Positions 1 to 40,398 of a DNA stretch of 40,398 nucleotides are shown here, piece by piece; the first letter of the stretch is position 1; each line of letters starts with the position of its first letter. A program made the translations under genes and the position numbers. The notes beneath the pieces were generated by a model, which was not told where the DNA came from, did not search any database, and was given only the letters and a program-made list of their open reading frames with translations. Origin of the DNA: Tabrizicola sp. (GTDB lineage Bacteria > Pseudomonadota > Alphaproteobacteria > Rhodobacterales > Rhodobacteraceae); contig NZ_JAEULP010000083.1 in the NCBI RefSeq assembly GCF_016792905.1, positions 1 through 40,398 of the forward strand. The letters are read 5' to 3'.

Positions 1-91
1 GCGCGATCTCCCGCTGGCTCGTGCCCCGGCGATGCTCCGCAAAGATCACCGCACGCTCGCATGCGTCCAGATGCCGCCCCCGCCTCTCCAT
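1..91 (-). CDS. IS30-type transposase, N-terminal fragment cut by window edge
   Basis: Thirty codons run from an ATG at 91 off the left edge. The peptide starts MERRGRHLDACERAVI and continues to TSQREIA. This matches the N-terminal helix-turn-helix of IS30-family transposases (the R-HL-EER-I ... G-SQREIA pattern), which binds the element's inverted repeats. Only the start is visible, so intactness cannot be judged. The roughly 50 bp ahead of the start (92-140) probably hold the element's left end, but I could not define the terminal repeat because the other end is outside the window. Confidence 0.6.
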   Translation of the reverse strand, partial: MERRGRHLDACERAVIFAEHRRGTSQREIA

Positions 92-191
92 CGCAACCCC
101 CCTCCAAACCTCAGGTGTTGCGTTCCTTTCTAGAGGCTAAGTGGTGTTAAGGTTTGGGATCCGGGTGTTCGGGTCCTGCCCCCCACCCCAT

Positions 192-214
192 CCCTCCCCC
201 ACGAGGGGGGAGGG
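192..214. terminator. GC hairpin, possible terminator between IS edge and amidase
   Basis: A run of C/T (CCCTCCCCC) is followed after a 5-nt loop by its complement (GGGGGAGGG), giving a 9-bp stem. No clear T tract follows on either strand, so it may be a hairpin-only terminator for the amidase transcript or a chance low-complexity palindrome. The rest of 92-258 shows no coding signal. Confidence 0.3.
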
Positions 215-258
215 AGGCGCTTTGCGGCTGGGCGTGGTGCGGGCTTTGGGGCGGAGGA

Positions 259-307
259 GTCGGGCTGAAGCCCGACCTACGGATGGTGCGCTTTAGCGCA
301 CCCTACG
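259..307. repeat. REP-like pair of tandem hairpins
   Basis: Two perfect hairpins lie side by side. The first is GTCGGGCT-GA-AGCCCGAC at 259-276. The second is GGTGCGCT-TT-AGCGCACC at 285-302. Each is followed by the same tail, CTACGGAT after the first and CTACGAT after the second, so they look like two units of one repeat family with different stems. The tail of the second unit contains the stop codon of the amidase gene. Such hairpins are common as dispersed repeats or transcript 3' ends in proteobacteria. Confidence 0.5.
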
Positions 308-1676
308 ATACCGCCGGAATGTCGGGCGCGAGGAGGTCGGCCAGATCGAGGAGGATGTGCTCGCAGCCGCGGTCGGCGAGGGCCTGGATGCCGAAGGGGT
401 GCGTCGCCGTGCGGCCCGTGGTGACGGCCAGGCCGGGGAGGCCCATGAAGGGCGGGGCGATCTGGGGCATCTGGGCCTCGATCACCTGGGCGAAGGCCTC
501 TGGCGAGGTGGTGTCGTAGTGGTCGGGGAAGGGCAGGCGGGCGGAGACGGGGGTCAGCAGGACCGGCCAGTCGGCGAAGAAGCCGCGCCAGAGCCGGGCG
601 AGGCGGGCGCGGGATTGCAGCGCCTTCATGAAGCTTTCCAGCGTGGGCGGCGGGGCGAGTTTCAAGAGCTCCCGATGGACGAAGCTGGCGTCGGGGTCGG
701 CTTCGCGAGTGATGGCGTCGGCCCCGCCGAGCCCGAATTCGGAGAGCCAGAGGGTGAGTTGCAGCTCCATCGCCTCGCGGAAGGGCGGGAGAGTGGGTTC
801 GCCGATCTCCCAGCCATTCGTTTCGAGGGTGCGGGCGGCTGCGGAGAGGGCATCACGGAGAACGGGGTCGGTGTCGAGGCCGTCGGGGGTGAGGGCGAGG
901 GCGGCGCGCTTGCGGTAGGGTGCGGGCGGTGGCGCGGGGGTCCACCACGGATCGCGCGGGTCGGGCTGCGACAGGGCCTGTAGCCCGAGGCGGAGGTCAG
1001 CGGCAGAGCGGGCGAGGGGGCCTGATACGGCCATCAACTGCCCGCCGATCAGCCGGTCGCCTGCGGTGGCGTTGAAGGCAGGAACACGGCCAAGGCCGGG
1101 GCGGAGGCCGTGGATACCGCAGGCATAGGCTGGATAGCGGATCGACCCCGCGATGTCGGTGCCATGGCCGATGGGTCCAAGGCCTGCGGCGACGGCCGCG
1201 GCGGCCCCGCCGGAGGAACCGCCGGGGGTGAGGCCGACGAAGGCGGGGTTCCTTGTGGCGCCGTGAAGCGAGTTGCGCGTGAACCAGCGAAGCGAGAAGG
1301 CAGGTGTGTTGGTGCGCCCGACGATGATTGCCCCGGCGCGGCGGAGGTTGGCGACGGGCGGGCTGTCCTCTGTCGCGATCAGGCCCTGCTGGATGCGCAG
1401 GCCGTTGGTCGTGGCAAAGCCCTGCTGGTCGATGTTGACCTTGACGGTGACGGGCACGCCCGCGAGCGGGCCGGGGTCGTCGCCTCGCGCAATCTTTGCG
1501 TCGACGGCGGCGGCATCGCGGAGCGCCTCGTCGTCCATCCGCTGCACGATGGCGTTGAGGCCGGGGTTGATCCGGTCGATCCGGGCGAGGGTGGCGCGGG
1601 TTGCCTCGACGGCGGAGAGCTGACCTCTGCGGATGAGGTCCACGAGCACGGATGCGGTGAGGGTGGCGGGGTCCAT
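303..1676 (-). CDS. Amidase (amidase-signature family)
   Basis: The 457-residue protein belongs to the amidase-signature superfamily, which hydrolyses amides with a Ser-cisSer-Lys triad. Visible catalytic elements are Lys79 in PVTVKVNID, the glycine/serine-rich GGSSGG loop at 152-157 with the cis-Ser, and the nucleophile Ser178 in GTDIAGSIRYPA (usually GTDIGGS, so one Gly is Ala). Length is normal for the family. The start has a good ribosome site (AAGGAG, 7 nt before ATG). There is no signal peptide, so it is cytoplasmic. The substrate cannot be read from the sequence. It lies downstream of the ygiD-like gene on the same strand, with a hairpin between them, so co-transcription is uncertain. 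Confidence 0.88.
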   Translation of the reverse strand: MDPATLTASVLVDLIRRGQLSAVEATRATLARIDRINPGLNAIVQRMDDEALRDAAAVDAKIARGDDPGPLAGVPVTVKVNIDQQGFATTNGLRIQQGLIATEDSPPVANLRRAGAIIVGRTNTPAFSLRWFTRNSLHGATRNPAFVGLTPGGSSGGAAAAVAAGLGPIGHGTDIAGSIRYPAYACGIHGLRPGLGRVPAFNATAGDRLIGGQLMAVSGPLARSAADLRLGLQALSQPDPRDPWWTPAPPPAPYRKRAALALTPDGLDTDPVLRDALSAAARTLETNGWEIGEPTLPPFREAMELQLTLWLSEFGLGGADAITREADPDASFVHRELLKLAPPPTLESFMKALQSRARLARLWRGFFADWPVLLTPVSARLPFPDHYDTTSPEAFAQVIEAQMPQIAPPFMGLPGLAVTTGRTATHPFGIQALADRGCEHILLDLADLLAPDIPAVS

Positions 1677-1762
1677 CGGGCGCTCCTTTCGGTCGGAGGG
1701 TGGACCGGATTGCCGCGATGGGGAAGGGGGTGGATCGCGCGCCCTGATCGGCGGGCGTCGGA

Positions 1763-1785
1763 GCGAGGGGTTTCACACCCCTCGC
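1763..1785. terminator. Hairpin between ygiD-like gene and amidase
   Basis: GCGAGGGGT, a 5-nt loop and ACCCCTCGC form a perfect 9-bp stem about 60 bp after the ygiD-like stop on the minus strand. No T run follows. Next to it (about 1788-1816) is a GTGGGATATTT motif resembling GGGATACTT at about 6686, a type of intergenic sequence recurrent in this group. Confidence 0.35.
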
Positions 1786-1847
1786 GCTCCCCGTGGGATA
1801 TTTGGGGAGGGAAAGCAGGGGCCGGGCTGTTCGGACGCGGCGATGGA

Positions 1848-2642
1848 TCAGCCGATCCGGTAGCTTGACGCAGTGACGCCGCCGAAGAGGTTGGTGTCAT
1901 GGTAGACCATGGTCGCCTTTTCGCCCTCTGCCGCGCCGAGGGCGGCGAAGAGGGGGACGAAATGGTCTTCCTCCTTGTGGCAGGTGCGGGCGTAGGGGGC
2001 GTCTTCCCAGTGGATCAGCCGGTCGGTGCGGTCGGCAGGCGCGGCGGCCATGGTTTCGGCGAGCCAGGCGTCGAAAGCCTCGGACGGGACCTTGGCCTGC
2101 GGCCCGAAGAGGCGGAGGTTGTGGTAGGAAAGGCCGGAGCCGACGATCAGCACGCCGTCGTCGCGCAGGGGCGCAAGCGCACGGCCAAGGGCGAAATGTT
2201 CGGCCGGGGAATAGCCCTTGCGGAGCGAGACCTGGAAGACGGGAACGCTGGCGTCGGGATACATCACGAAGGCGGGCACGAAGCAGCCGTGGTCGAAGCC
2301 CTGGTTTTCATCGAGCCGCACCGGCAGGCCCGCGGCCCGGATCAGCTCGGCGGCTTTCCGGGCAAGCTCGGGCGCGCCGGGGGCGGGGTAGACGATCTGG
2401 AAGGTTTCGGGCGGGAAGCCATGATAGTCATAGACCATCGGCGGGTTCGCGCTGGACATGACGGCGAAGGCCTCGTCCTCCCAGTGGCCGGAGATCATCA
2501 GGATCGCCTTCGGGCGTTCGGGCAGGTCCTTGACCATCTGGACGAAGCTGGCTTCGAGATTGCGGAACATCGCGCGCCAGTCCGGCATCCAGGGCCAGGG
2601 GCCGCCGCCGTGGCTGATGAAATAGGTGGGCATGCGGGTCAT
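1848..2642 (-). CDS. ygiD: YgiD-type extradiol ring-opening dioxygenase (LigB/DODA family)
   Basis: A 264-residue protein of the LigB/DODA family: metal-dependent dioxygenases that cleave catechol-type rings, close to YgiD/4,5-DOPA dioxygenase. Visible family motifs are SHGGGPWPW (His11), ISGHWE (His53), GFDHGCFVP (His118), SYHNLR (His174) and a C-terminal EDHFVPLF. His11, His53 and the last His are the likely metal ligands. The start at 2642 is chosen because GGAG lies 7 nt upstream. An in-frame extension to 2888 exists but would overlap the divergent gene and has no family similarity. It diverges from the ABC binding-protein gene and precedes the amidase. Confidence 0.87.
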   Translation of the reverse strand: MTRMPTYFISHGGGPWPWMPDWRAMFRNLEASFVQMVKDLPERPKAILMISGHWEDEAFAVMSSANPPMVYDYHGFPPETFQIVYPAPGAPELARKAAELIRAAGLPVRLDENQGFDHGCFVPAFVMYPDASVPVFQVSLRKGYSPAEHFALGRALAPLRDDGVLIVGSGLSYHNLRLFGPQAKVPSEAFDAWLAETMAAAPADRTDRLIHWEDAPYARTCHKEEDHFVPLFAALGAAEGEKATMVYHDTNLFGGVTASSYRIG

Positions 2643-2746
2643 GTCGGTCTCCGTTCCTTTGGAGAAAGGTGGGGGATGCGGGGGGGCCGCGCAACTGGGC
2701 AATTCTGGCCGGGTCTTGTGCGGGCCTGCACAGCGAGGGCGCCGGG

Positions 2747-2775
2747 TTGCAAGCGGGCGGGCCACCCGGCATAGT
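2747..2775 (+). promoter_or_regulatory. Putative sigma-70 promoter of the ABC binding-protein gene
   Basis: TTGCAA at 2747-2752 and CATAGT at 2770-2775 are separated by exactly 17 bp and sit 27 bp before the start codon. This is a plausible housekeeping promoter. It is an unverified prediction from consensus match. Confidence 0.4.
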
Positions 2776-2802
2776 CGGGCAAAACCAACGGGAGCCTGAC
2801 CG

Positions 2803-3588
2803 ATGAAACTGACTGCTGCCGCCCTTGTGGGCCTTGCCACGCTTGCCGCGCCCGCCTTTGCACAGGACCTGCCGGACCTTGCGGGCAAGGAAGTCGTGGT
2901 CGTGACCGAGAACGCCTATCCGCCGTTGCAGTTCCTGGACAAGTCCGGCGCGGCGGTGGGCTGGGAGTATGACGCGATGGCAGAGATTGCCAAGCGGCTG
3001 AACATGACGGTGAAATACGAGAACACGTCCTGGGACGCGATGATCCCGGCGGTGTCGGAAGGCCAGTACGACATTGGCATGACCGGCATCACCATCAAGG
3101 ACGAGCGCAAGGAGAAGGTCGATTTCTCGGACCCCTACATGCGGTCGGAGATGCTGATGATCGTGCGCGGGGATGAGAGCCGGTTCACCGATGCGGCGAG
3201 CTTTGCCGCGATCCCGGAGCTGCTGATTTCGGCCCAGCCGGGAACCTCGCCTTTCTACGCGGCGGTCTACAACATCCTGGACGGCAACGAGGAAAACGCG
3301 CGGATCATCAAGTTCGAGACCTTTGGCGCGGGGCTTGAGGCGCTGAAGGCGGGCGACGTGGACCTGACCCTGTCGGATTCGACGGCGGCGAATGGCTATG
3401 TCGCGGCCTCGAACGGGGCGTTGAAGATCGTGGGCGAGCCCTTGGCTTCGGAGGATTTCGGCTTCATCTTCCCGAAAGGGTCGGAGCTGGTGGCGCCGGT
3501 CAACGCGGCGATTGCTTCGATGAAGGCGGACGGCACGCTGGATGCGCTGAACCAGAAATGGTTCGTCGACTACAAGATGGGTGAGTGA
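2803..3588 (+). CDS. ABC transporter substrate-binding protein, amino-acid type (SBP family 3)
   Basis: A 261-residue periplasmic binding protein. It has a signal peptide with a predicted cut after AFA (residue 20). The mature protein starts with the family-3 fold ([55 protein letters not shown]), as in glutamine/histidine/arginine binding proteins. GGGAG precedes the ATG. The ligand is probably a polar amino acid or related small molecule and cannot be specified. It is followed after 36 bp by its permease gene. No ATPase gene follows, which is unusual because these systems are normally encoded as binding protein, permease and ATPase together. Confidence 0.87.
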
Positions 3589-3624
3589 AAGGCGGCCTCC
3601 CGGCCCGGTCCGGGGGGCAAGCTG

Positions 3625-4419
3625 ATGGCCCCCAACGCCGAACCCGAGAAGGACTTTCCCTGGTGGCTGGTGATCCTTGCGGTCACCGGCCTTTGGCTGT
3701 TGTACGAGATGCTGTCGGACGCGGTGTACCGGGACGCGCTGAGGGTGCTGTCCAAGGGCCTGGTGGTCACGCTGACGGTTGCGGTGGTGGCCTATCTGGG
3801 CGCCTGCGGCATCGGGCTGGGCCTCGCCGTGATGGGCATGTCGCAGCGCATCGTCCTGCGGCAGGCGGCGCGGCTTTACATCGAGGTGATGCGGGGCGTG
3901 CCGATCATCGTGCTGCTGCTGTATGTGGCCTTCGTGCTGGTGCCGGGTGTGGTGGCGGGGGTGAATGCGGTGGCGGGCGAGGACATCCTGCGCACCCGCG
4001 ACGTGCCGCTGCTGTGGCGGGCGGTTCTTGCGCTGATGCTGGCCTATTCCGCCTTCCTGGCCGAGATCTTCCGGGCGGGGTTGCAGGCGGTGGACAAGGG
4101 CCAGATCGAGGCGGCGATGGCGCTGGGGCTGAACGGCTGGCAGCGCTTCCGCCATGTTCGATTTCCACAAGCGTTTCGGCTGATCCTGCCGCCGCTGGGT
4201 AATGATTTTGTGGCAATGGTGAAAGACAGCTCGCTGGTGGCGGTGCTGGGGATCACGGATGTCGCGCAGCTGGCCAAGGTCACGGCGGCAGGGAACTTCC
4301 GCTATTTCGAGACCTACAACGTGGCGGCCTTCCTGTATCTGGTGATGACCATCGGGTTGTCGCTGCTGCTGCGCCGGTTCGAGGCCCGGATGCGGGCGCG
4401 CGGGCGGGACGGATCGTGA
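3625..4419 (+). CDS. ABC transporter permease, His/Glu/Gln/Arg/opine family
   Basis: A 264-residue inner-membrane protein with several hydrophobic segments (about 14-31, 47-70, 88-110, 131-152, 229-250). It carries the EAA loop QIEAAMALGLNGWQRFRHVRFPQAFRLILPP, which docks onto the ATPase. The sequence LYIEVMRGVPIIVLLLY is typical of amino-acid permeases of the HisM/GlnP type. It forms an operon with the upstream binding protein. Only one permease is present, so a homodimer is likely. The partner ATPase must be encoded elsewhere or shared, because the next gene is on the opposite strand and unrelated. Confidence 0.87.
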   Translation: MAPNAEPEKDFPWWLVILAVTGLWLLYEMLSDAVYRDALRVLSKGLVVTLTVAVVAYLGACGIGLGLAVMGMSQRIVLRQAARLYIEVMRGVPIIVLLLYVAFVLVPGVVAGVNAVAGEDILRTRDVPLLWRAVLALMLAYSAFLAEIFRAGLQAVDKGQIEAAMALGLNGWQRFRHVRFPQAFRLILPPLGNDFVAMVKDSSLVAVLGITDVAQLAKVTAAGNFRYFETYNVAAFLYLVMTIGLSLLLRRFEARMRARGRDGS

Positions 4420-4425
4420 GGTGTA

Positions 4426-4449
4426 CGTCCCGGCATCGCGTCCGGGACG
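4426..4449. terminator. Bidirectional hairpin between convergent genes
   Basis: CGTCCCGG, an 8-nt loop and CCGGGACG form a perfect 8-bp stem centred in the 36-bp gap between the convergent permease and DUF599 genes. It can serve both strands. There is no strong T tract. Confidence 0.55.
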
Positions 4450-4455
4450 GTAGCC

Positions 4456-5142
4456 TTACCGCTCGCGCATCAGGATCACGGCGCGCGAGTGGCTTGCGAA
4501 TTCGCGCCGGATCAGGATGCCGGTGGCCAGCACCGTCCCCGCCAGCAGGCCCCAGGGGCCAAGCAGCCACCCCAGCGCCGCAAGGGCGTAGTAGATCGAC
4601 CGCAGCCCCCGGTTGAAGCTTTTCGCGGCGGTGATGTTGATTTCGGCCGCCTGTCCCGCGCGATGGAAGGCCTGCGGATCGCCGGGGTCGTTCGGGACGG
4701 CTGCCATCAGAATCGAGCAGTAACCAAAGAGCCGGTGCGCCCAGACGAATTTCAACAGCGCATTGGCCAGGAAGACGATCACCGGCAGCATTTTGACCGC
4801 GACGTCGGGCCCCCCGGTGATGGGCAGCTCGTCGGCCAGCCGCTCTACCGCCGCCGCATTGCCGATCACCGCCACCCCGCCGCCGATGGCGATCATGCAG
4901 GCACTGGCGAAGAAGGCGGTGCCCTGTCGCAGGCTGTCTATCAGCGTTGCGTCGAAGATGCGCGGCTGGCGGGTGACGAAGGTCTTCATCCAGTCGCGCC
5001 GGTACTCCTCCATCAGCCAGGAGACCGAGGGCCGCGTGGCGGGCGGATTCTCGCTGAACCAGCCGGACCCGAGCCAGAACAGGAGCAGAAGTCCCAGTAC
5101 GGCCAGGTCAAGAGGGGGGATCGTGCCAAGGTTCATCGTCAT
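4456..5142 (-). CDS. DUF599 family membrane protein
   Basis: A 228-residue protein matching the DUF599 family of small bacterial membrane proteins of unknown function. Hydrophobic segments lie near residues 11-28, 74-95, 117-137 and 190-212. Family-like stretches include SWLMEEYRRDWM, DSLRQGTAFFASACMIAIGG, KFVWAHRLFGYCS and INITAAKSFNRGLRSIYYALA. No catalytic motif is visible. It diverges from glcD with an 80-bp gap, so the two may share a regulatory region, but the sequence gives no evidence that it takes part in glycolate use. Confidence 0.8.
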   Translation of the reverse strand: MTMNLGTIPPLDLAVLGLLLLFWLGSGWFSENPPATRPSVSWLMEEYRRDWMKTFVTRQPRIFDATLIDSLRQGTAFFASACMIAIGGGVAVIGNAAAVERLADELPITGGPDVAVKMLPVIVFLANALLKFVWAHRLFGYCSILMAAVPNDPGDPQAFHRAGQAAEINITAAKSFNRGLRSIYYALAALGWLLGPWGLLAGTVLATGILIRREFASHSRAVILMRER

Positions 5143-5170
5143 CCGACCAGCCTAAAGGCGGGGTTTCTGC

Positions 5171-5199
5171 TTGTCAGTAGGCAGAATTGGTTATATTTA
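5171..5199 (+). promoter_or_regulatory. Putative promoter of glcDEF
   Basis: TTGTCA at 5171-5176 is followed by an AT-rich block with TATATT at 5192-5197 (15-bp spacer) or TATTTA at 5194-5199 (17-bp spacer). This is the most AT-rich stretch in the region and lies 24 bp before the glcD start. It is a consensus-based prediction. Confidence 0.5.
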
Positions 5200-5222
5200 T
5201 TTACCGGTCGAGGGGAATTGCC

Positions 5223-6656
5223 ATGGACATGCCAGTGCCGGATGCCGGAGTGCTCGCCCAGGGCGCGCGGATCGTGACGCGGCTCAAGGCCGTGCTGCCG
5301 CCCGACGCGGTGATCGACGCGCCCGAGGAACTGCGCGTCTACGAATGCGATGCGCTGACCGCCTATCGCTGCCCGCCGCTGGCCGCCGTCCTGCCACGCA
5401 CGACTGCGGAGGTGTCGGCCGTCCTGCGCATCTGCTGGGAAGAAGGCGTGCCGGTCGTGCCGCGCGGCTCGGGGACCAGCCTCGCCGGGGGCGCGATGCC
5501 GACCGCCGACAGCGTGATCCTGGGCGTCGCGCGGATGAATGCGGTGCTGGAGACGGATTACGACAACCGCTTCATCCGGGTGCAGTCGGGCCGCACCAAC
5601 CTGTCGGTCAGTGGCGCGGTCGAGGCGGAGGGGTTCTTCTACGCCCCCGATCCCTCCAGCCAGCTCGCCTGCGCCATCGCCGGGAACATCGCGATGAATT
5701 CGGGCGGGGCGCATTGCCTGAAGTACGGGGTGACGACGAACAATCTCCTTGGCGTGACGCTGGTCAGGATGGACGGGACGGTGGTCACGTTGGGCGGGCC
5801 CTGGGGGGAACCCTCGGGCCTCGACCTTCTGGGTGTGGTCTGCGGGTCGGAGGGCCAGTTGGGCGTTGTCACCGAAGCCTGGCTCCGCATCCTGCCGAAG
5901 CCCGAAGGCGCGCGGCCCGTGCTGGTCGGCTTCAACTCGAACGAGGTGGCGGGGGAATGCGTCGCCGACATCATCCGGGCGGGGATCCTGCCGGTGGCGA
6001 TCGAGTTCATGGACCGGCCCTGCATCCGTGCCACCGAGGCCTTCGCGAAAGCGGGCTACCCGGATTGCGAGGCCTTGCTGATCATCGAGGTCGAGGGGTC
6101 GGAGGCCGAGATCGCCGAACAACTGGCCCGCATCCGCCAGATCGCGCTGGCGCATGACCCGGTCGAATTCCGCGAGGCGGCCGACGAGGACCAGGCCAGA
6201 CGCATCTGGCTGGGGCGGAAGTCGGCCTTCGGCGCGATGGGGCAGATCAACGACTACATGTGCCTTGACGGGACGATCCCGGTCTCCAGCCTGCCACATG
6301 TGCTGAAACGCATCGGCGAGATGAGCCGCGACTACGGGCTGGACGTCGGCAATGTCTTCCATGCGGGCGACGGCAACATGCATCCGCTGATCCTGTTCAA
6401 CGCCAACAAACCCGGCGATCTGGAACGCTGCGAGGCCTTCGGGGCCGATATCCTGAAGCTGTGTGTCGAGGTCGGCGGGTGTCTCACCGGCGAGCATGGC
6501 GTGGGCATCGAGAAGCGCGACCTGATGACGGTGCAGTTCGCGCCCGCTGACATGGAGGCGCAGATGCGGGTGAAGGATGTGTTCGACCCGAAATGGCTGC
6601 TGAACCCGGCGAAGGTGTTCCCGCTCGCCACCACGGCAACCCGGCGCGCGGGCTGA
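5223..6656 (+). CDS. glcD: Glycolate oxidase subunit GlcD (FAD-linked)
   Basis: The FAD-binding catalytic subunit of glycolate oxidase, which converts glycolate to glyoxylate and passes electrons to GlcF. The N-terminal part is the PCMH-type FAD-binding fold (VVPRGSGTSLAGGA; SSQLACAIAGNIAMNSGGAHCLKYG; GSEGQLGVVTEAWLRI). The C-terminal part is the FAD-oxidase C domain ending with the GNMHPLIL and GGCLTGEHGVGIEKR motifs. Start: GAGGGG lies 7 nt before the ATG at 5223; a longer in-frame start at 5187 lacks a site. The 477-residue length is normal. It is the first gene of glcD-glcE-glcF. Confidence 0.95.
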   Translation: MDMPVPDAGVLAQGARIVTRLKAVLPPDAVIDAPEELRVYECDALTAYRCPPLAAVLPRTTAEVSAVLRICWEEGVPVVPRGSGTSLAGGAMPTADSVILGVARMNAVLETDYDNRFIRVQSGRTNLSVSGAVEAEGFFYAPDPSSQLACAIAGNIAMNSGGAHCLKYGVTTNNLLGVTLVRMDGTVVTLGGPWGEPSGLDLLGVVCGSEGQLGVVTEAWLRILPKPEGARPVLVGFNSNEVAGECVADIIRAGILPVAIEFMDRPCIRATEAFAKAGYPDCEALLIIEVEGSEAEIAEQLARIRQIALAHDPVEFREAADEDQARRIWLGRKSAFGAMGQINDYMCLDGTIPVSSLPHVLKRIGEMSRDYGLDVGNVFHAGDGNMHPLILFNANKPGDLERCEAFGADILKLCVEVGGCLTGEHGVGIEKRDLMTVQFAPADMEAQMRVKDVFDPKWLLNPAKVFPLATTATRRAG

Positions 6657-6717
6657 ACCCGCCGGGTGCCAGCCCCCGGACCCCCGGGATACTTGTGCTA
6701 AGATGAAAGGCAGGTCG

Positions 6718-7800
6718 ATGCGGCCTTCGAGCGAAGCGGAACTGGCGCAAGCGGTGGCGGGGGCCGCCGGGCCGCTGCTGGTGCGCGGTGGAGGAACGCG
6801 GACCATTGGTCATGCGGCGGGCGAGGTTCTGGAGACCGGGGGCCTGGCCGGGGTGGAACTGTATGAACCCGGCGCGCTGACGCTGGTGGTGCGGGCGGGG
6901 ACAGCTCTGGCCGAGGTCGAACGGGTGCTCGCGGCGGAGCGGCAGCGGCTGGCCTTCGAGGTGCCGGACCTGCGCGGGCTGCTCGGCCGCGAGGGCGTGT
7001 CGACCATCGGCGGCGTCCTGTCGGCGAATGCCTCGGGCCCGCGCCGGGTGCAGGTGGGCGCGGCGCGGGATGCGGCGCTGGGCGTGCGGTTTGTGGATGG
7101 GACCGGAGCCGTGGTGAAGAACGGCGGGCGGGTGATGAAGAACGTCACCGGCTATGACCTGGTGAAGCTTCTGGCAGGCAGCCGGGGCACCCTGGGCGTC
7201 CTGAGCGAGGTCAGCTTCAAGGTGCAGGCCCTGCCGGAAGCCGAGGCGACACTGGTGGTCGAGGGTCTTGGCGACGAGGCCGGGCTTGCCGCGCTGCGCG
7301 TGGCGCTGGGTTCGCCCTTCGACGTCTCGGGCGCGGCGCGGCATACGGGCCGCAGCCTGATCCGGGTGGAAGGCATGGCGGGCTCGGTGGCCTATCGGGT
7401 CGGGCGGCTTGGCGCGCTCGTCGGGGGTGACGTGAGCGTGGCGGAGGCCGAGGCTTCCGCCATGCTCTGGCGTGGAGTGCGGGATGTTGCGCCGCTTACC
7501 GGCAAGACGGGCGAGGTCTGGCGGATCGCCACTTTGCCCACCGCGGCAGCAGAGGTGGTGTCGCGCACGGGTGGAGAGGCGCTGTGGGACTGGGGCGGCG
7601 GACTGGTCTGGCTGCTCCTCGATCCGGGCCGGGGCGCCGAGGTCGCTGCCGCCGTTGCCGGGCGCGGCCATGCCACGCTGGTGAAGGGCGAGGGCGGTCC
7701 GGTCTTCCCGCCCGAGGGTCCGGACGTGGCGGCGCTGGTGGCGGGGCTCAAGGCGAAGTTTGATCCGAGGGGCATCCTGAACCGGGGGATGATGGGCTGA
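6718..7800 (+). CDS. glcE: Glycolate oxidase subunit GlcE
   Basis: The second FAD-binding subunit of the membrane-associated glycolate oxidase. It is about 360 residues and resembles the N-terminal half of GlcD (LLVRGGGTRTIG; VSTIGGVLSANASGPRRVQVGAARDAALGVRFVDG; VTGYDLVKLLAGSRGTLGVLSEVSFKV). The ATG at 6718 is preferred because AAAGGCAGG precedes it and homologues start MRPxxEAEL. An ATG at 6703, five codons earlier, lies inside an intergenic GGGATACTT...GATGAAAGG motif and is less likely. The TGA overlaps the glcF start by one base (TGATG), so the two are translationally coupled. Confidence 0.93.
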   Translation: MRPSSEAELAQAVAGAAGPLLVRGGGTRTIGHAAGEVLETGGLAGVELYEPGALTLVVRAGTALAEVERVLAAERQRLAFEVPDLRGLLGREGVSTIGGVLSANASGPRRVQVGAARDAALGVRFVDGTGAVVKNGGRVMKNVTGYDLVKLLAGSRGTLGVLSEVSFKVQALPEAEATLVVEGLGDEAGLAALRVALGSPFDVSGAARHTGRSLIRVEGMAGSVAYRVGRLGALVGGDVSVAEAEASAMLWRGVRDVAPLTGKTGEVWRIATLPTAAAEVVSRTGGEALWDWGGGLVWLLLDPGRGAEVAAAVAGRGHATLVKGEGGPVFPPEGPDVAALVAGLKAKFDPRGILNRGMMG

Positions 7801-9080
7801 TGCAGACGAATTTCACCCCCGAACAGCTGGCCGACCCCGGTATCGCCCGGGCGAACCAGATCCTGCGCTCCTGTGTGCATTGCGGCTTTTGCACCGCCAC
7901 CTGCCCGACCTATCAGGTGCTGGGCGACGAGTTGGACAGCCCCCGGGGCCGCATCTACCTGATCAAGGACATGCTGGAGGCGGGGCGCCCGGCGGACGAG
8001 AAGACGGTGAAGCACCTCGACCGCTGCCTGTCCTGCCTTGCCTGCATGACCACCTGCCCGTCGGGCGTGCATTACATGCACCTGATCGACCACGCCCGAG
8101 CGCATGTCGAGAAGACCTACAGGCGGCCGCTGGTCGACCGGCTCCTGCGGGCGGTGCTGGCGCGGGTGATCCCCTATCCGGGCCGCTTCCGGCTGGCGCT
8201 GCTGGGCGCAAAGGCGGCGCGGCCCTTCGCGCGGTTTCTGCCGGATGCGCGACTTCGCGCCATGCTGGCAATGGCGCCGAAGCATATTCCCCCGGTCAGT
8301 CGCAACGACGACCCGCAGGTCTTCGCCGCACAAGGGGAACGCCGCATGCGGGTGGCGCTCCTGACTGGTTGCGCGCAGAAGGCTCTGAACACCGACATCA
8401 ACGACGCCACCATCCGGCTCCTCCGGCGGCTGGGCTGCGAGGTGGTCGTGGCGAGAGGCCAGGGTTGCTGCGGGGCCTTGACGCATCACATGGGCAAGGA
8501 GGGCCTGGCCCATGCCAGCGCCGCCGCCAACATCCGGGCGTGGATGGCGGAACGCCGGGCCGGGGGGCTGGATGCGATTGTCATCAACACCTCGGGCTGC
8601 GGCACCACGGTCAAGGACTACGGCCACATGTTCCGCAATGAGCCATTGGCCGACGATGCTGCCACTGTGTCCGGGTTGGCGAAGGACATCAGCGAGGTGC
8701 TGGCAACGCTTGGCTTGCCGGAAGGTGCGCCGAAGGGCCTGCGGGTCGCCTACCACGCCGCCTGTTCCCTGCAGCACGGCCAGCAGATCAGGTCCGCGCC
8801 GAAGGACCTGCTGAAACGTGCGGGCTTCGACGTGGTGGAACCCGCCGACAGCCATCTCTGCTGCGGCTCGGCCGGGACGTATAACCTCTTGCAACCCGGG
8901 ATCAGCAGCGATCTCAAGCGCCGCAAGGTGGCGACCCTGGAGGCGAAGGCGCCGCAGGTGATCGCGGCAGGGAACATCGGCTGCATGATGCAGATCGGCA
9001 GCGGCACGGGCATTCCCGTCGTGCATACGGTCGAGCTTCTGGACTGGGCCACCGGCGGACCGAGGCCGCGGACGCTCTGA
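7800..9080 (+). CDS. glcF: Glycolate oxidase iron-sulfur subunit GlcF
   Basis: The 426-residue electron-transfer subunit. Two 4Fe-4S ferredoxin motifs lie near the N-terminus (CVHCGFCTATCP and CLSCLACMTTCP). Two cysteine-rich CCG domains follow, with GCCGALTHHMG and LCCGSAGTYNLL, as in heterodisulfide-reductase-like proteins. It takes electrons from the GlcD/GlcE flavins and delivers them to the membrane quinone pool. Its start overlaps the glcE stop. Its TGA at 9078-9080 abuts, with no gap, the reverse stop codon of the small lipoprotein gene on the other strand, so the two transcripts must overlap at their 3' ends. Confidence 0.95.
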   Translation: MQTNFTPEQLADPGIARANQILRSCVHCGFCTATCPTYQVLGDELDSPRGRIYLIKDMLEAGRPADEKTVKHLDRCLSCLACMTTCPSGVHYMHLIDHARAHVEKTYRRPLVDRLLRAVLARVIPYPGRFRLALLGAKAARPFARFLPDARLRAMLAMAPKHIPPVSRNDDPQVFAAQGERRMRVALLTGCAQKALNTDINDATIRLLRRLGCEVVVARGQGCCGALTHHMGKEGLAHASAAANIRAWMAERRAGGLDAIVINTSGCGTTVKDYGHMFRNEPLADDAATVSGLAKDISEVLATLGLPEGAPKGLRVAYHAACSLQHGQQIRSAPKDLLKRAGFDVVEPADSHLCCGSAGTYNLLQPGISSDLKRRKVATLEAKAPQVIAAGNIGCMMQIGSGTGIPVVHTVELLDWATGGPRPRTL

Positions 9081-9257
9081 TCAGTCGACCTGGCAGCCGG
9101 TGCCGCCGATCCCGTCGTCGTCGCCCGGCTGGCAGCGCTGGTCAGCCAGCGGCGCCGACACAGCCCCTTCGACCACGACTTCCGGCTCGAGTGCGACTTC
9201 GGCCTTTTGCGCGCAGGCGGCCAGGAGCAGCAGGGCAAAGAGGGCGATCGGGCGCAT
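9081..9257 (-). CDS. Small lipoprotein, 58 residues
   Basis: A short gene found by direct reading. The peptide begins MRPIALFALLLLAACAQK, a signal peptide with a lipobox (LAAC, Cys15). The mature part is about 44 residues: acidic and valine-rich (EVALEPEVVVEGAV), then a C-terminal segment with two cysteines (DQRCQPGDDDGIGGTGCQVD) that could form a disulfide. It is probably lipidated and periplasmic. Its ATG overlaps the stop of the upstream DUF6502 gene by one base (TGATG), implying coupled expression. I know no named family for it. The lipobox, coupling and exact fit of stop codons support it as real. Confidence 0.75.
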   Translation of the reverse strand: MRPIALFALLLLAACAQKAEVALEPEVVVEGAVSAPLADQRCQPGDDDGIGGTGCQVD

Positions 9258-10009
9258 CAGTCGTTGTCTCCGGTCCGGTAGAAGTAGCCGCCCGCACGGA
9301 ACCGCCGGGGGCCGGGCGTGGCGTTCTCTTCCTTCATCCGGGCGGCAGTCTGGCTGATCTCCTGGAAAAGCGCCATCTCGGCGGCGGCAAATCTTGCGGA
9401 AAGCTCGGCGACCTGCGCTTCGGTCAGGCCGGTGTAATGGACGGCGCGCTCGAAATGCGGCGGGTCGGCGCCCTGCACGTTTTCTGCGGCCGCCTGGGCG
9501 TGGTCGCCAAGGTTGCGGGAGAGATAGGCCAACTGGTCATCTGACCCGGCAAGCGGCTGGTAGGAGGGCTGGATCAGCCGTACCTCCTGTCCGTCATCGG
9601 AGAGCGCGACGGTTCCCGCCGCAAGCAGCGTGTCAAGCATCGTGCGGGGGTGCACATCGCGGCGGACGGTCTGGGCCAGCGCCTCGAAACTTGGCGCCGG
9701 GCCGGAGCGGGGCAGGGGCTGCCCCCCCAGGTCTGGCTCGGTCTGCCAGAGGGCCACCAGCCGGGCGAGGTGGTTCGGGCGGCGGTCCTTCACGTCCTGA
9801 TCCCTGAGCCGGACGACATCACGGCGCTGGAGGCCGGTCAGCACGGACACGCGGCTGTCGGTCGCCCGGTCGCCGGATTGGGCCCCGGCCTGCGCGATTG
9901 CGGCCTGGACGTAGTGGAGCTTCATCCGCTCCACAAGATCGGGGAAAGGCAGGCCGCGCGCGACCAGAAGCCGGGCGATCGGGGCGAAGAGGGCGTCGAA
10001 GATCTCCAT
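9257..10009 (-). CDS. DUF6502 family protein, possible DNA-binding regulator
   Basis: A 250-residue soluble protein matching DUF6502. The N-terminus (MEIFDALFAPIARLLVARGLPF, ERMKLHYVQAA) leads to a segment at about 48-70 (RATDSRVSVLTGLQRRDVVR) that reads like a helix-turn-helix: SRVSVLTGL turn QRRDVVRLRD. The rest is alpha-helical and charged. The start is uncertain: an ATG at 10027 adds six residues, but its start codon sits inside the operator-like site 10011-10027. With the start at 10009 the site lies directly ahead of the gene, which suits autoregulation. It is coupled to the small lipoprotein gene. Regulation of itself and the divergent VWA gene is inference. Confidence 0.72.
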   Translation of the reverse strand: MEIFDALFAPIARLLVARGLPFPDLVERMKLHYVQAAIAQAGAQSGDRATDSRVSVLTGLQRRDVVRLRDQDVKDRRPNHLARLVALWQTEPDLGGQPLPRSGPAPSFEALAQTVRRDVHPRTMLDTLLAAGTVALSDDGQEVRLIQPSYQPLAGSDDQLAYLSRNLGDHAQAAAENVQGADPPHFERAVHYTGLTEAQVAELSARFAAAEMALFQEISQTAARMKEENATPGPRRFRAGGYFYRTGDND

Positions 10010-10010
10010 C

Positions 10011-10027
10011 GTGTGTAATATGCACAT
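10011..10027. promoter_or_regulatory. Operator-like site 1 (imperfect 17-bp palindrome)
   Basis: GTGTGTAATATGCACAT matches the perfect palindrome at 10057-10073 in 14 of 17 positions. It lies immediately before the preferred DUF6502 start (10009). The centre-to-centre distance to site 2 is 46 bp. Confidence 0.5.
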
Positions 10028-10032
10028 TTCCT

Positions 10033-10061
10033 TTGACAGGTCCAGCCCGACGGAATATGTG
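10033..10061 (+). promoter_or_regulatory. Putative promoter of the VWA lipoprotein gene
   Basis: TTGACA, a perfect -35 hexamer, is at 10033-10038. After 17 bp comes TATGTG at 10056-10061, a weak -10 that overlaps operator-like site 2. A regulator bound to site 2 would cover the -10 region. Prediction only. Confidence 0.45.
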
Positions 10062-10073
10062 TAATTTACACAT
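10057..10073. promoter_or_regulatory. Operator-like site 2 (perfect 17-bp palindrome)
   Basis: ATGTGTAA-T-TTACACAT has 8-bp arms around one central base. It lies between the divergent DUF6502 and VWA genes, 18 bp before the VWA start codon, and overlaps the putative -10 box. A related imperfect copy is at 10011-10027. The size and symmetry suit a dimeric helix-turn-helix regulator. Confidence 0.6.
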
Positions 10074-10091
10074 TTGATATGGAGCCGCCCA

Positions 10092-11396
10092 ATGCGCCTT
10101 TCCCATGCCTTTCGCCCCCTTGGCTACGTCTCTGCCCTGGCCCTGCTTGCGGGCTGCATGTCCGTGCGCGAGGAGGCGGTCGTCGCGGCCCCGGAACCCG
10201 CGCCCGAGGTCTCTGGCGTATATGGCGGAGACGTCATCGTCGCCGAACCGGCCTATGAAGCCGAAGTGGTCGCGGAATCGCCCCCATCGGGCTCTTACGC
10301 CGGGATTGCGCGGCGGGGTGTGGTCACGGCGGGGGATATCGACGATTTGCTGAACCTTGCGGCCTTCACCCGTTATGTGAAGCGCGCGGGGGGCAGTCTG
10401 GGCCTGCCGCAACTGGGCCTGGGTGCCCCGGTATTGGTGCGGCTGACCGGCCCCGATGGCAGCGCGGCCCCCGGTGCGCGGTATACCTTGCGCAAGCCCG
10501 GCGCGGCGGAGCCGTTCCATGAGGGTTATGCCGGGCCGGAGGGGCGCATCGCCGATTTCCCGCAGGTCCTGGGAGCGGGCAATCCCGGCGCGGTGGAGGT
10601 GCGGGTCTTTGGCGCGGACGGACAGGAGATTGCGCGGGAGACGGTGAGAACCGGCAAGACTGCGACGGTTCGCCTGCCCGAGGCTGCCGGTTGGCAGCCG
10701 GATTTCCTGGACCTTGTGCTGGTGGTCGACACCACCGGGTCGATGGGTGACGAGATCGCCTTCCTGCAGAAGGAGCTGATTGGCATCACCCGTGCGGCGG
10801 CGCGGAAGGCTCCGGGGGTTTCGATCCGTTACGGGCTGGTGGCCTATCGCGACCGGGGCGACGAATATGTGGTCAAGAACTACGGCTTCACCGCGAATGG
10901 GGGGCAGATGGCGGGCTGGCTTCGGGGCCTGTCGGCAGGTGGCGGGGGCGACTACCCGGAAGCGGCGGCGGCGGCGCTGAAGGCCGGGGTCGGGCTGAAC
11001 TGGCGCGCGGGCAAGGGCGAGCGGCTGATCCTGCAGGTCGCCGATGCCCCGCCGCATGATGGCGACGCGGGCAGCTACCTGCGCACCGCGAAGGCGGCGG
11101 CCGACAGGGGAGTGCAGATATTCACCCTCGGCGCTTCGGGCGTCGGTGACGAGGCGGAATACCTGATGCGGCAGGCCTCGGTCGCGACGGGCGGGCGCTA
11201 TCTGTTCCTGACCGACGACAGCGGCGTGGGCCTGGCCCACGCCGAACCGACGGTGCCCTGCTATCAGGTGACAAGGCTGTCGCGGCTCCTGACCCGGGTG
11301 CTGATGACGGAACTGTCCGGGCGGCGCCAGGAGGCGGGTGGAGGCGAGGTGCTGCGCGAAGTGGGCGGCTATGATGCCGGGGTCTGCCGGTCCTGA
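10092..11396 (+). CDS. VWA-domain lipoprotein
   Basis: A 434-residue exported protein. The signal peptide ends in the lipobox LAGC (Cys22). Residues 30-70 are a Pro/Glu/Val-rich linker; about 108-195 may be a beta domain (LVRLTGPDGSAAPGARYTL). A von Willebrand A domain starts at about 206 with the metal site DTTGSMGDE (Asp213, Ser217). It continues through LVAYRDRGDEYVVKNYGF, GGGGDYPEAAAAALKAGV and LILQVADAPPHDG, which resemble Hint/TonB-type VWA proteins of unknown role. Start: GGAG lies 8 nt before the ATG at 10092; a TTG at 10074 is in frame but overlaps the promoter. It diverges from DUF6502. Confidence 0.82.
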   Translation: MRLSHAFRPLGYVSALALLAGCMSVREEAVVAAPEPAPEVSGVYGGDVIVAEPAYEAEVVAESPPSGSYAGIARRGVVTAGDIDDLLNLAAFTRYVKRAGGSLGLPQLGLGAPVLVRLTGPDGSAAPGARYTLRKPGAAEPFHEGYAGPEGRIADFPQVLGAGNPGAVEVRVFGADGQEIARETVRTGKTATVRLPEAAGWQPDFLDLVLVVDTTGSMGDEIAFLQKELIGITRAAARKAPGVSIRYGLVAYRDRGDEYVVKNYGFTANGGQMAGWLRGLSAGGGGDYPEAAAAALKAGVGLNWRAGKGERLILQVADAPPHDGDAGSYLRTAKAAADRGVQIFTLGASGVGDEAEYLMRQASVATGGRYLFLTDDSGVGLAHAEPTVPCYQVTRLSRLLTRVLMTELSGRRQEAGGGEVLREVGGYDAGVCRS

Positions 11397-11543
11397 GATC
11401 GGCAATGACCTCCAAGGGCCGGACCGGCGTTGCCGAAATGCCCGGGCGTGCCGCAGCTTGCGCGCGACCGCCTTGCGCGACCGGCCCCAAATCCGCCAAA
11501 GTCGCCGGGTAAGCCTGAAGGCCGCGCTGGGAGGGGAGGTTCC

Positions 11544-12353
11544 ATGCGTTACCTGTTCCCTGGTCTTCTGGCGGTGGTGCTGGTCGTTTCCGGTCCGGCC
11601 CACCCGCAAGACGCCGACATGGTCAAGCTGGAGACGGCGGACGATTCGCGCGGCTGGGATGCGGTGGGCAAGCTGATCCTCGGCAAGCGCGGCTTCTGCA
11701 CCGGTGCGCTCATCGGGCCGCAGCTGGTGCTGACCGCGGCGCATTGCCTGTATGACAAGACCACCGGCGTGCAGCTCCGCCCCGAGGAGATCGAGTTCCA
11801 GGCCGGTTTCCGCAATGGCCGCGCCGTGGCCTACCGCCGGGTCAGCCGCGCCGTCGCGCATCCGGACTACCGCTTCAGCGCCGGGGACAAGCTGGACCGC
11901 GTGACCGACGACCTGGCGCTTCTCGAACTCAGCCAGCCGATCCGGCTGCCGTCGCTTGCGCCGTTCGAGACCGGCGCCGCCCCGGTCGAGGGCGATCCGG
12001 TCGGCGTCGTTTCCTATGCCCAGTACCGCGAAGAGGCGCCCTCGATCCAGGAGGGCTGCGAAGTGCTGGCGGGTGAACGCACCGCGCTGATCCTGACCTG
12101 CAGCGTCGATTTCGGCTCTTCCGGCGCGCCGGTCTTCACCATCCGCGACGGGGTGGCGAAGGTGGTGTCCGTGATCTCGGCCAAGGCCGAGGTCGATGGC
12201 CGCAAGGTCGCGCTCGCGGTGCCGCTGGCCGAACCGATGGCCGCCTTGCGCAGCGCGCTGGAAGACAGCAAGGCCGGGTCTTTCGGCGGGTCCAAATCGG
12301 TCAGCGTCCTGTCCGGTGGCAATGGCGCCGGGGCAAAGTTCGTCAAGCCATGA
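11544..12353 (+). CDS. Trypsin-like serine protease, exported (copy 1)
   Basis: A 269-residue protein with a signal peptide (MRYLFPGLLAVVLVVSGPAHPQ) and a chymotrypsin-fold protease domain. The catalytic triad is visible: His67 in LVLTAAHCLYD, Asp123 in VTDDLALLEL, Ser193 in DFGSSGAPVF (GxSGxP). Cys52 and Cys68 could form the usual His-loop disulfide. The C-terminus ends with GGNGAGAKFVKP, a Gly-rich stretch then a short conserved end, which the next gene's product also has (GTGTGARFVSP). GAGGGGAGG precedes the ATG at 11544. Substrate unknown. It is coupled to copy 2 and lies after the VWA lipoprotein gene. Confidence 0.85.
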   Translation: MRYLFPGLLAVVLVVSGPAHPQDADMVKLETADDSRGWDAVGKLILGKRGFCTGALIGPQLVLTAAHCLYDKTTGVQLRPEEIEFQAGFRNGRAVAYRRVSRAVAHPDYRFSAGDKLDRVTDDLALLELSQPIRLPSLAPFETGAAPVEGDPVGVVSYAQYREEAPSIQEGCEVLAGERTALILTCSVDFGSSGAPVFTIRDGVAKVVSVISAKAEVDGRKVALAVPLAEPMAALRSALEDSKAGSFGGSKSVSVLSGGNGAGAKFVKP

Positions 12354-13219
12354 AGGCGCTGCTGGCCTCGGTGATCCTTGTGGCAGGCGCGGCGGGCGCC
12401 GAGCCGAACTCGGGCCTTGACGAGTTGACCACGCGCGAGGACCTGCGCGGGTTCGAACCCGTGGGCCGGGTGGATGTCGAGAACGGCGGCTTCTGCACCG
12501 GCACGCTGATCGCCGACGACCTTGTGCTGACGGCGGCGCATTGCGTCCTGAAACCGGACGGCACCCCGGTAGATGCCGCGCGGATCACCTTCCGGGCCGG
12601 GTTTTCGCATGGCATCTCGCTGGCCGAGGTGCCGGTGGCCCGCACCATCGCCGACCCCGCCTATCGGAACGCCAGTCCCGCGCCGGTCGAGATGATCGAA
12701 CGCGACGTGGCGCTCTTGCAGCTTGCAAGTCCGATCCCAAGCTCGGTCATCTCGCCCTTTGCCGTGGCCCGCCCCGGAACCGGAGACGAGGTCAGCGTGG
12801 TCTCCTATGCCGAGGGGAGGGAAGAGGCGCTGTCCTGGCAGCGGGTCTGCAAGGTCATGGGCCGTGAGGATCGGTTGATCGCCTTCGATTGCGACGTGAC
12901 GTTCGGTTCGTCCGGCGCTCCGGTGCTGGACCGGTCGGGCTATCGGGCGAAGATCGTCTCGATCATCTCGGCGGGGGGCGAGATGGACGGCAAGGCGATT
13001 GCCTTCGGAATGGAACTGCCCGACCGCGTGGACGAGCTGAAAGCCGCGCTCGGCGAGGGCCAATCGCTCAGCCCCGGCAAGCCGGGTGCGAAGGGTCCGC
13101 CCGGGATTGCGTCGTCGGGGATGCCGGGCAAGCCTGCCAGGCGCATCGTGCTGCAGGGCGACAGCGGCACATCAGCCGTCACCGGCACCGGTACCGGAGC
13201 GCGCTTCGTCTCGCCCTGA
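12350..13219 (+). CDS. Trypsin-like serine protease, exported (copy 2)
   Basis: A 289-residue paralogue of the upstream protease, overlapping it by ATGA (4 bases). The signal peptide is MKALLASVILVAGAAGA. Triad: His64 (LVLTAAHCV), Asp119 (ERDVALLQL), Ser188 (TFGSSGAPVL). Many segments match copy 1 (GGFCTGTLI, VVSYAEGREEA), showing a tandem duplication. It differs by a C-terminal insertion at about 241-265 with four Gly-X-Y triplets (GKPGAKGPPGIA), a short collagen-like stretch, before the shared Gly-rich tail GTGTGARFVSP. Both are probably periplasmic or secreted. Confidence 0.85.
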   Translation: MKALLASVILVAGAAGAEPNSGLDELTTREDLRGFEPVGRVDVENGGFCTGTLIADDLVLTAAHCVLKPDGTPVDAARITFRAGFSHGISLAEVPVARTIADPAYRNASPAPVEMIERDVALLQLASPIPSSVISPFAVARPGTGDEVSVVSYAEGREEALSWQRVCKVMGREDRLIAFDCDVTFGSSGAPVLDRSGYRAKIVSIISAGGEMDGKAIAFGMELPDRVDELKAALGEGQSLSPGKPGAKGPPGIASSGMPGKPARRIVLQGDSGTSAVTGTGTGARFVSP

Positions 13220-13225
13220 CCGGCC

Positions 13226-13254
13226 CTTGAAAGCGCAAAATCCGTTTCCTACCT
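13226..13254 (+). promoter_or_regulatory. Putative RpoH (heat-shock) promoter of hsp20
   Basis: CTTGAAA at 13226-13232 matches the RpoH -35 element. CCTACCT at 13248-13254, after 15 bp, loosely resembles the C-rich heat-shock -10. The location ahead of a small heat-shock gene makes this plausible. It is unverified. Confidence 0.4.
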
Positions 13255-13292
13255 GACAGTCATCCGGGTGCCATGACGGGCCCGGTGAACCC

Positions 13293-13316
13293 GCCTTGCC
13301 CCCGAAAAGGGAAGGC
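13293..13316 (+). promoter_or_regulatory. Leader hairpin upstream of hsp20
   Basis: GCCTT-G-CCC pairs with GGG-AAGGC across a short CCGAAAA loop, with one bulged G. It lies in the predicted 5' leader, 17 bp before the AGGAGG ribosome site. It could be part of a temperature-sensing leader, but the ribosome site itself is not clearly paired. Confidence 0.3.
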
Positions 13317-13344
13317 CCCTGACATCGCTTCCAGGAGGATGACC

Positions 13345-13815
13345 ATGCGCAATCTTGATTTCGCGCCGCTTTACCGTGCCACCGTCGGCTTCGACCGCAT
13401 CGCCGACCTGATGGACCGGGTGCTGACCAGTGACGGGACCCAGCCCACCTATCCGCCCTACAACATCGAAAAGACCGCCGAGGATGCCTATCGCATCTCG
13501 ATCGCCGTTGCCGGGTTCACCCCGGAGGAACTGGGCGTCGAAGTCCGGGACGGCAGCCTTCTCGTGACCGCCCGCAAGGCCCAGGACGAAACCGAACGCA
13601 GCTACCTGCACCGCGGCATCGCCACCCGCGCCTTCGAGCGCCGCTTTGCGCTCGCCGACCATGTCCGCGTCGCGGGTGCGGTGCATGAGCACGGGATGCT
13701 GCACATCGACCTCGTCCGCGAAGTGCCCGAGGCGATGAAGCCCCGCCGGATCGAGATTGCGCACGCCAATGGCGCGACCCCGGTGCTGGAGGCGAAGGCC
13801 GAGACCGTCAACTGA
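13345..13815 (+). CDS. Small heat-shock protein, Hsp20/IbpA family
   Basis: A 156-residue cytoplasmic chaperone that binds unfolding proteins. An alpha-crystallin domain spans about 37-130 (PPYNIEKTAEDAYRISIAVAGF, LLVTARK). ERSYLHRGIATRAFERRFALADHV is the IbpA-type hallmark, and GMLHIDLVREVPE ends the domain. The start at 13345 is preferred: AGGAGG lies 6 nt upstream. An ATG two codons earlier is too close to that site. Neighbours are unrelated. A strong GAAA-loop terminator follows. The promoter looks RpoH-like. Confidence 0.93.
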   Translation: MRNLDFAPLYRATVGFDRIADLMDRVLTSDGTQPTYPPYNIEKTAEDAYRISIAVAGFTPEELGVEVRDGSLLVTARKAQDETERSYLHRGIATRAFERRFALADHVRVAGAVHEHGMLHIDLVREVPEAMKPRRIEIAHANGATPVLEAKAETVN

Positions 13816-13861
13816 GGCGAAGGCCGAGATCGGCAACCGGGCCCCTGGGGTTCGGAAATCG

Positions 13862-13895
13862 GGGGCGCACCGGGAAACCGGCGCGCCCCTTTCTC
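13862..13895 (+). terminator. Rho-independent terminator of hsp20
   Basis: GGGGCGC-A-CCGG, a GAAA tetraloop and CCGG-C-GCGCCCC form a long GC stem with one mismatch, followed by TTTCTC. It lies 46 bp after the hsp20 stop and 21 bp before the convergent anti-sigma gene's stop. Confidence 0.8.
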
Positions 13896-13916
13896 ACGAC
13901 TGCCGGGTCGCTGGGG

Positions 13917-14681
13917 TCAAGCCTCGGTCAGGTCGTGATAGGCGGCAATCGCCAGCCGTCGCAGCGTGTCGCGCGGCAGATCGCCGACCAGCGCGCAGCC
14001 CAGGTTGCCCTCGATCCACCAGAACGCCTGCCGCCCCGGCTCCTCGGCAAAGGCAAGGTCGCTTTCCCGCCCCTCGCTGCGCGACAGATACAGCGCCAGC
14101 CTGCGCCCCAGGTCATCCTCGTACATCAGGAGTGCCGCGGGCGAGGTCGCGCCCGGCAGAAGCCTGCCGCCGATCAGCCGGAAGCCCCCTGTCGACAGGT
14201 CGGGCGGGTGGAACGGGGTGCCAAGGCGCTTGGACAGCCATTGCACCAGATGCGCCTCGTCCTCGGCGCCGACCTCGACCGGATGCCGCGCCTCGACGGA
14301 ATAGGTGGCAAAGCTGGTCATCGCCGCCTGGGCAAGGGTCGGGCTGGCCGGGGATTGGGTGAAGCGCGCGCCGCCCCATCCGGCGGCGAAGCCGAAGGCC
14401 AGCAGCGCCACCCCGGCGGCGATGCGCCACATGGGCAGCGCGGGGCGGCGGGGCGCATGGCGTGCCCCGGTGATCATCTTCCGCAGGCGGTCGGGGATCG
14501 GTTCCTCGGCAACCGGGGCGTACAGCGCGCGGATCGCCGCATCCTGCCGGTCCCAGTCGGCGATGAGCGCGGCCAGCCCCGCATCGGTTTCGGCCATGGC
14601 GCGCAGCCGGGCCTGATCGGCCTCTGACCCGTGGCGCAGGCGCAGCGCCTCTTCCTGATCGAACGACGGGGAACCGGACAT
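13917..14681 (-). CDS. Membrane anti-sigma factor
   Basis: A 254-residue protein with one membrane span at about 84-104 (MWRIAAGVALLAFGFAAGWGG). About 80 cytoplasmic N-terminal residues contain the anti-sigma signature region (RLRAMAETDAGLAALIADWDRQDAAIRALYAPV, EEPIPDRLRKMI). The C-terminal 150 residues are predicted periplasmic. No zinc HxxxCxxC motif is present, so it is of the non-zinc class. The ATG overlaps the sigma gene's stop (TGATG), the classic coupling of an ECF sigma and its inhibitor. Annotation as anti-sigma rests on this pairing and topology. Confidence 0.8.
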   Translation of the reverse strand: MSGSPSFDQEEALRLRHGSEADQARLRAMAETDAGLAALIADWDRQDAAIRALYAPVAEEPIPDRLRKMITGARHAPRRPALPMWRIAAGVALLAFGFAAGWGGARFTQSPASPTLAQAAMTSFATYSVEARHPVEVGAEDEAHLVQWLSKRLGTPFHPPDLSTGGFRLIGGRLLPGATSPAALLMYEDDLGRRLALYLSRSEGRESDLAFAEEPGRQAFWWIEGNLGCALVGDLPRDTLRRLAIAAYHDLTEA

Positions 14682-15193
14682 CACTCGCCTGCCTTTCCGG
14701 GACGGTGGGGCACCGCCTCGCGCCCCGTCATCTGTCTCAATGCCGCCCGCCCCCGCGCCAGCCGCGAGGCGAGCGTGCCCTCGGCACAGCCCAGCACGCT
14801 TGCGGCTTCGGCAAGGCTCATCCCCTCCAGCGCCACCAGGAGCAGGGCGGCGCGCTGGTCCTCGGGCAGGCGGCCCATCGCGGCGTGAACCTCGGCCAGC
14901 GCCAGCCGCCCCTCGGCGGCGCGGGTGGCCGACAGGTCGGCCGGGTCCGGGACCAGCGTCAGCACTATCGTTTCAGGGCGCTTCCGCCGCAGCCCGTCGC
15001 GAAAGCGGTTCATCAGGATGCGGGCCAGCCAGGCGCGCAACGGGCCATCACCGCGCCATTGCGCCTGCCGGGCCAATGCGGCTTCAAGCGTGTCCTGGAC
15101 CAGATCATCCGCCACCTCGCGGTCACGCGTCAGCGCCCGGGCATAGGCCCGAAGGCCCGGGATGGCGGCCTCGATCTGGTCCAGGAACGGCAT
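14681..15193 (-). CDS. ECF-type RNA polymerase sigma factor
   Basis: A 170-residue sigma-70 family protein with only regions 2 and 4. Region 2 reads LRAYARALTRDREVADDLVQDTLEAALAR and WLARILMNRFRDGLRRKR. Region 4 is LPEDQRAALLLVALEGMSLAEAASVLGCAEGTLASRLARGRAALR, with a helix-turn-helix that binds -35 DNA. Directly downstream is its membrane anti-sigma gene. Upstream by 21 bp is a COG4315-type periplasmic protein gene, so the three probably form an autoregulated unit. The inducing stress is not evident. Confidence 0.92.
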   Translation of the reverse strand: MPFLDQIEAAIPGLRAYARALTRDREVADDLVQDTLEAALARQAQWRGDGPLRAWLARILMNRFRDGLRRKRPETIVLTLVPDPADLSATRAAEGRLALAEVHAAMGRLPEDQRAALLLVALEGMSLAEAASVLGCAEGTLASRLARGRAALRQMTGREAVPHRPGKAGE

Positions 15194-15214
15194 TGCTGGT
15201 CTGGGTCCTTGGCC

Positions 15215-15580
15215 TCAGTCTGCCTTGGCAGTGTGCCAGACGTCGTTGACGCCGTCGCCGGTCATGTCGCCCGGCTTCTGGTCCTTGACCCAGAGATAGA
15301 GCGGCTTGCCGTCATAGGTCCATTGCTTCGAGCCATCGGTGCGGTCGGTCAGGCCGTATTCGCCTTCGGCCTTGGCATCGGCGGCGGCCAGCAGCGGCGG
15401 CCAGTTTTCGGCGCATTTGTCGTAGCAGGCCGAGACGCCGCCTTCGTCCTTGTCGAAGGTGTACAGCGTCATGCCGTTGGCATCGGTCAGGACGCCGTCC
15501 TTTTCCATCACGGCCATGCCGTCGGCCAGCGCGGGCCCAGCCAGAAGGGCAAGAACAAGGGCGAGCGGGGTGCGGGTCAT
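15215..15580 (-). CDS. COG4315-type periplasmic repeat protein
   Basis: A 121-residue exported protein. Signal peptide MTRTPLALVLALLAGPALA is followed by two copies of the family's Y-x-(F/W)-x-x-D type motif: MTLYTFDKDEGGVSACYDKCAENWPPL and GKPLYLWVKDQKPGD. The two cysteines in SACYDKCAENWPPL are characteristic. Family members are secreted or lipid-anchored proteins of unknown function, often found beside ECF sigma genes in alphaproteobacteria. The start is set by AGGA 8 nt before the ATG. An upstream in-frame extension to 15640 lacks similarity. Confidence 0.83.
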   Translation of the reverse strand: MTRTPLALVLALLAGPALADGMAVMEKDGVLTDANGMTLYTFDKDEGGVSACYDKCAENWPPLLAAADAKAEGEYGLTDRTDGSKQWTYDGKPLYLWVKDQKPGDMTGDGVNDVWHTAKAD

Positions 15581-15648
15581 CGAGAATCCTCCGATTGGCT
15601 TCGCTTGGCCCGAAGCCGGGCGGGCAGCCACTGCGGCCACCTGCAGGG

Positions 15649-15677
15649 AATGACGCAGCCGACGCGAGTTTCATCCC
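15649..15677 (-). promoter_or_regulatory. Putative ECF-type promoter ahead of the COG4315-sigma-anti-sigma genes
   Basis: On the minus strand GGGATGAA is followed after 15 bp by GTCATT, about 70 bp before the COG4315 start. The GGRAT(G)AA / GTC pattern resembles ECF promoters and suits autoregulation by the sigma factor encoded here. This is a visual match with no alignment behind it. Confidence 0.3.
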
Positions 15678-15710
15678 GCGCCGGCCTTGGTCTCACGCGC
15701 TTGTGATGAC

Positions 15711-17876
15711 CTACTTCGACAGGCTTTGCGCCAGCCGCATCAGGTTCACCGCCTCGATCCGGTAGCCGAAGGCATCCTCGCCCCGGTTCGCCCCGGCCAG
15801 CGCAATGGCCTCGTCCCAGCCCCAGTCGCCGAGGTAGACCGAGCCCTGCAACAGCTGCCCGAAGCCCGCGATGGCCGCGGCGAAGCGGGTCTCCGTGGAG
15901 GCAGCCTCCTGTCCGGTGATCGGGGTTTCCACCAAGGTCGAGCTATCCTCGCCCGGCGCCTTCCAGCGCAGCCGCAGGAAGCCGAGTTCCCCCGCCGTCC
16001 CCTCGGCCGGGGCCGTGCCATAGCGCAAGGGATCGTTCAGCAAAGCGTCCGACCCCGGCGCCGTCACCTCGTAGATCGCCGTGACCTGCGTCCCCGCGCC
16101 GATCTCGCCCGCGTCGACCTTGTCGTTGTTGAAATCCTCCCGCCGGAGGCTGCGGGTCTCGTAGCCGATCAGCCGGTATTCCGCGACGGTCGCGGGGTTC
16201 CATTCGACCTGGATCTTCACGTCGTCGGCGATGGGGAACAAAGCTCCGGTCAGCTGGTCCACCAGCACCTTCCGCGCCTCGCTGAGGGTGTCGATATAGG
16301 CCGCCGTCCCGTTGCCGTTCTGCGCCAAGGCCTGCATGATCGCATCGTCCAGGTTGCCGCGCCCGAAGCCCAGGACCGACAGATAGGTGCCGCTCTCGCG
16401 CTTCTTCGCGACATAGGCTTCCAGCCCGTCCGGGTCGTCGATCCCGACGTTGAAGTCGCCATCGGTGGCCAGCAGGATGCGCGTGACCTCGCCGTCGGCC
16501 TTCATCCCGTCCGCCACCTGATAGGCCAGCTCCAGCCCCTCGGCCCCGGCGGTTGACCCGCCCGCCGCAAGGTTCTCCAGCGAGGCCAGGATCGTCGCCC
16601 GATCCTTCGCGGCCGTCGGCGGCAGCACCAGACCGGCCGACCCGGCATAGGTGACGATGGACACCTGATCCTCGGGCCGCAGTTCCGACAGCATCAGCGA
16701 CAGCGACTGCTTGAGGAGCGGCAGCTTGTTGGCATCCTCCATCGACCCCGAAGTGTCGATCAGGAACACCAGGTTCAGCGGGGGGCGGGCGGTGACTTCG
16801 GGCAGCGCACCCTGGATGCCGATGGTGACAAGCCGCGTGCCGGGGTTCCAGGGCGTCGGCATCACGCTGACGGTCGAGGCGAAGGCCGCGTCCCCCTCGG
16901 GCGCCGCGTAGGCATAGGGGAAGTAGTTCACCATCTCTTCGATGCGCACCTGATCGGGCGTCGGCAGATAGCCCCCGGTCAACGAGGACCGCACCACGGC
17001 ATAGGAGGCGGTATCCACGTCGATCGAGAAGGTCGAGACGGGTTCCTCCGCCGTCACCTTCACCGGGTTCGGGGCCTCGTTGGCATAGGCCTCGGTGTTC
17101 TCGACCGGCGGCGGCATCAGCTCCGGTTCGGCAGTGATCGAGGTCGCCGGGGCGGCGACATAGCCCATCACCCCGCCCGCATCGGCAGGGGCCTCGGTGC
17201 GCAGGCGGGCTTCGGCATCGGCGACGAGGCCTTCGACGGGGGCAGGCGCCGCCTCTTCCGCCAGATCCAGAGCCGGAGCCTCCATCATGGGCTCCGCTTC
17301 CGTCGCGGCAACGGCGGTCGAGGAACTGTCGATCTCGGTTCCCGCCTGCCGGGCAAGTTCGTCGGTGGCAACCGCTTTCGCCTCTGGCTTCGGCGTAGCA
17401 GTGTCAATGCCGGTCGGGGCCGCATCGTCGGCCTCGACCGACAGGGCCGCAGCCTCGCCACCGGAATTGGCCGTGGTCGCGCCCTCGGGGGCCGTTTCCG
17501 TTTGCGGCGTGGTCGGCAGGGGGTCCACCACCGGCTCTACCGGCGGAACCGGCTCGGTCTTCGGCGCCTCGACCACGGTGGGCTTGCCGATCCGAAGATC
17601 GGCCACCGGCAGGATCACCGCGACACCGATGATCAGCGCCGCGACCGAGGTGGTGGCGGCAAGGGCGGGGCGGGAGGTCAGGTAATTCAACATGCGACGT
17701 ACTCCGTTCAGGGGGGCCGCTTTGGTGCGGTCCTCACTGGAACGTGTCCCTTCCGTCGATCCTTGGAGCCGGTCGAAATTTTCCATCGCCAGCGCCATCG
17801 CCCGCGCCTTCGCATCCCCATCCGGGGCCGGCGCCGCCTTCAGCAGGCCGCGGAGGTCGTCAAGATCGTCGCTCAT
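15711..17876 (-). CDS. YfbK-like VWA membrane protein in anti-sigma position
   Basis: A 721-residue protein. Residues 1-66 are cytoplasmic (helical, charged). A single membrane span is at about 71-92. A long Pro/Thr/Glu/Ala-rich linker (100-265) follows. Then come the VWA N-terminal region (NPVKVTAEEPVSTFSIDVDTASYAVVR, 270-345), a VWA domain with intact metal site DTSGSM (Asp374, Ser376, Ser378) and LLATDGDFNVG, and a C-terminal DUF3520-like region, as in E. coli YfbK. The ATG overlaps the sigma gene stop (ATGA). This is the slot where an anti-sigma gene normally lies, so the N-terminal segment may bind the sigma factor; that is inference. Confidence 0.87.
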   Translation of the reverse strand: MSDDLDDLRGLLKAAPAPDGDAKARAMALAMENFDRLQGSTEGTRSSEDRTKAAPLNGVRRMLNYLTSRPALAATTSVAALIIGVAVILPVADLRIGKPTVVEAPKTEPVPPVEPVVDPLPTTPQTETAPEGATTANSGGEAAALSVEADDAAPTGIDTATPKPEAKAVATDELARQAGTEIDSSSTAVAATEAEPMMEAPALDLAEEAAPAPVEGLVADAEARLRTEAPADAGGVMGYVAAPATSITAEPELMPPPVENTEAYANEAPNPVKVTAEEPVSTFSIDVDTASYAVVRSSLTGGYLPTPDQVRIEEMVNYFPYAYAAPEGDAAFASTVSVMPTPWNPGTRLVTIGIQGALPEVTARPPLNLVFLIDTSGSMEDANKLPLLKQSLSLMLSELRPEDQVSIVTYAGSAGLVLPPTAAKDRATILASLENLAAGGSTAGAEGLELAYQVADGMKADGEVTRILLATDGDFNVGIDDPDGLEAYVAKKRESGTYLSVLGFGRGNLDDAIMQALAQNGNGTAAYIDTLSEARKVLVDQLTGALFPIADDVKIQVEWNPATVAEYRLIGYETRSLRREDFNNDKVDAGEIGAGTQVTAIYEVTAPGSDALLNDPLRYGTAPAEGTAGELGFLRLRWKAPGEDSSTLVETPITGQEAASTETRFAAAIAGFGQLLQGSVYLGDWGWDEAIALAGANRGEDAFGYRIEAVNLMRLAQSLSK

Positions 17877-18415
17877 TTCGCCTCCTCCTTCGCCATGGCC
17901 CGCAGGCGTTTCTTCACTTCGCTCATCCGCCAGGCAATCGTCCCCTCGGAGACGCCCAGCACAACCCCGGCTTCGGCCTGGGTCATCTCTTCCCCCAAGA
18001 CCAGCGCCACCGTATCGCGCAATTCCGGCGAAAGCTGCGTCATCGCCTGCGCCAGCCAGTCCGCCGCTTCGGCCTGCACGGCAATCTCGTCCTGCCGCGC
18101 AATCTCCCAGTCGCCCCAGCCCTGCGCGGCGCGCGACCTGGTCGCCTGCCGCCGCCGCAGGTCATGCGCGGCGTTCACCACCACGCGGTAAAGCCAGGTG
18201 GTGAACCGGGCCTCGCCGCGCCAGTTCCGCAGCTTCGATGGCAGGGCGGCACAGATGTCTTGCGCCAGATCCTCGGCTTCCGCCTTCGCGCCGGTCAGCC
18301 GCCAGGCAAGGCCATGGATGCGGTCATAATGCCGCCCGACCAAAGTGGCGAAAGCCGCCCGATCTCCTTGGGCGGCGGCAGTGGCCAGCATCTCGTCGGG
18401 CGTATCCATCAGCAT
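17873..18415 (-). CDS. ECF-type RNA polymerase sigma factor (second)
   Basis: About 180 residues with sigma region 2 (AFATLVGRHYDRIHGLAWRLTGAKAEAEDLAQDICAALP, FTTWLYRVVVNAAHDLRRR) and region 4 (LSPELRDTVALVLGEEMTQAEAGVVLGVSEGTIAWRMSEVKKRLR). The start is uncertain: ATG at 18415 or 18409, with no strong ribosome site at either. It overlaps and is coupled to the YfbK-like VWA gene. AAGGATT repeats at -25 and -50 or so may be promoter parts, but I could not assign a consensus. Confidence 0.9.
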   Translation of the reverse strand: MLMDTPDEMLATAAAQGDRAAFATLVGRHYDRIHGLAWRLTGAKAEAEDLAQDICAALPSKLRNWRGEARFTTWLYRVVVNAAHDLRRRQATRSRAAQGWGDWEIARQDEIAVQAEAADWLAQAMTQLSPELRDTVALVLGEEMTQAEAGVVLGVSEGTIAWRMSEVKKRLRAMAKEEAK

Positions 18416-18491
18416 CACGTTATCTGGGACGCGCACCGAAGGGCAATCCTTGGGCCGCGCCCGGAAATCCTTACCCCGGACAAAAAGCCCA

Positions 18492-18528
18492 CCCGAAATG
18501 GAATGGCCCCCCGAAACGGAATGACCCC
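18492..18528. repeat. Two tandem copies of an 18-bp unit
   Basis: CCCGAAATGGAATGGCCCC is followed, sharing one base, by CCCGAAACGGAATGACCCC (2 mismatches in 19). It sits in the 178-bp gap between the second sigma gene and the peptidoglycan-binding-like gene. A short GGGGG/CCCCC hairpin follows (18525-18545) and could end the upstream minus-strand transcript. Nothing else is seen in this gap. Confidence 0.45.
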
Positions 18529-18593
18529 CGGTCCGGACGGGGGCCGGGCCGGGGGCTCTGGGGCTGTTCAGGTCCTGGACCAAGGGGAAGTGA

Positions 18594-19073
18594 TCAGTAA
18601 AGCAACCCGTCATAGACGCCATAGGCGGAGGAATTGGTCCTCAGGCTCTGGCCCTCGTCGCGGGCATAGGCGGTCACCGCAGTGTAGGTGCCGGGTCCGA
18701 ACGAACCGTCGATCCCGCCGCGATAGTAGCCATAGGCGCGCAGGTTGCGCTGGATCGCCTTGCGCTCCCTCAGCGAATAGCTCTGGAACGCCCGTGCGGC
18801 CGGGGTCGCGTAGATCGAGGTCGTGTGGTGCGGCTCGGCATAGACCGGGCGCGGCTCGACATAGGTCGGGGCGGGTGCATAGGTCTGGCCGTACAGCCGC
18901 GCCCTGCGGTTCTTCAGGATCTCGTCGACGATGACGGCGGTGGCGACCCCGGCGACAAAGCCCTGCTCCTTGTCGCCCCAGGCAAGCGCCGGGGTGGCGG
19001 GAACGGCGGCGATGGAAAGCGCGGTCAGGCCAGCGATCAGGGTGGTCTTGGCTTTCGTGACAGAGAGCAGCAT
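18594..19073 (-). CDS. Exported peptidoglycan-binding-like protein
   Basis: A 159-residue protein with a long signal peptide (about 1-31, ending PATPALA). A glycine/valine-rich segment follows (FVAGVATAVIVDEIL), then a Tyr/Pro-rich linker (YAPAPTYVEPRPVYAEP). The C-terminal domain is of peptidoglycan-binding type: RKAIQRNLRAYGYYRGGIDGSFGPGTYTAVTAYARDEG, matching the PG_binding_1 pattern (IQ..L...GYY.G.IDG.FGP.T..A). Probably attached to the cell wall in the periplasm. AAGGA lies 7 nt before the ATG at 19073. An upstream extension to 19178 is unlikely. It is a separate unit. Confidence 0.78.
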   Translation of the reverse strand: MLLSVTKAKTTLIAGLTALSIAAVPATPALAWGDKEQGFVAGVATAVIVDEILKNRRARLYGQTYAPAPTYVEPRPVYAEPHHTTSIYATPAARAFQSYSLRERKAIQRNLRAYGYYRGGIDGSFGPGTYTAVTAYARDEGQSLRTNSSAYGVYDGLLY

Positions 19074-19220
19074 GTCGTGTCCTTTCGTGGGTTCCCCGGG
19101 CAGTCGGGGTTCGATGCCACTGGTTATGGGCACCGGGGCCACGCTAGGCAAAATCAGCGCCGCGCTAGGGGAAAGCACTGCACTGCTATCTGATAACGCA
19201 TTTTGAATCCGTTAGTTACA

Positions 19221-20342
19221 TCAAGTCCGGTCTCTGCGGAGTAGTGCGGAAAGTCGGCCTAAACCTTCCTCCAGCCGCGCTTCCGGGCCCCCTCCCGCCC
19301 CGATGCGGATGTGGTGGGGCAATCCGTAGGCCGATCCCGGCAGCAGGAATGTGCGATATGGCGGGGCCAGCAGCGCGCGGGCCAGCGATTCGCCGTCCGT
19401 CCCTTCGACCCGCGCCAGGCCGATCAGCCCGGCCTCGGGCCGGTGCCAGGAAAGGCGGGGATCGCCCGACACAAAAGCATCCAGACGGTCCAGCACCTCT
19501 GCCCCTTCGGCCCGTGCCCTGCCAAGGCTTGCCGCCAGACGCTCCGGTCGCAGCGCAATCTCGGCGATATGTTCGCCCAGCACGTTCATGATCTCGGACC
19601 CGTTCTCGCGCAGGATCATCGCGTCACGGATCACCTGCGGCGACTGGCAGATCATCCAGCCCGTCCGCAGCCCCTGCAACCCAAGCGCCTTCGACACCGA
19701 TCCCGTGGTGATCCCGAACGCCGTCAGCCCGGCGATGGAGGGCGGTCGCGGCCCGGCCCATTCGAGGCCCGCATAGACTTCGTCCACCACCAGCCAGATG
19801 CCATGCCTGTCCGCCAGCGCCGCCAGCGCGCGCAGATCGGCCTCCGGGATCAGCCGCCCGGTGGGGTTGTTCGGGTTGGTCAGAAAGATCATCCGCGTCT
19901 TCGGCGTGATCGCGCAGGCGACCACTGCGGGGGCCAGCGCCCAGCCCTGCGTCTCGTCGCGCGGCACCTCCACCAGCCGCGCCCCGATGGCCTTCGCCAT
20001 CACCCCCGCCTGCGGCCAGCCCGGCGCTTCGGTGATGATCTCGTCGCCCGCCTGCACCAGCTGCCGGAACAAGAGGTAGTTCGCCTCCGCCGCCCCCGCC
20101 GTGATCAGCACGCTGTCCGCGGACAGGTCCAGCCCCGCCTGATCCAGCACCCGTTGCCGCAGGCTGGGCAGGCCCAGGAAGCTTTTCCCGTTCCAGTCGA
20201 GCGACAGCTCCGGGTCGAGGTCGGGCAGGAAGTCCTTCAGCCGGGGCGACCGGGCCAGCGAAAATCCGATGAAGCACTCCGGTGGCTCGGCGGCGGTGGT
20301 CTCCAAAAGGTAGTCGAACAGCTTGTGGATCGTGACCTTCAT
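19221..20342 (-). CDS. PLP-dependent aminotransferase, class I/II
   Basis: A 373-residue fold-type I aminotransferase. Visible are NPNNPTG (156-162), DEVYAG (Asp187, Tyr190), the PLP lysine in GSVSKALGLQGLRTGW (Lys218) and the phosphate-binding Arg226. The C-terminal GLPHHIRIGAG contains the substrate carboxylate Arg. The N-terminus is short and lacks the usual first helix pattern of aspartate aminotransferases, so it is a more distant subfamily. The substrate is unknown. An in-frame extension to 20444 is an artefact: it reads through a three-hairpin repeat. The repeat separates it from the upstream SDR gene by 89 bp. Confidence 0.87.
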   Translation of the reverse strand: MKVTIHKLFDYLLETTAAEPPECFIGFSLARSPRLKDFLPDLDPELSLDWNGKSFLGLPSLRQRVLDQAGLDLSADSVLITAGAAEANYLLFRQLVQAGDEIITEAPGWPQAGVMAKAIGARLVEVPRDETQGWALAPAVVACAITPKTRMIFLTNPNNPTGRLIPEADLRALAALADRHGIWLVVDEVYAGLEWAGPRPPSIAGLTAFGITTGSVSKALGLQGLRTGWMICQSPQVIRDAMILRENGSEIMNVLGEHIAEIALRPERLAASLGRARAEGAEVLDRLDAFVSGDPRLSWHRPEAGLIGLARVEGTDGESLARALLAPPYRTFLLPGSAYGLPHHIRIGAGGGPEARLEEGLGRLSALLRRDRT

Positions 20343-20356
20343 CTGTCTCGCCCAAA

Positions 20357-20423
20357 CCGGACTTTTCGAAAAGTCCGGATCGGAGCCTTCAAAGGCTCCG
20401 CCCCGATTTCTTTGAAGAAATCG
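20357..20423. repeat. Triple-hairpin intergenic repeat, copy 1
   Basis: Three adjacent inverted repeats: arms CCGGACTTTTC/GAAAAGTCCGG (20357-20378), arms CGGAGCCTT/AAGGCTCCG with loop CA (20381-20400), and arms CGATTTCTT/AAGAAATCG with loop TG (20404-20423). It lies between the SDR stop and the aminotransferase start. A second copy is at 23853-23918 in the same orientation. It may act as a transcript 3' end or RNA stability element for the SDR gene. Confidence 0.8.
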
Positions 20424-20430
20424 CCCCCCC

Positions 20431-21174
20431 TCACCGCACGTCACGCCCCTGGTTCAGGATGATCACATTGCCCGACGACACATCCCCGGCGGGCGAGATC
20501 AGGAATCCCACCCAATTCGCAATCTCCTCCGGCTGCATTGCCCGCCCATGCGGCATCGCGCTGATGGCGCGGGCCAGCACCTCTTCGGTCAGCACGTTGA
20601 AAAGCGGCGTCTCGGTCATTGCCGGGGCGATGGAGTTCACCGCGATCCGGTCGCGGGCATAGCGCCGCGCGAGATCCTTGGTCAGCGTGTCCATCGCCGC
20701 CTTCGAGGCGCGGTAATGCGGCGGGTCGAAGACGTCGAAGTTGTAGGCCCCGTTCGACGAGATGTTGACGATCTTCCGCACCCCCGACCGCCCCGCCATC
20801 GCTTTCACCGCCCCCTGGCAGCAATGGAAGGCCGAGGAAAAGTTGATCGCCATCTGCCGGTCCAGTTCATCCGCGGGGATGTCCGGAAAGTCCGACATGA
20901 AGCAGGTCCCGGCGTTGTTCACCAGCGCATCCACGCCCCCGAACCGCGCCACCAGCCGGTCGAACAGGTCCGCGATGGCCTCCGTATCCGTCAGGTCCAC
21001 CGCTTCCGCCACGAACCCCTCGCGGTCGGCTGCCATTGCCAGCAGCGCCGCCCCGTCGATGTCGACCCCCACCACCGTCAACCCGTCGGCCAGCAGCCGG
21101 TCGACGAACGCCCGCCCCAGCCCCCCGGCGGCTCCGGTGACGACGGCGACTTTCGGGGCGATGCGGTTGGACAT
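20431..21174 (-). CDS. Short-chain dehydrogenase/reductase (SDR)
   Basis: A 247-residue classical SDR. The NAD(P)-binding motif is TGAAGGLG (13-20), followed by VDID at the end of beta-2 (an Asp there favours NAD+). NNAG at 86-89, Ser139/140 in VNISSNGAY, and Tyr154-x-x-x-Lys158 form the catalytic set. Substrate unknown. The long linear arrangement and C-terminal ISPAGDVSSGNVIILNQG are typical of oxidoreductases of this size. It probably belongs with the downstream aminotransferase, although the three-hairpin repeat stands between them. Confidence 0.88.
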   Translation of the reverse strand: MSNRIAPKVAVVTGAAGGLGRAFVDRLLADGLTVVGVDIDGAALLAMAADREGFVAEAVDLTDTEAIADLFDRLVARFGGVDALVNNAGTCFMSDFPDIPADELDRQMAINFSSAFHCCQGAVKAMAGRSGVRKIVNISSNGAYNFDVFDPPHYRASKAAMDTLTKDLARRYARDRIAVNSIAPAMTETPLFNVLTEEVLARAISAMPHGRAMQPEEIANWVGFLISPAGDVSSGNVIILNQGRDVR

Positions 21175-21249
21175 GGCTCGTGCTTCCCTGGCATGGAAAA
21201 GCCAGCCTAGGCGAAGGCCCGGGCTGGCTCAATCCGTCCTGTCAGATCG

Positions 21250-22101
21250 TCAGGGCGCTTTCGGCAGCGCGTCGAAATCCGCCGCCGAATGGCGTTCCGG
21301 CAGTTGCTCCCAGGGCTCGCCCCAGGTGCGGTTCACCTTGCGGCCCCGGGTCACCGCCGGGCGCGCCTCGATCCGCTTCGCCCAGGCGATCACATGCTTG
21401 TAGCTGTCCGCGTCCAGGAACTCGGCCGCGTTGTAGGACCGGCCAAGGGCCAACCCGCCATACCAGGCATAGATCGCCATGTCGGCCAGCGAGTATTCCC
21501 CCGCCATCCAGTCATGCGTCGCCAGATGCCGGTCCAGGACGTCCAGCTGGCGCTTCGTCTCCATCGCGTAACGGTTGATCGCATATTCGATCTTCACCGG
21601 CGCATAGGCGTAGAAATGCCCGAAGCCACCGCCGACGAAGGGGGCCGAGCCCATCTGCCAGAAGAGCCAGCTGAACATCTCGGTCCGGTTCGACGGATCC
21701 TTCGGAATGAAGGCCCCGCCGAACTTCTCGGCCAGGTACAGCATGATCGAGGCGCTCTCGAACACCCGCTGCGGCGGGTTCACCCCATGGTCCATCAGCG
21801 CCGGGATCTTGGAATTCGGGTTCACCTCGACGAAGCCCGACCCGAACTGGTCGCCGTCGCCGATCTTGATCAGCCAGGCGTCGTATTCGGCGTCAAAGCC
21901 GGCCTCAAGCAGCTCCTCCAGAAGGATCGTCACCTTGATCCCGTTCGGCGTGGCGAGCGAGTAGAGCTGCAACGGGTGCTTGCCGACCGGCAGCGCCTTG
22001 TCATGCGTCGGCCCGGCGACGGGGCGGTTGATGTTGGCGAAAGTGCCGCCCGAGGGCTGTTCCCATTTCCAGACCTTCGGCGGGGTATAGTCGTTCGGCA
22101 T
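21250..22101 (-). CDS. yghU: YghU-type glutathione-dependent disulfide-bond oxidoreductase
   Basis: A 283-residue glutathione-S-transferase-fold protein of the YghU/YfcG class, which reduces disulfides using glutathione. Visible: the N-terminal extension MPNDYTPPKVWKWEQPSGGTFANINRPVAGPTHDK, the thioredoxin-like domain LYSLATPNGIKVTILLEEL, NPNSKIPALMDHG, ESASIMLYLAEKFG, and the helical domain FVGGGFGHFYAYAP with WMAGEYSLADMAIYAWYGGL. Start 22101 gives the family's normal length. A weak AAGG lies about 9 nt upstream. The gene stands alone, preceded by about 100 bp and the gabD terminator. Confidence 0.92.
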   Translation of the reverse strand: MPNDYTPPKVWKWEQPSGGTFANINRPVAGPTHDKALPVGKHPLQLYSLATPNGIKVTILLEELLEAGFDAEYDAWLIKIGDGDQFGSGFVEVNPNSKIPALMDHGVNPPQRVFESASIMLYLAEKFGGAFIPKDPSNRTEMFSWLFWQMGSAPFVGGGFGHFYAYAPVKIEYAINRYAMETKRQLDVLDRHLATHDWMAGEYSLADMAIYAWYGGLALGRSYNAAEFLDADSYKHVIAWAKRIEARPAVTRGRKVNRTWGEPWEQLPERHSAADFDALPKAP

Positions 22102-22211
22102 GGGTAAAACCTTGTTACCGTGGACGTTGAACAGGAAAGTTAGTGTATCGGTTCCCGACCTTCCAGAGGTCCCGACCTGCGGCAAAGGGCTGCGCAAATG
22201 CACAGCAAAGG

Positions 22212-22235
22212 AAAAGGGCGGCCCGAAAGCCGCCC
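22212..22235 (-). terminator. Rho-independent terminator of gabD
   Basis: On the minus strand GGGCGGC, a 6-nt loop (TTTCGG) and GCCGCCC are followed by TTTTCC. It lies 23 bp after the gabD stop. A perfect 7-bp GC stem with a T tract is a strong intrinsic terminator. Confidence 0.8.
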
Positions 22236-22257
22236 CCCTTGATCCGCGTCCACCCGG

Positions 22258-23736
22258 TCAGACCGACAGGCAGACGTATTTCAGCTCCATGTAGTCGTCG
22301 ATCCCGTGGCGGCTGCCTTCACGCCCAAGACCCGACTGCTTGACCCCGCCGAACGGCGCCATCTCGTTGGAGATAAGGCCGGTGTTCACGCCGACCATGC
22401 CGTATTCCAGCGCTTCCTGTACCCGGGTGATCCGGCCGATGTCGCGGGCATAGAAGTAAGAGGCCAGCCCGAAAATCGTGGCATTCGCCAGCTCGATCAC
22501 CTCTTCCTCGGTGTCGAACTTGAACAGGGGTGCCAGCGGCCCGAAGGTTTCCTCGGTTGCGACCTTCATGTCGGGCTTCACCCCGGTCACGACCGTCGGC
22601 TGGAAGAACGACCCGCCAAGCGCGTGACGCTTGCCGCCGGTCACGACCTTGCCGCCCCCGGCCAGCACATCGGCGATATGCTCCTCGACCTTGTCCATCG
22701 CCGCTTCGTTGATCAGCGGGCCGGTTGTGACGCCCGCCTTCAGCCCGTCGCCGATGGAAAGCTTCTCGACCGCCGCCGTCAGCTTCTTGGCAAAGGCGTC
22801 ATAGACCCCGGCCTGCACATAGATCCGGTTGGCGCAGACGCAGGTCTGGCCGTTGTTGCGGAACTTCGAGATCATCGCCCCTTCGACCGCCAGATCCAGG
22901 TCGGCGTCGTCGAAGACGATGAAGGGCGCGTTGCCGCCCAGCTCCATCGAGCATTTCAGCACCTGGTCCGCCGCCTGTTTCAGCAGGATGCGGCCCACTT
23001 CCGTCGACCCGGTGAAGGTCAGCTTGCGGATCAAGGGGTTCTCGCAGAACTCCTTGCCGATGTCCGACGACCGCTTCGAGGTGATGACCGAGAAGAGCCC
23101 GGCCGGAACCCCGGCACGTTCCGCCAGCACCGCCAGCGCCAGCGCCGAGAGCGGCGTCTCTGCCGCCGGACGCGCGACAAAGCCACAACCCGCCGCAAGG
23201 GCAGGGGCCACCTTCCGCGCGATCATCGCGTTCGGGAAGTTCCAGGGGGTGATCGAGGCGGCGACGCCGATCGGCTGCTTCAGCACATGGATGCGCTTGT
23301 CGCGCTGGTGGCCGGGGATGATGTCGCCATAGGTGCGCTTGGCCTCTTCCCCGAAGAACTCGATATAGCTGGACCCGTAGGCGATCTCGCCCTTGGCCTC
23401 GGCCAGGGGCTTGCCCATCTCGGCGGTCAGGATGGTCGCCAGGTCGTCCTGGTTCGCCATGCAGAGGTCGAACCACTTGCGCAGGACCTGCGCGCGTTCC
23501 TTGCCGGTGCGCTTGGCCCATTCGCGATGCGCGACATGCGCGGCCTTGATTGCGCGGGCAGCCTCGGCCCGGCCAAGGTTCGGCAGCTGGCAGATCACGT
23601 CGCCACGCGCGGGGTTGGTCACGGCGAAGGTCGAGCCGTCGTCGGCGGCGATCCATTCCCCGGCGACATAGGACTTGAAGACCAGAAGCGAGGGGTCTTT
23701 CAGAAGCGACGCGAGATCGGTCACGGAATCGAGCAT
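22258..23736 (-). CDS. gabD: Succinate-semialdehyde dehydrogenase, GabD family
   Basis: A 492-residue aldehyde dehydrogenase that oxidises succinic semialdehyde to succinate in the GABA route. Catalytic residues: Asn166 (TPWNFP), Glu266 (MELGGNAP), Cys299 (NNGQTCVC). GSTEVG (243-248) binds the nucleotide. The position that is usually Lys in the KPA coenzyme motif is Arg here (FVARPAAETP, Arg189), confirmed in the codon (CGT). The start has AGGAGG upstream. No gabT-type transaminase is adjacent. Function is from family similarity; other semialdehydes are possible substrates. Confidence 0.9.
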   Translation of the reverse strand: MLDSVTDLASLLKDPSLLVFKSYVAGEWIAADDGSTFAVTNPARGDVICQLPNLGRAEAARAIKAAHVAHREWAKRTGKERAQVLRKWFDLCMANQDDLATILTAEMGKPLAEAKGEIAYGSSYIEFFGEEAKRTYGDIIPGHQRDKRIHVLKQPIGVAASITPWNFPNAMIARKVAPALAAGCGFVARPAAETPLSALALAVLAERAGVPAGLFSVITSKRSSDIGKEFCENPLIRKLTFTGSTEVGRILLKQAADQVLKCSMELGGNAPFIVFDDADLDLAVEGAMISKFRNNGQTCVCANRIYVQAGVYDAFAKKLTAAVEKLSIGDGLKAGVTTGPLINEAAMDKVEEHIADVLAGGGKVVTGGKRHALGGSFFQPTVVTGVKPDMKVATEETFGPLAPLFKFDTEEEVIELANATIFGLASYFYARDIGRITRVQEALEYGMVGVNTGLISNEMAPFGGVKQSGLGREGSRHGIDDYMELKYVCLSV

Positions 23737-23852
23737 GGGTGGGCCTCCTTATGCTTTGGCAGACAGGTGCCACGCATGACAGGGTATGTCCAGTTCCAAG
23801 CCGCGCTTCAGGCCAGGGTCCGATCAAATCCGTGGCAGGCTGGACCGACATG

Positions 23853-23918
23853 CCGGAGTTTTGAAAACTCCGGAACGGAGCCTTCAAAGGCTCCGGTACG
23901 ATTTCTTCGAAGAAATCG
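23853..23918. repeat. Triple-hairpin intergenic repeat, copy 2
   Basis: Arms CCGGAGTTTT/AAAACTCCGG (23853-23873), arms CGGAGCCTT/AAGGCTCCG with loop CA (23876-23895, same as copy 1), and CGATTTCTTCGAAGAAATCG (23899-23918, perfect palindrome). Compared with copy 1, hairpin 1 changes C to G in one arm and G to C in the other, keeping pairing. It lies just after the coiled-coil protein's stop, in the gap before gabD. Confidence 0.8.
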
Positions 23919-23926
23919 CCCTGTCC

Positions 23927-24256
23927 TCACCCGTTCGCGTGCATCCGCTCGATATAGGCGCGCATCTCCTCGGCCTCGTGGCGGGCGTCGCGCAAGCCCT
24001 CCATCGCCGCTTTCAGCTCGGCCTCGGTCTGGCTGATGTGGTTCGTGAGTTCCGCCTCGCGCTGTTCCAGATAGGCCAGCGCCTGGTCGCGCAATTCCTC
24101 CGCCTCGTGCAGGGATTGCGCGAGCTTGTCCATCTCGGCCATGTCGCCGCCCTGCACCCGGGTGAAGCGGTGCAGAAGCCAGTGGGTGAACCAGCCCATC
24201 GCAAAGGCGACCAGCAGGATGATGGCGGTGGCGACGACGAATTCGGTGCGGTTCAT
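23927..24256 (-). CDS. Membrane-anchored coiled-coil protein
   Basis: A 109-residue protein. A membrane span at about 7-28 (VVATAIILLVAFAMGWFTHWLL) leads to an almost uninterrupted charged helix, about 40-105 (KLAQSLHEAEELRDQALAYLEQREAELTNHISQTEAELKAAME...), reading as a heptad coiled coil. It lies 3 bp after the OmpA-type gene and is probably co-translated. No named family is recognised; it could scaffold or tether the OmpA protein. Function unknown. Confidence 0.75.
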   Translation of the reverse strand: MNRTEFVVATAIILLVAFAMGWFTHWLLHRFTRVQGGDMAEMDKLAQSLHEAEELRDQALAYLEQREAELTNHISQTEAELKAAMEGLRDARHEAEEMRAYIERMHANG

Positions 24257-24259
24257 AGG

Positions 24260-26344
24260 TTATTCCTCGGCCTTCAGGCCTTCGGGGCGGGGCTTGGGCG
24301 CCAGGGTCTTTTCGGTGGGCGCGACCGACGGGCTGGTATCGCCCGAGAAATCGGGGCCGGTCGCCGCCGGGTTGGCCGTGGCAGAGCCGTCGGGAGCGGT
24401 TTCGCCCGCGCCCGTCTGGTCCGGGGTGCCGCCTGCCGGGTTGGTCTCGGTGACGGCATCGGCCCAGGTCGCCGCGGCGGTGCCCTTCAGCACGAATTCG
24501 ATCCGGCGGTTGGCCTCGCGGCCTTCCTCGCTGCCGTTGTCGGCAATCGGCTGCGCCTCGCCGTAGCCCACAGCCGTCATGCCGGACACGTCGACCCGGC
24601 GGCCCTGCAGCGCCAGCAGCACCGCCTCGGCCCGGGCCTGGCTCAACGCCTGGTTGCCGCCTTCGGAGCCCTGGCTGTCGGTATGGCCGCCGATCTCCAT
24701 CTGGATCGGCGGGCAATTGGCCAGGATCTTCGCAAGTTCGTCCAGGACGGGGCGGGCGGTGGTGGCGATCTCGGCGGACGAGGGCGTGAAGGTGATCTTC
24801 GTCCGTGCGATCACCGCGTTCACGTCGGCCACGCATTCCTCGGGCGTGGGCAGCGAAGCGACCGGGTCCAGCGCCTCGTCATAGCGGACGTTGACCTTGA
24901 AGGTCTGGCCCGGACCCAGGGCCTCGGACAGGATCTGGGTGATCTTGCCGCGCGCTGCCGTCGAGCCGGTGACGCCCGTCACCTCCACCAGGTCGGCGCG
25001 GACCAGAAGCTTGCCGTGGTCGACCTCGGCCAGCGCCTCGAGGCCCGCCAGCACCCGGACCGGCCAGCCGTCCGGCAGGGTCTCGTCCATCCGTGTCGCG
25101 GTCAGAACCTCCGACCCGGCAAAGGCCGACCGGGCGAAGGCATCGACCGCACTCCTCTGCCGCTCGTCGGTCAGACGGCCGCGCAGTTCCACCTTGCCGT
25201 CCTCGGCCAGGGTCGCGGTGAACTCGGCTGGGCCCTCGGTTGCGGTTTCCTTCTTCTCCAGCGTCGAGGTCAGCGAGAAGACGTCGGGCAGCCCGGTCTC
25301 CAGGTCGCCGACCACCTTGTCGAAGGTCGCCTGCGGCACATCGCTGCCCGCCAGGAGCGTGACGTCGGCATCCGAGAAGGTGATCGACCCCGAGCCCAGT
25401 TCCTTGACCGCCTTGATCGCCAGCGCCACCGCATCCGCCCAACGCGGGGTCGGCGTGCCAAGGCCGACCTGGCAGATCGGCGCCCCCTCGACCCCCGCCG
25501 CCGTCGCCGCCCGCAGGATCTGCGTCCGCGCGCGATCGGTATCGGCCGAGCAGCTGTCGAACCGCGCGCCCTCGGCATCGACGACGAAGCGCATGGTGAA
25601 GGGCGTGATCACCGGGCGCGGTGCGGAAATCTCCAGCACCAGTTGCACGTCCTTGGGCGCAATGGCGCGCAACTCGCCTTCCAGCTTGCGTTTCTGGTCC
25701 TCGCTGTCGGCAATGGCCTTCACCTCGACGCGGTCCGCGCTGACCGAGATTTTCGACAGCTGCAACCGCTCCAGCGCTTCCAGCCCGAAGGCCAGTGCCT
25801 CGTTCCAGGTGTCGGGCGCAGGGTAATCCGCCGTCTCCAGCATGTCGGGCAGTTCGGTCCCCTGCGCCAGCGCCGCTGCCGCTGCCGCCAGGTCTTCCTC
25901 CGACATCCCGCCCTCGCCGGGCTTTTCCGGGATCAGGCCGCTCAGCTGCACCTCGTCTTCCGTCCGCAGCATCTGCACCGAGAATTTCGGCGCCTCGATC
26001 CCCGTCGTCGGCGCGACATCCAGCCGGTCGCGGATGCGCGAGGTGTCGATCAGCGAACCCACCATGTTCACCGCGCGGAACCGCTCGGCCTCGCGCGGGG
26101 CGGTGCCGGTCAGGCGCACCTGCAACCCGTCGGTCGTGACGGTGATCCAGCCGATCCCCGCCTCGGCCAGCCGTGCCGTCACCACCTTGCTTGTCCGCGA
26201 TTCGATCACCAGCGCCGCGCCATAGGCGACCGAGAACATCACTGCCGCCGCCAGGATGAAGGCCAGCAGCGCCAGGGTGGTCGTGGACAGCTTGCGTAGG
26301 TGCAGCAGCAACAGCTTGGATTCCGGAAGACTCAGACGGGTCAT
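24260..26344 (-). CDS. OmpA-family protein with repeated BON-like segments
   Basis: A 694-residue protein, longer than usual OmpA proteins. An N-terminal membrane anchor (about 21-47) is followed by repeated modules of BON type: TARLAEAGIGWITVTTDGLQVRLTGTAP (about 57-110), and similar strand-helix segments near 124-215, 300-390 and 420-490 (WPVRVLAGLEALAEVDHGKLLVRADLVEVTGVTG). The OmpA C-terminal peptidoglycan-binding domain is at about 515-620 (IGGHTDSQGSEGGNQALSQARAEAVLLAL, REANRRIEFVL). A Gly/Thr/Pro-rich tail ends it. Together this suggests an inner-membrane-anchored periplasmic structural protein. Coupled with the downstream coiled-coil gene. Role unknown. Confidence 0.85.
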   Translation of the reverse strand: MTRLSLPESKLLLLHLRKLSTTTLALLAFILAAAVMFSVAYGAALVIESRTSKVVTARLAEAGIGWITVTTDGLQVRLTGTAPREAERFRAVNMVGSLIDTSRIRDRLDVAPTTGIEAPKFSVQMLRTEDEVQLSGLIPEKPGEGGMSEEDLAAAAAALAQGTELPDMLETADYPAPDTWNEALAFGLEALERLQLSKISVSADRVEVKAIADSEDQKRKLEGELRAIAPKDVQLVLEISAPRPVITPFTMRFVVDAEGARFDSCSADTDRARTQILRAATAAGVEGAPICQVGLGTPTPRWADAVALAIKAVKELGSGSITFSDADVTLLAGSDVPQATFDKVVGDLETGLPDVFSLTSTLEKKETATEGPAEFTATLAEDGKVELRGRLTDERQRSAVDAFARSAFAGSEVLTATRMDETLPDGWPVRVLAGLEALAEVDHGKLLVRADLVEVTGVTGSTAARGKITQILSEALGPGQTFKVNVRYDEALDPVASLPTPEECVADVNAVIARTKITFTPSSAEIATTARPVLDELAKILANCPPIQMEIGGHTDSQGSEGGNQALSQARAEAVLLALQGRRVDVSGMTAVGYGEAQPIADNGSEEGREANRRIEFVLKGTAAATWADAVTETNPAGGTPDQTGAGETAPDGSATANPAATGPDFSGDTSPSVAPTEKTLAPKPRPEGLKAEE

Positions 26345-26378
26345 TGCGCCAAGTGCTTAGGGGTTCGCGCGTCCGGGT

Positions 26379-27377
26379 TCAACCAAGCCATGCAGCGACG
26401 GCAAGAAACGGCACGGGGATCAGCCCCGCGTCGCGGTTCGACCAGAAGGTCGTCCTGCACGAGGCCGGGTCGTCCAGGTCCAGTTGCCGCATCTGCCAGC
26501 CCATGTGCAGCCCCATTGCCCAGACCCCCGCCAGCGCCACCACGAAGGCCAGCGGCCGGTGCGCGCCCGCATGGGCCAGCACCACGGCAAGGGCGAAGAA
26601 GACCAGCGTCAGCCCGAAGAAGCCCCAGAGCCAGGCCCGGCTCTGGTCGCCGAACAGCCGCGCCGTCGACTTCACCCCGATCAGCGCGTCATCCTCGATG
26701 TCCTGATAGGCATAGATCGTGTCGTAATAGAGCGTCCAGGCGATCCCGCCCAGGTAAAGCGCCAGCGCCGCGGGCGGAACCTCGCCCGCATGGGCCGCCC
26801 AGGCCAGAAGCGCGCCCCAGTTGAACGCCAGCCCAAGGAAGACCTGCGGCCACCAGGTGAAGCGCTTGGCGAAGGGGTAGATCGCGACCAGCCCCAGCGA
26901 GGCGACCCCGAGCCCCACCGCCAGCCAGTTGTAGCTGAGCAGGATCACCGCCGCGAGAGCCGCCTGCACCGCCATCCAGACCAGCGCTGCCGTCACCGTC
27001 ACCTGACCCGAGGGCAAGGGCCGCGACCGGGTTCGCGCCACCTGCGCGTCGATCTCGCGGTCGGTGATGTCGTTCCAGGTGCAGCCCGCCCCCCGCATCA
27101 GGAAGGCCCCGACCCCGCACGAGACCGCAAGCCACAGGTCCCACCCCCGGAACCCGCCCACGCCCCCCGCCAGCGCAGTTGCCCAGAGACAGGGGATCAG
27201 CAGGAGCCAGGTGCCGATCGGCCGGTCTGCCCGGCTCAACCGCAGGTAGGGCCGCGTCATCGTCGGCGCATACCGGTCCACCCAGTTCGCCTTCGGCGCA
27301 TCCGCCACCTGTCCCGCCGGGACGGTCGCAAGGGTGTCCTCGGGGGCGGCCTCTGGCGTTTCGGGCACTTGCGACAT
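26379..27377 (-). CDS. ubiA: 4-hydroxybenzoate polyprenyltransferase UbiA
   Basis: A 332-residue membrane prenyltransferase of ubiquinone synthesis, joining the polyprenyl tail to 4-hydroxybenzoate. The two aspartate-rich motifs are NDITDREID (first DxxxD) and YQDIEDDALIGVKSTA (second). Eight or nine hydrophobic spans fit UbiA. The start at 27377 (MSQVPE) is chosen: upstream in-frame codons overlap rsmE. The short N-terminal extension (about 45 residues before MTRPYLRLSR) is Pro/Ala-rich. Its start codon is 12 bp from the rsmE start on the other strand. Confidence 0.93.
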   Translation of the reverse strand: MSQVPETPEAAPEDTLATVPAGQVADAPKANWVDRYAPTMTRPYLRLSRADRPIGTWLLLIPCLWATALAGGVGGFRGWDLWLAVSCGVGAFLMRGAGCTWNDITDREIDAQVARTRSRPLPSGQVTVTAALVWMAVQAALAAVILLSYNWLAVGLGVASLGLVAIYPFAKRFTWWPQVFLGLAFNWGALLAWAAHAGEVPPAALALYLGGIAWTLYYDTIYAYQDIEDDALIGVKSTARLFGDQSRAWLWGFFGLTLVFFALAVVLAHAGAHRPLAFVVALAGVWAMGLHMGWQMRQLDLDDPASCRTTFWSNRDAGLIPVPFLAVAAWLG

Positions 27378-27389
27378 AGGGTCCGGCTC

Positions 27390-28109
27390 ATGGATGCGAA
27401 GATCAGGCTCTATGTAGATCAGCCGCTTGCCCCGGGGCAAGCCGTGCGCCTGTCGCCCGACCAGGCGCACTACCTGACCGGCGTCATGCGTCTGACCGCC
27501 GGAGCCGCCATCCTGATCTTCAACGGACGCGACGGCGAATGGCGCGCGACGCTGGCCGAGGCCGGGAAACGCGGCGCCATCGCCCTTCCCGACACGCAAA
27601 CCAGGCCCCTCCACCTTCCGCCCGACCTCTGGCTCCTCTTCGCTCCGATCAAGAAGGCCCGCACCGATTTCATCGTCGAAAAGGCGGTGGAGCTTGGCGC
27701 CGCCCGCATCCTTCCCGTCCAGACCCGCCACACCAATTCCGAACGCATCCGGCAGGACCGCCTGCAGGCCCATGCGATCGAGGCCGCCGAGCAATGCGGC
27801 GCGACCTATGTTCCCGGGGTGACAGACCTCCAGCACCTCGACAAGCTGCTGACGAAATGGCCCGACGACCGCCGCCTCTACTGGTGCGACGAAACTGCCC
27901 TCGGCCAGCCCGCCAGCATTGCCCCCGCAACAGGCCCCGCCGCCATCCTGATCGGCCCCGAGGGCGGCTTCTCTGCCGAGGAAGCCGCCAGATTGCGCGG
28001 CAAGGCGAACGTGATCCCCCTCTCCCTCGGCCCCCGCATCCTGCGCGCCGACACGGCCGCTGTCGCCGCCCTCACCCTCTGGCAGGCCGCCTGCGGGGAC
28101 TGGCGATGA
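27390..28109 (+). CDS. rsmE: 16S rRNA m3U1498 methyltransferase RsmE
   Basis: A 239-residue SPOUT-class methyltransferase that methylates N3 of U1498 in 16S rRNA. The N-terminal PUA-like domain (AKIRLYVDQPLAPGQAVRLSPDQAHYLTGVMRL) is followed by the SPOUT domain with AILIGPEGGFSAEEAA and LSLGPRILRADTAAVAALTL, the cofactor-binding knot. Start 27390. It heads a three-gene operon; its stop overlaps the next start (ATGA). It diverges from ubiA with only 12 bp between the two start codons. Confidence 0.93.
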   Translation: MDAKIRLYVDQPLAPGQAVRLSPDQAHYLTGVMRLTAGAAILIFNGRDGEWRATLAEAGKRGAIALPDTQTRPLHLPPDLWLLFAPIKKARTDFIVEKAVELGAARILPVQTRHTNSERIRQDRLQAHAIEAAEQCGATYVPGVTDLQHLDKLLTKWPDDRRLYWCDETALGQPASIAPATGPAAILIGPEGGFSAEEAARLRGKANVIPLSLGPRILRADTAAVAALTLWQAACGDWR

Positions 28110-28954
28110 TCCGCGAACAGGGGCCCGAGGATCGCGCCCAGATCGAGGCCCTCCTCACCGCCCGCATCACCGAGGCGATGTTTCCGTTGGTGAACCTGCG
28201 TGACCACGACCTTGCCAAGGGCGACTTTCCCGGCCCGCACGACCACGCGATCCGCCTCTGGCGCACGGGCGACAGCCTCATTGCCCTGACGCGCGCCGGG
28301 ATTCTTCTGCCGCTCCTCGACGGCATCCCCGACCTCTCTGGCCTGAAGGCCACCCTCCACGGCCTGAAAGTCACCGGGGCCGTCGGCCCCGCCGCCTCGG
28401 CGCGACCCATTCTGAACGCCCTCGGCCTCGACGGCCTGCCTGCCAATACCAACCGCGACGAGCCCGGCCTCACGCTGGACCTGACCCGTCTGGCAATTCC
28501 CGACCGTCCCGGCACCGCGCTCCGCCCGATCGTCCCGGACGACCTGCCCCTCCTCTCCGATTGGCGCGAGGCCTATGTCGGCGAAGTCCTTGGTCAGACC
28601 GGCACCTCCGCCCGAATTCGCGCCGAAGCCGAACTCGCGAGCTACCTTGCAAACGACAGCCACCGCCTTCTCCTCGATCACGGGACACCCGTCGCGATGA
28701 CCGGCTTCAACGCCACCCTGCCGGAAATCGTTCAGGTCGGCGGCGTCTACACCCCGCCCGAACTGCGCGGGAAAGGCTATGCCCGCCGTGCCGTCGCCCT
28801 GCATCTGGCCGAGGCGCGCGCCTCCGGCGTCATCCGGGCCGTGCTTTTCGCCGCCTCCGACGCCGCGGCCCGGGCCTATCGCGCGATCGGCTTCCAGCCC
28901 GCCAAACCCTTCACCCTGTTCCTGCTCGCCACCCCCGCCCGGATCGAAGCATGA
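28106..28954 (+). CDS. GNAT-family N-acetyltransferase
   Basis: A 282-residue protein whose C-terminal 130 residues form a GNAT acetyl-CoA domain: PIVPDDLPLLSDWREAYV, VQVGGVYTPPELRGKGYARRAVALHLAEARASG (the RGKGYA acetyl-CoA loop), LFAASDAAARAYRAIGFQP. The N-terminal half (about 1-130) is less conserved. Substrate unknown. It overlaps rsmE upstream and the next gene downstream (ATGA at each end), so the three are translationally coupled. Confidence 0.8.
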   Translation: MIREQGPEDRAQIEALLTARITEAMFPLVNLRDHDLAKGDFPGPHDHAIRLWRTGDSLIALTRAGILLPLLDGIPDLSGLKATLHGLKVTGAVGPAASARPILNALGLDGLPANTNRDEPGLTLDLTRLAIPDRPGTALRPIVPDDLPLLSDWREAYVGEVLGQTGTSARIRAEAELASYLANDSHRLLLDHGTPVAMTGFNATLPEIVQVGGVYTPPELRGKGYARRAVALHLAEARASGVIRAVLFAASDAAARAYRAIGFQPAKPFTLFLLATPARIEA

Positions 28955-29502
28955 GCCTGATCCGCCCGGACCTCCTCGCCGCTGCCCGCCGCAATGCCGA
29001 GCTGCTGACGGCCCTTGCCCTTGCCCTTTTCGGCGGCTGGACGGCATGGCAGGGCGGCTACCTCCTCACGCCCCTCGGCCTCGCGCTTGTCGCGATGGGC
29101 GCGGGCTGGGCGCTGACCACCTGGCGCCGCCTCCGCTTCCAGCAAGAGGGCGAGGCCCCCGGCATCGTCCGCGTCACCGAAGCGCAGATCGCCTATTTCG
29201 GCCCCCGCGTTGGCGGCTTCGTCGGCCTGCCGGAGCTGACCGAAATCCGCCTCCTCACCCTCCGCGGCCGCCGCATCTGGAAGCTGAAACAGGCCGATGG
29301 CCAGCTTCTGCATATCCCGGTGGAATCCGACGGGGCCGAAGCATTGTTCGACGCCTTCGCAGCACTTCCGGGCATCGACATGGCCGCGCTGGTCGCGGCA
29401 CTTGGGTCCGACGCCCCTCCGTCCGACAGCAAGGTGATCGCGCTGGCCGAAGTCGATCGCCTGATCTGGGCAAGGAAAGGTGCGGGCATCGTCTCGGTCT
29501 GA
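28951..29502 (+). CDS. Two-span membrane protein, unknown function
   Basis: A 183-residue protein with two hydrophobic segments near residues 17-35 and 40-56 (ALALALFGGWTAWQGGYLLTPLGLALVAMGAGWAL), then a cytoplasmic domain with a strand pattern (PGIVRVTEAQIAYFGPRVGGFVGLPELTEIRLLTLRGRRIWKLKQADGQLLHIPV) and an acidic helical end. The soluble part resembles a small PH-like beta fold, though this is only visual. Overlaps the GNAT gene (ATGA). No function is assigned. Confidence 0.72.
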   Translation: MSLIRPDLLAAARRNAELLTALALALFGGWTAWQGGYLLTPLGLALVAMGAGWALTTWRRLRFQQEGEAPGIVRVTEAQIAYFGPRVGGFVGLPELTEIRLLTLRGRRIWKLKQADGQLLHIPVESDGAEALFDAFAALPGIDMAALVAALGSDAPPSDSKVIALAEVDRLIWARKGAGIVSV

Positions 29503-29605
29503 AAGGCTTCGCGAATATTCCTGGACCGTGACCGCTGTGTGACGCTCCGCAAAGCCGACAATTCTCCTGTTCAAATCCTAACAGATCTATAACGGCCACG
29601 CGCAA

Positions 29606-29648
29606 CCTGTTGAAAACAGGGCATCGAATTTTCTGTCCACCGTGGACA
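29606..29648. other. Two inverted repeats upstream of gshA
   Basis: CCTGTT-GAA-AACAGG (29606-29620) and TGTCCAC-C-GTGGACA (29634-29648, 7-bp arms) lie in the 261-bp gap before gshA. Either could end the rsmE operon or be a regulator site. A possible -35 TTGACT is at 29674-29679, with no good -10. CTGTCCCCCGTGGAC at 32431-32445, beyond pepT, is nearly the same as CTGTCCACCGTGGAC here. Confidence 0.4.
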
Positions 29649-29763
29649 CCCCCGCCGCCCTCCGCGACCCCCCTTGACTTGCCTCCCGCCGCACGACACG
29701 TCTTGCCATCCGGTTTCCAAGGCCGGAGCCAAGGCCAACCAGCGAAGTCCCGGAGCCCGTCCC

Positions 29764-31110
29764 ATGTCCATCCCTCAGTCCGGCGGCGGACCGATCGAAA
29801 GCTTCGACCAGCTCGCCGCCTACATGGAATCCGGCTGCAAGCCCAAGGAAGACTGGCGGATCGGGGCCGAGCACGAGAAATTCGGCTGGCTCACCGACAC
29901 GCGTCAGCCGCTCCCCTACGCCGGCGACCGCTCCATCTCCGCGATTTTCGCCCTGCTTGAAGCCCGCTACGGCTGGGCGCCCCTGCGCGAGGGCGAGAAC
30001 GTGATCGGCCTCACCCGCAACGGGGCCAACATCAGCCTGGAGCCTGGCGGGCAGTTCGAGCTGTCCGGGGCGCCGCTGACCTCGACACTGGACGTCGGGG
30101 CGGAACTGCAAGACCATCTCGACGAGGTCCGCTCCATCGCCGACCCGATGGGGGTGAAGTTCATGGGCATCGGTGCGGCCCCCGAATGGACCCACGACCA
30201 GATGCCGGTCATGCCCAAGGGCCGCTATCGGCTGATGACCGACTACATGGGCCGCGTGGGCACCCACGGCACGCAGATGATGTACCGGACCTGCACCGTG
30301 CAGGTGAACCTCGACTACGGTTCCGAAGCGGACTTCGTGCAGAAGCTTCGCGTGGCACTCGCCCTGCAACCCGTCGCCACCGCGCTTTTCGCCTCCTCGC
30401 CGTTCTTCGAGGGCAAGCTGAACGGCCACCGCAGCTGGCGGAGCCGCATCTGGCGCGGCCTTGACGACAGCCGGACCGGGATGCTGCCCTTCGCCTTCCA
30501 GCAGGGCATGGGCTTCCAGGCCTATGTCGACTGGGTGCTCGATGTGCCGATGTATTTCGTCTACCGCGACGGCCGGTACATCGACGCGCTCGGCCAGTCG
30601 TTCCGCGATTTCCTGGCGGGCAAGCTTCCCGCTTTGCCGGGGGAAAAGCCCACGCTGTCCGACTGGGCCGACCACATGACCACCGTCTTCCCCGAGGCGC
30701 GGGCGAAGAAGTTCATCGAGATGCGCGGTGCCGATTGCGGCGATCAGGCGCATATCGCGGCGCTGCCCGCCTTCTGGGTCGGGCTCATGTATGACCAGGC
30801 CGCCCTTGATGCCGCCTGGGACCTGGTGAAGGGCATCGACGCCGAGACCCGCGAAGGGCTGCGCGTCGCGGCCTCTGTCTCGGCCCTTCAAGGCGAAGCC
30901 GGAGGGGTCAAGCTCCTCGACCTTGCCCGCGCCGCCGTGGGCCTGTCGCACGCCGGGCTGGTCGCCCGTGGCCTGGGCGAGGAAGCGCAGCTTCTGCCGC
31001 TGGTGGAAAGCCTGAAGACCGGAAAGGTGCAGGCGGACAAGTGGCTCGACCTCTACAACGGCGCCTGGGGTCACAGCCTGGCCCCGCTCTACGAGGCTTC
31101 CTCGCTTTAA
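29764..31110 (+). CDS. gshA: Glutamate-cysteine ligase, plant-type
   Basis: A 448-residue enzyme that joins glutamate and cysteine, the first step of glutathione synthesis. It is of the plant/alphaproteobacterial class, not the E. coli class. Visible: IESFDQLAAYMESGCKPKEDWRIGAEHEKFGW at the N-terminus, ISLEPGGQFELSGAPL, RLMTDYMGRVGTHGTQMMYRTCTVQVNLDY, FEGKLNGHRSWRSRIW, KKFIEMRGADCG. Start at ATG 29764; it gives the family's N-terminus and normal length. pepT follows after 9 bp and is probably in the same operon. Confidence 0.94.
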   Translation: MSIPQSGGGPIESFDQLAAYMESGCKPKEDWRIGAEHEKFGWLTDTRQPLPYAGDRSISAIFALLEARYGWAPLREGENVIGLTRNGANISLEPGGQFELSGAPLTSTLDVGAELQDHLDEVRSIADPMGVKFMGIGAAPEWTHDQMPVMPKGRYRLMTDYMGRVGTHGTQMMYRTCTVQVNLDYGSEADFVQKLRVALALQPVATALFASSPFFEGKLNGHRSWRSRIWRGLDDSRTGMLPFAFQQGMGFQAYVDWVLDVPMYFVYRDGRYIDALGQSFRDFLAGKLPALPGEKPTLSDWADHMTTVFPEARAKKFIEMRGADCGDQAHIAALPAFWVGLMYDQAALDAAWDLVKGIDAETREGLRVAASVSALQGEAGGVKLLDLARAAVGLSHAGLVARGLGEEAQLLPLVESLKTGKVQADKWLDLYNGAWGHSLAPLYEASSL

Positions 31111-31119
31111 GGACCGATC

Positions 31120-32361
31120 ATGCGCACCGATTTCGACCGCGAGCTGGAAGAGCGTCTCATCCGCTACTGCACCATCGACACCCAGAGTGACGAAGACAGC
31201 AAGACCGCCCCCAGTACCGCGCGGCAGTTCGACCTGCTGAACCTTCTGGTCGAGGAACTGCGCGGGATCGGGGCCGAGGAGGTGACGCTCACCGACTATG
31301 GCACCGTCCTTGCCACTGTTCCGGCGACGGCCAACGGGCCAACCATCGGCCTGCTGGCCCATGTCGACACCGCGCCCGCCTTCAACGCCACCGGCGTCAA
31401 GCCACGGGTGATCCGGGGCTACAACGGCGGGCCGATCCGCTTTCCCGATGCGCCCGACCTGGAACTGTCGCCCGAAGTCTCGCCCTATCTCGGTACGCGG
31501 CTGGGGCATGATATCGTCACCGCCTCGGGCACCACGCTGCTGGGCGCTGATGACAAGTCCGGGGTGGCGGTCATCATGGCGACGGCGCGGCACCTGATTG
31601 CCAACCCCGACATCGCACACGGGAAGCTCCGCATCGCTTTCACCCCGGACGAGGAAATCGGGCGCGGGGTCGATCCGCGGCTCGCCGGGGACATTGCCGC
31701 CGACTTCGCCTATACGCTCGACGGTGGCGCAGTGGGCGAGATCGAATATGAAAGCTTTTCCGCCGACGGGGCGGTTGTGCGGATCGAGGGCGTCTCGGTC
31801 CACCCCGGCACCGCCAAGGACAAGCTGGTGAACGCGCTGCACCTTGGTGCGAAGATCATCGCCACCCTGCCGCAAGTGCGCCTGACACCGGAGACGACCG
31901 AGGAGCGCGAGGGCTTCCTCATGATCTACGAGATGCGCGGCACGGCGGCGGACTGCCAGCTGCGCTTCATCCTGCGTGACTTTGAACTGGACGGGCTGGC
32001 CGCCAAGGGTGCGCTGCTGCGGCAGGTCTGCGAGACGGTCGCGGCGACCGAACCGCGCGCGAAGATCACCTGCGAGATCAAGCCGCAGTATCGCAACATG
32101 CGCTACTGGCTGGAGAAGGACATGGCCCCGGTCGAGCTGGCGCACGGCGCCTGCCGCGATCTTGGGGTCGAGCCGAAGTCGGTGCCGATCCGTGGCGGGA
32201 CCGACGGCTCGCGGTTGACCGAAATGGGCGTGCCCTGTCCGAACGTCTTCACCGGCATGCAGGAACTGCACGGTCCGCGCGAATGGATTTCGGTGCAGGA
32301 CATGGCGCTTGCGACCCGCGTCGTGCTGCGGCTGGTCGAGAAGGCGGCCCAGCCGGGATAG
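31120..32361 (+). CDS. pepT: Peptidase T (tripeptide aminopeptidase)
   Basis: A 413-residue M20-family zinc aminopeptidase that removes the N-terminal residue of tripeptides. Metal and catalytic residues: LLAHVDTAP (His81, Asp83), LLGADDKSGVAV (Asp144), TPDEEIGRGVD (Glu178, Glu179), DGGAVGEIE, and the C-terminal MQELHGPREWIS. PIRGGTDGSRLTEMGVPCPN is the substrate loop. Length matches E. coli PepT (about 408). It directly follows gshA. Both ends of the pair carry a similar CTGTCCnCCGTGGAC sequence. Confidence 0.93.
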   Translation: MRTDFDRELEERLIRYCTIDTQSDEDSKTAPSTARQFDLLNLLVEELRGIGAEEVTLTDYGTVLATVPATANGPTIGLLAHVDTAPAFNATGVKPRVIRGYNGGPIRFPDAPDLELSPEVSPYLGTRLGHDIVTASGTTLLGADDKSGVAVIMATARHLIANPDIAHGKLRIAFTPDEEIGRGVDPRLAGDIAADFAYTLDGGAVGEIEYESFSADGAVVRIEGVSVHPGTAKDKLVNALHLGAKIIATLPQVRLTPETTEEREGFLMIYEMRGTAADCQLRFILRDFELDGLAAKGALLRQVCETVAATEPRAKITCEIKPQYRNMRYWLEKDMAPVELAHGACRDLGVEPKSVPIRGGTDGSRLTEMGVPCPNVFTGMQELHGPREWISVQDMALATRVVLRLVEKAAQPG

Positions 32362-32390
32362 CGCCGCAGCTTGGTTGCGATACGGTAAAG

Positions 32391-32445
32391 GTCCACAAGC
32401 AAGCCATTGATCTTGCTAGATCGGTGAAACCTGTCCCCCGTGGAC
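32391..32445. terminator. Long inverted repeat between convergent pepT and plsY
   Basis: GTCCAC at 32391-32396 pairs with GTGGAC at 32440-32445. Inside it AGCAAG (32398-32403) pairs with CTTGCT (32412-32417). This nested hairpin spans the 86-bp gap between convergent genes and may serve as a bidirectional end. No T tract is obvious. Confidence 0.35.
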
Positions 32446-32447
32446 GG

Positions 32448-33062
32448 TCAGGTCTTCTTCTGCCCGATCCTTGGCTCGGTCCCCGCCTTCAGCCGGGTCA
32501 GGTTCGCCGAATGCCGGACATAGACCAGCAGGGTCAGGACCAGCGCAAGGACCAGAAGGGTCGCGTCCGTCAACCACAGGATCCAAAGTCCCGCACTCGC
32601 GGCCGCAATCAGCGCCGCGATCGAGGAATACCGGGTCACGATCGCCGTAACCAGCCAGGTCAGGCAGAGCGCAATCCCCACCCGCCAGTCGAGCGCGAGG
32701 AAGATCCCGAGGAAGGTTGCCACGCCCTTTCCGCCCCGGAACCCCAGCCAGACCGGAAAGAGATGTCCCAGGAAAGCCGCGAGCCCCGCGACCTGCGCCG
32801 CGTCCTCGCCGCCGAACAGCCAGCGGGCCATGAGCACCGCCACCGCCCCCTTTCCGCCGTCCAGAAGCAAGGTGGCCAGCGCGGCGCCCTTGTTTCCGGT
32901 CCGCAAGACATTGGTCGCGCCGATGTTGCCCGACCCGATGGAGCGCAGGTCGCCCAGCCCCATCGTCCGGGTGACGAGGATGCCGAAGGGGATCGAGCCC
33001 AGAAGATAGCCCAGCACGGCGGTCACGAGGAGCATCCCTTGCGAAGTCACGAAGTCAGGCAT
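32448..33062 (-). CDS. plsY: Acyl-phosphate:glycerol-3-phosphate acyltransferase PlsY
   Basis: A 204-residue inner-membrane enzyme that moves an acyl group from acyl-phosphate to glycerol-3-phosphate, the first step of phospholipid synthesis. Motifs: GYLLGSIPFGILV, IGSGNIGATNVLRTGNKGAA (phosphate loop), LDGGKGAVAVLMA, GHLFPVWLGFRGGKGVATFLG. Five or more spans. It starts 3 bp after the dihydroorotase-like stop, so the two are co-transcribed. Confidence 0.94.
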   Translation of the reverse strand: MPDFVTSQGMLLVTAVLGYLLGSIPFGILVTRTMGLGDLRSIGSGNIGATNVLRTGNKGAALATLLLDGGKGAVAVLMARWLFGGEDAAQVAGLAAFLGHLFPVWLGFRGGKGVATFLGIFLALDWRVGIALCLTWLVTAIVTRYSSIAALIAAASAGLWILWLTDATLLVLALVLTLLVYVRHSANLTRLKAGTEPRIGQKKT

Positions 33063-33065
33063 GTC

Positions 33066-34340
33066 TCACTCTTCCGCCGCAAAGACCTGGGCCCCGCCGA
33101 CCCAGGTCGCCAGCACCTTACCCTCCATCCGCGCGCCGTCAAACGGGGTGTTCTTCGACTTGGACCTGAGCTTGAAGCGGTCGAGCAGGAAGGGGGCATC
33201 AGGGTCGAAAAGGATGAGGTCGGCAGGAGCCTTCAGGGCCAGCCGTCCCTGCGGCAGGCCCAGCCGATTGGCCGGATTCAGCGCCATGGCCCGGAACAGC
33301 GCGGGCAGGTCGAGGTGTCCGGCATGGTAGAGGCGCATTGCGGCGGGCAGGAAGGTTTCCAGGGCGACGGCACCGGCAGCGGCATCCTCGAAGGGCAGGC
33401 GCTTCGATTCCTCGTCGGCGGGGGTGTGTAGCGAAGAGATCACGTCGATGGTCCCGTCCGCGACCGCCGCGACGATGGCAAGCCGGTCCTGTTCCGAGCG
33501 CAGCGGCGGGGTGAACTTGAAGAAGGTCCGGTAGTCGCCGACGTCGAATTCGTTCAGCGTCAGATGGTGGATCGAGGTGCCCGCCGTCACGTCCAGCCCC
33601 GTGGCCTTGGCCCGGGCCAGCGCAGGCAGAGCCCTGGCCGTGGTGATCTGGTCGGCGTGGTAGCGCACGCCTGTCATCTCGACCAGCGCCAGGTCACGCT
33701 CCAGCCCCATGCGCTCGGCCATCGGCGACACGGCCGGGATGCCGCGCAGGCTGGCGAACTTGCCCGAGGTCGCCGACGCGCCCGAGGACAGCCCGGGGTC
33801 CTGCGGATGACCGACGACCAGCGCGCCCAGCGACTTTGCATAGGCCATGGCGCGGGTGATGGCCTTGGCCTCGGTCGAGACCCGGAACACATCGGAGAAC
33901 GCAATCGCGCCCGCATCGCGCAGGAAGCCGATCTCGGTCATCTCGCGGCCGTCGCGGGCCTTGGTCAGGGCGGCCATGTGGCGGATGCGGACCGGGGCCT
34001 CACTGGCGCGGCGGGTGACGAACTCCAGCGTCTCGGGCGTGTCGATGGCGGGGTTGGTATCGGGGCGGGCGATGATCGTCGTCACGCCGCCCGCGGCAGC
34101 CGCAAGCCCTGCCGAGCGGAAGCTTTCGCGGTGCCGCTCGCCCGGCTCGCCGATCTTGACGCCCCAGTCGACGATGCCGGGGGCAAGGCATTTGCCGCCG
34201 CAGTCGACCACCACCGCGCCCTTGGGTACTTTTTCGTCGCGCGACAGGATCGCCCCGCCCTTCACCGTGAGAGTGCCCGGAACATCCGTCCCGGCCTCGG
34301 GGTCGATCAGGCGGGCATTGGCGAAGTGCAGTGTGGTCAT
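33066..34340 (-). CDS. pyrC: Dihydroorotase-like protein with degenerate active site (PyrC')
   Basis: A 424-residue protein of the dihydroorotase fold. Active enzymes have DxHxHxREPG; here this is DWGVKIGEPG (58-67), so both metal-binding His are lost (Gly60, Lys62). The catalytic TDHAPH is SLHTPA (303-308), so the catalytic Asp is lost. Other parts remain (GGVTTIIARPDTNPAIDTPE, VVGHPQDP, TSIHHLTLNEFD, LNPANRLGLPQGRLALKAPADLILFDP). It lies in the pyrB cluster. In several bacteria such inactive homologues assemble with aspartate carbamoyltransferase and are needed for its structure or activity; by analogy that is the likely role. The active enzyme must be encoded elsewhere. Confidence 0.88.
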   Translation of the reverse strand: MTTLHFANARLIDPEAGTDVPGTLTVKGGAILSRDEKVPKGAVVVDCGGKCLAPGIVDWGVKIGEPGERHRESFRSAGLAAAAGGVTTIIARPDTNPAIDTPETLEFVTRRASEAPVRIRHMAALTKARDGREMTEIGFLRDAGAIAFSDVFRVSTEAKAITRAMAYAKSLGALVVGHPQDPGLSSGASATSGKFASLRGIPAVSPMAERMGLERDLALVEMTGVRYHADQITTARALPALARAKATGLDVTAGTSIHHLTLNEFDVGDYRTFFKFTPPLRSEQDRLAIVAAVADGTIDVISSLHTPADEESKRLPFEDAAAGAVALETFLPAAMRLYHAGHLDLPALFRAMALNPANRLGLPQGRLALKAPADLILFDPDAPFLLDRFKLRSKSKNTPFDGARMEGKVLATWVGGAQVFAAEE

Positions 34341-34406
34341 GGGTGGCTCGTCCGAAGGGCTGGCCCGATATGCGACGGCGCGAGGGGCTTGTCCACCGGA
34401 ACCCGC

Positions 34407-34934
34407 CTATCGCAGGGCCAGCCAGAGCGCGACCAGCGCCACAAGCGCGAGCGCCGCTCCGAGAAGCAGCAGGGCCGAGCCAGGCCGCTGCGGCGTGGCG
34501 TCGGGCGGCAGCACCGGGTTCAGGATGCCCTGCGCTGCCGTTGTGGGCAGCGGCTCGAAATGCACCGGGGAACGGTCCTCGGCATAGGTGCCGACCAGCG
34601 TCAAGCGGGGATCGAGCGTCAGGGTGGCTTCGCGCCCGTGCAGCGCCTTCGACAGAAGGATCAGGACCGGCCCCCGCAGGGCGTCCAGCCGCGGACGGTC
34701 GGCGGCGAGCGCGGCATCGGGGACGCCGAGGCCCTCGGCAAGGTAGCCCGCAAGATGGAGGTTGGTGAGGTCAGCCATATCGAACAGCTCGACAAAGGCG
34801 GGGTCGAGGTTCGCATCGCCGAGCAACTGGGCAACAAGCGTGGCTTTGTCACGCTGCATCTCCTCGGGCGTCAGCGCCGCCGAGAAGACGCGGACGCCGG
34901 TGCGGTCATGGGCGGGGATGGTCAGCTGGGTCAT
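34407..34934 (-). CDS. Protein of unknown function with C-terminal membrane anchor
   Basis: A 175-residue protein. The soluble part (1-147) has no motif I recognise (TIPAHDRTGVRVFSAALTPEEMQRDKATLVAQLLGDANLDPAFVELFD). A single hydrophobic helix ends it (about 152-174, ALLLLGAALALVALVALWLAL), so it is tail-anchored. It overlaps the upstream gene by ATGA. It belongs to the small-gene group between pyrB and pyrC' and is followed by a 66-bp gap before pyrC'. Confidence 0.75.
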   Translation of the reverse strand: MTQLTIPAHDRTGVRVFSAALTPEEMQRDKATLVAQLLGDANLDPAFVELFDMADLTNLHLAGYLAEGLGVPDAALAADRPRLDALRGPVLILLSKALHGREATLTLDPRLTLVGTYAEDRSPVHFEPLPTTAAQGILNPVLPPDATPQRPGSALLLLGAALALVALVALWLALR

Positions 34935-35374
34935 CGGCGGCTCTCCATGATGCCGGTGGCAGCGGCGGCGGGATCGGCCAGATACTTGATCAGGTGCCGG
35001 TCGCCGGTCGAGGTGGTGATCTGGACGGCCCCCAGAAAGACCTTGGCCGAGGCCAGCTGCGCAAGCGGAATGGCCCGCGCACCGGGTCCGAGAAGCCGGT
35101 GGTCGGTCAGCCGCCAGACATCGCCCATAGCCTCCGGCGCAAGGAAGGCCGCGCGCGCGCCGATGGCGAGGACGGCGCCGAAAGGCCCGGCAACGGGGTA
35201 GGGATTGCCGAGCAAGATCAGGATCAGCCCGGCGGCGGTACCCAGAACCACGGCAAGGATCAGGTGGCTGCGCCAATAGGCCAGCCGGTCGGCCCTGAAT
35301 TCGGCCACCACCCTCTCGCCGTCCTGCAGGGGGACGGTTCGGGCCAGGATGCTGTCGGGTTCGATCCGGGCCAT
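34931..35374 (-). CDS. Membrane protein with PH-like domain (bPH type)
   Basis: A 147-residue protein. It has two closely spaced hydrophobic segments (about 36-54 and 62-76, HLILAVVLGTAAGLILILLGNPYPVAGPFGAVLAIGA). A C-terminal domain follows with the bPH signature: WRLTDHRLLGPGARAIPLAQLASAKVFLGAVQITTSTGDRHLIKYLADPAAAATGIME. The pattern (L-T-D-R-L, then I-P-L-x-x-L, then V-x-I-x-T-x-T-G) resembles bacterial PH-domain proteins. Overlaps both neighbours. Role unknown. Confidence 0.72.
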   Translation of the reverse strand: MARIEPDSILARTVPLQDGERVVAEFRADRLAYWRSHLILAVVLGTAAGLILILLGNPYPVAGPFGAVLAIGARAAFLAPEAMGDVWRLTDHRLLGPGARAIPLAQLASAKVFLGAVQITTSTGDRHLIKYLADPAAAATGIMESRR

Positions 35375-35493
35375 CAGGCGATCCAGACGATGAGGGTGGT
35401 GAAGAGCGCGATGAAGACGAGAACCGCCACGGCCACCATGCCGCCCTGGCGCATCTCCTCCCTGGTGGGCTTGCGGTCGGGGTCGGGGGTCAT
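35374..35493 (-). CDS. Small membrane protein, 39 residues
   Basis: A short gene found by direct reading. It begins [18 protein letters not shown] and continues into a membrane helix (about 18-39, MVAVAVLVFIALFTTLIVWIA). The ATG overlaps the upstream gene's stop (ATGA) and its TGA overlaps the downstream start (TGATG), so it is tightly set in the run. Single span with a charged cytosolic N-terminus. No family recognised. The exact fit at both ends supports it as real. Confidence 0.72.
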   Translation of the reverse strand: MTPDPDRKPTREEMRQGGMVAVAVLVFIALFTTLIVWIA

Positions 35494-36044
35494 TCGGCCT
35501 TGCCCTGCAACTCGCGGATCAGAAGGAACACCTTCTCACCCTCGGCGATGTTTTCAAAGCCCGCTTTCGTCGTGCCGAGATCGCCGTCCGAGTCGCGTTC
35601 CAGCCGGGCGTGCAGCCAGACGGTGCCCGCGCGCGTGCCGGGCTCCAGCTCCAGCGCGGTGGAGGGGAGAATGGGGTAGACCTTCAGGCTGGGGAAGCGA
35701 CCGCTGCGGGCGATATAGGCGGCGCGGGTGGTCAACGCATAGCGGATGTCGCGGCTTGCGGTGCGCGCCTCGACCAGCGGGCCGAAGACAAGGAAGGCGC
35801 CCAAGCCGCCGAAGGGCAGGGCGAAGGCGGTGAGGAAGAGCGCGAGCCCTGCGTCCGAGGTGGTGGGGGCCTGGGTCAGCCGATGCAGGCCGTAGAAGAA
35901 GAGCGCCAGGCCGATGGTCAGGAAGGGGAGGCCGAAACACATCAGGAAGATCGCCTTGCCGCGCTGGTGCAGACCGGGAACGGGGGTGCCTTCCCAGAGG
36001 ACGGTTTCGCCAGGGCGCAAGCGACCCTGCCAGCCGGGCGTCAC
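35490..36044 (-). CDS. Membrane protein with PH-like domain (bPH type)
   Basis: A 184-residue protein starting with GTG, which overlaps the pyrB stop (GTGA). The N-terminus [22 protein letters not shown] matches bPH proteins (the L-PGE-xLW-EG pattern). Two membrane spans follow (about 31-52 and 67-88, [20 protein letters not shown] and [22 protein letters not shown]). The soluble end has [36 protein letters not shown]. Same general architecture as the 147-residue protein downstream. Function unknown; probably a membrane-associated complex. Confidence 0.77.
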
Positions 36045-37003
36045 ACCATCGCCCCCACGATCTTCCGCCCCCGTTCCGCCCGCAGGTTCCGCGCCAGGAG
36101 GTCCATGCAGGCCATCCGCACGGCCACCCCCATCTCAACCTGATCCTGGATCACGCTCCGGTTGATGTCGTCGGCAAGATCGCCGTCGATCTCCACCCCC
36201 CGGTTCATCGGGCCGGGGTGCATGACGATGGCCTCGGGGCTGGCGGCCGCCAGCTTCTCGGCGTCGAGACCGTAGCGGTGGTAGTATTCCCGCTCGGACG
36301 GGATGAAGCCGCCGTCCATCCGTTCCTTCTGCAGCCGCAGCATCATCACCACGTCCGCGCCCTTCAGCCCCTCGCGCATGTCGTCGAAAAGCTCGCAGCC
36401 GAAGTCCTCGACGCCCGAGGGCATCAAGGTGGGGGGCGCGATCAGGCGCAGGCGGTTTTCCATCTTGCCGAGCAGGATCAGGTTCGACCGTGCGACGCGG
36501 GAATGGGCAATGTCGCCGCAGATGGCGATGGTCAGGCGCTGGATGCGGCCCTTGGCGCGGCGGATGGTGAGGGCGTCGAGAAGCGCCTGCGTCGGGTGCT
36601 CGTGCCGCCCGTCGCCCGCGTTCAGGACGGCGCAATCCACCTTCTGCGCCAACAGGTTCACCGCGCCCGAAGCCCCGTGCCGCACGACGAGCAGGTCCGG
36701 GTGCATCGCGTTCAGCGTCATCGCGGTGTCGATCAGGGTCTCGCCCTTCTTTACCGAAGAATTCGCCACCGACATGTTCATCACGTCCGCCCCGAGCCGT
36801 TTCCCGGCCAGTTCGAAAGACGACTGCGTTCGGGTCGAATTCTCGAAGAAGAGGTTGATCTGCGTCATCCCGGCCAGCACGTCGGACTGTTTCACGGTGC
36901 GGCGGTTCAGGTCGACATAGCGCTCGGCCAGGTCGAGGACGGTGGTGATCTCCAGGGGCGCAAGCTGTTCGATCCCCAGCAGGTGGCGGGCGCGGAAGGC
37001 CAT
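36041..37003 (-). CDS. pyrB: Aspartate carbamoyltransferase PyrB
   Basis: A 320-residue enzyme that forms carbamoyl-aspartate, the committed step of pyrimidine synthesis. Motifs: [21 protein letters not shown] (carbamoyl phosphate loop STRT, 56-59), SSVKKGETL (Lys85/86), [14 protein letters not shown] (HPTQ, 136-139), and [13 protein letters not shown]. No PyrI-type regulatory gene is present. The downstream pseudo-dihydroorotase fits a PyrB-PyrC' complex. The GTGA overlap with the next gene shows coupling. moaB lies 56 bp upstream on the same strand. Confidence 0.95.
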
Positions 37004-37059
37004 GTCTGTCCCCTTGTCCTCTTTCCCCCTCTATCGCAAAGCCGGGGGAGGGCGGCAAC

Positions 37060-37602
37060 CTACTTCCGCCGCAGATGTTCTTCCAGACGGGGCATGATCT
37101 CGACGAAGTTGCAGGGGCGGTGGCGGCTGTCGAGCTGGGGCTTCAGGATCTCGTCCCAGGCATCGCGGCAGGCGCCGGGAGAGCCGGGGAGGGCAAAGAG
37201 ATAGGTTCCTCCGGCGACACCTCCGGTCGCCCGGCTCTGAACGGCGGAGGTGCCGATCTTCTGCATGGAAACCACGGTGAATACGGTACCGAAGGCCTCG
37301 ATCTCCTTCTCGTAGACTTCGCGGTGCGCCTCCACCGTGACGTCGCGGCCGGTGAGGCCGGTGCCGCCGGTGGTCAGGATCACGTCTACGGCAGGATCGG
37401 CGATCCAGCCTTTCAACCGGGTGACGATGGCGGGGCGGTCGTCGGGGACGATGCCGCGGTCGGCCAAGACATGCCCGGCCTCGACAAGCCGCTCGACCAG
37501 TGTGTCGCCGGACTTGTCCGTCGCCACCGTGCGGCTGTCGCTCACGGTCAGGACGGCGATGCGGACCGGGTGGAAGGGAAGGGAATCATCGATGCGGGAC
37601 AT
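37060..37602 (-). CDS. moaB: Molybdenum cofactor biosynthesis protein MoaB
   Basis: A 180-residue protein of the MoaB/MogA fold, acting in molybdopterin adenylylation. Motifs: IAVLTVSDSRTVATDKSGDTL, VDVILTTGGTGLTGRDVTVEA, and ALPGSPGACRDAWDEIL. The TTGGTG and GSPG loops are the molybdopterin-binding parts. Start 37602, 4 bp after the LysE stop. Followed by pyrB after 56 bp. No other moa gene is in the window. Confidence 0.93.
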   Translation of the reverse strand: MSRIDDSLPFHPVRIAVLTVSDSRTVATDKSGDTLVERLVEAGHVLADRGIVPDDRPAIVTRLKGWIADPAVDVILTTGGTGLTGRDVTVEAHREVYEKEIEAFGTVFTVVSMQKIGTSAVQSRATGGVAGGTYLFALPGSPGACRDAWDEILKPQLDSRHRPCNFVEIMPRLEEHLRRK

Positions 37603-37606
37603 GGGC

Positions 37607-38236
37607 TCAGCTCCGGGGCATCAGCGCGAGCCGCAGGGCCAGCGCGCCGAAGATCGTGGCGCTGATCCGGCTAAGCCATCGGGATAGCCCCGCCGACCGT
37701 GCCACGCGCTGGCCGATGGACCCGGCGAACAGACCCACAGCACCGTTCACGACCAGCCCGCCCAGAGAGAAGACGACGCCCAGGGTCAGGAACTGCGGCA
37801 GGATCGCGCGGGTGGGGTCGACGAATTGCGGCAGGAAGGCGAGGATGAAGAGAATGACCTTCGGGTTCAACAGGTTGACCATCAGCCCCTGCCAGAAAGC
37901 CCTTGCGGTCGAGGTCGGCGTCACCTGCGCCTCGGTAGCGAAGGGCGAGGAGCGCAGTGCCGCGACCGCCAGCCACAGAAGATAGCCGACCCCCAGCCAG
38001 CGGATCGCCTCGAACGCCGCCGGATGGGCGGCGACCAGCGCCCCAAGGCCAAGCGCCGCCAAGAGGGTGTGGATCATCCCACCCGTCGCGATGCCGAAGT
38101 TGGCGGCCATCGCGGGCCGCCTCCCGGATTTCAGCCCCTGACCCAGGCAGAACATCATGTCCGCCCCCGGCGTCAGGTTCAGCGCGAGGCCAGCAGGGAC
38201 GAAGGCGAGGAGGGTGAGCGGTTCGACGGGAAGCAT
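37607..38236 (-). CDS. LysE/RhtB-family exporter
   Basis: A 209-residue membrane protein of the LysE/RhtB family, which exports amino acids such as threonine, homoserine or lysine. The hallmark LNLTPGADMMFCLGQGLKSGRRPAMAANFGIATGGMIHTLLA (TPGP-like motif then G-x-x-xG...) is followed by six spans and NLLNPKVILFILAFLPQFV. Its ATG overlaps the UDG stop by one base. The substrate cannot be inferred. Confidence 0.9.
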   Translation of the reverse strand: MLPVEPLTLLAFVPAGLALNLTPGADMMFCLGQGLKSGRRPAMAANFGIATGGMIHTLLAALGLGALVAAHPAAFEAIRWLGVGYLLWLAVAALRSSPFATEAQVTPTSTARAFWQGLMVNLLNPKVILFILAFLPQFVDPTRAILPQFLTLGVVFSLGGLVVNGAVGLFAGSIGQRVARSAGLSRWLSRISATIFGALALRLALMPRS

Positions 38237-39033
38237 CAGCGCAGCCTTTGTTGCAGGGACAGCAGGTCGGCCCAGGCCTCGCGCTTGGCCGAAGGGTTGC
38301 GGAGGAGATAGGCGGGGTGGGTCATCGGAAGCAGAGGTTTTCCAAGGGCTTGCGACCAGTGACCCCGCGCCCGCAGGATGCCCCTCGTCCCGGTCAGCGC
38401 GAAAAGCGGCGTGTTCCCCAGGACGACGATCACCAGTGGATCGACCAGCGCGATGTGGCGCTGGACGAACGGCAGCATCATCGCGATCTCGGCCGGTTCG
38501 GGGTCGCGGTTGCCGGGGGGGCGCCAGGGCATCACGTTGGTGATGTAGAGCGCGTTTTCCGCGTCGGGACTGCCGCGCGACAGGCTGATGGCGGCAAACA
38601 TCCGGTCGAGAAGCTGCCCGGCGCGACCGACGAAGGGTCGGCCCTCGCGGTCTTCCTCGGCCCCAGGAGCCTCGCCCAGGATCAGGACCCGGGCCTTCGG
38701 GTTGCCGTCGGCGAAGACGGTGTTCCGCGCGCCCTTCTTCAGGTCGCAGAGGTCAAATCCGGCGATCGCCTCGCGGAGGGCCTCCAGCGTCGCGGCGTCG
38801 GCGGCTGCGGCCTGTGCCACGGCGACCGGGTCGGCACCCGCATCCGGCGTGGGCGGCGGAGAGGAAGGCTTTGCGGCCAGTGGCTTGGGAGTCTCGGTCG
38901 CAAGTTCGTAGCGGTTGATCGGGGCATCGCCGATCGCCTCGTCCGCGCCCGCCTCGACCTCCCAGGCCAGGGCGGCGAGGGCGGCATGCCAGTCGTCAGC
39001 GATCTCGGTGTCGACTTCGGTGGCGATTCCCAT
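38236..39033 (-). CDS. Family-4-like uracil-DNA glycosylase without iron-sulfur cysteines
   Basis: A 265-residue protein that removes uracil from DNA. The C-terminal domain has motif I GEAPGAEEDREGRPFVGRAGQLLD, NVMPWRPPGNRDPEPAE, and the final MTHPAYLLRNPSAKREAW. Typical family-4 enzymes have four cysteines for a 4Fe-4S cluster, including a Cys just before RPPGNR. Here that position is Trp and the whole protein has a single Cys (Cys96). An acidic/Pro-rich N-terminal extension of about 90 residues is present. It resembles cluster-free homologues found in alphaproteobacteria. Confidence 0.9.
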   Translation of the reverse strand: MGIATEVDTEIADDWHAALAALAWEVEAGADEAIGDAPINRYELATETPKPLAAKPSSPPPTPDAGADPVAVAQAAAADAATLEALREAIAGFDLCDLKKGARNTVFADGNPKARVLILGEAPGAEEDREGRPFVGRAGQLLDRMFAAISLSRGSPDAENALYITNVMPWRPPGNRDPEPAEIAMMLPFVQRHIALVDPLVIVVLGNTPLFALTGTRGILRARGHWSQALGKPLLPMTHPAYLLRNPSAKREAWADLLSLQQRLR

Positions 39034-39086
39034 GGGCGGAGACTAGGCCCTGCGCGGGGGGGCCACAACCGGTCAGGACGCAGTAC

Positions 39087-39878
39087 TCAGGGCGCCGGGC
39101 AGCCCTTGACCTCGACGGCGCCGCCGGCGGCGAGGATGGTCAGGGTGATCCCCGATCGGTCGAGCGCGAAGGGCGCGCCGTTCGGCGGGACCAGTTCGGT
39201 CATGCTGACCAGCTCGCCCCCCTGGCGCTGGGTGACAGCTTCGGCGACCCAGACCTCGCGGTTTGCAGTCTCGAAGGCTACAACCTCTGGATGGCCGGGA
39301 TCGGGGAGCCGGACGCGGGCGGTGAGGCGCAACCCGTCGCTGATCGGGTCGACCTGGCATGCGACCCCCGTCACCCCGGCCTCGCCCGCCGTGGCAGCCT
39401 GTTCGCGCAGCGCGGCCTTGATGCTGGCATCGGGAGAACCGGGGGCCGTCAGGTCGGAGGACAGTTCCACCATCGCGGGCAGGCAGATTTCATCACAGAC
39501 CCCCAGCGCCATCACCAGCGAGAGCCGCACGGGGCGCGAGGGGTCCTCCGGGGTGATTTCCACTGGCAGGACAAGGCGTTCGTGGTAGCCGATGGTCTGC
39601 ATTCCGTTCGCCTCGAACACCTCGGGCGCGGGCCAGTGCAGCCGGACGGACTTCACGTTCTCGGACCCCGACCAGTCGAAGCTCGGCGGGATGCCCGCAT
39701 CGCCCGGACTGCGCCAGTAAGTCTTCCAGCCGGGGGCGAGCTGAAGCTCGACTGCAGCCATGTAACCGCCATTTTCCATTTGCCATCCGGGCCTTAGCTG
39801 GGCCGCAAGGACATCGTCCTGCGTCGTGGCAAGGGCGGGTGAGGCCAGGAGGGCAAGGGTGGCGAAGGCTTTGATCAT
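39087..39878 (-). CDS. Periplasmic DsbD N-terminal-domain-like protein
   Basis: A 263-residue exported protein: signal peptide (MIKAFATLALLASPALA), then a domain like the N-terminal domain of DsbD/ScsB (LAPGWKTYWRSPGDAGIPPSFDWSGSENV, ALGVCDEICLPAMVELS). Cys128 and Cys132 form a CxxxC pair that could exchange disulfides. The transmembrane DsbD core is not present, so it may work with a separate CcdA/DsbD-type protein. The start at 39878 is chosen by the signal peptide. Same strand as the downstream UDG; 53 bp between them. Confidence 0.83.
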   Translation of the reverse strand: MIKAFATLALLASPALATTQDDVLAAQLRPGWQMENGGYMAAVELQLAPGWKTYWRSPGDAGIPPSFDWSGSENVKSVRLHWPAPEVFEANGMQTIGYHERLVLPVEITPEDPSRPVRLSLVMALGVCDEICLPAMVELSSDLTAPGSPDASIKAALREQAATAGEAGVTGVACQVDPISDGLRLTARVRLPDPGHPEVVAFETANREVWVAEAVTQRQGGELVSMTELVPPNGAPFALDRSGITLTILAAGGAVEVKGCPAP

Positions 39879-40000
39879 GGGGCGAACATAGGAAAACCAG
39901 CGGGATTGGGAAATCACCTTTCGGCGAAGCGTTGTGAGCGTGACATCATGGCTGCGGCGCGGGACTTGTGGGTCGGGGCCTCGGGGTCCATGTTTGGGGC

Positions 40001-40398
40001 ATGAGTTTGGGGGTGCCGATGGACCTTGCCGGACAGATCCTGATCGCCATGCCGGGGATGGCGGACCCGCGTTTTGAGCGGAGCGTCGTGCTGATCTGTG
40101 CCCATTCGGAGGAAGGGGCGATGGGGCTGATCGTCAACAAGCCGTTGGAAGATTTAAGCTTTTCCGGGCTTCTGGAGCATCTGAACATCCCCCTCGGACC
40201 TGCGGGCCGCGACATCCGGGTGCTCTTTGGCGGGCCGGTGGAGAGGGGGCGGGGGTTCGTCCTGCACTCCGCCGACTGGGAGCGGGAGGGCGAGGGCACG
40301 ATGCAGGTGCCGGGCGGGCTGGAGATGACCGCGACGGTGAACATCCTGGAGGCTTTGGCGAAGGGTGAGGGTCCGGGCAAGGCCTTGCTGGCGCTGGG
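40001..40398 (+). CDS. YqgE/AlgH family protein, N-terminal part cut by window edge
   Basis: An open frame running off the right edge (132 codons seen). The protein reads MDLAGQILIAMPGMADPRFERSVVLIC, AHSEEGAMGLIVNKPL, and LFGGPVERGRGFVLHS, all hallmarks of the YqgE/AlgH family (DUF179), conserved proteins of uncertain role. The start may be ATG 40001 or the ATG at 40019, which begins closer to the family's usual N-terminus. It diverges from the DsbD-like gene; the 122-bp gap between them shows no clear promoter. Confidence 0.9.
   Translation, partial: MSLGVPMDLAGQILIAMPGMADPRFERSVVLICAHSEEGAMGLIVNKPLEDLSFSGLLEHLNIPLGPAGRDIRVLFGGPVERGRGFVLHSADWEREGEGTMQVPGGLEMTATVNILEALAKGEGPGKALLAL

Follow-up and report, generated by a model that had tools for sequence, protein, structure and literature searches.

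Within the window analysed here, a stretch of 40,398 nucleotides, the minus strand carries at 9257..10009 a gene for a protein of 250 aa that belongs to Pfam family PF20112 (DUF6502), with a match over residues 7-224 (E 9.6e-13, 48 bits vs a curated cut-off of 27). The protein is predicted to consist of an N-terminal helix-turn-helix (HTH), a winged helix, and long C-terminal helices. Pfam recognized DUF6502 alone in it, with no described regulator family, and NCBIfam gave no match. The gene is followed by one for a small lipoprotein of 58 aa with the C-terminus GIGGTGCQVD (9081..9257, minus strand), and as the ATG of the latter overlaps the DUF6502 stop codon, the two likely share one operon. 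Divergent from them on the plus strand is a gene at 10092..11396 (ATG at 10092), whose product is a lipoprotein by its N-terminus and contains a von Willebrand factor A (VWA) domain (Pfam VWA_4, E 1.3e-10). This gene is succeeded at 11430-13219 (plus strand) by two tandem ORFs, the first of which encodes a trypsin-like protease according to Pfam; the second begins inside the end of the first and resembles it by eye. Farther along, the minus strand of 13917-17876 encodes an ECF sigma factor together with what may be an anti-sigma protein (its NepR match stays below the cut-off) and a VWA protein of the YfbK type, so that the window has a further VWA gene in the vicinity of a regulator.

Similar surroundings are seen in related bacteria. 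A downstream protein with the GGIGGTG motif, either similarly small or larger, was found by eye in many of 30 relatives, though not in every one, and the divergent partner varies by clade, being of the VWA type, another short lipoprotein-like protein, or a fasciclin protein. The N-terminal motif TAGDIDD of the VWA type occurs on the divergent strand at 37 of the 70 loci with enough upstream DNA. Pfam assignments cover few examples of the divergent partners, with the VWA gene of the window and one fasciclin gene exceeding the cut-off; the four neighbours searched gave this fasciclin match (n=1), DUF6692 and DUF5666 below the cut-off (n=2), and no convincing family (n=1). The recognized divergent partners usually have a lipoprotein-like or signal-like N-terminus, as judged by eye. 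Together with the frequent GGIGGTG partner downstream, this suggests that the genes under the control proposed below probably concern the cell envelope.

The intergenic region between the DUF6502 and VWA lipoprotein genes contains two palindromes whose starts are 46 bp apart. The distal one, ATGTGTAATTTACACAT at 10057-10073, is a perfect 17-bp palindrome of the form ATGTGTAA-T-TTACACAT with 0 mismatches, whereas the proximal one, GTGTGTAATATGCACAT at 10011-10027, has 3 mismatches and agrees with the perfect site at 14/17 positions. A position scan and shuffling thus bear out the initial annotation, which had described exactly such a pair: the chance expectation of such matches in shuffled windows was a mean of 0.01, and two at once were seen in 0/100 shuffles. 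The candidate proximal operator stops 1 nt before the DUF6502 ATG, so that it does abut the DUF6502 start, as had been claimed, provided that this start is the ATG at 10009, which conservation favours; the ATG at 10027, which gives the longest ORF, falls within the site itself. The source genome assembly (3.79 Mb in 91 contigs, 92.9% complete) contains TGTGTAANTTACACA with ≤2 mismatches at these two places only, and with ≤3 mismatches at 5 places in total vs 11 for the reversed control pattern. The literal letters of the perfect site had no match in the open-access literature searched, and the sole match to the operator strings there was an E. coli genome editing paper.

If these palindromes serve the DUF6502 gene, they should recur with it, and the initial annotation had named their presence at orthologous DUF6502 promoters as a test. 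DUF6502 itself was found in 34/295 genomes of the source family, in 15/385 genomes sampled from the class, in 21/398 sampled across the phylum, and in 117/299 sampled from another family of the same phylum, from which 30 loci were requested. A scan of named genomes yielded 577 relatives, and the best 80 of these were used; the nearest among these 80 was a Tabrizicola MAG with 85% identity. On the gene strand, close orthologues have two palindromes of the form TGTGYANNNTRCACA at the equivalent place. The merged set comprised 174 loci, reduced to 149 by dropping proteins at least 90% identical and to 147 by requiring at least 150 bp of upstream DNA. Under a wide rule (palindrome TG[GT]G-N6-8-C[AC]CA, ≥5 positions paired), a site is present upstream in 111/147 loci, and two or more in 50. 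The corresponding numbers were 3.3 and 0.04 in shuffled regions, and 2/147 and 0 in a segment taken inside each gene. A stricter rule applied to the first 109 loci gave 62 with a site vs 0.75 in shuffles and 0/109 inside genes. A narrower pair rule (TGTG...CACA pair, ≤1 mismatch over 16 fixed letters, spacing 44-53 allowed) was applied to those 73 of the kept loci with numbers no higher than L111; the pair is present at 54 and absent from 19. The sites thus pass the test strongly.

The wide rule leaves 36/147 loci without a site, three of which (L014, L015, and L060) carry a pair under the TGTG pair rule. A further case is L018 in genome G228, which has no site and only about 17 bp between the aligned DUF6502 start and the divergent gene. 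Here the operator-bearing intergenic region has shrunk while the DUF6502 frame is still open, a natural operator loss. Other loci have three stacked palindromes upstream of DUF6502, either by the wide rule (L186 and L188) or by eye (L174 and L183).

The location of the sites relative to the putative promoters is equally regular. On the lipoprotein strand, the perfect -35 box TTGACA (10033..10038, plus strand), which recurs as TTGAC in relatives, is followed after 17 bp by the presumed -10 region TATGTG (10056..10061, plus strand), and the latter overlaps the distal operator in the manner already proposed from the sequence of the window. For the DUF6502 gene, the probable -35 region is CTGGAC (10040..10045, minus strand), placed where relatives have a TTG start that the window does not have, and 17 bp from it the probable -10 box CATATT (10017..10022, minus strand) lies within the proximal operator. 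TATGTG agrees with the -10 consensus at just 3/6 positions, and a sigma-70 consensus scan of the window called neither promoter, as both -10 boxes are weak when measured by that of E. coli. The placement comes from recurring spacing in the 54 loci with a pair. The two palindromes are 46 (18 loci), 47 (20), 48 (11), 49 (1), 51 (2), or 52 bp (2) apart, so that 49/54 pairs have a spacing of 46-48 bp. A TTG -35 start occurs 19 or 18 bp ahead of the proximal site on the DUF6502 strand in 32/54 loci, which would place the -10 inside the palindrome, and TTGAC occurs 25 or 26 bp ahead of the distal site on the other strand in 33/54 loci, which would make the lipoprotein -10 overlap the distal site as well. 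The sequence between the paired sites is less conserved except for these -35/-10-like elements. Moreover, the first ATG lies 1 or 2 nt past the 15-bp proximal core in 43/54 loci, and in 42 of them it is in frame with DUF6502. As this is about where transcription would begin, the DUF6502 message is probably leaderless, with its start at or beside the ATG.

Sites that overlap both promoters, as placed by this spacing, beside the gene of a regulator are the arrangement of a divergent autorepressor, and their position over both -10 regions favours repression over activation. It is conceivable that DUF6502, when bound to the sites, acts as an activator of the divergent lipoprotein gene, or alternates between both modes; twin sites between divergent promoters are known from activators too, and the tight spacing of the pairs would suit such a role. 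However, activators usually sit in the -40 to -70 region, and both palindromes lie over the presumed -10 instead, which leaves activation unlikely. The initial annotation had allowed DUF6502 either to repress or to activate both sides. Control of both sides by DUF6502 is supported by the conserved sites and the predicted HTH, and of the two modes the overlap with the -10 regions speaks for repression.

The pattern of the palindromes does not by itself name the protein that reads them, and TGTG...CACA resembles a pair of CRP half-sites. An unlinked regulator of the CRP/FNR kind might therefore bind them and control both DUF6502 and its neighbour. The distribution of the sites argues against such a regulator, as they occur almost exclusively at the DUF6502 locus and follow the presence of DUF6502. 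The pair pattern (26-44 bp gap) occurs in 9/34 genomes with DUF6502 vs 0/261 without it (Fisher 1.3e-9, ignoring kinship of the genomes), and the reversed control pattern in none. Eight of the nine pair-bearing genomes have a single pair, which is the one at the DUF6502 gene, whereas 22 pairs are present in G221, the remaining genome. The single-site pattern has matches in 16 of the 34 genomes with DUF6502 vs 2 of 34 sampled from the 261 without it, and in 12 of these 16 genomes every single-site place (16/16) is at the DUF6502 locus; off-locus single sites are seen in G073 (2), G228 (1), and G294 (1), and G221 has 51 sites. The letters that the DUF6502 sites share with CRP/FNR operators are also differently arranged. 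The CRP site, TGTGA-N6-TCACA, has an inner length of 8 and an A after TGTG, whereas the inner length is 7 in 100/100 TGTG/CACA sites found by the wide rule, although 6-8 were permitted, and C or T follows TGTG in 195/200 half-sites. A CRP-type reader was rejected on these grounds of spacing and sequence. In addition, different DUF6502 clades have different types of site, and DUF6502, unlike CRP/FNR regulators, has no Pfam match to a cyclic-nucleotide-binding domain. We regard control by an unlinked CRP/FNR-type protein as very improbable.

Even less credible is the notion that the palindromes act as RNA hairpins, terminators, or mobile repeats rather than as protein sites. It draws some support from G221, where similar palindromes occur within dispersed intergenic repeats, but in the 12 genomes mentioned above the sites are found at the DUF6502 locus only, with a recurring promoter geometry. 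Judged from the sequence, a loop of 1 nt between arms of 7-8 would not give a good hairpin, and no terminator was called in the window; the RNA and terminator readings were discarded.

The helix-turn-helix-like segment noticed earlier in DUF6502 is borne out by a confident AlphaFold model (pLDDT 89.4 for the whole protein and 93.1 for residues 1-152). With domains assigned from the secondary structure of the model, the predicted HTH helices comprise residues 51-58 and 62-69 and the winged helix residues 80-145, so that DUF6502 is predicted to be an HTH/winged-helix protein in the broad sense. In Foldseek searches with both DUF6502 models, no PDB entry reached an E of 0.001; the top hits of both were HetR-DNA complexes, which are weak matches (E 0.012 and 0.03, TM 0.27-0.49). 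Kinship with HetR by sequence was not supported, as hhalign gave a probability of 0.3% against one HetR sequence, and a PDB profile search with DUF6502 returned two chance-level hits only, with HetR absent up to E 10. Outside the flap and hood domains of HetR, the comparison reveals certain parallels with this regulator of heterocyst-forming cyanobacteria. Two reports describe HetR as requiring GGGnnnnnCCC (PMC4192349), as contacting the G run of its target DNA through Lys73 (PMC4649674), and as autoregulated (PMC4192349, PMC4649674), as is proposed here for DUF6502. When aligned by hand, Lys73 corresponds to DUF6502 residue 63. In contrast to the inner length of 5 in HetR targets, the DUF6502 sites have one of 7 or 8.

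On the basis of the computed sites, their conservation and position, their near-exclusive location at the DUF6502 locus, and the predicted HTH fold, we infer that DUF6502 itself binds the palindromes. DUF6502 is thus likely to represent a family of HTH-type local autorepressors, with the twin palindromes as operators through which both promoters are shut off. One DUF6502 dimer would occupy each palindrome and cover the -10 of one of the two back-to-back promoters. With dimers over both -10 regions, the protein would repress its own operon, consisting of DUF6502 and the small lipoprotein gene, as well as the divergent VWA lipoprotein gene. Repression would be released by a signal, sensed probably by the C-terminal half of the protein.

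Local autorepressors on divergent promoters are a general architecture, exemplified by TetR/TetA. As in that system, regulator and target lie back to back, with palindromic operators over both promoters. However, DUF6502 matches no described regulator family in Pfam, NCBIfam, or the PDB profile search, and its targets would be envelope lipoproteins. Such an architecture is commonplace among local repressors; within the reach of our searches, the novelty lies in the family, its operators, and its target genes. Neither DUF6502 nor PF20112 was mentioned in the 5.39 million open-access papers searched, and within the same limits the earlier statement that a DUF6502 binding site had not been described holds. 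What had been a family without assigned function becomes a testable set of regulators for which both target sites and target genes are predicted.

The operators fall into types that appear to shift jointly with the recognition helix between clades, with phylogeny as a confounding factor. Among the first 111 loci, R63 accompanies 65/65 TGTG operators and K63 16/19 TGGG operators (4 mixed and 23 site-less loci excluded). This near-perfect rule was weakened by further loci, and the counts now stand at 64 for R63 with TGTG, 38 for K63 with TGGG, 6 for R63 with TGGG, and 0 for K63 with TGTG, with 3 ties. The loci that combine R63 with TGGG sites (L115, L119, L125, L175, L179, and L182) show that the operator is not set by residue 63 alone. 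Trees give 6-9 changes at residue 63 as against 6-7 in the operator. A tree-based test of their association was not significant (median p 0.5), the 3-4 independent pairs on supported branches being too few; none of these pairs was opposed and some were without difference. Furthermore, columns outside the HTH score equally or higher, with residues L81, F207, and K226 above R63, so that clade history accounts for part of the covariation. Residue 61 goes with the inner length, which is 8 in 18/19 sites with Thr or Ser and 7 in 145/145 with Gln or His, an association that rests mostly on one clade. Clade-specific operators and recognition helices of this kind offer a ready set for studying joint change of regulators and their sites.

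A separate group of loci (L132-L134 and L155-L170) has recognition helices of the GLTRK/GLSRK type and mostly one site of the TTTGGGATAAATTTCCCAAA type, which has an inner length of 8 and lies 33-41 bp ahead of the aligned start. Within it, L169 and L170 have two sites farther upstream, and L164 and L167 have none by the rule.

A much broader role for DUF6502 can also be imagined. DUF6502 would then be a separate transcription factor family with its own operator code, in which residue 63 helps to choose between TGTG and TGGG and residue 61 goes with an inner length of 7 or 8, and with a HetR-like DNA-reading unit. In at least one species, represented by G221, it would have expanded beyond its original locus to some 50 sites and so have acquired a role across the whole chromosome; many of these sites form arrays phased at 41 bp, and some adjoin repeats that resemble DnaA boxes. 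We consider this proposal as a whole quite doubtful.

The genome in question, that of Pseudaestuariivita rosea (loci L043, L046-L051, and L216-L235), has its 51 DUF6502-type sites dispersed over the genome, and those looked at are mostly intergenic. Twenty pairs, likewise dispersed, are spaced at exactly 41 bp, 18 of them being exact and 2 having one mismatch. The repeat GCGCGTTGACATNAANNTTATCCACA is found at ten places, while other places have unrelated spacers, and the element TTATCCACA within this repeat resembles a DnaA box.
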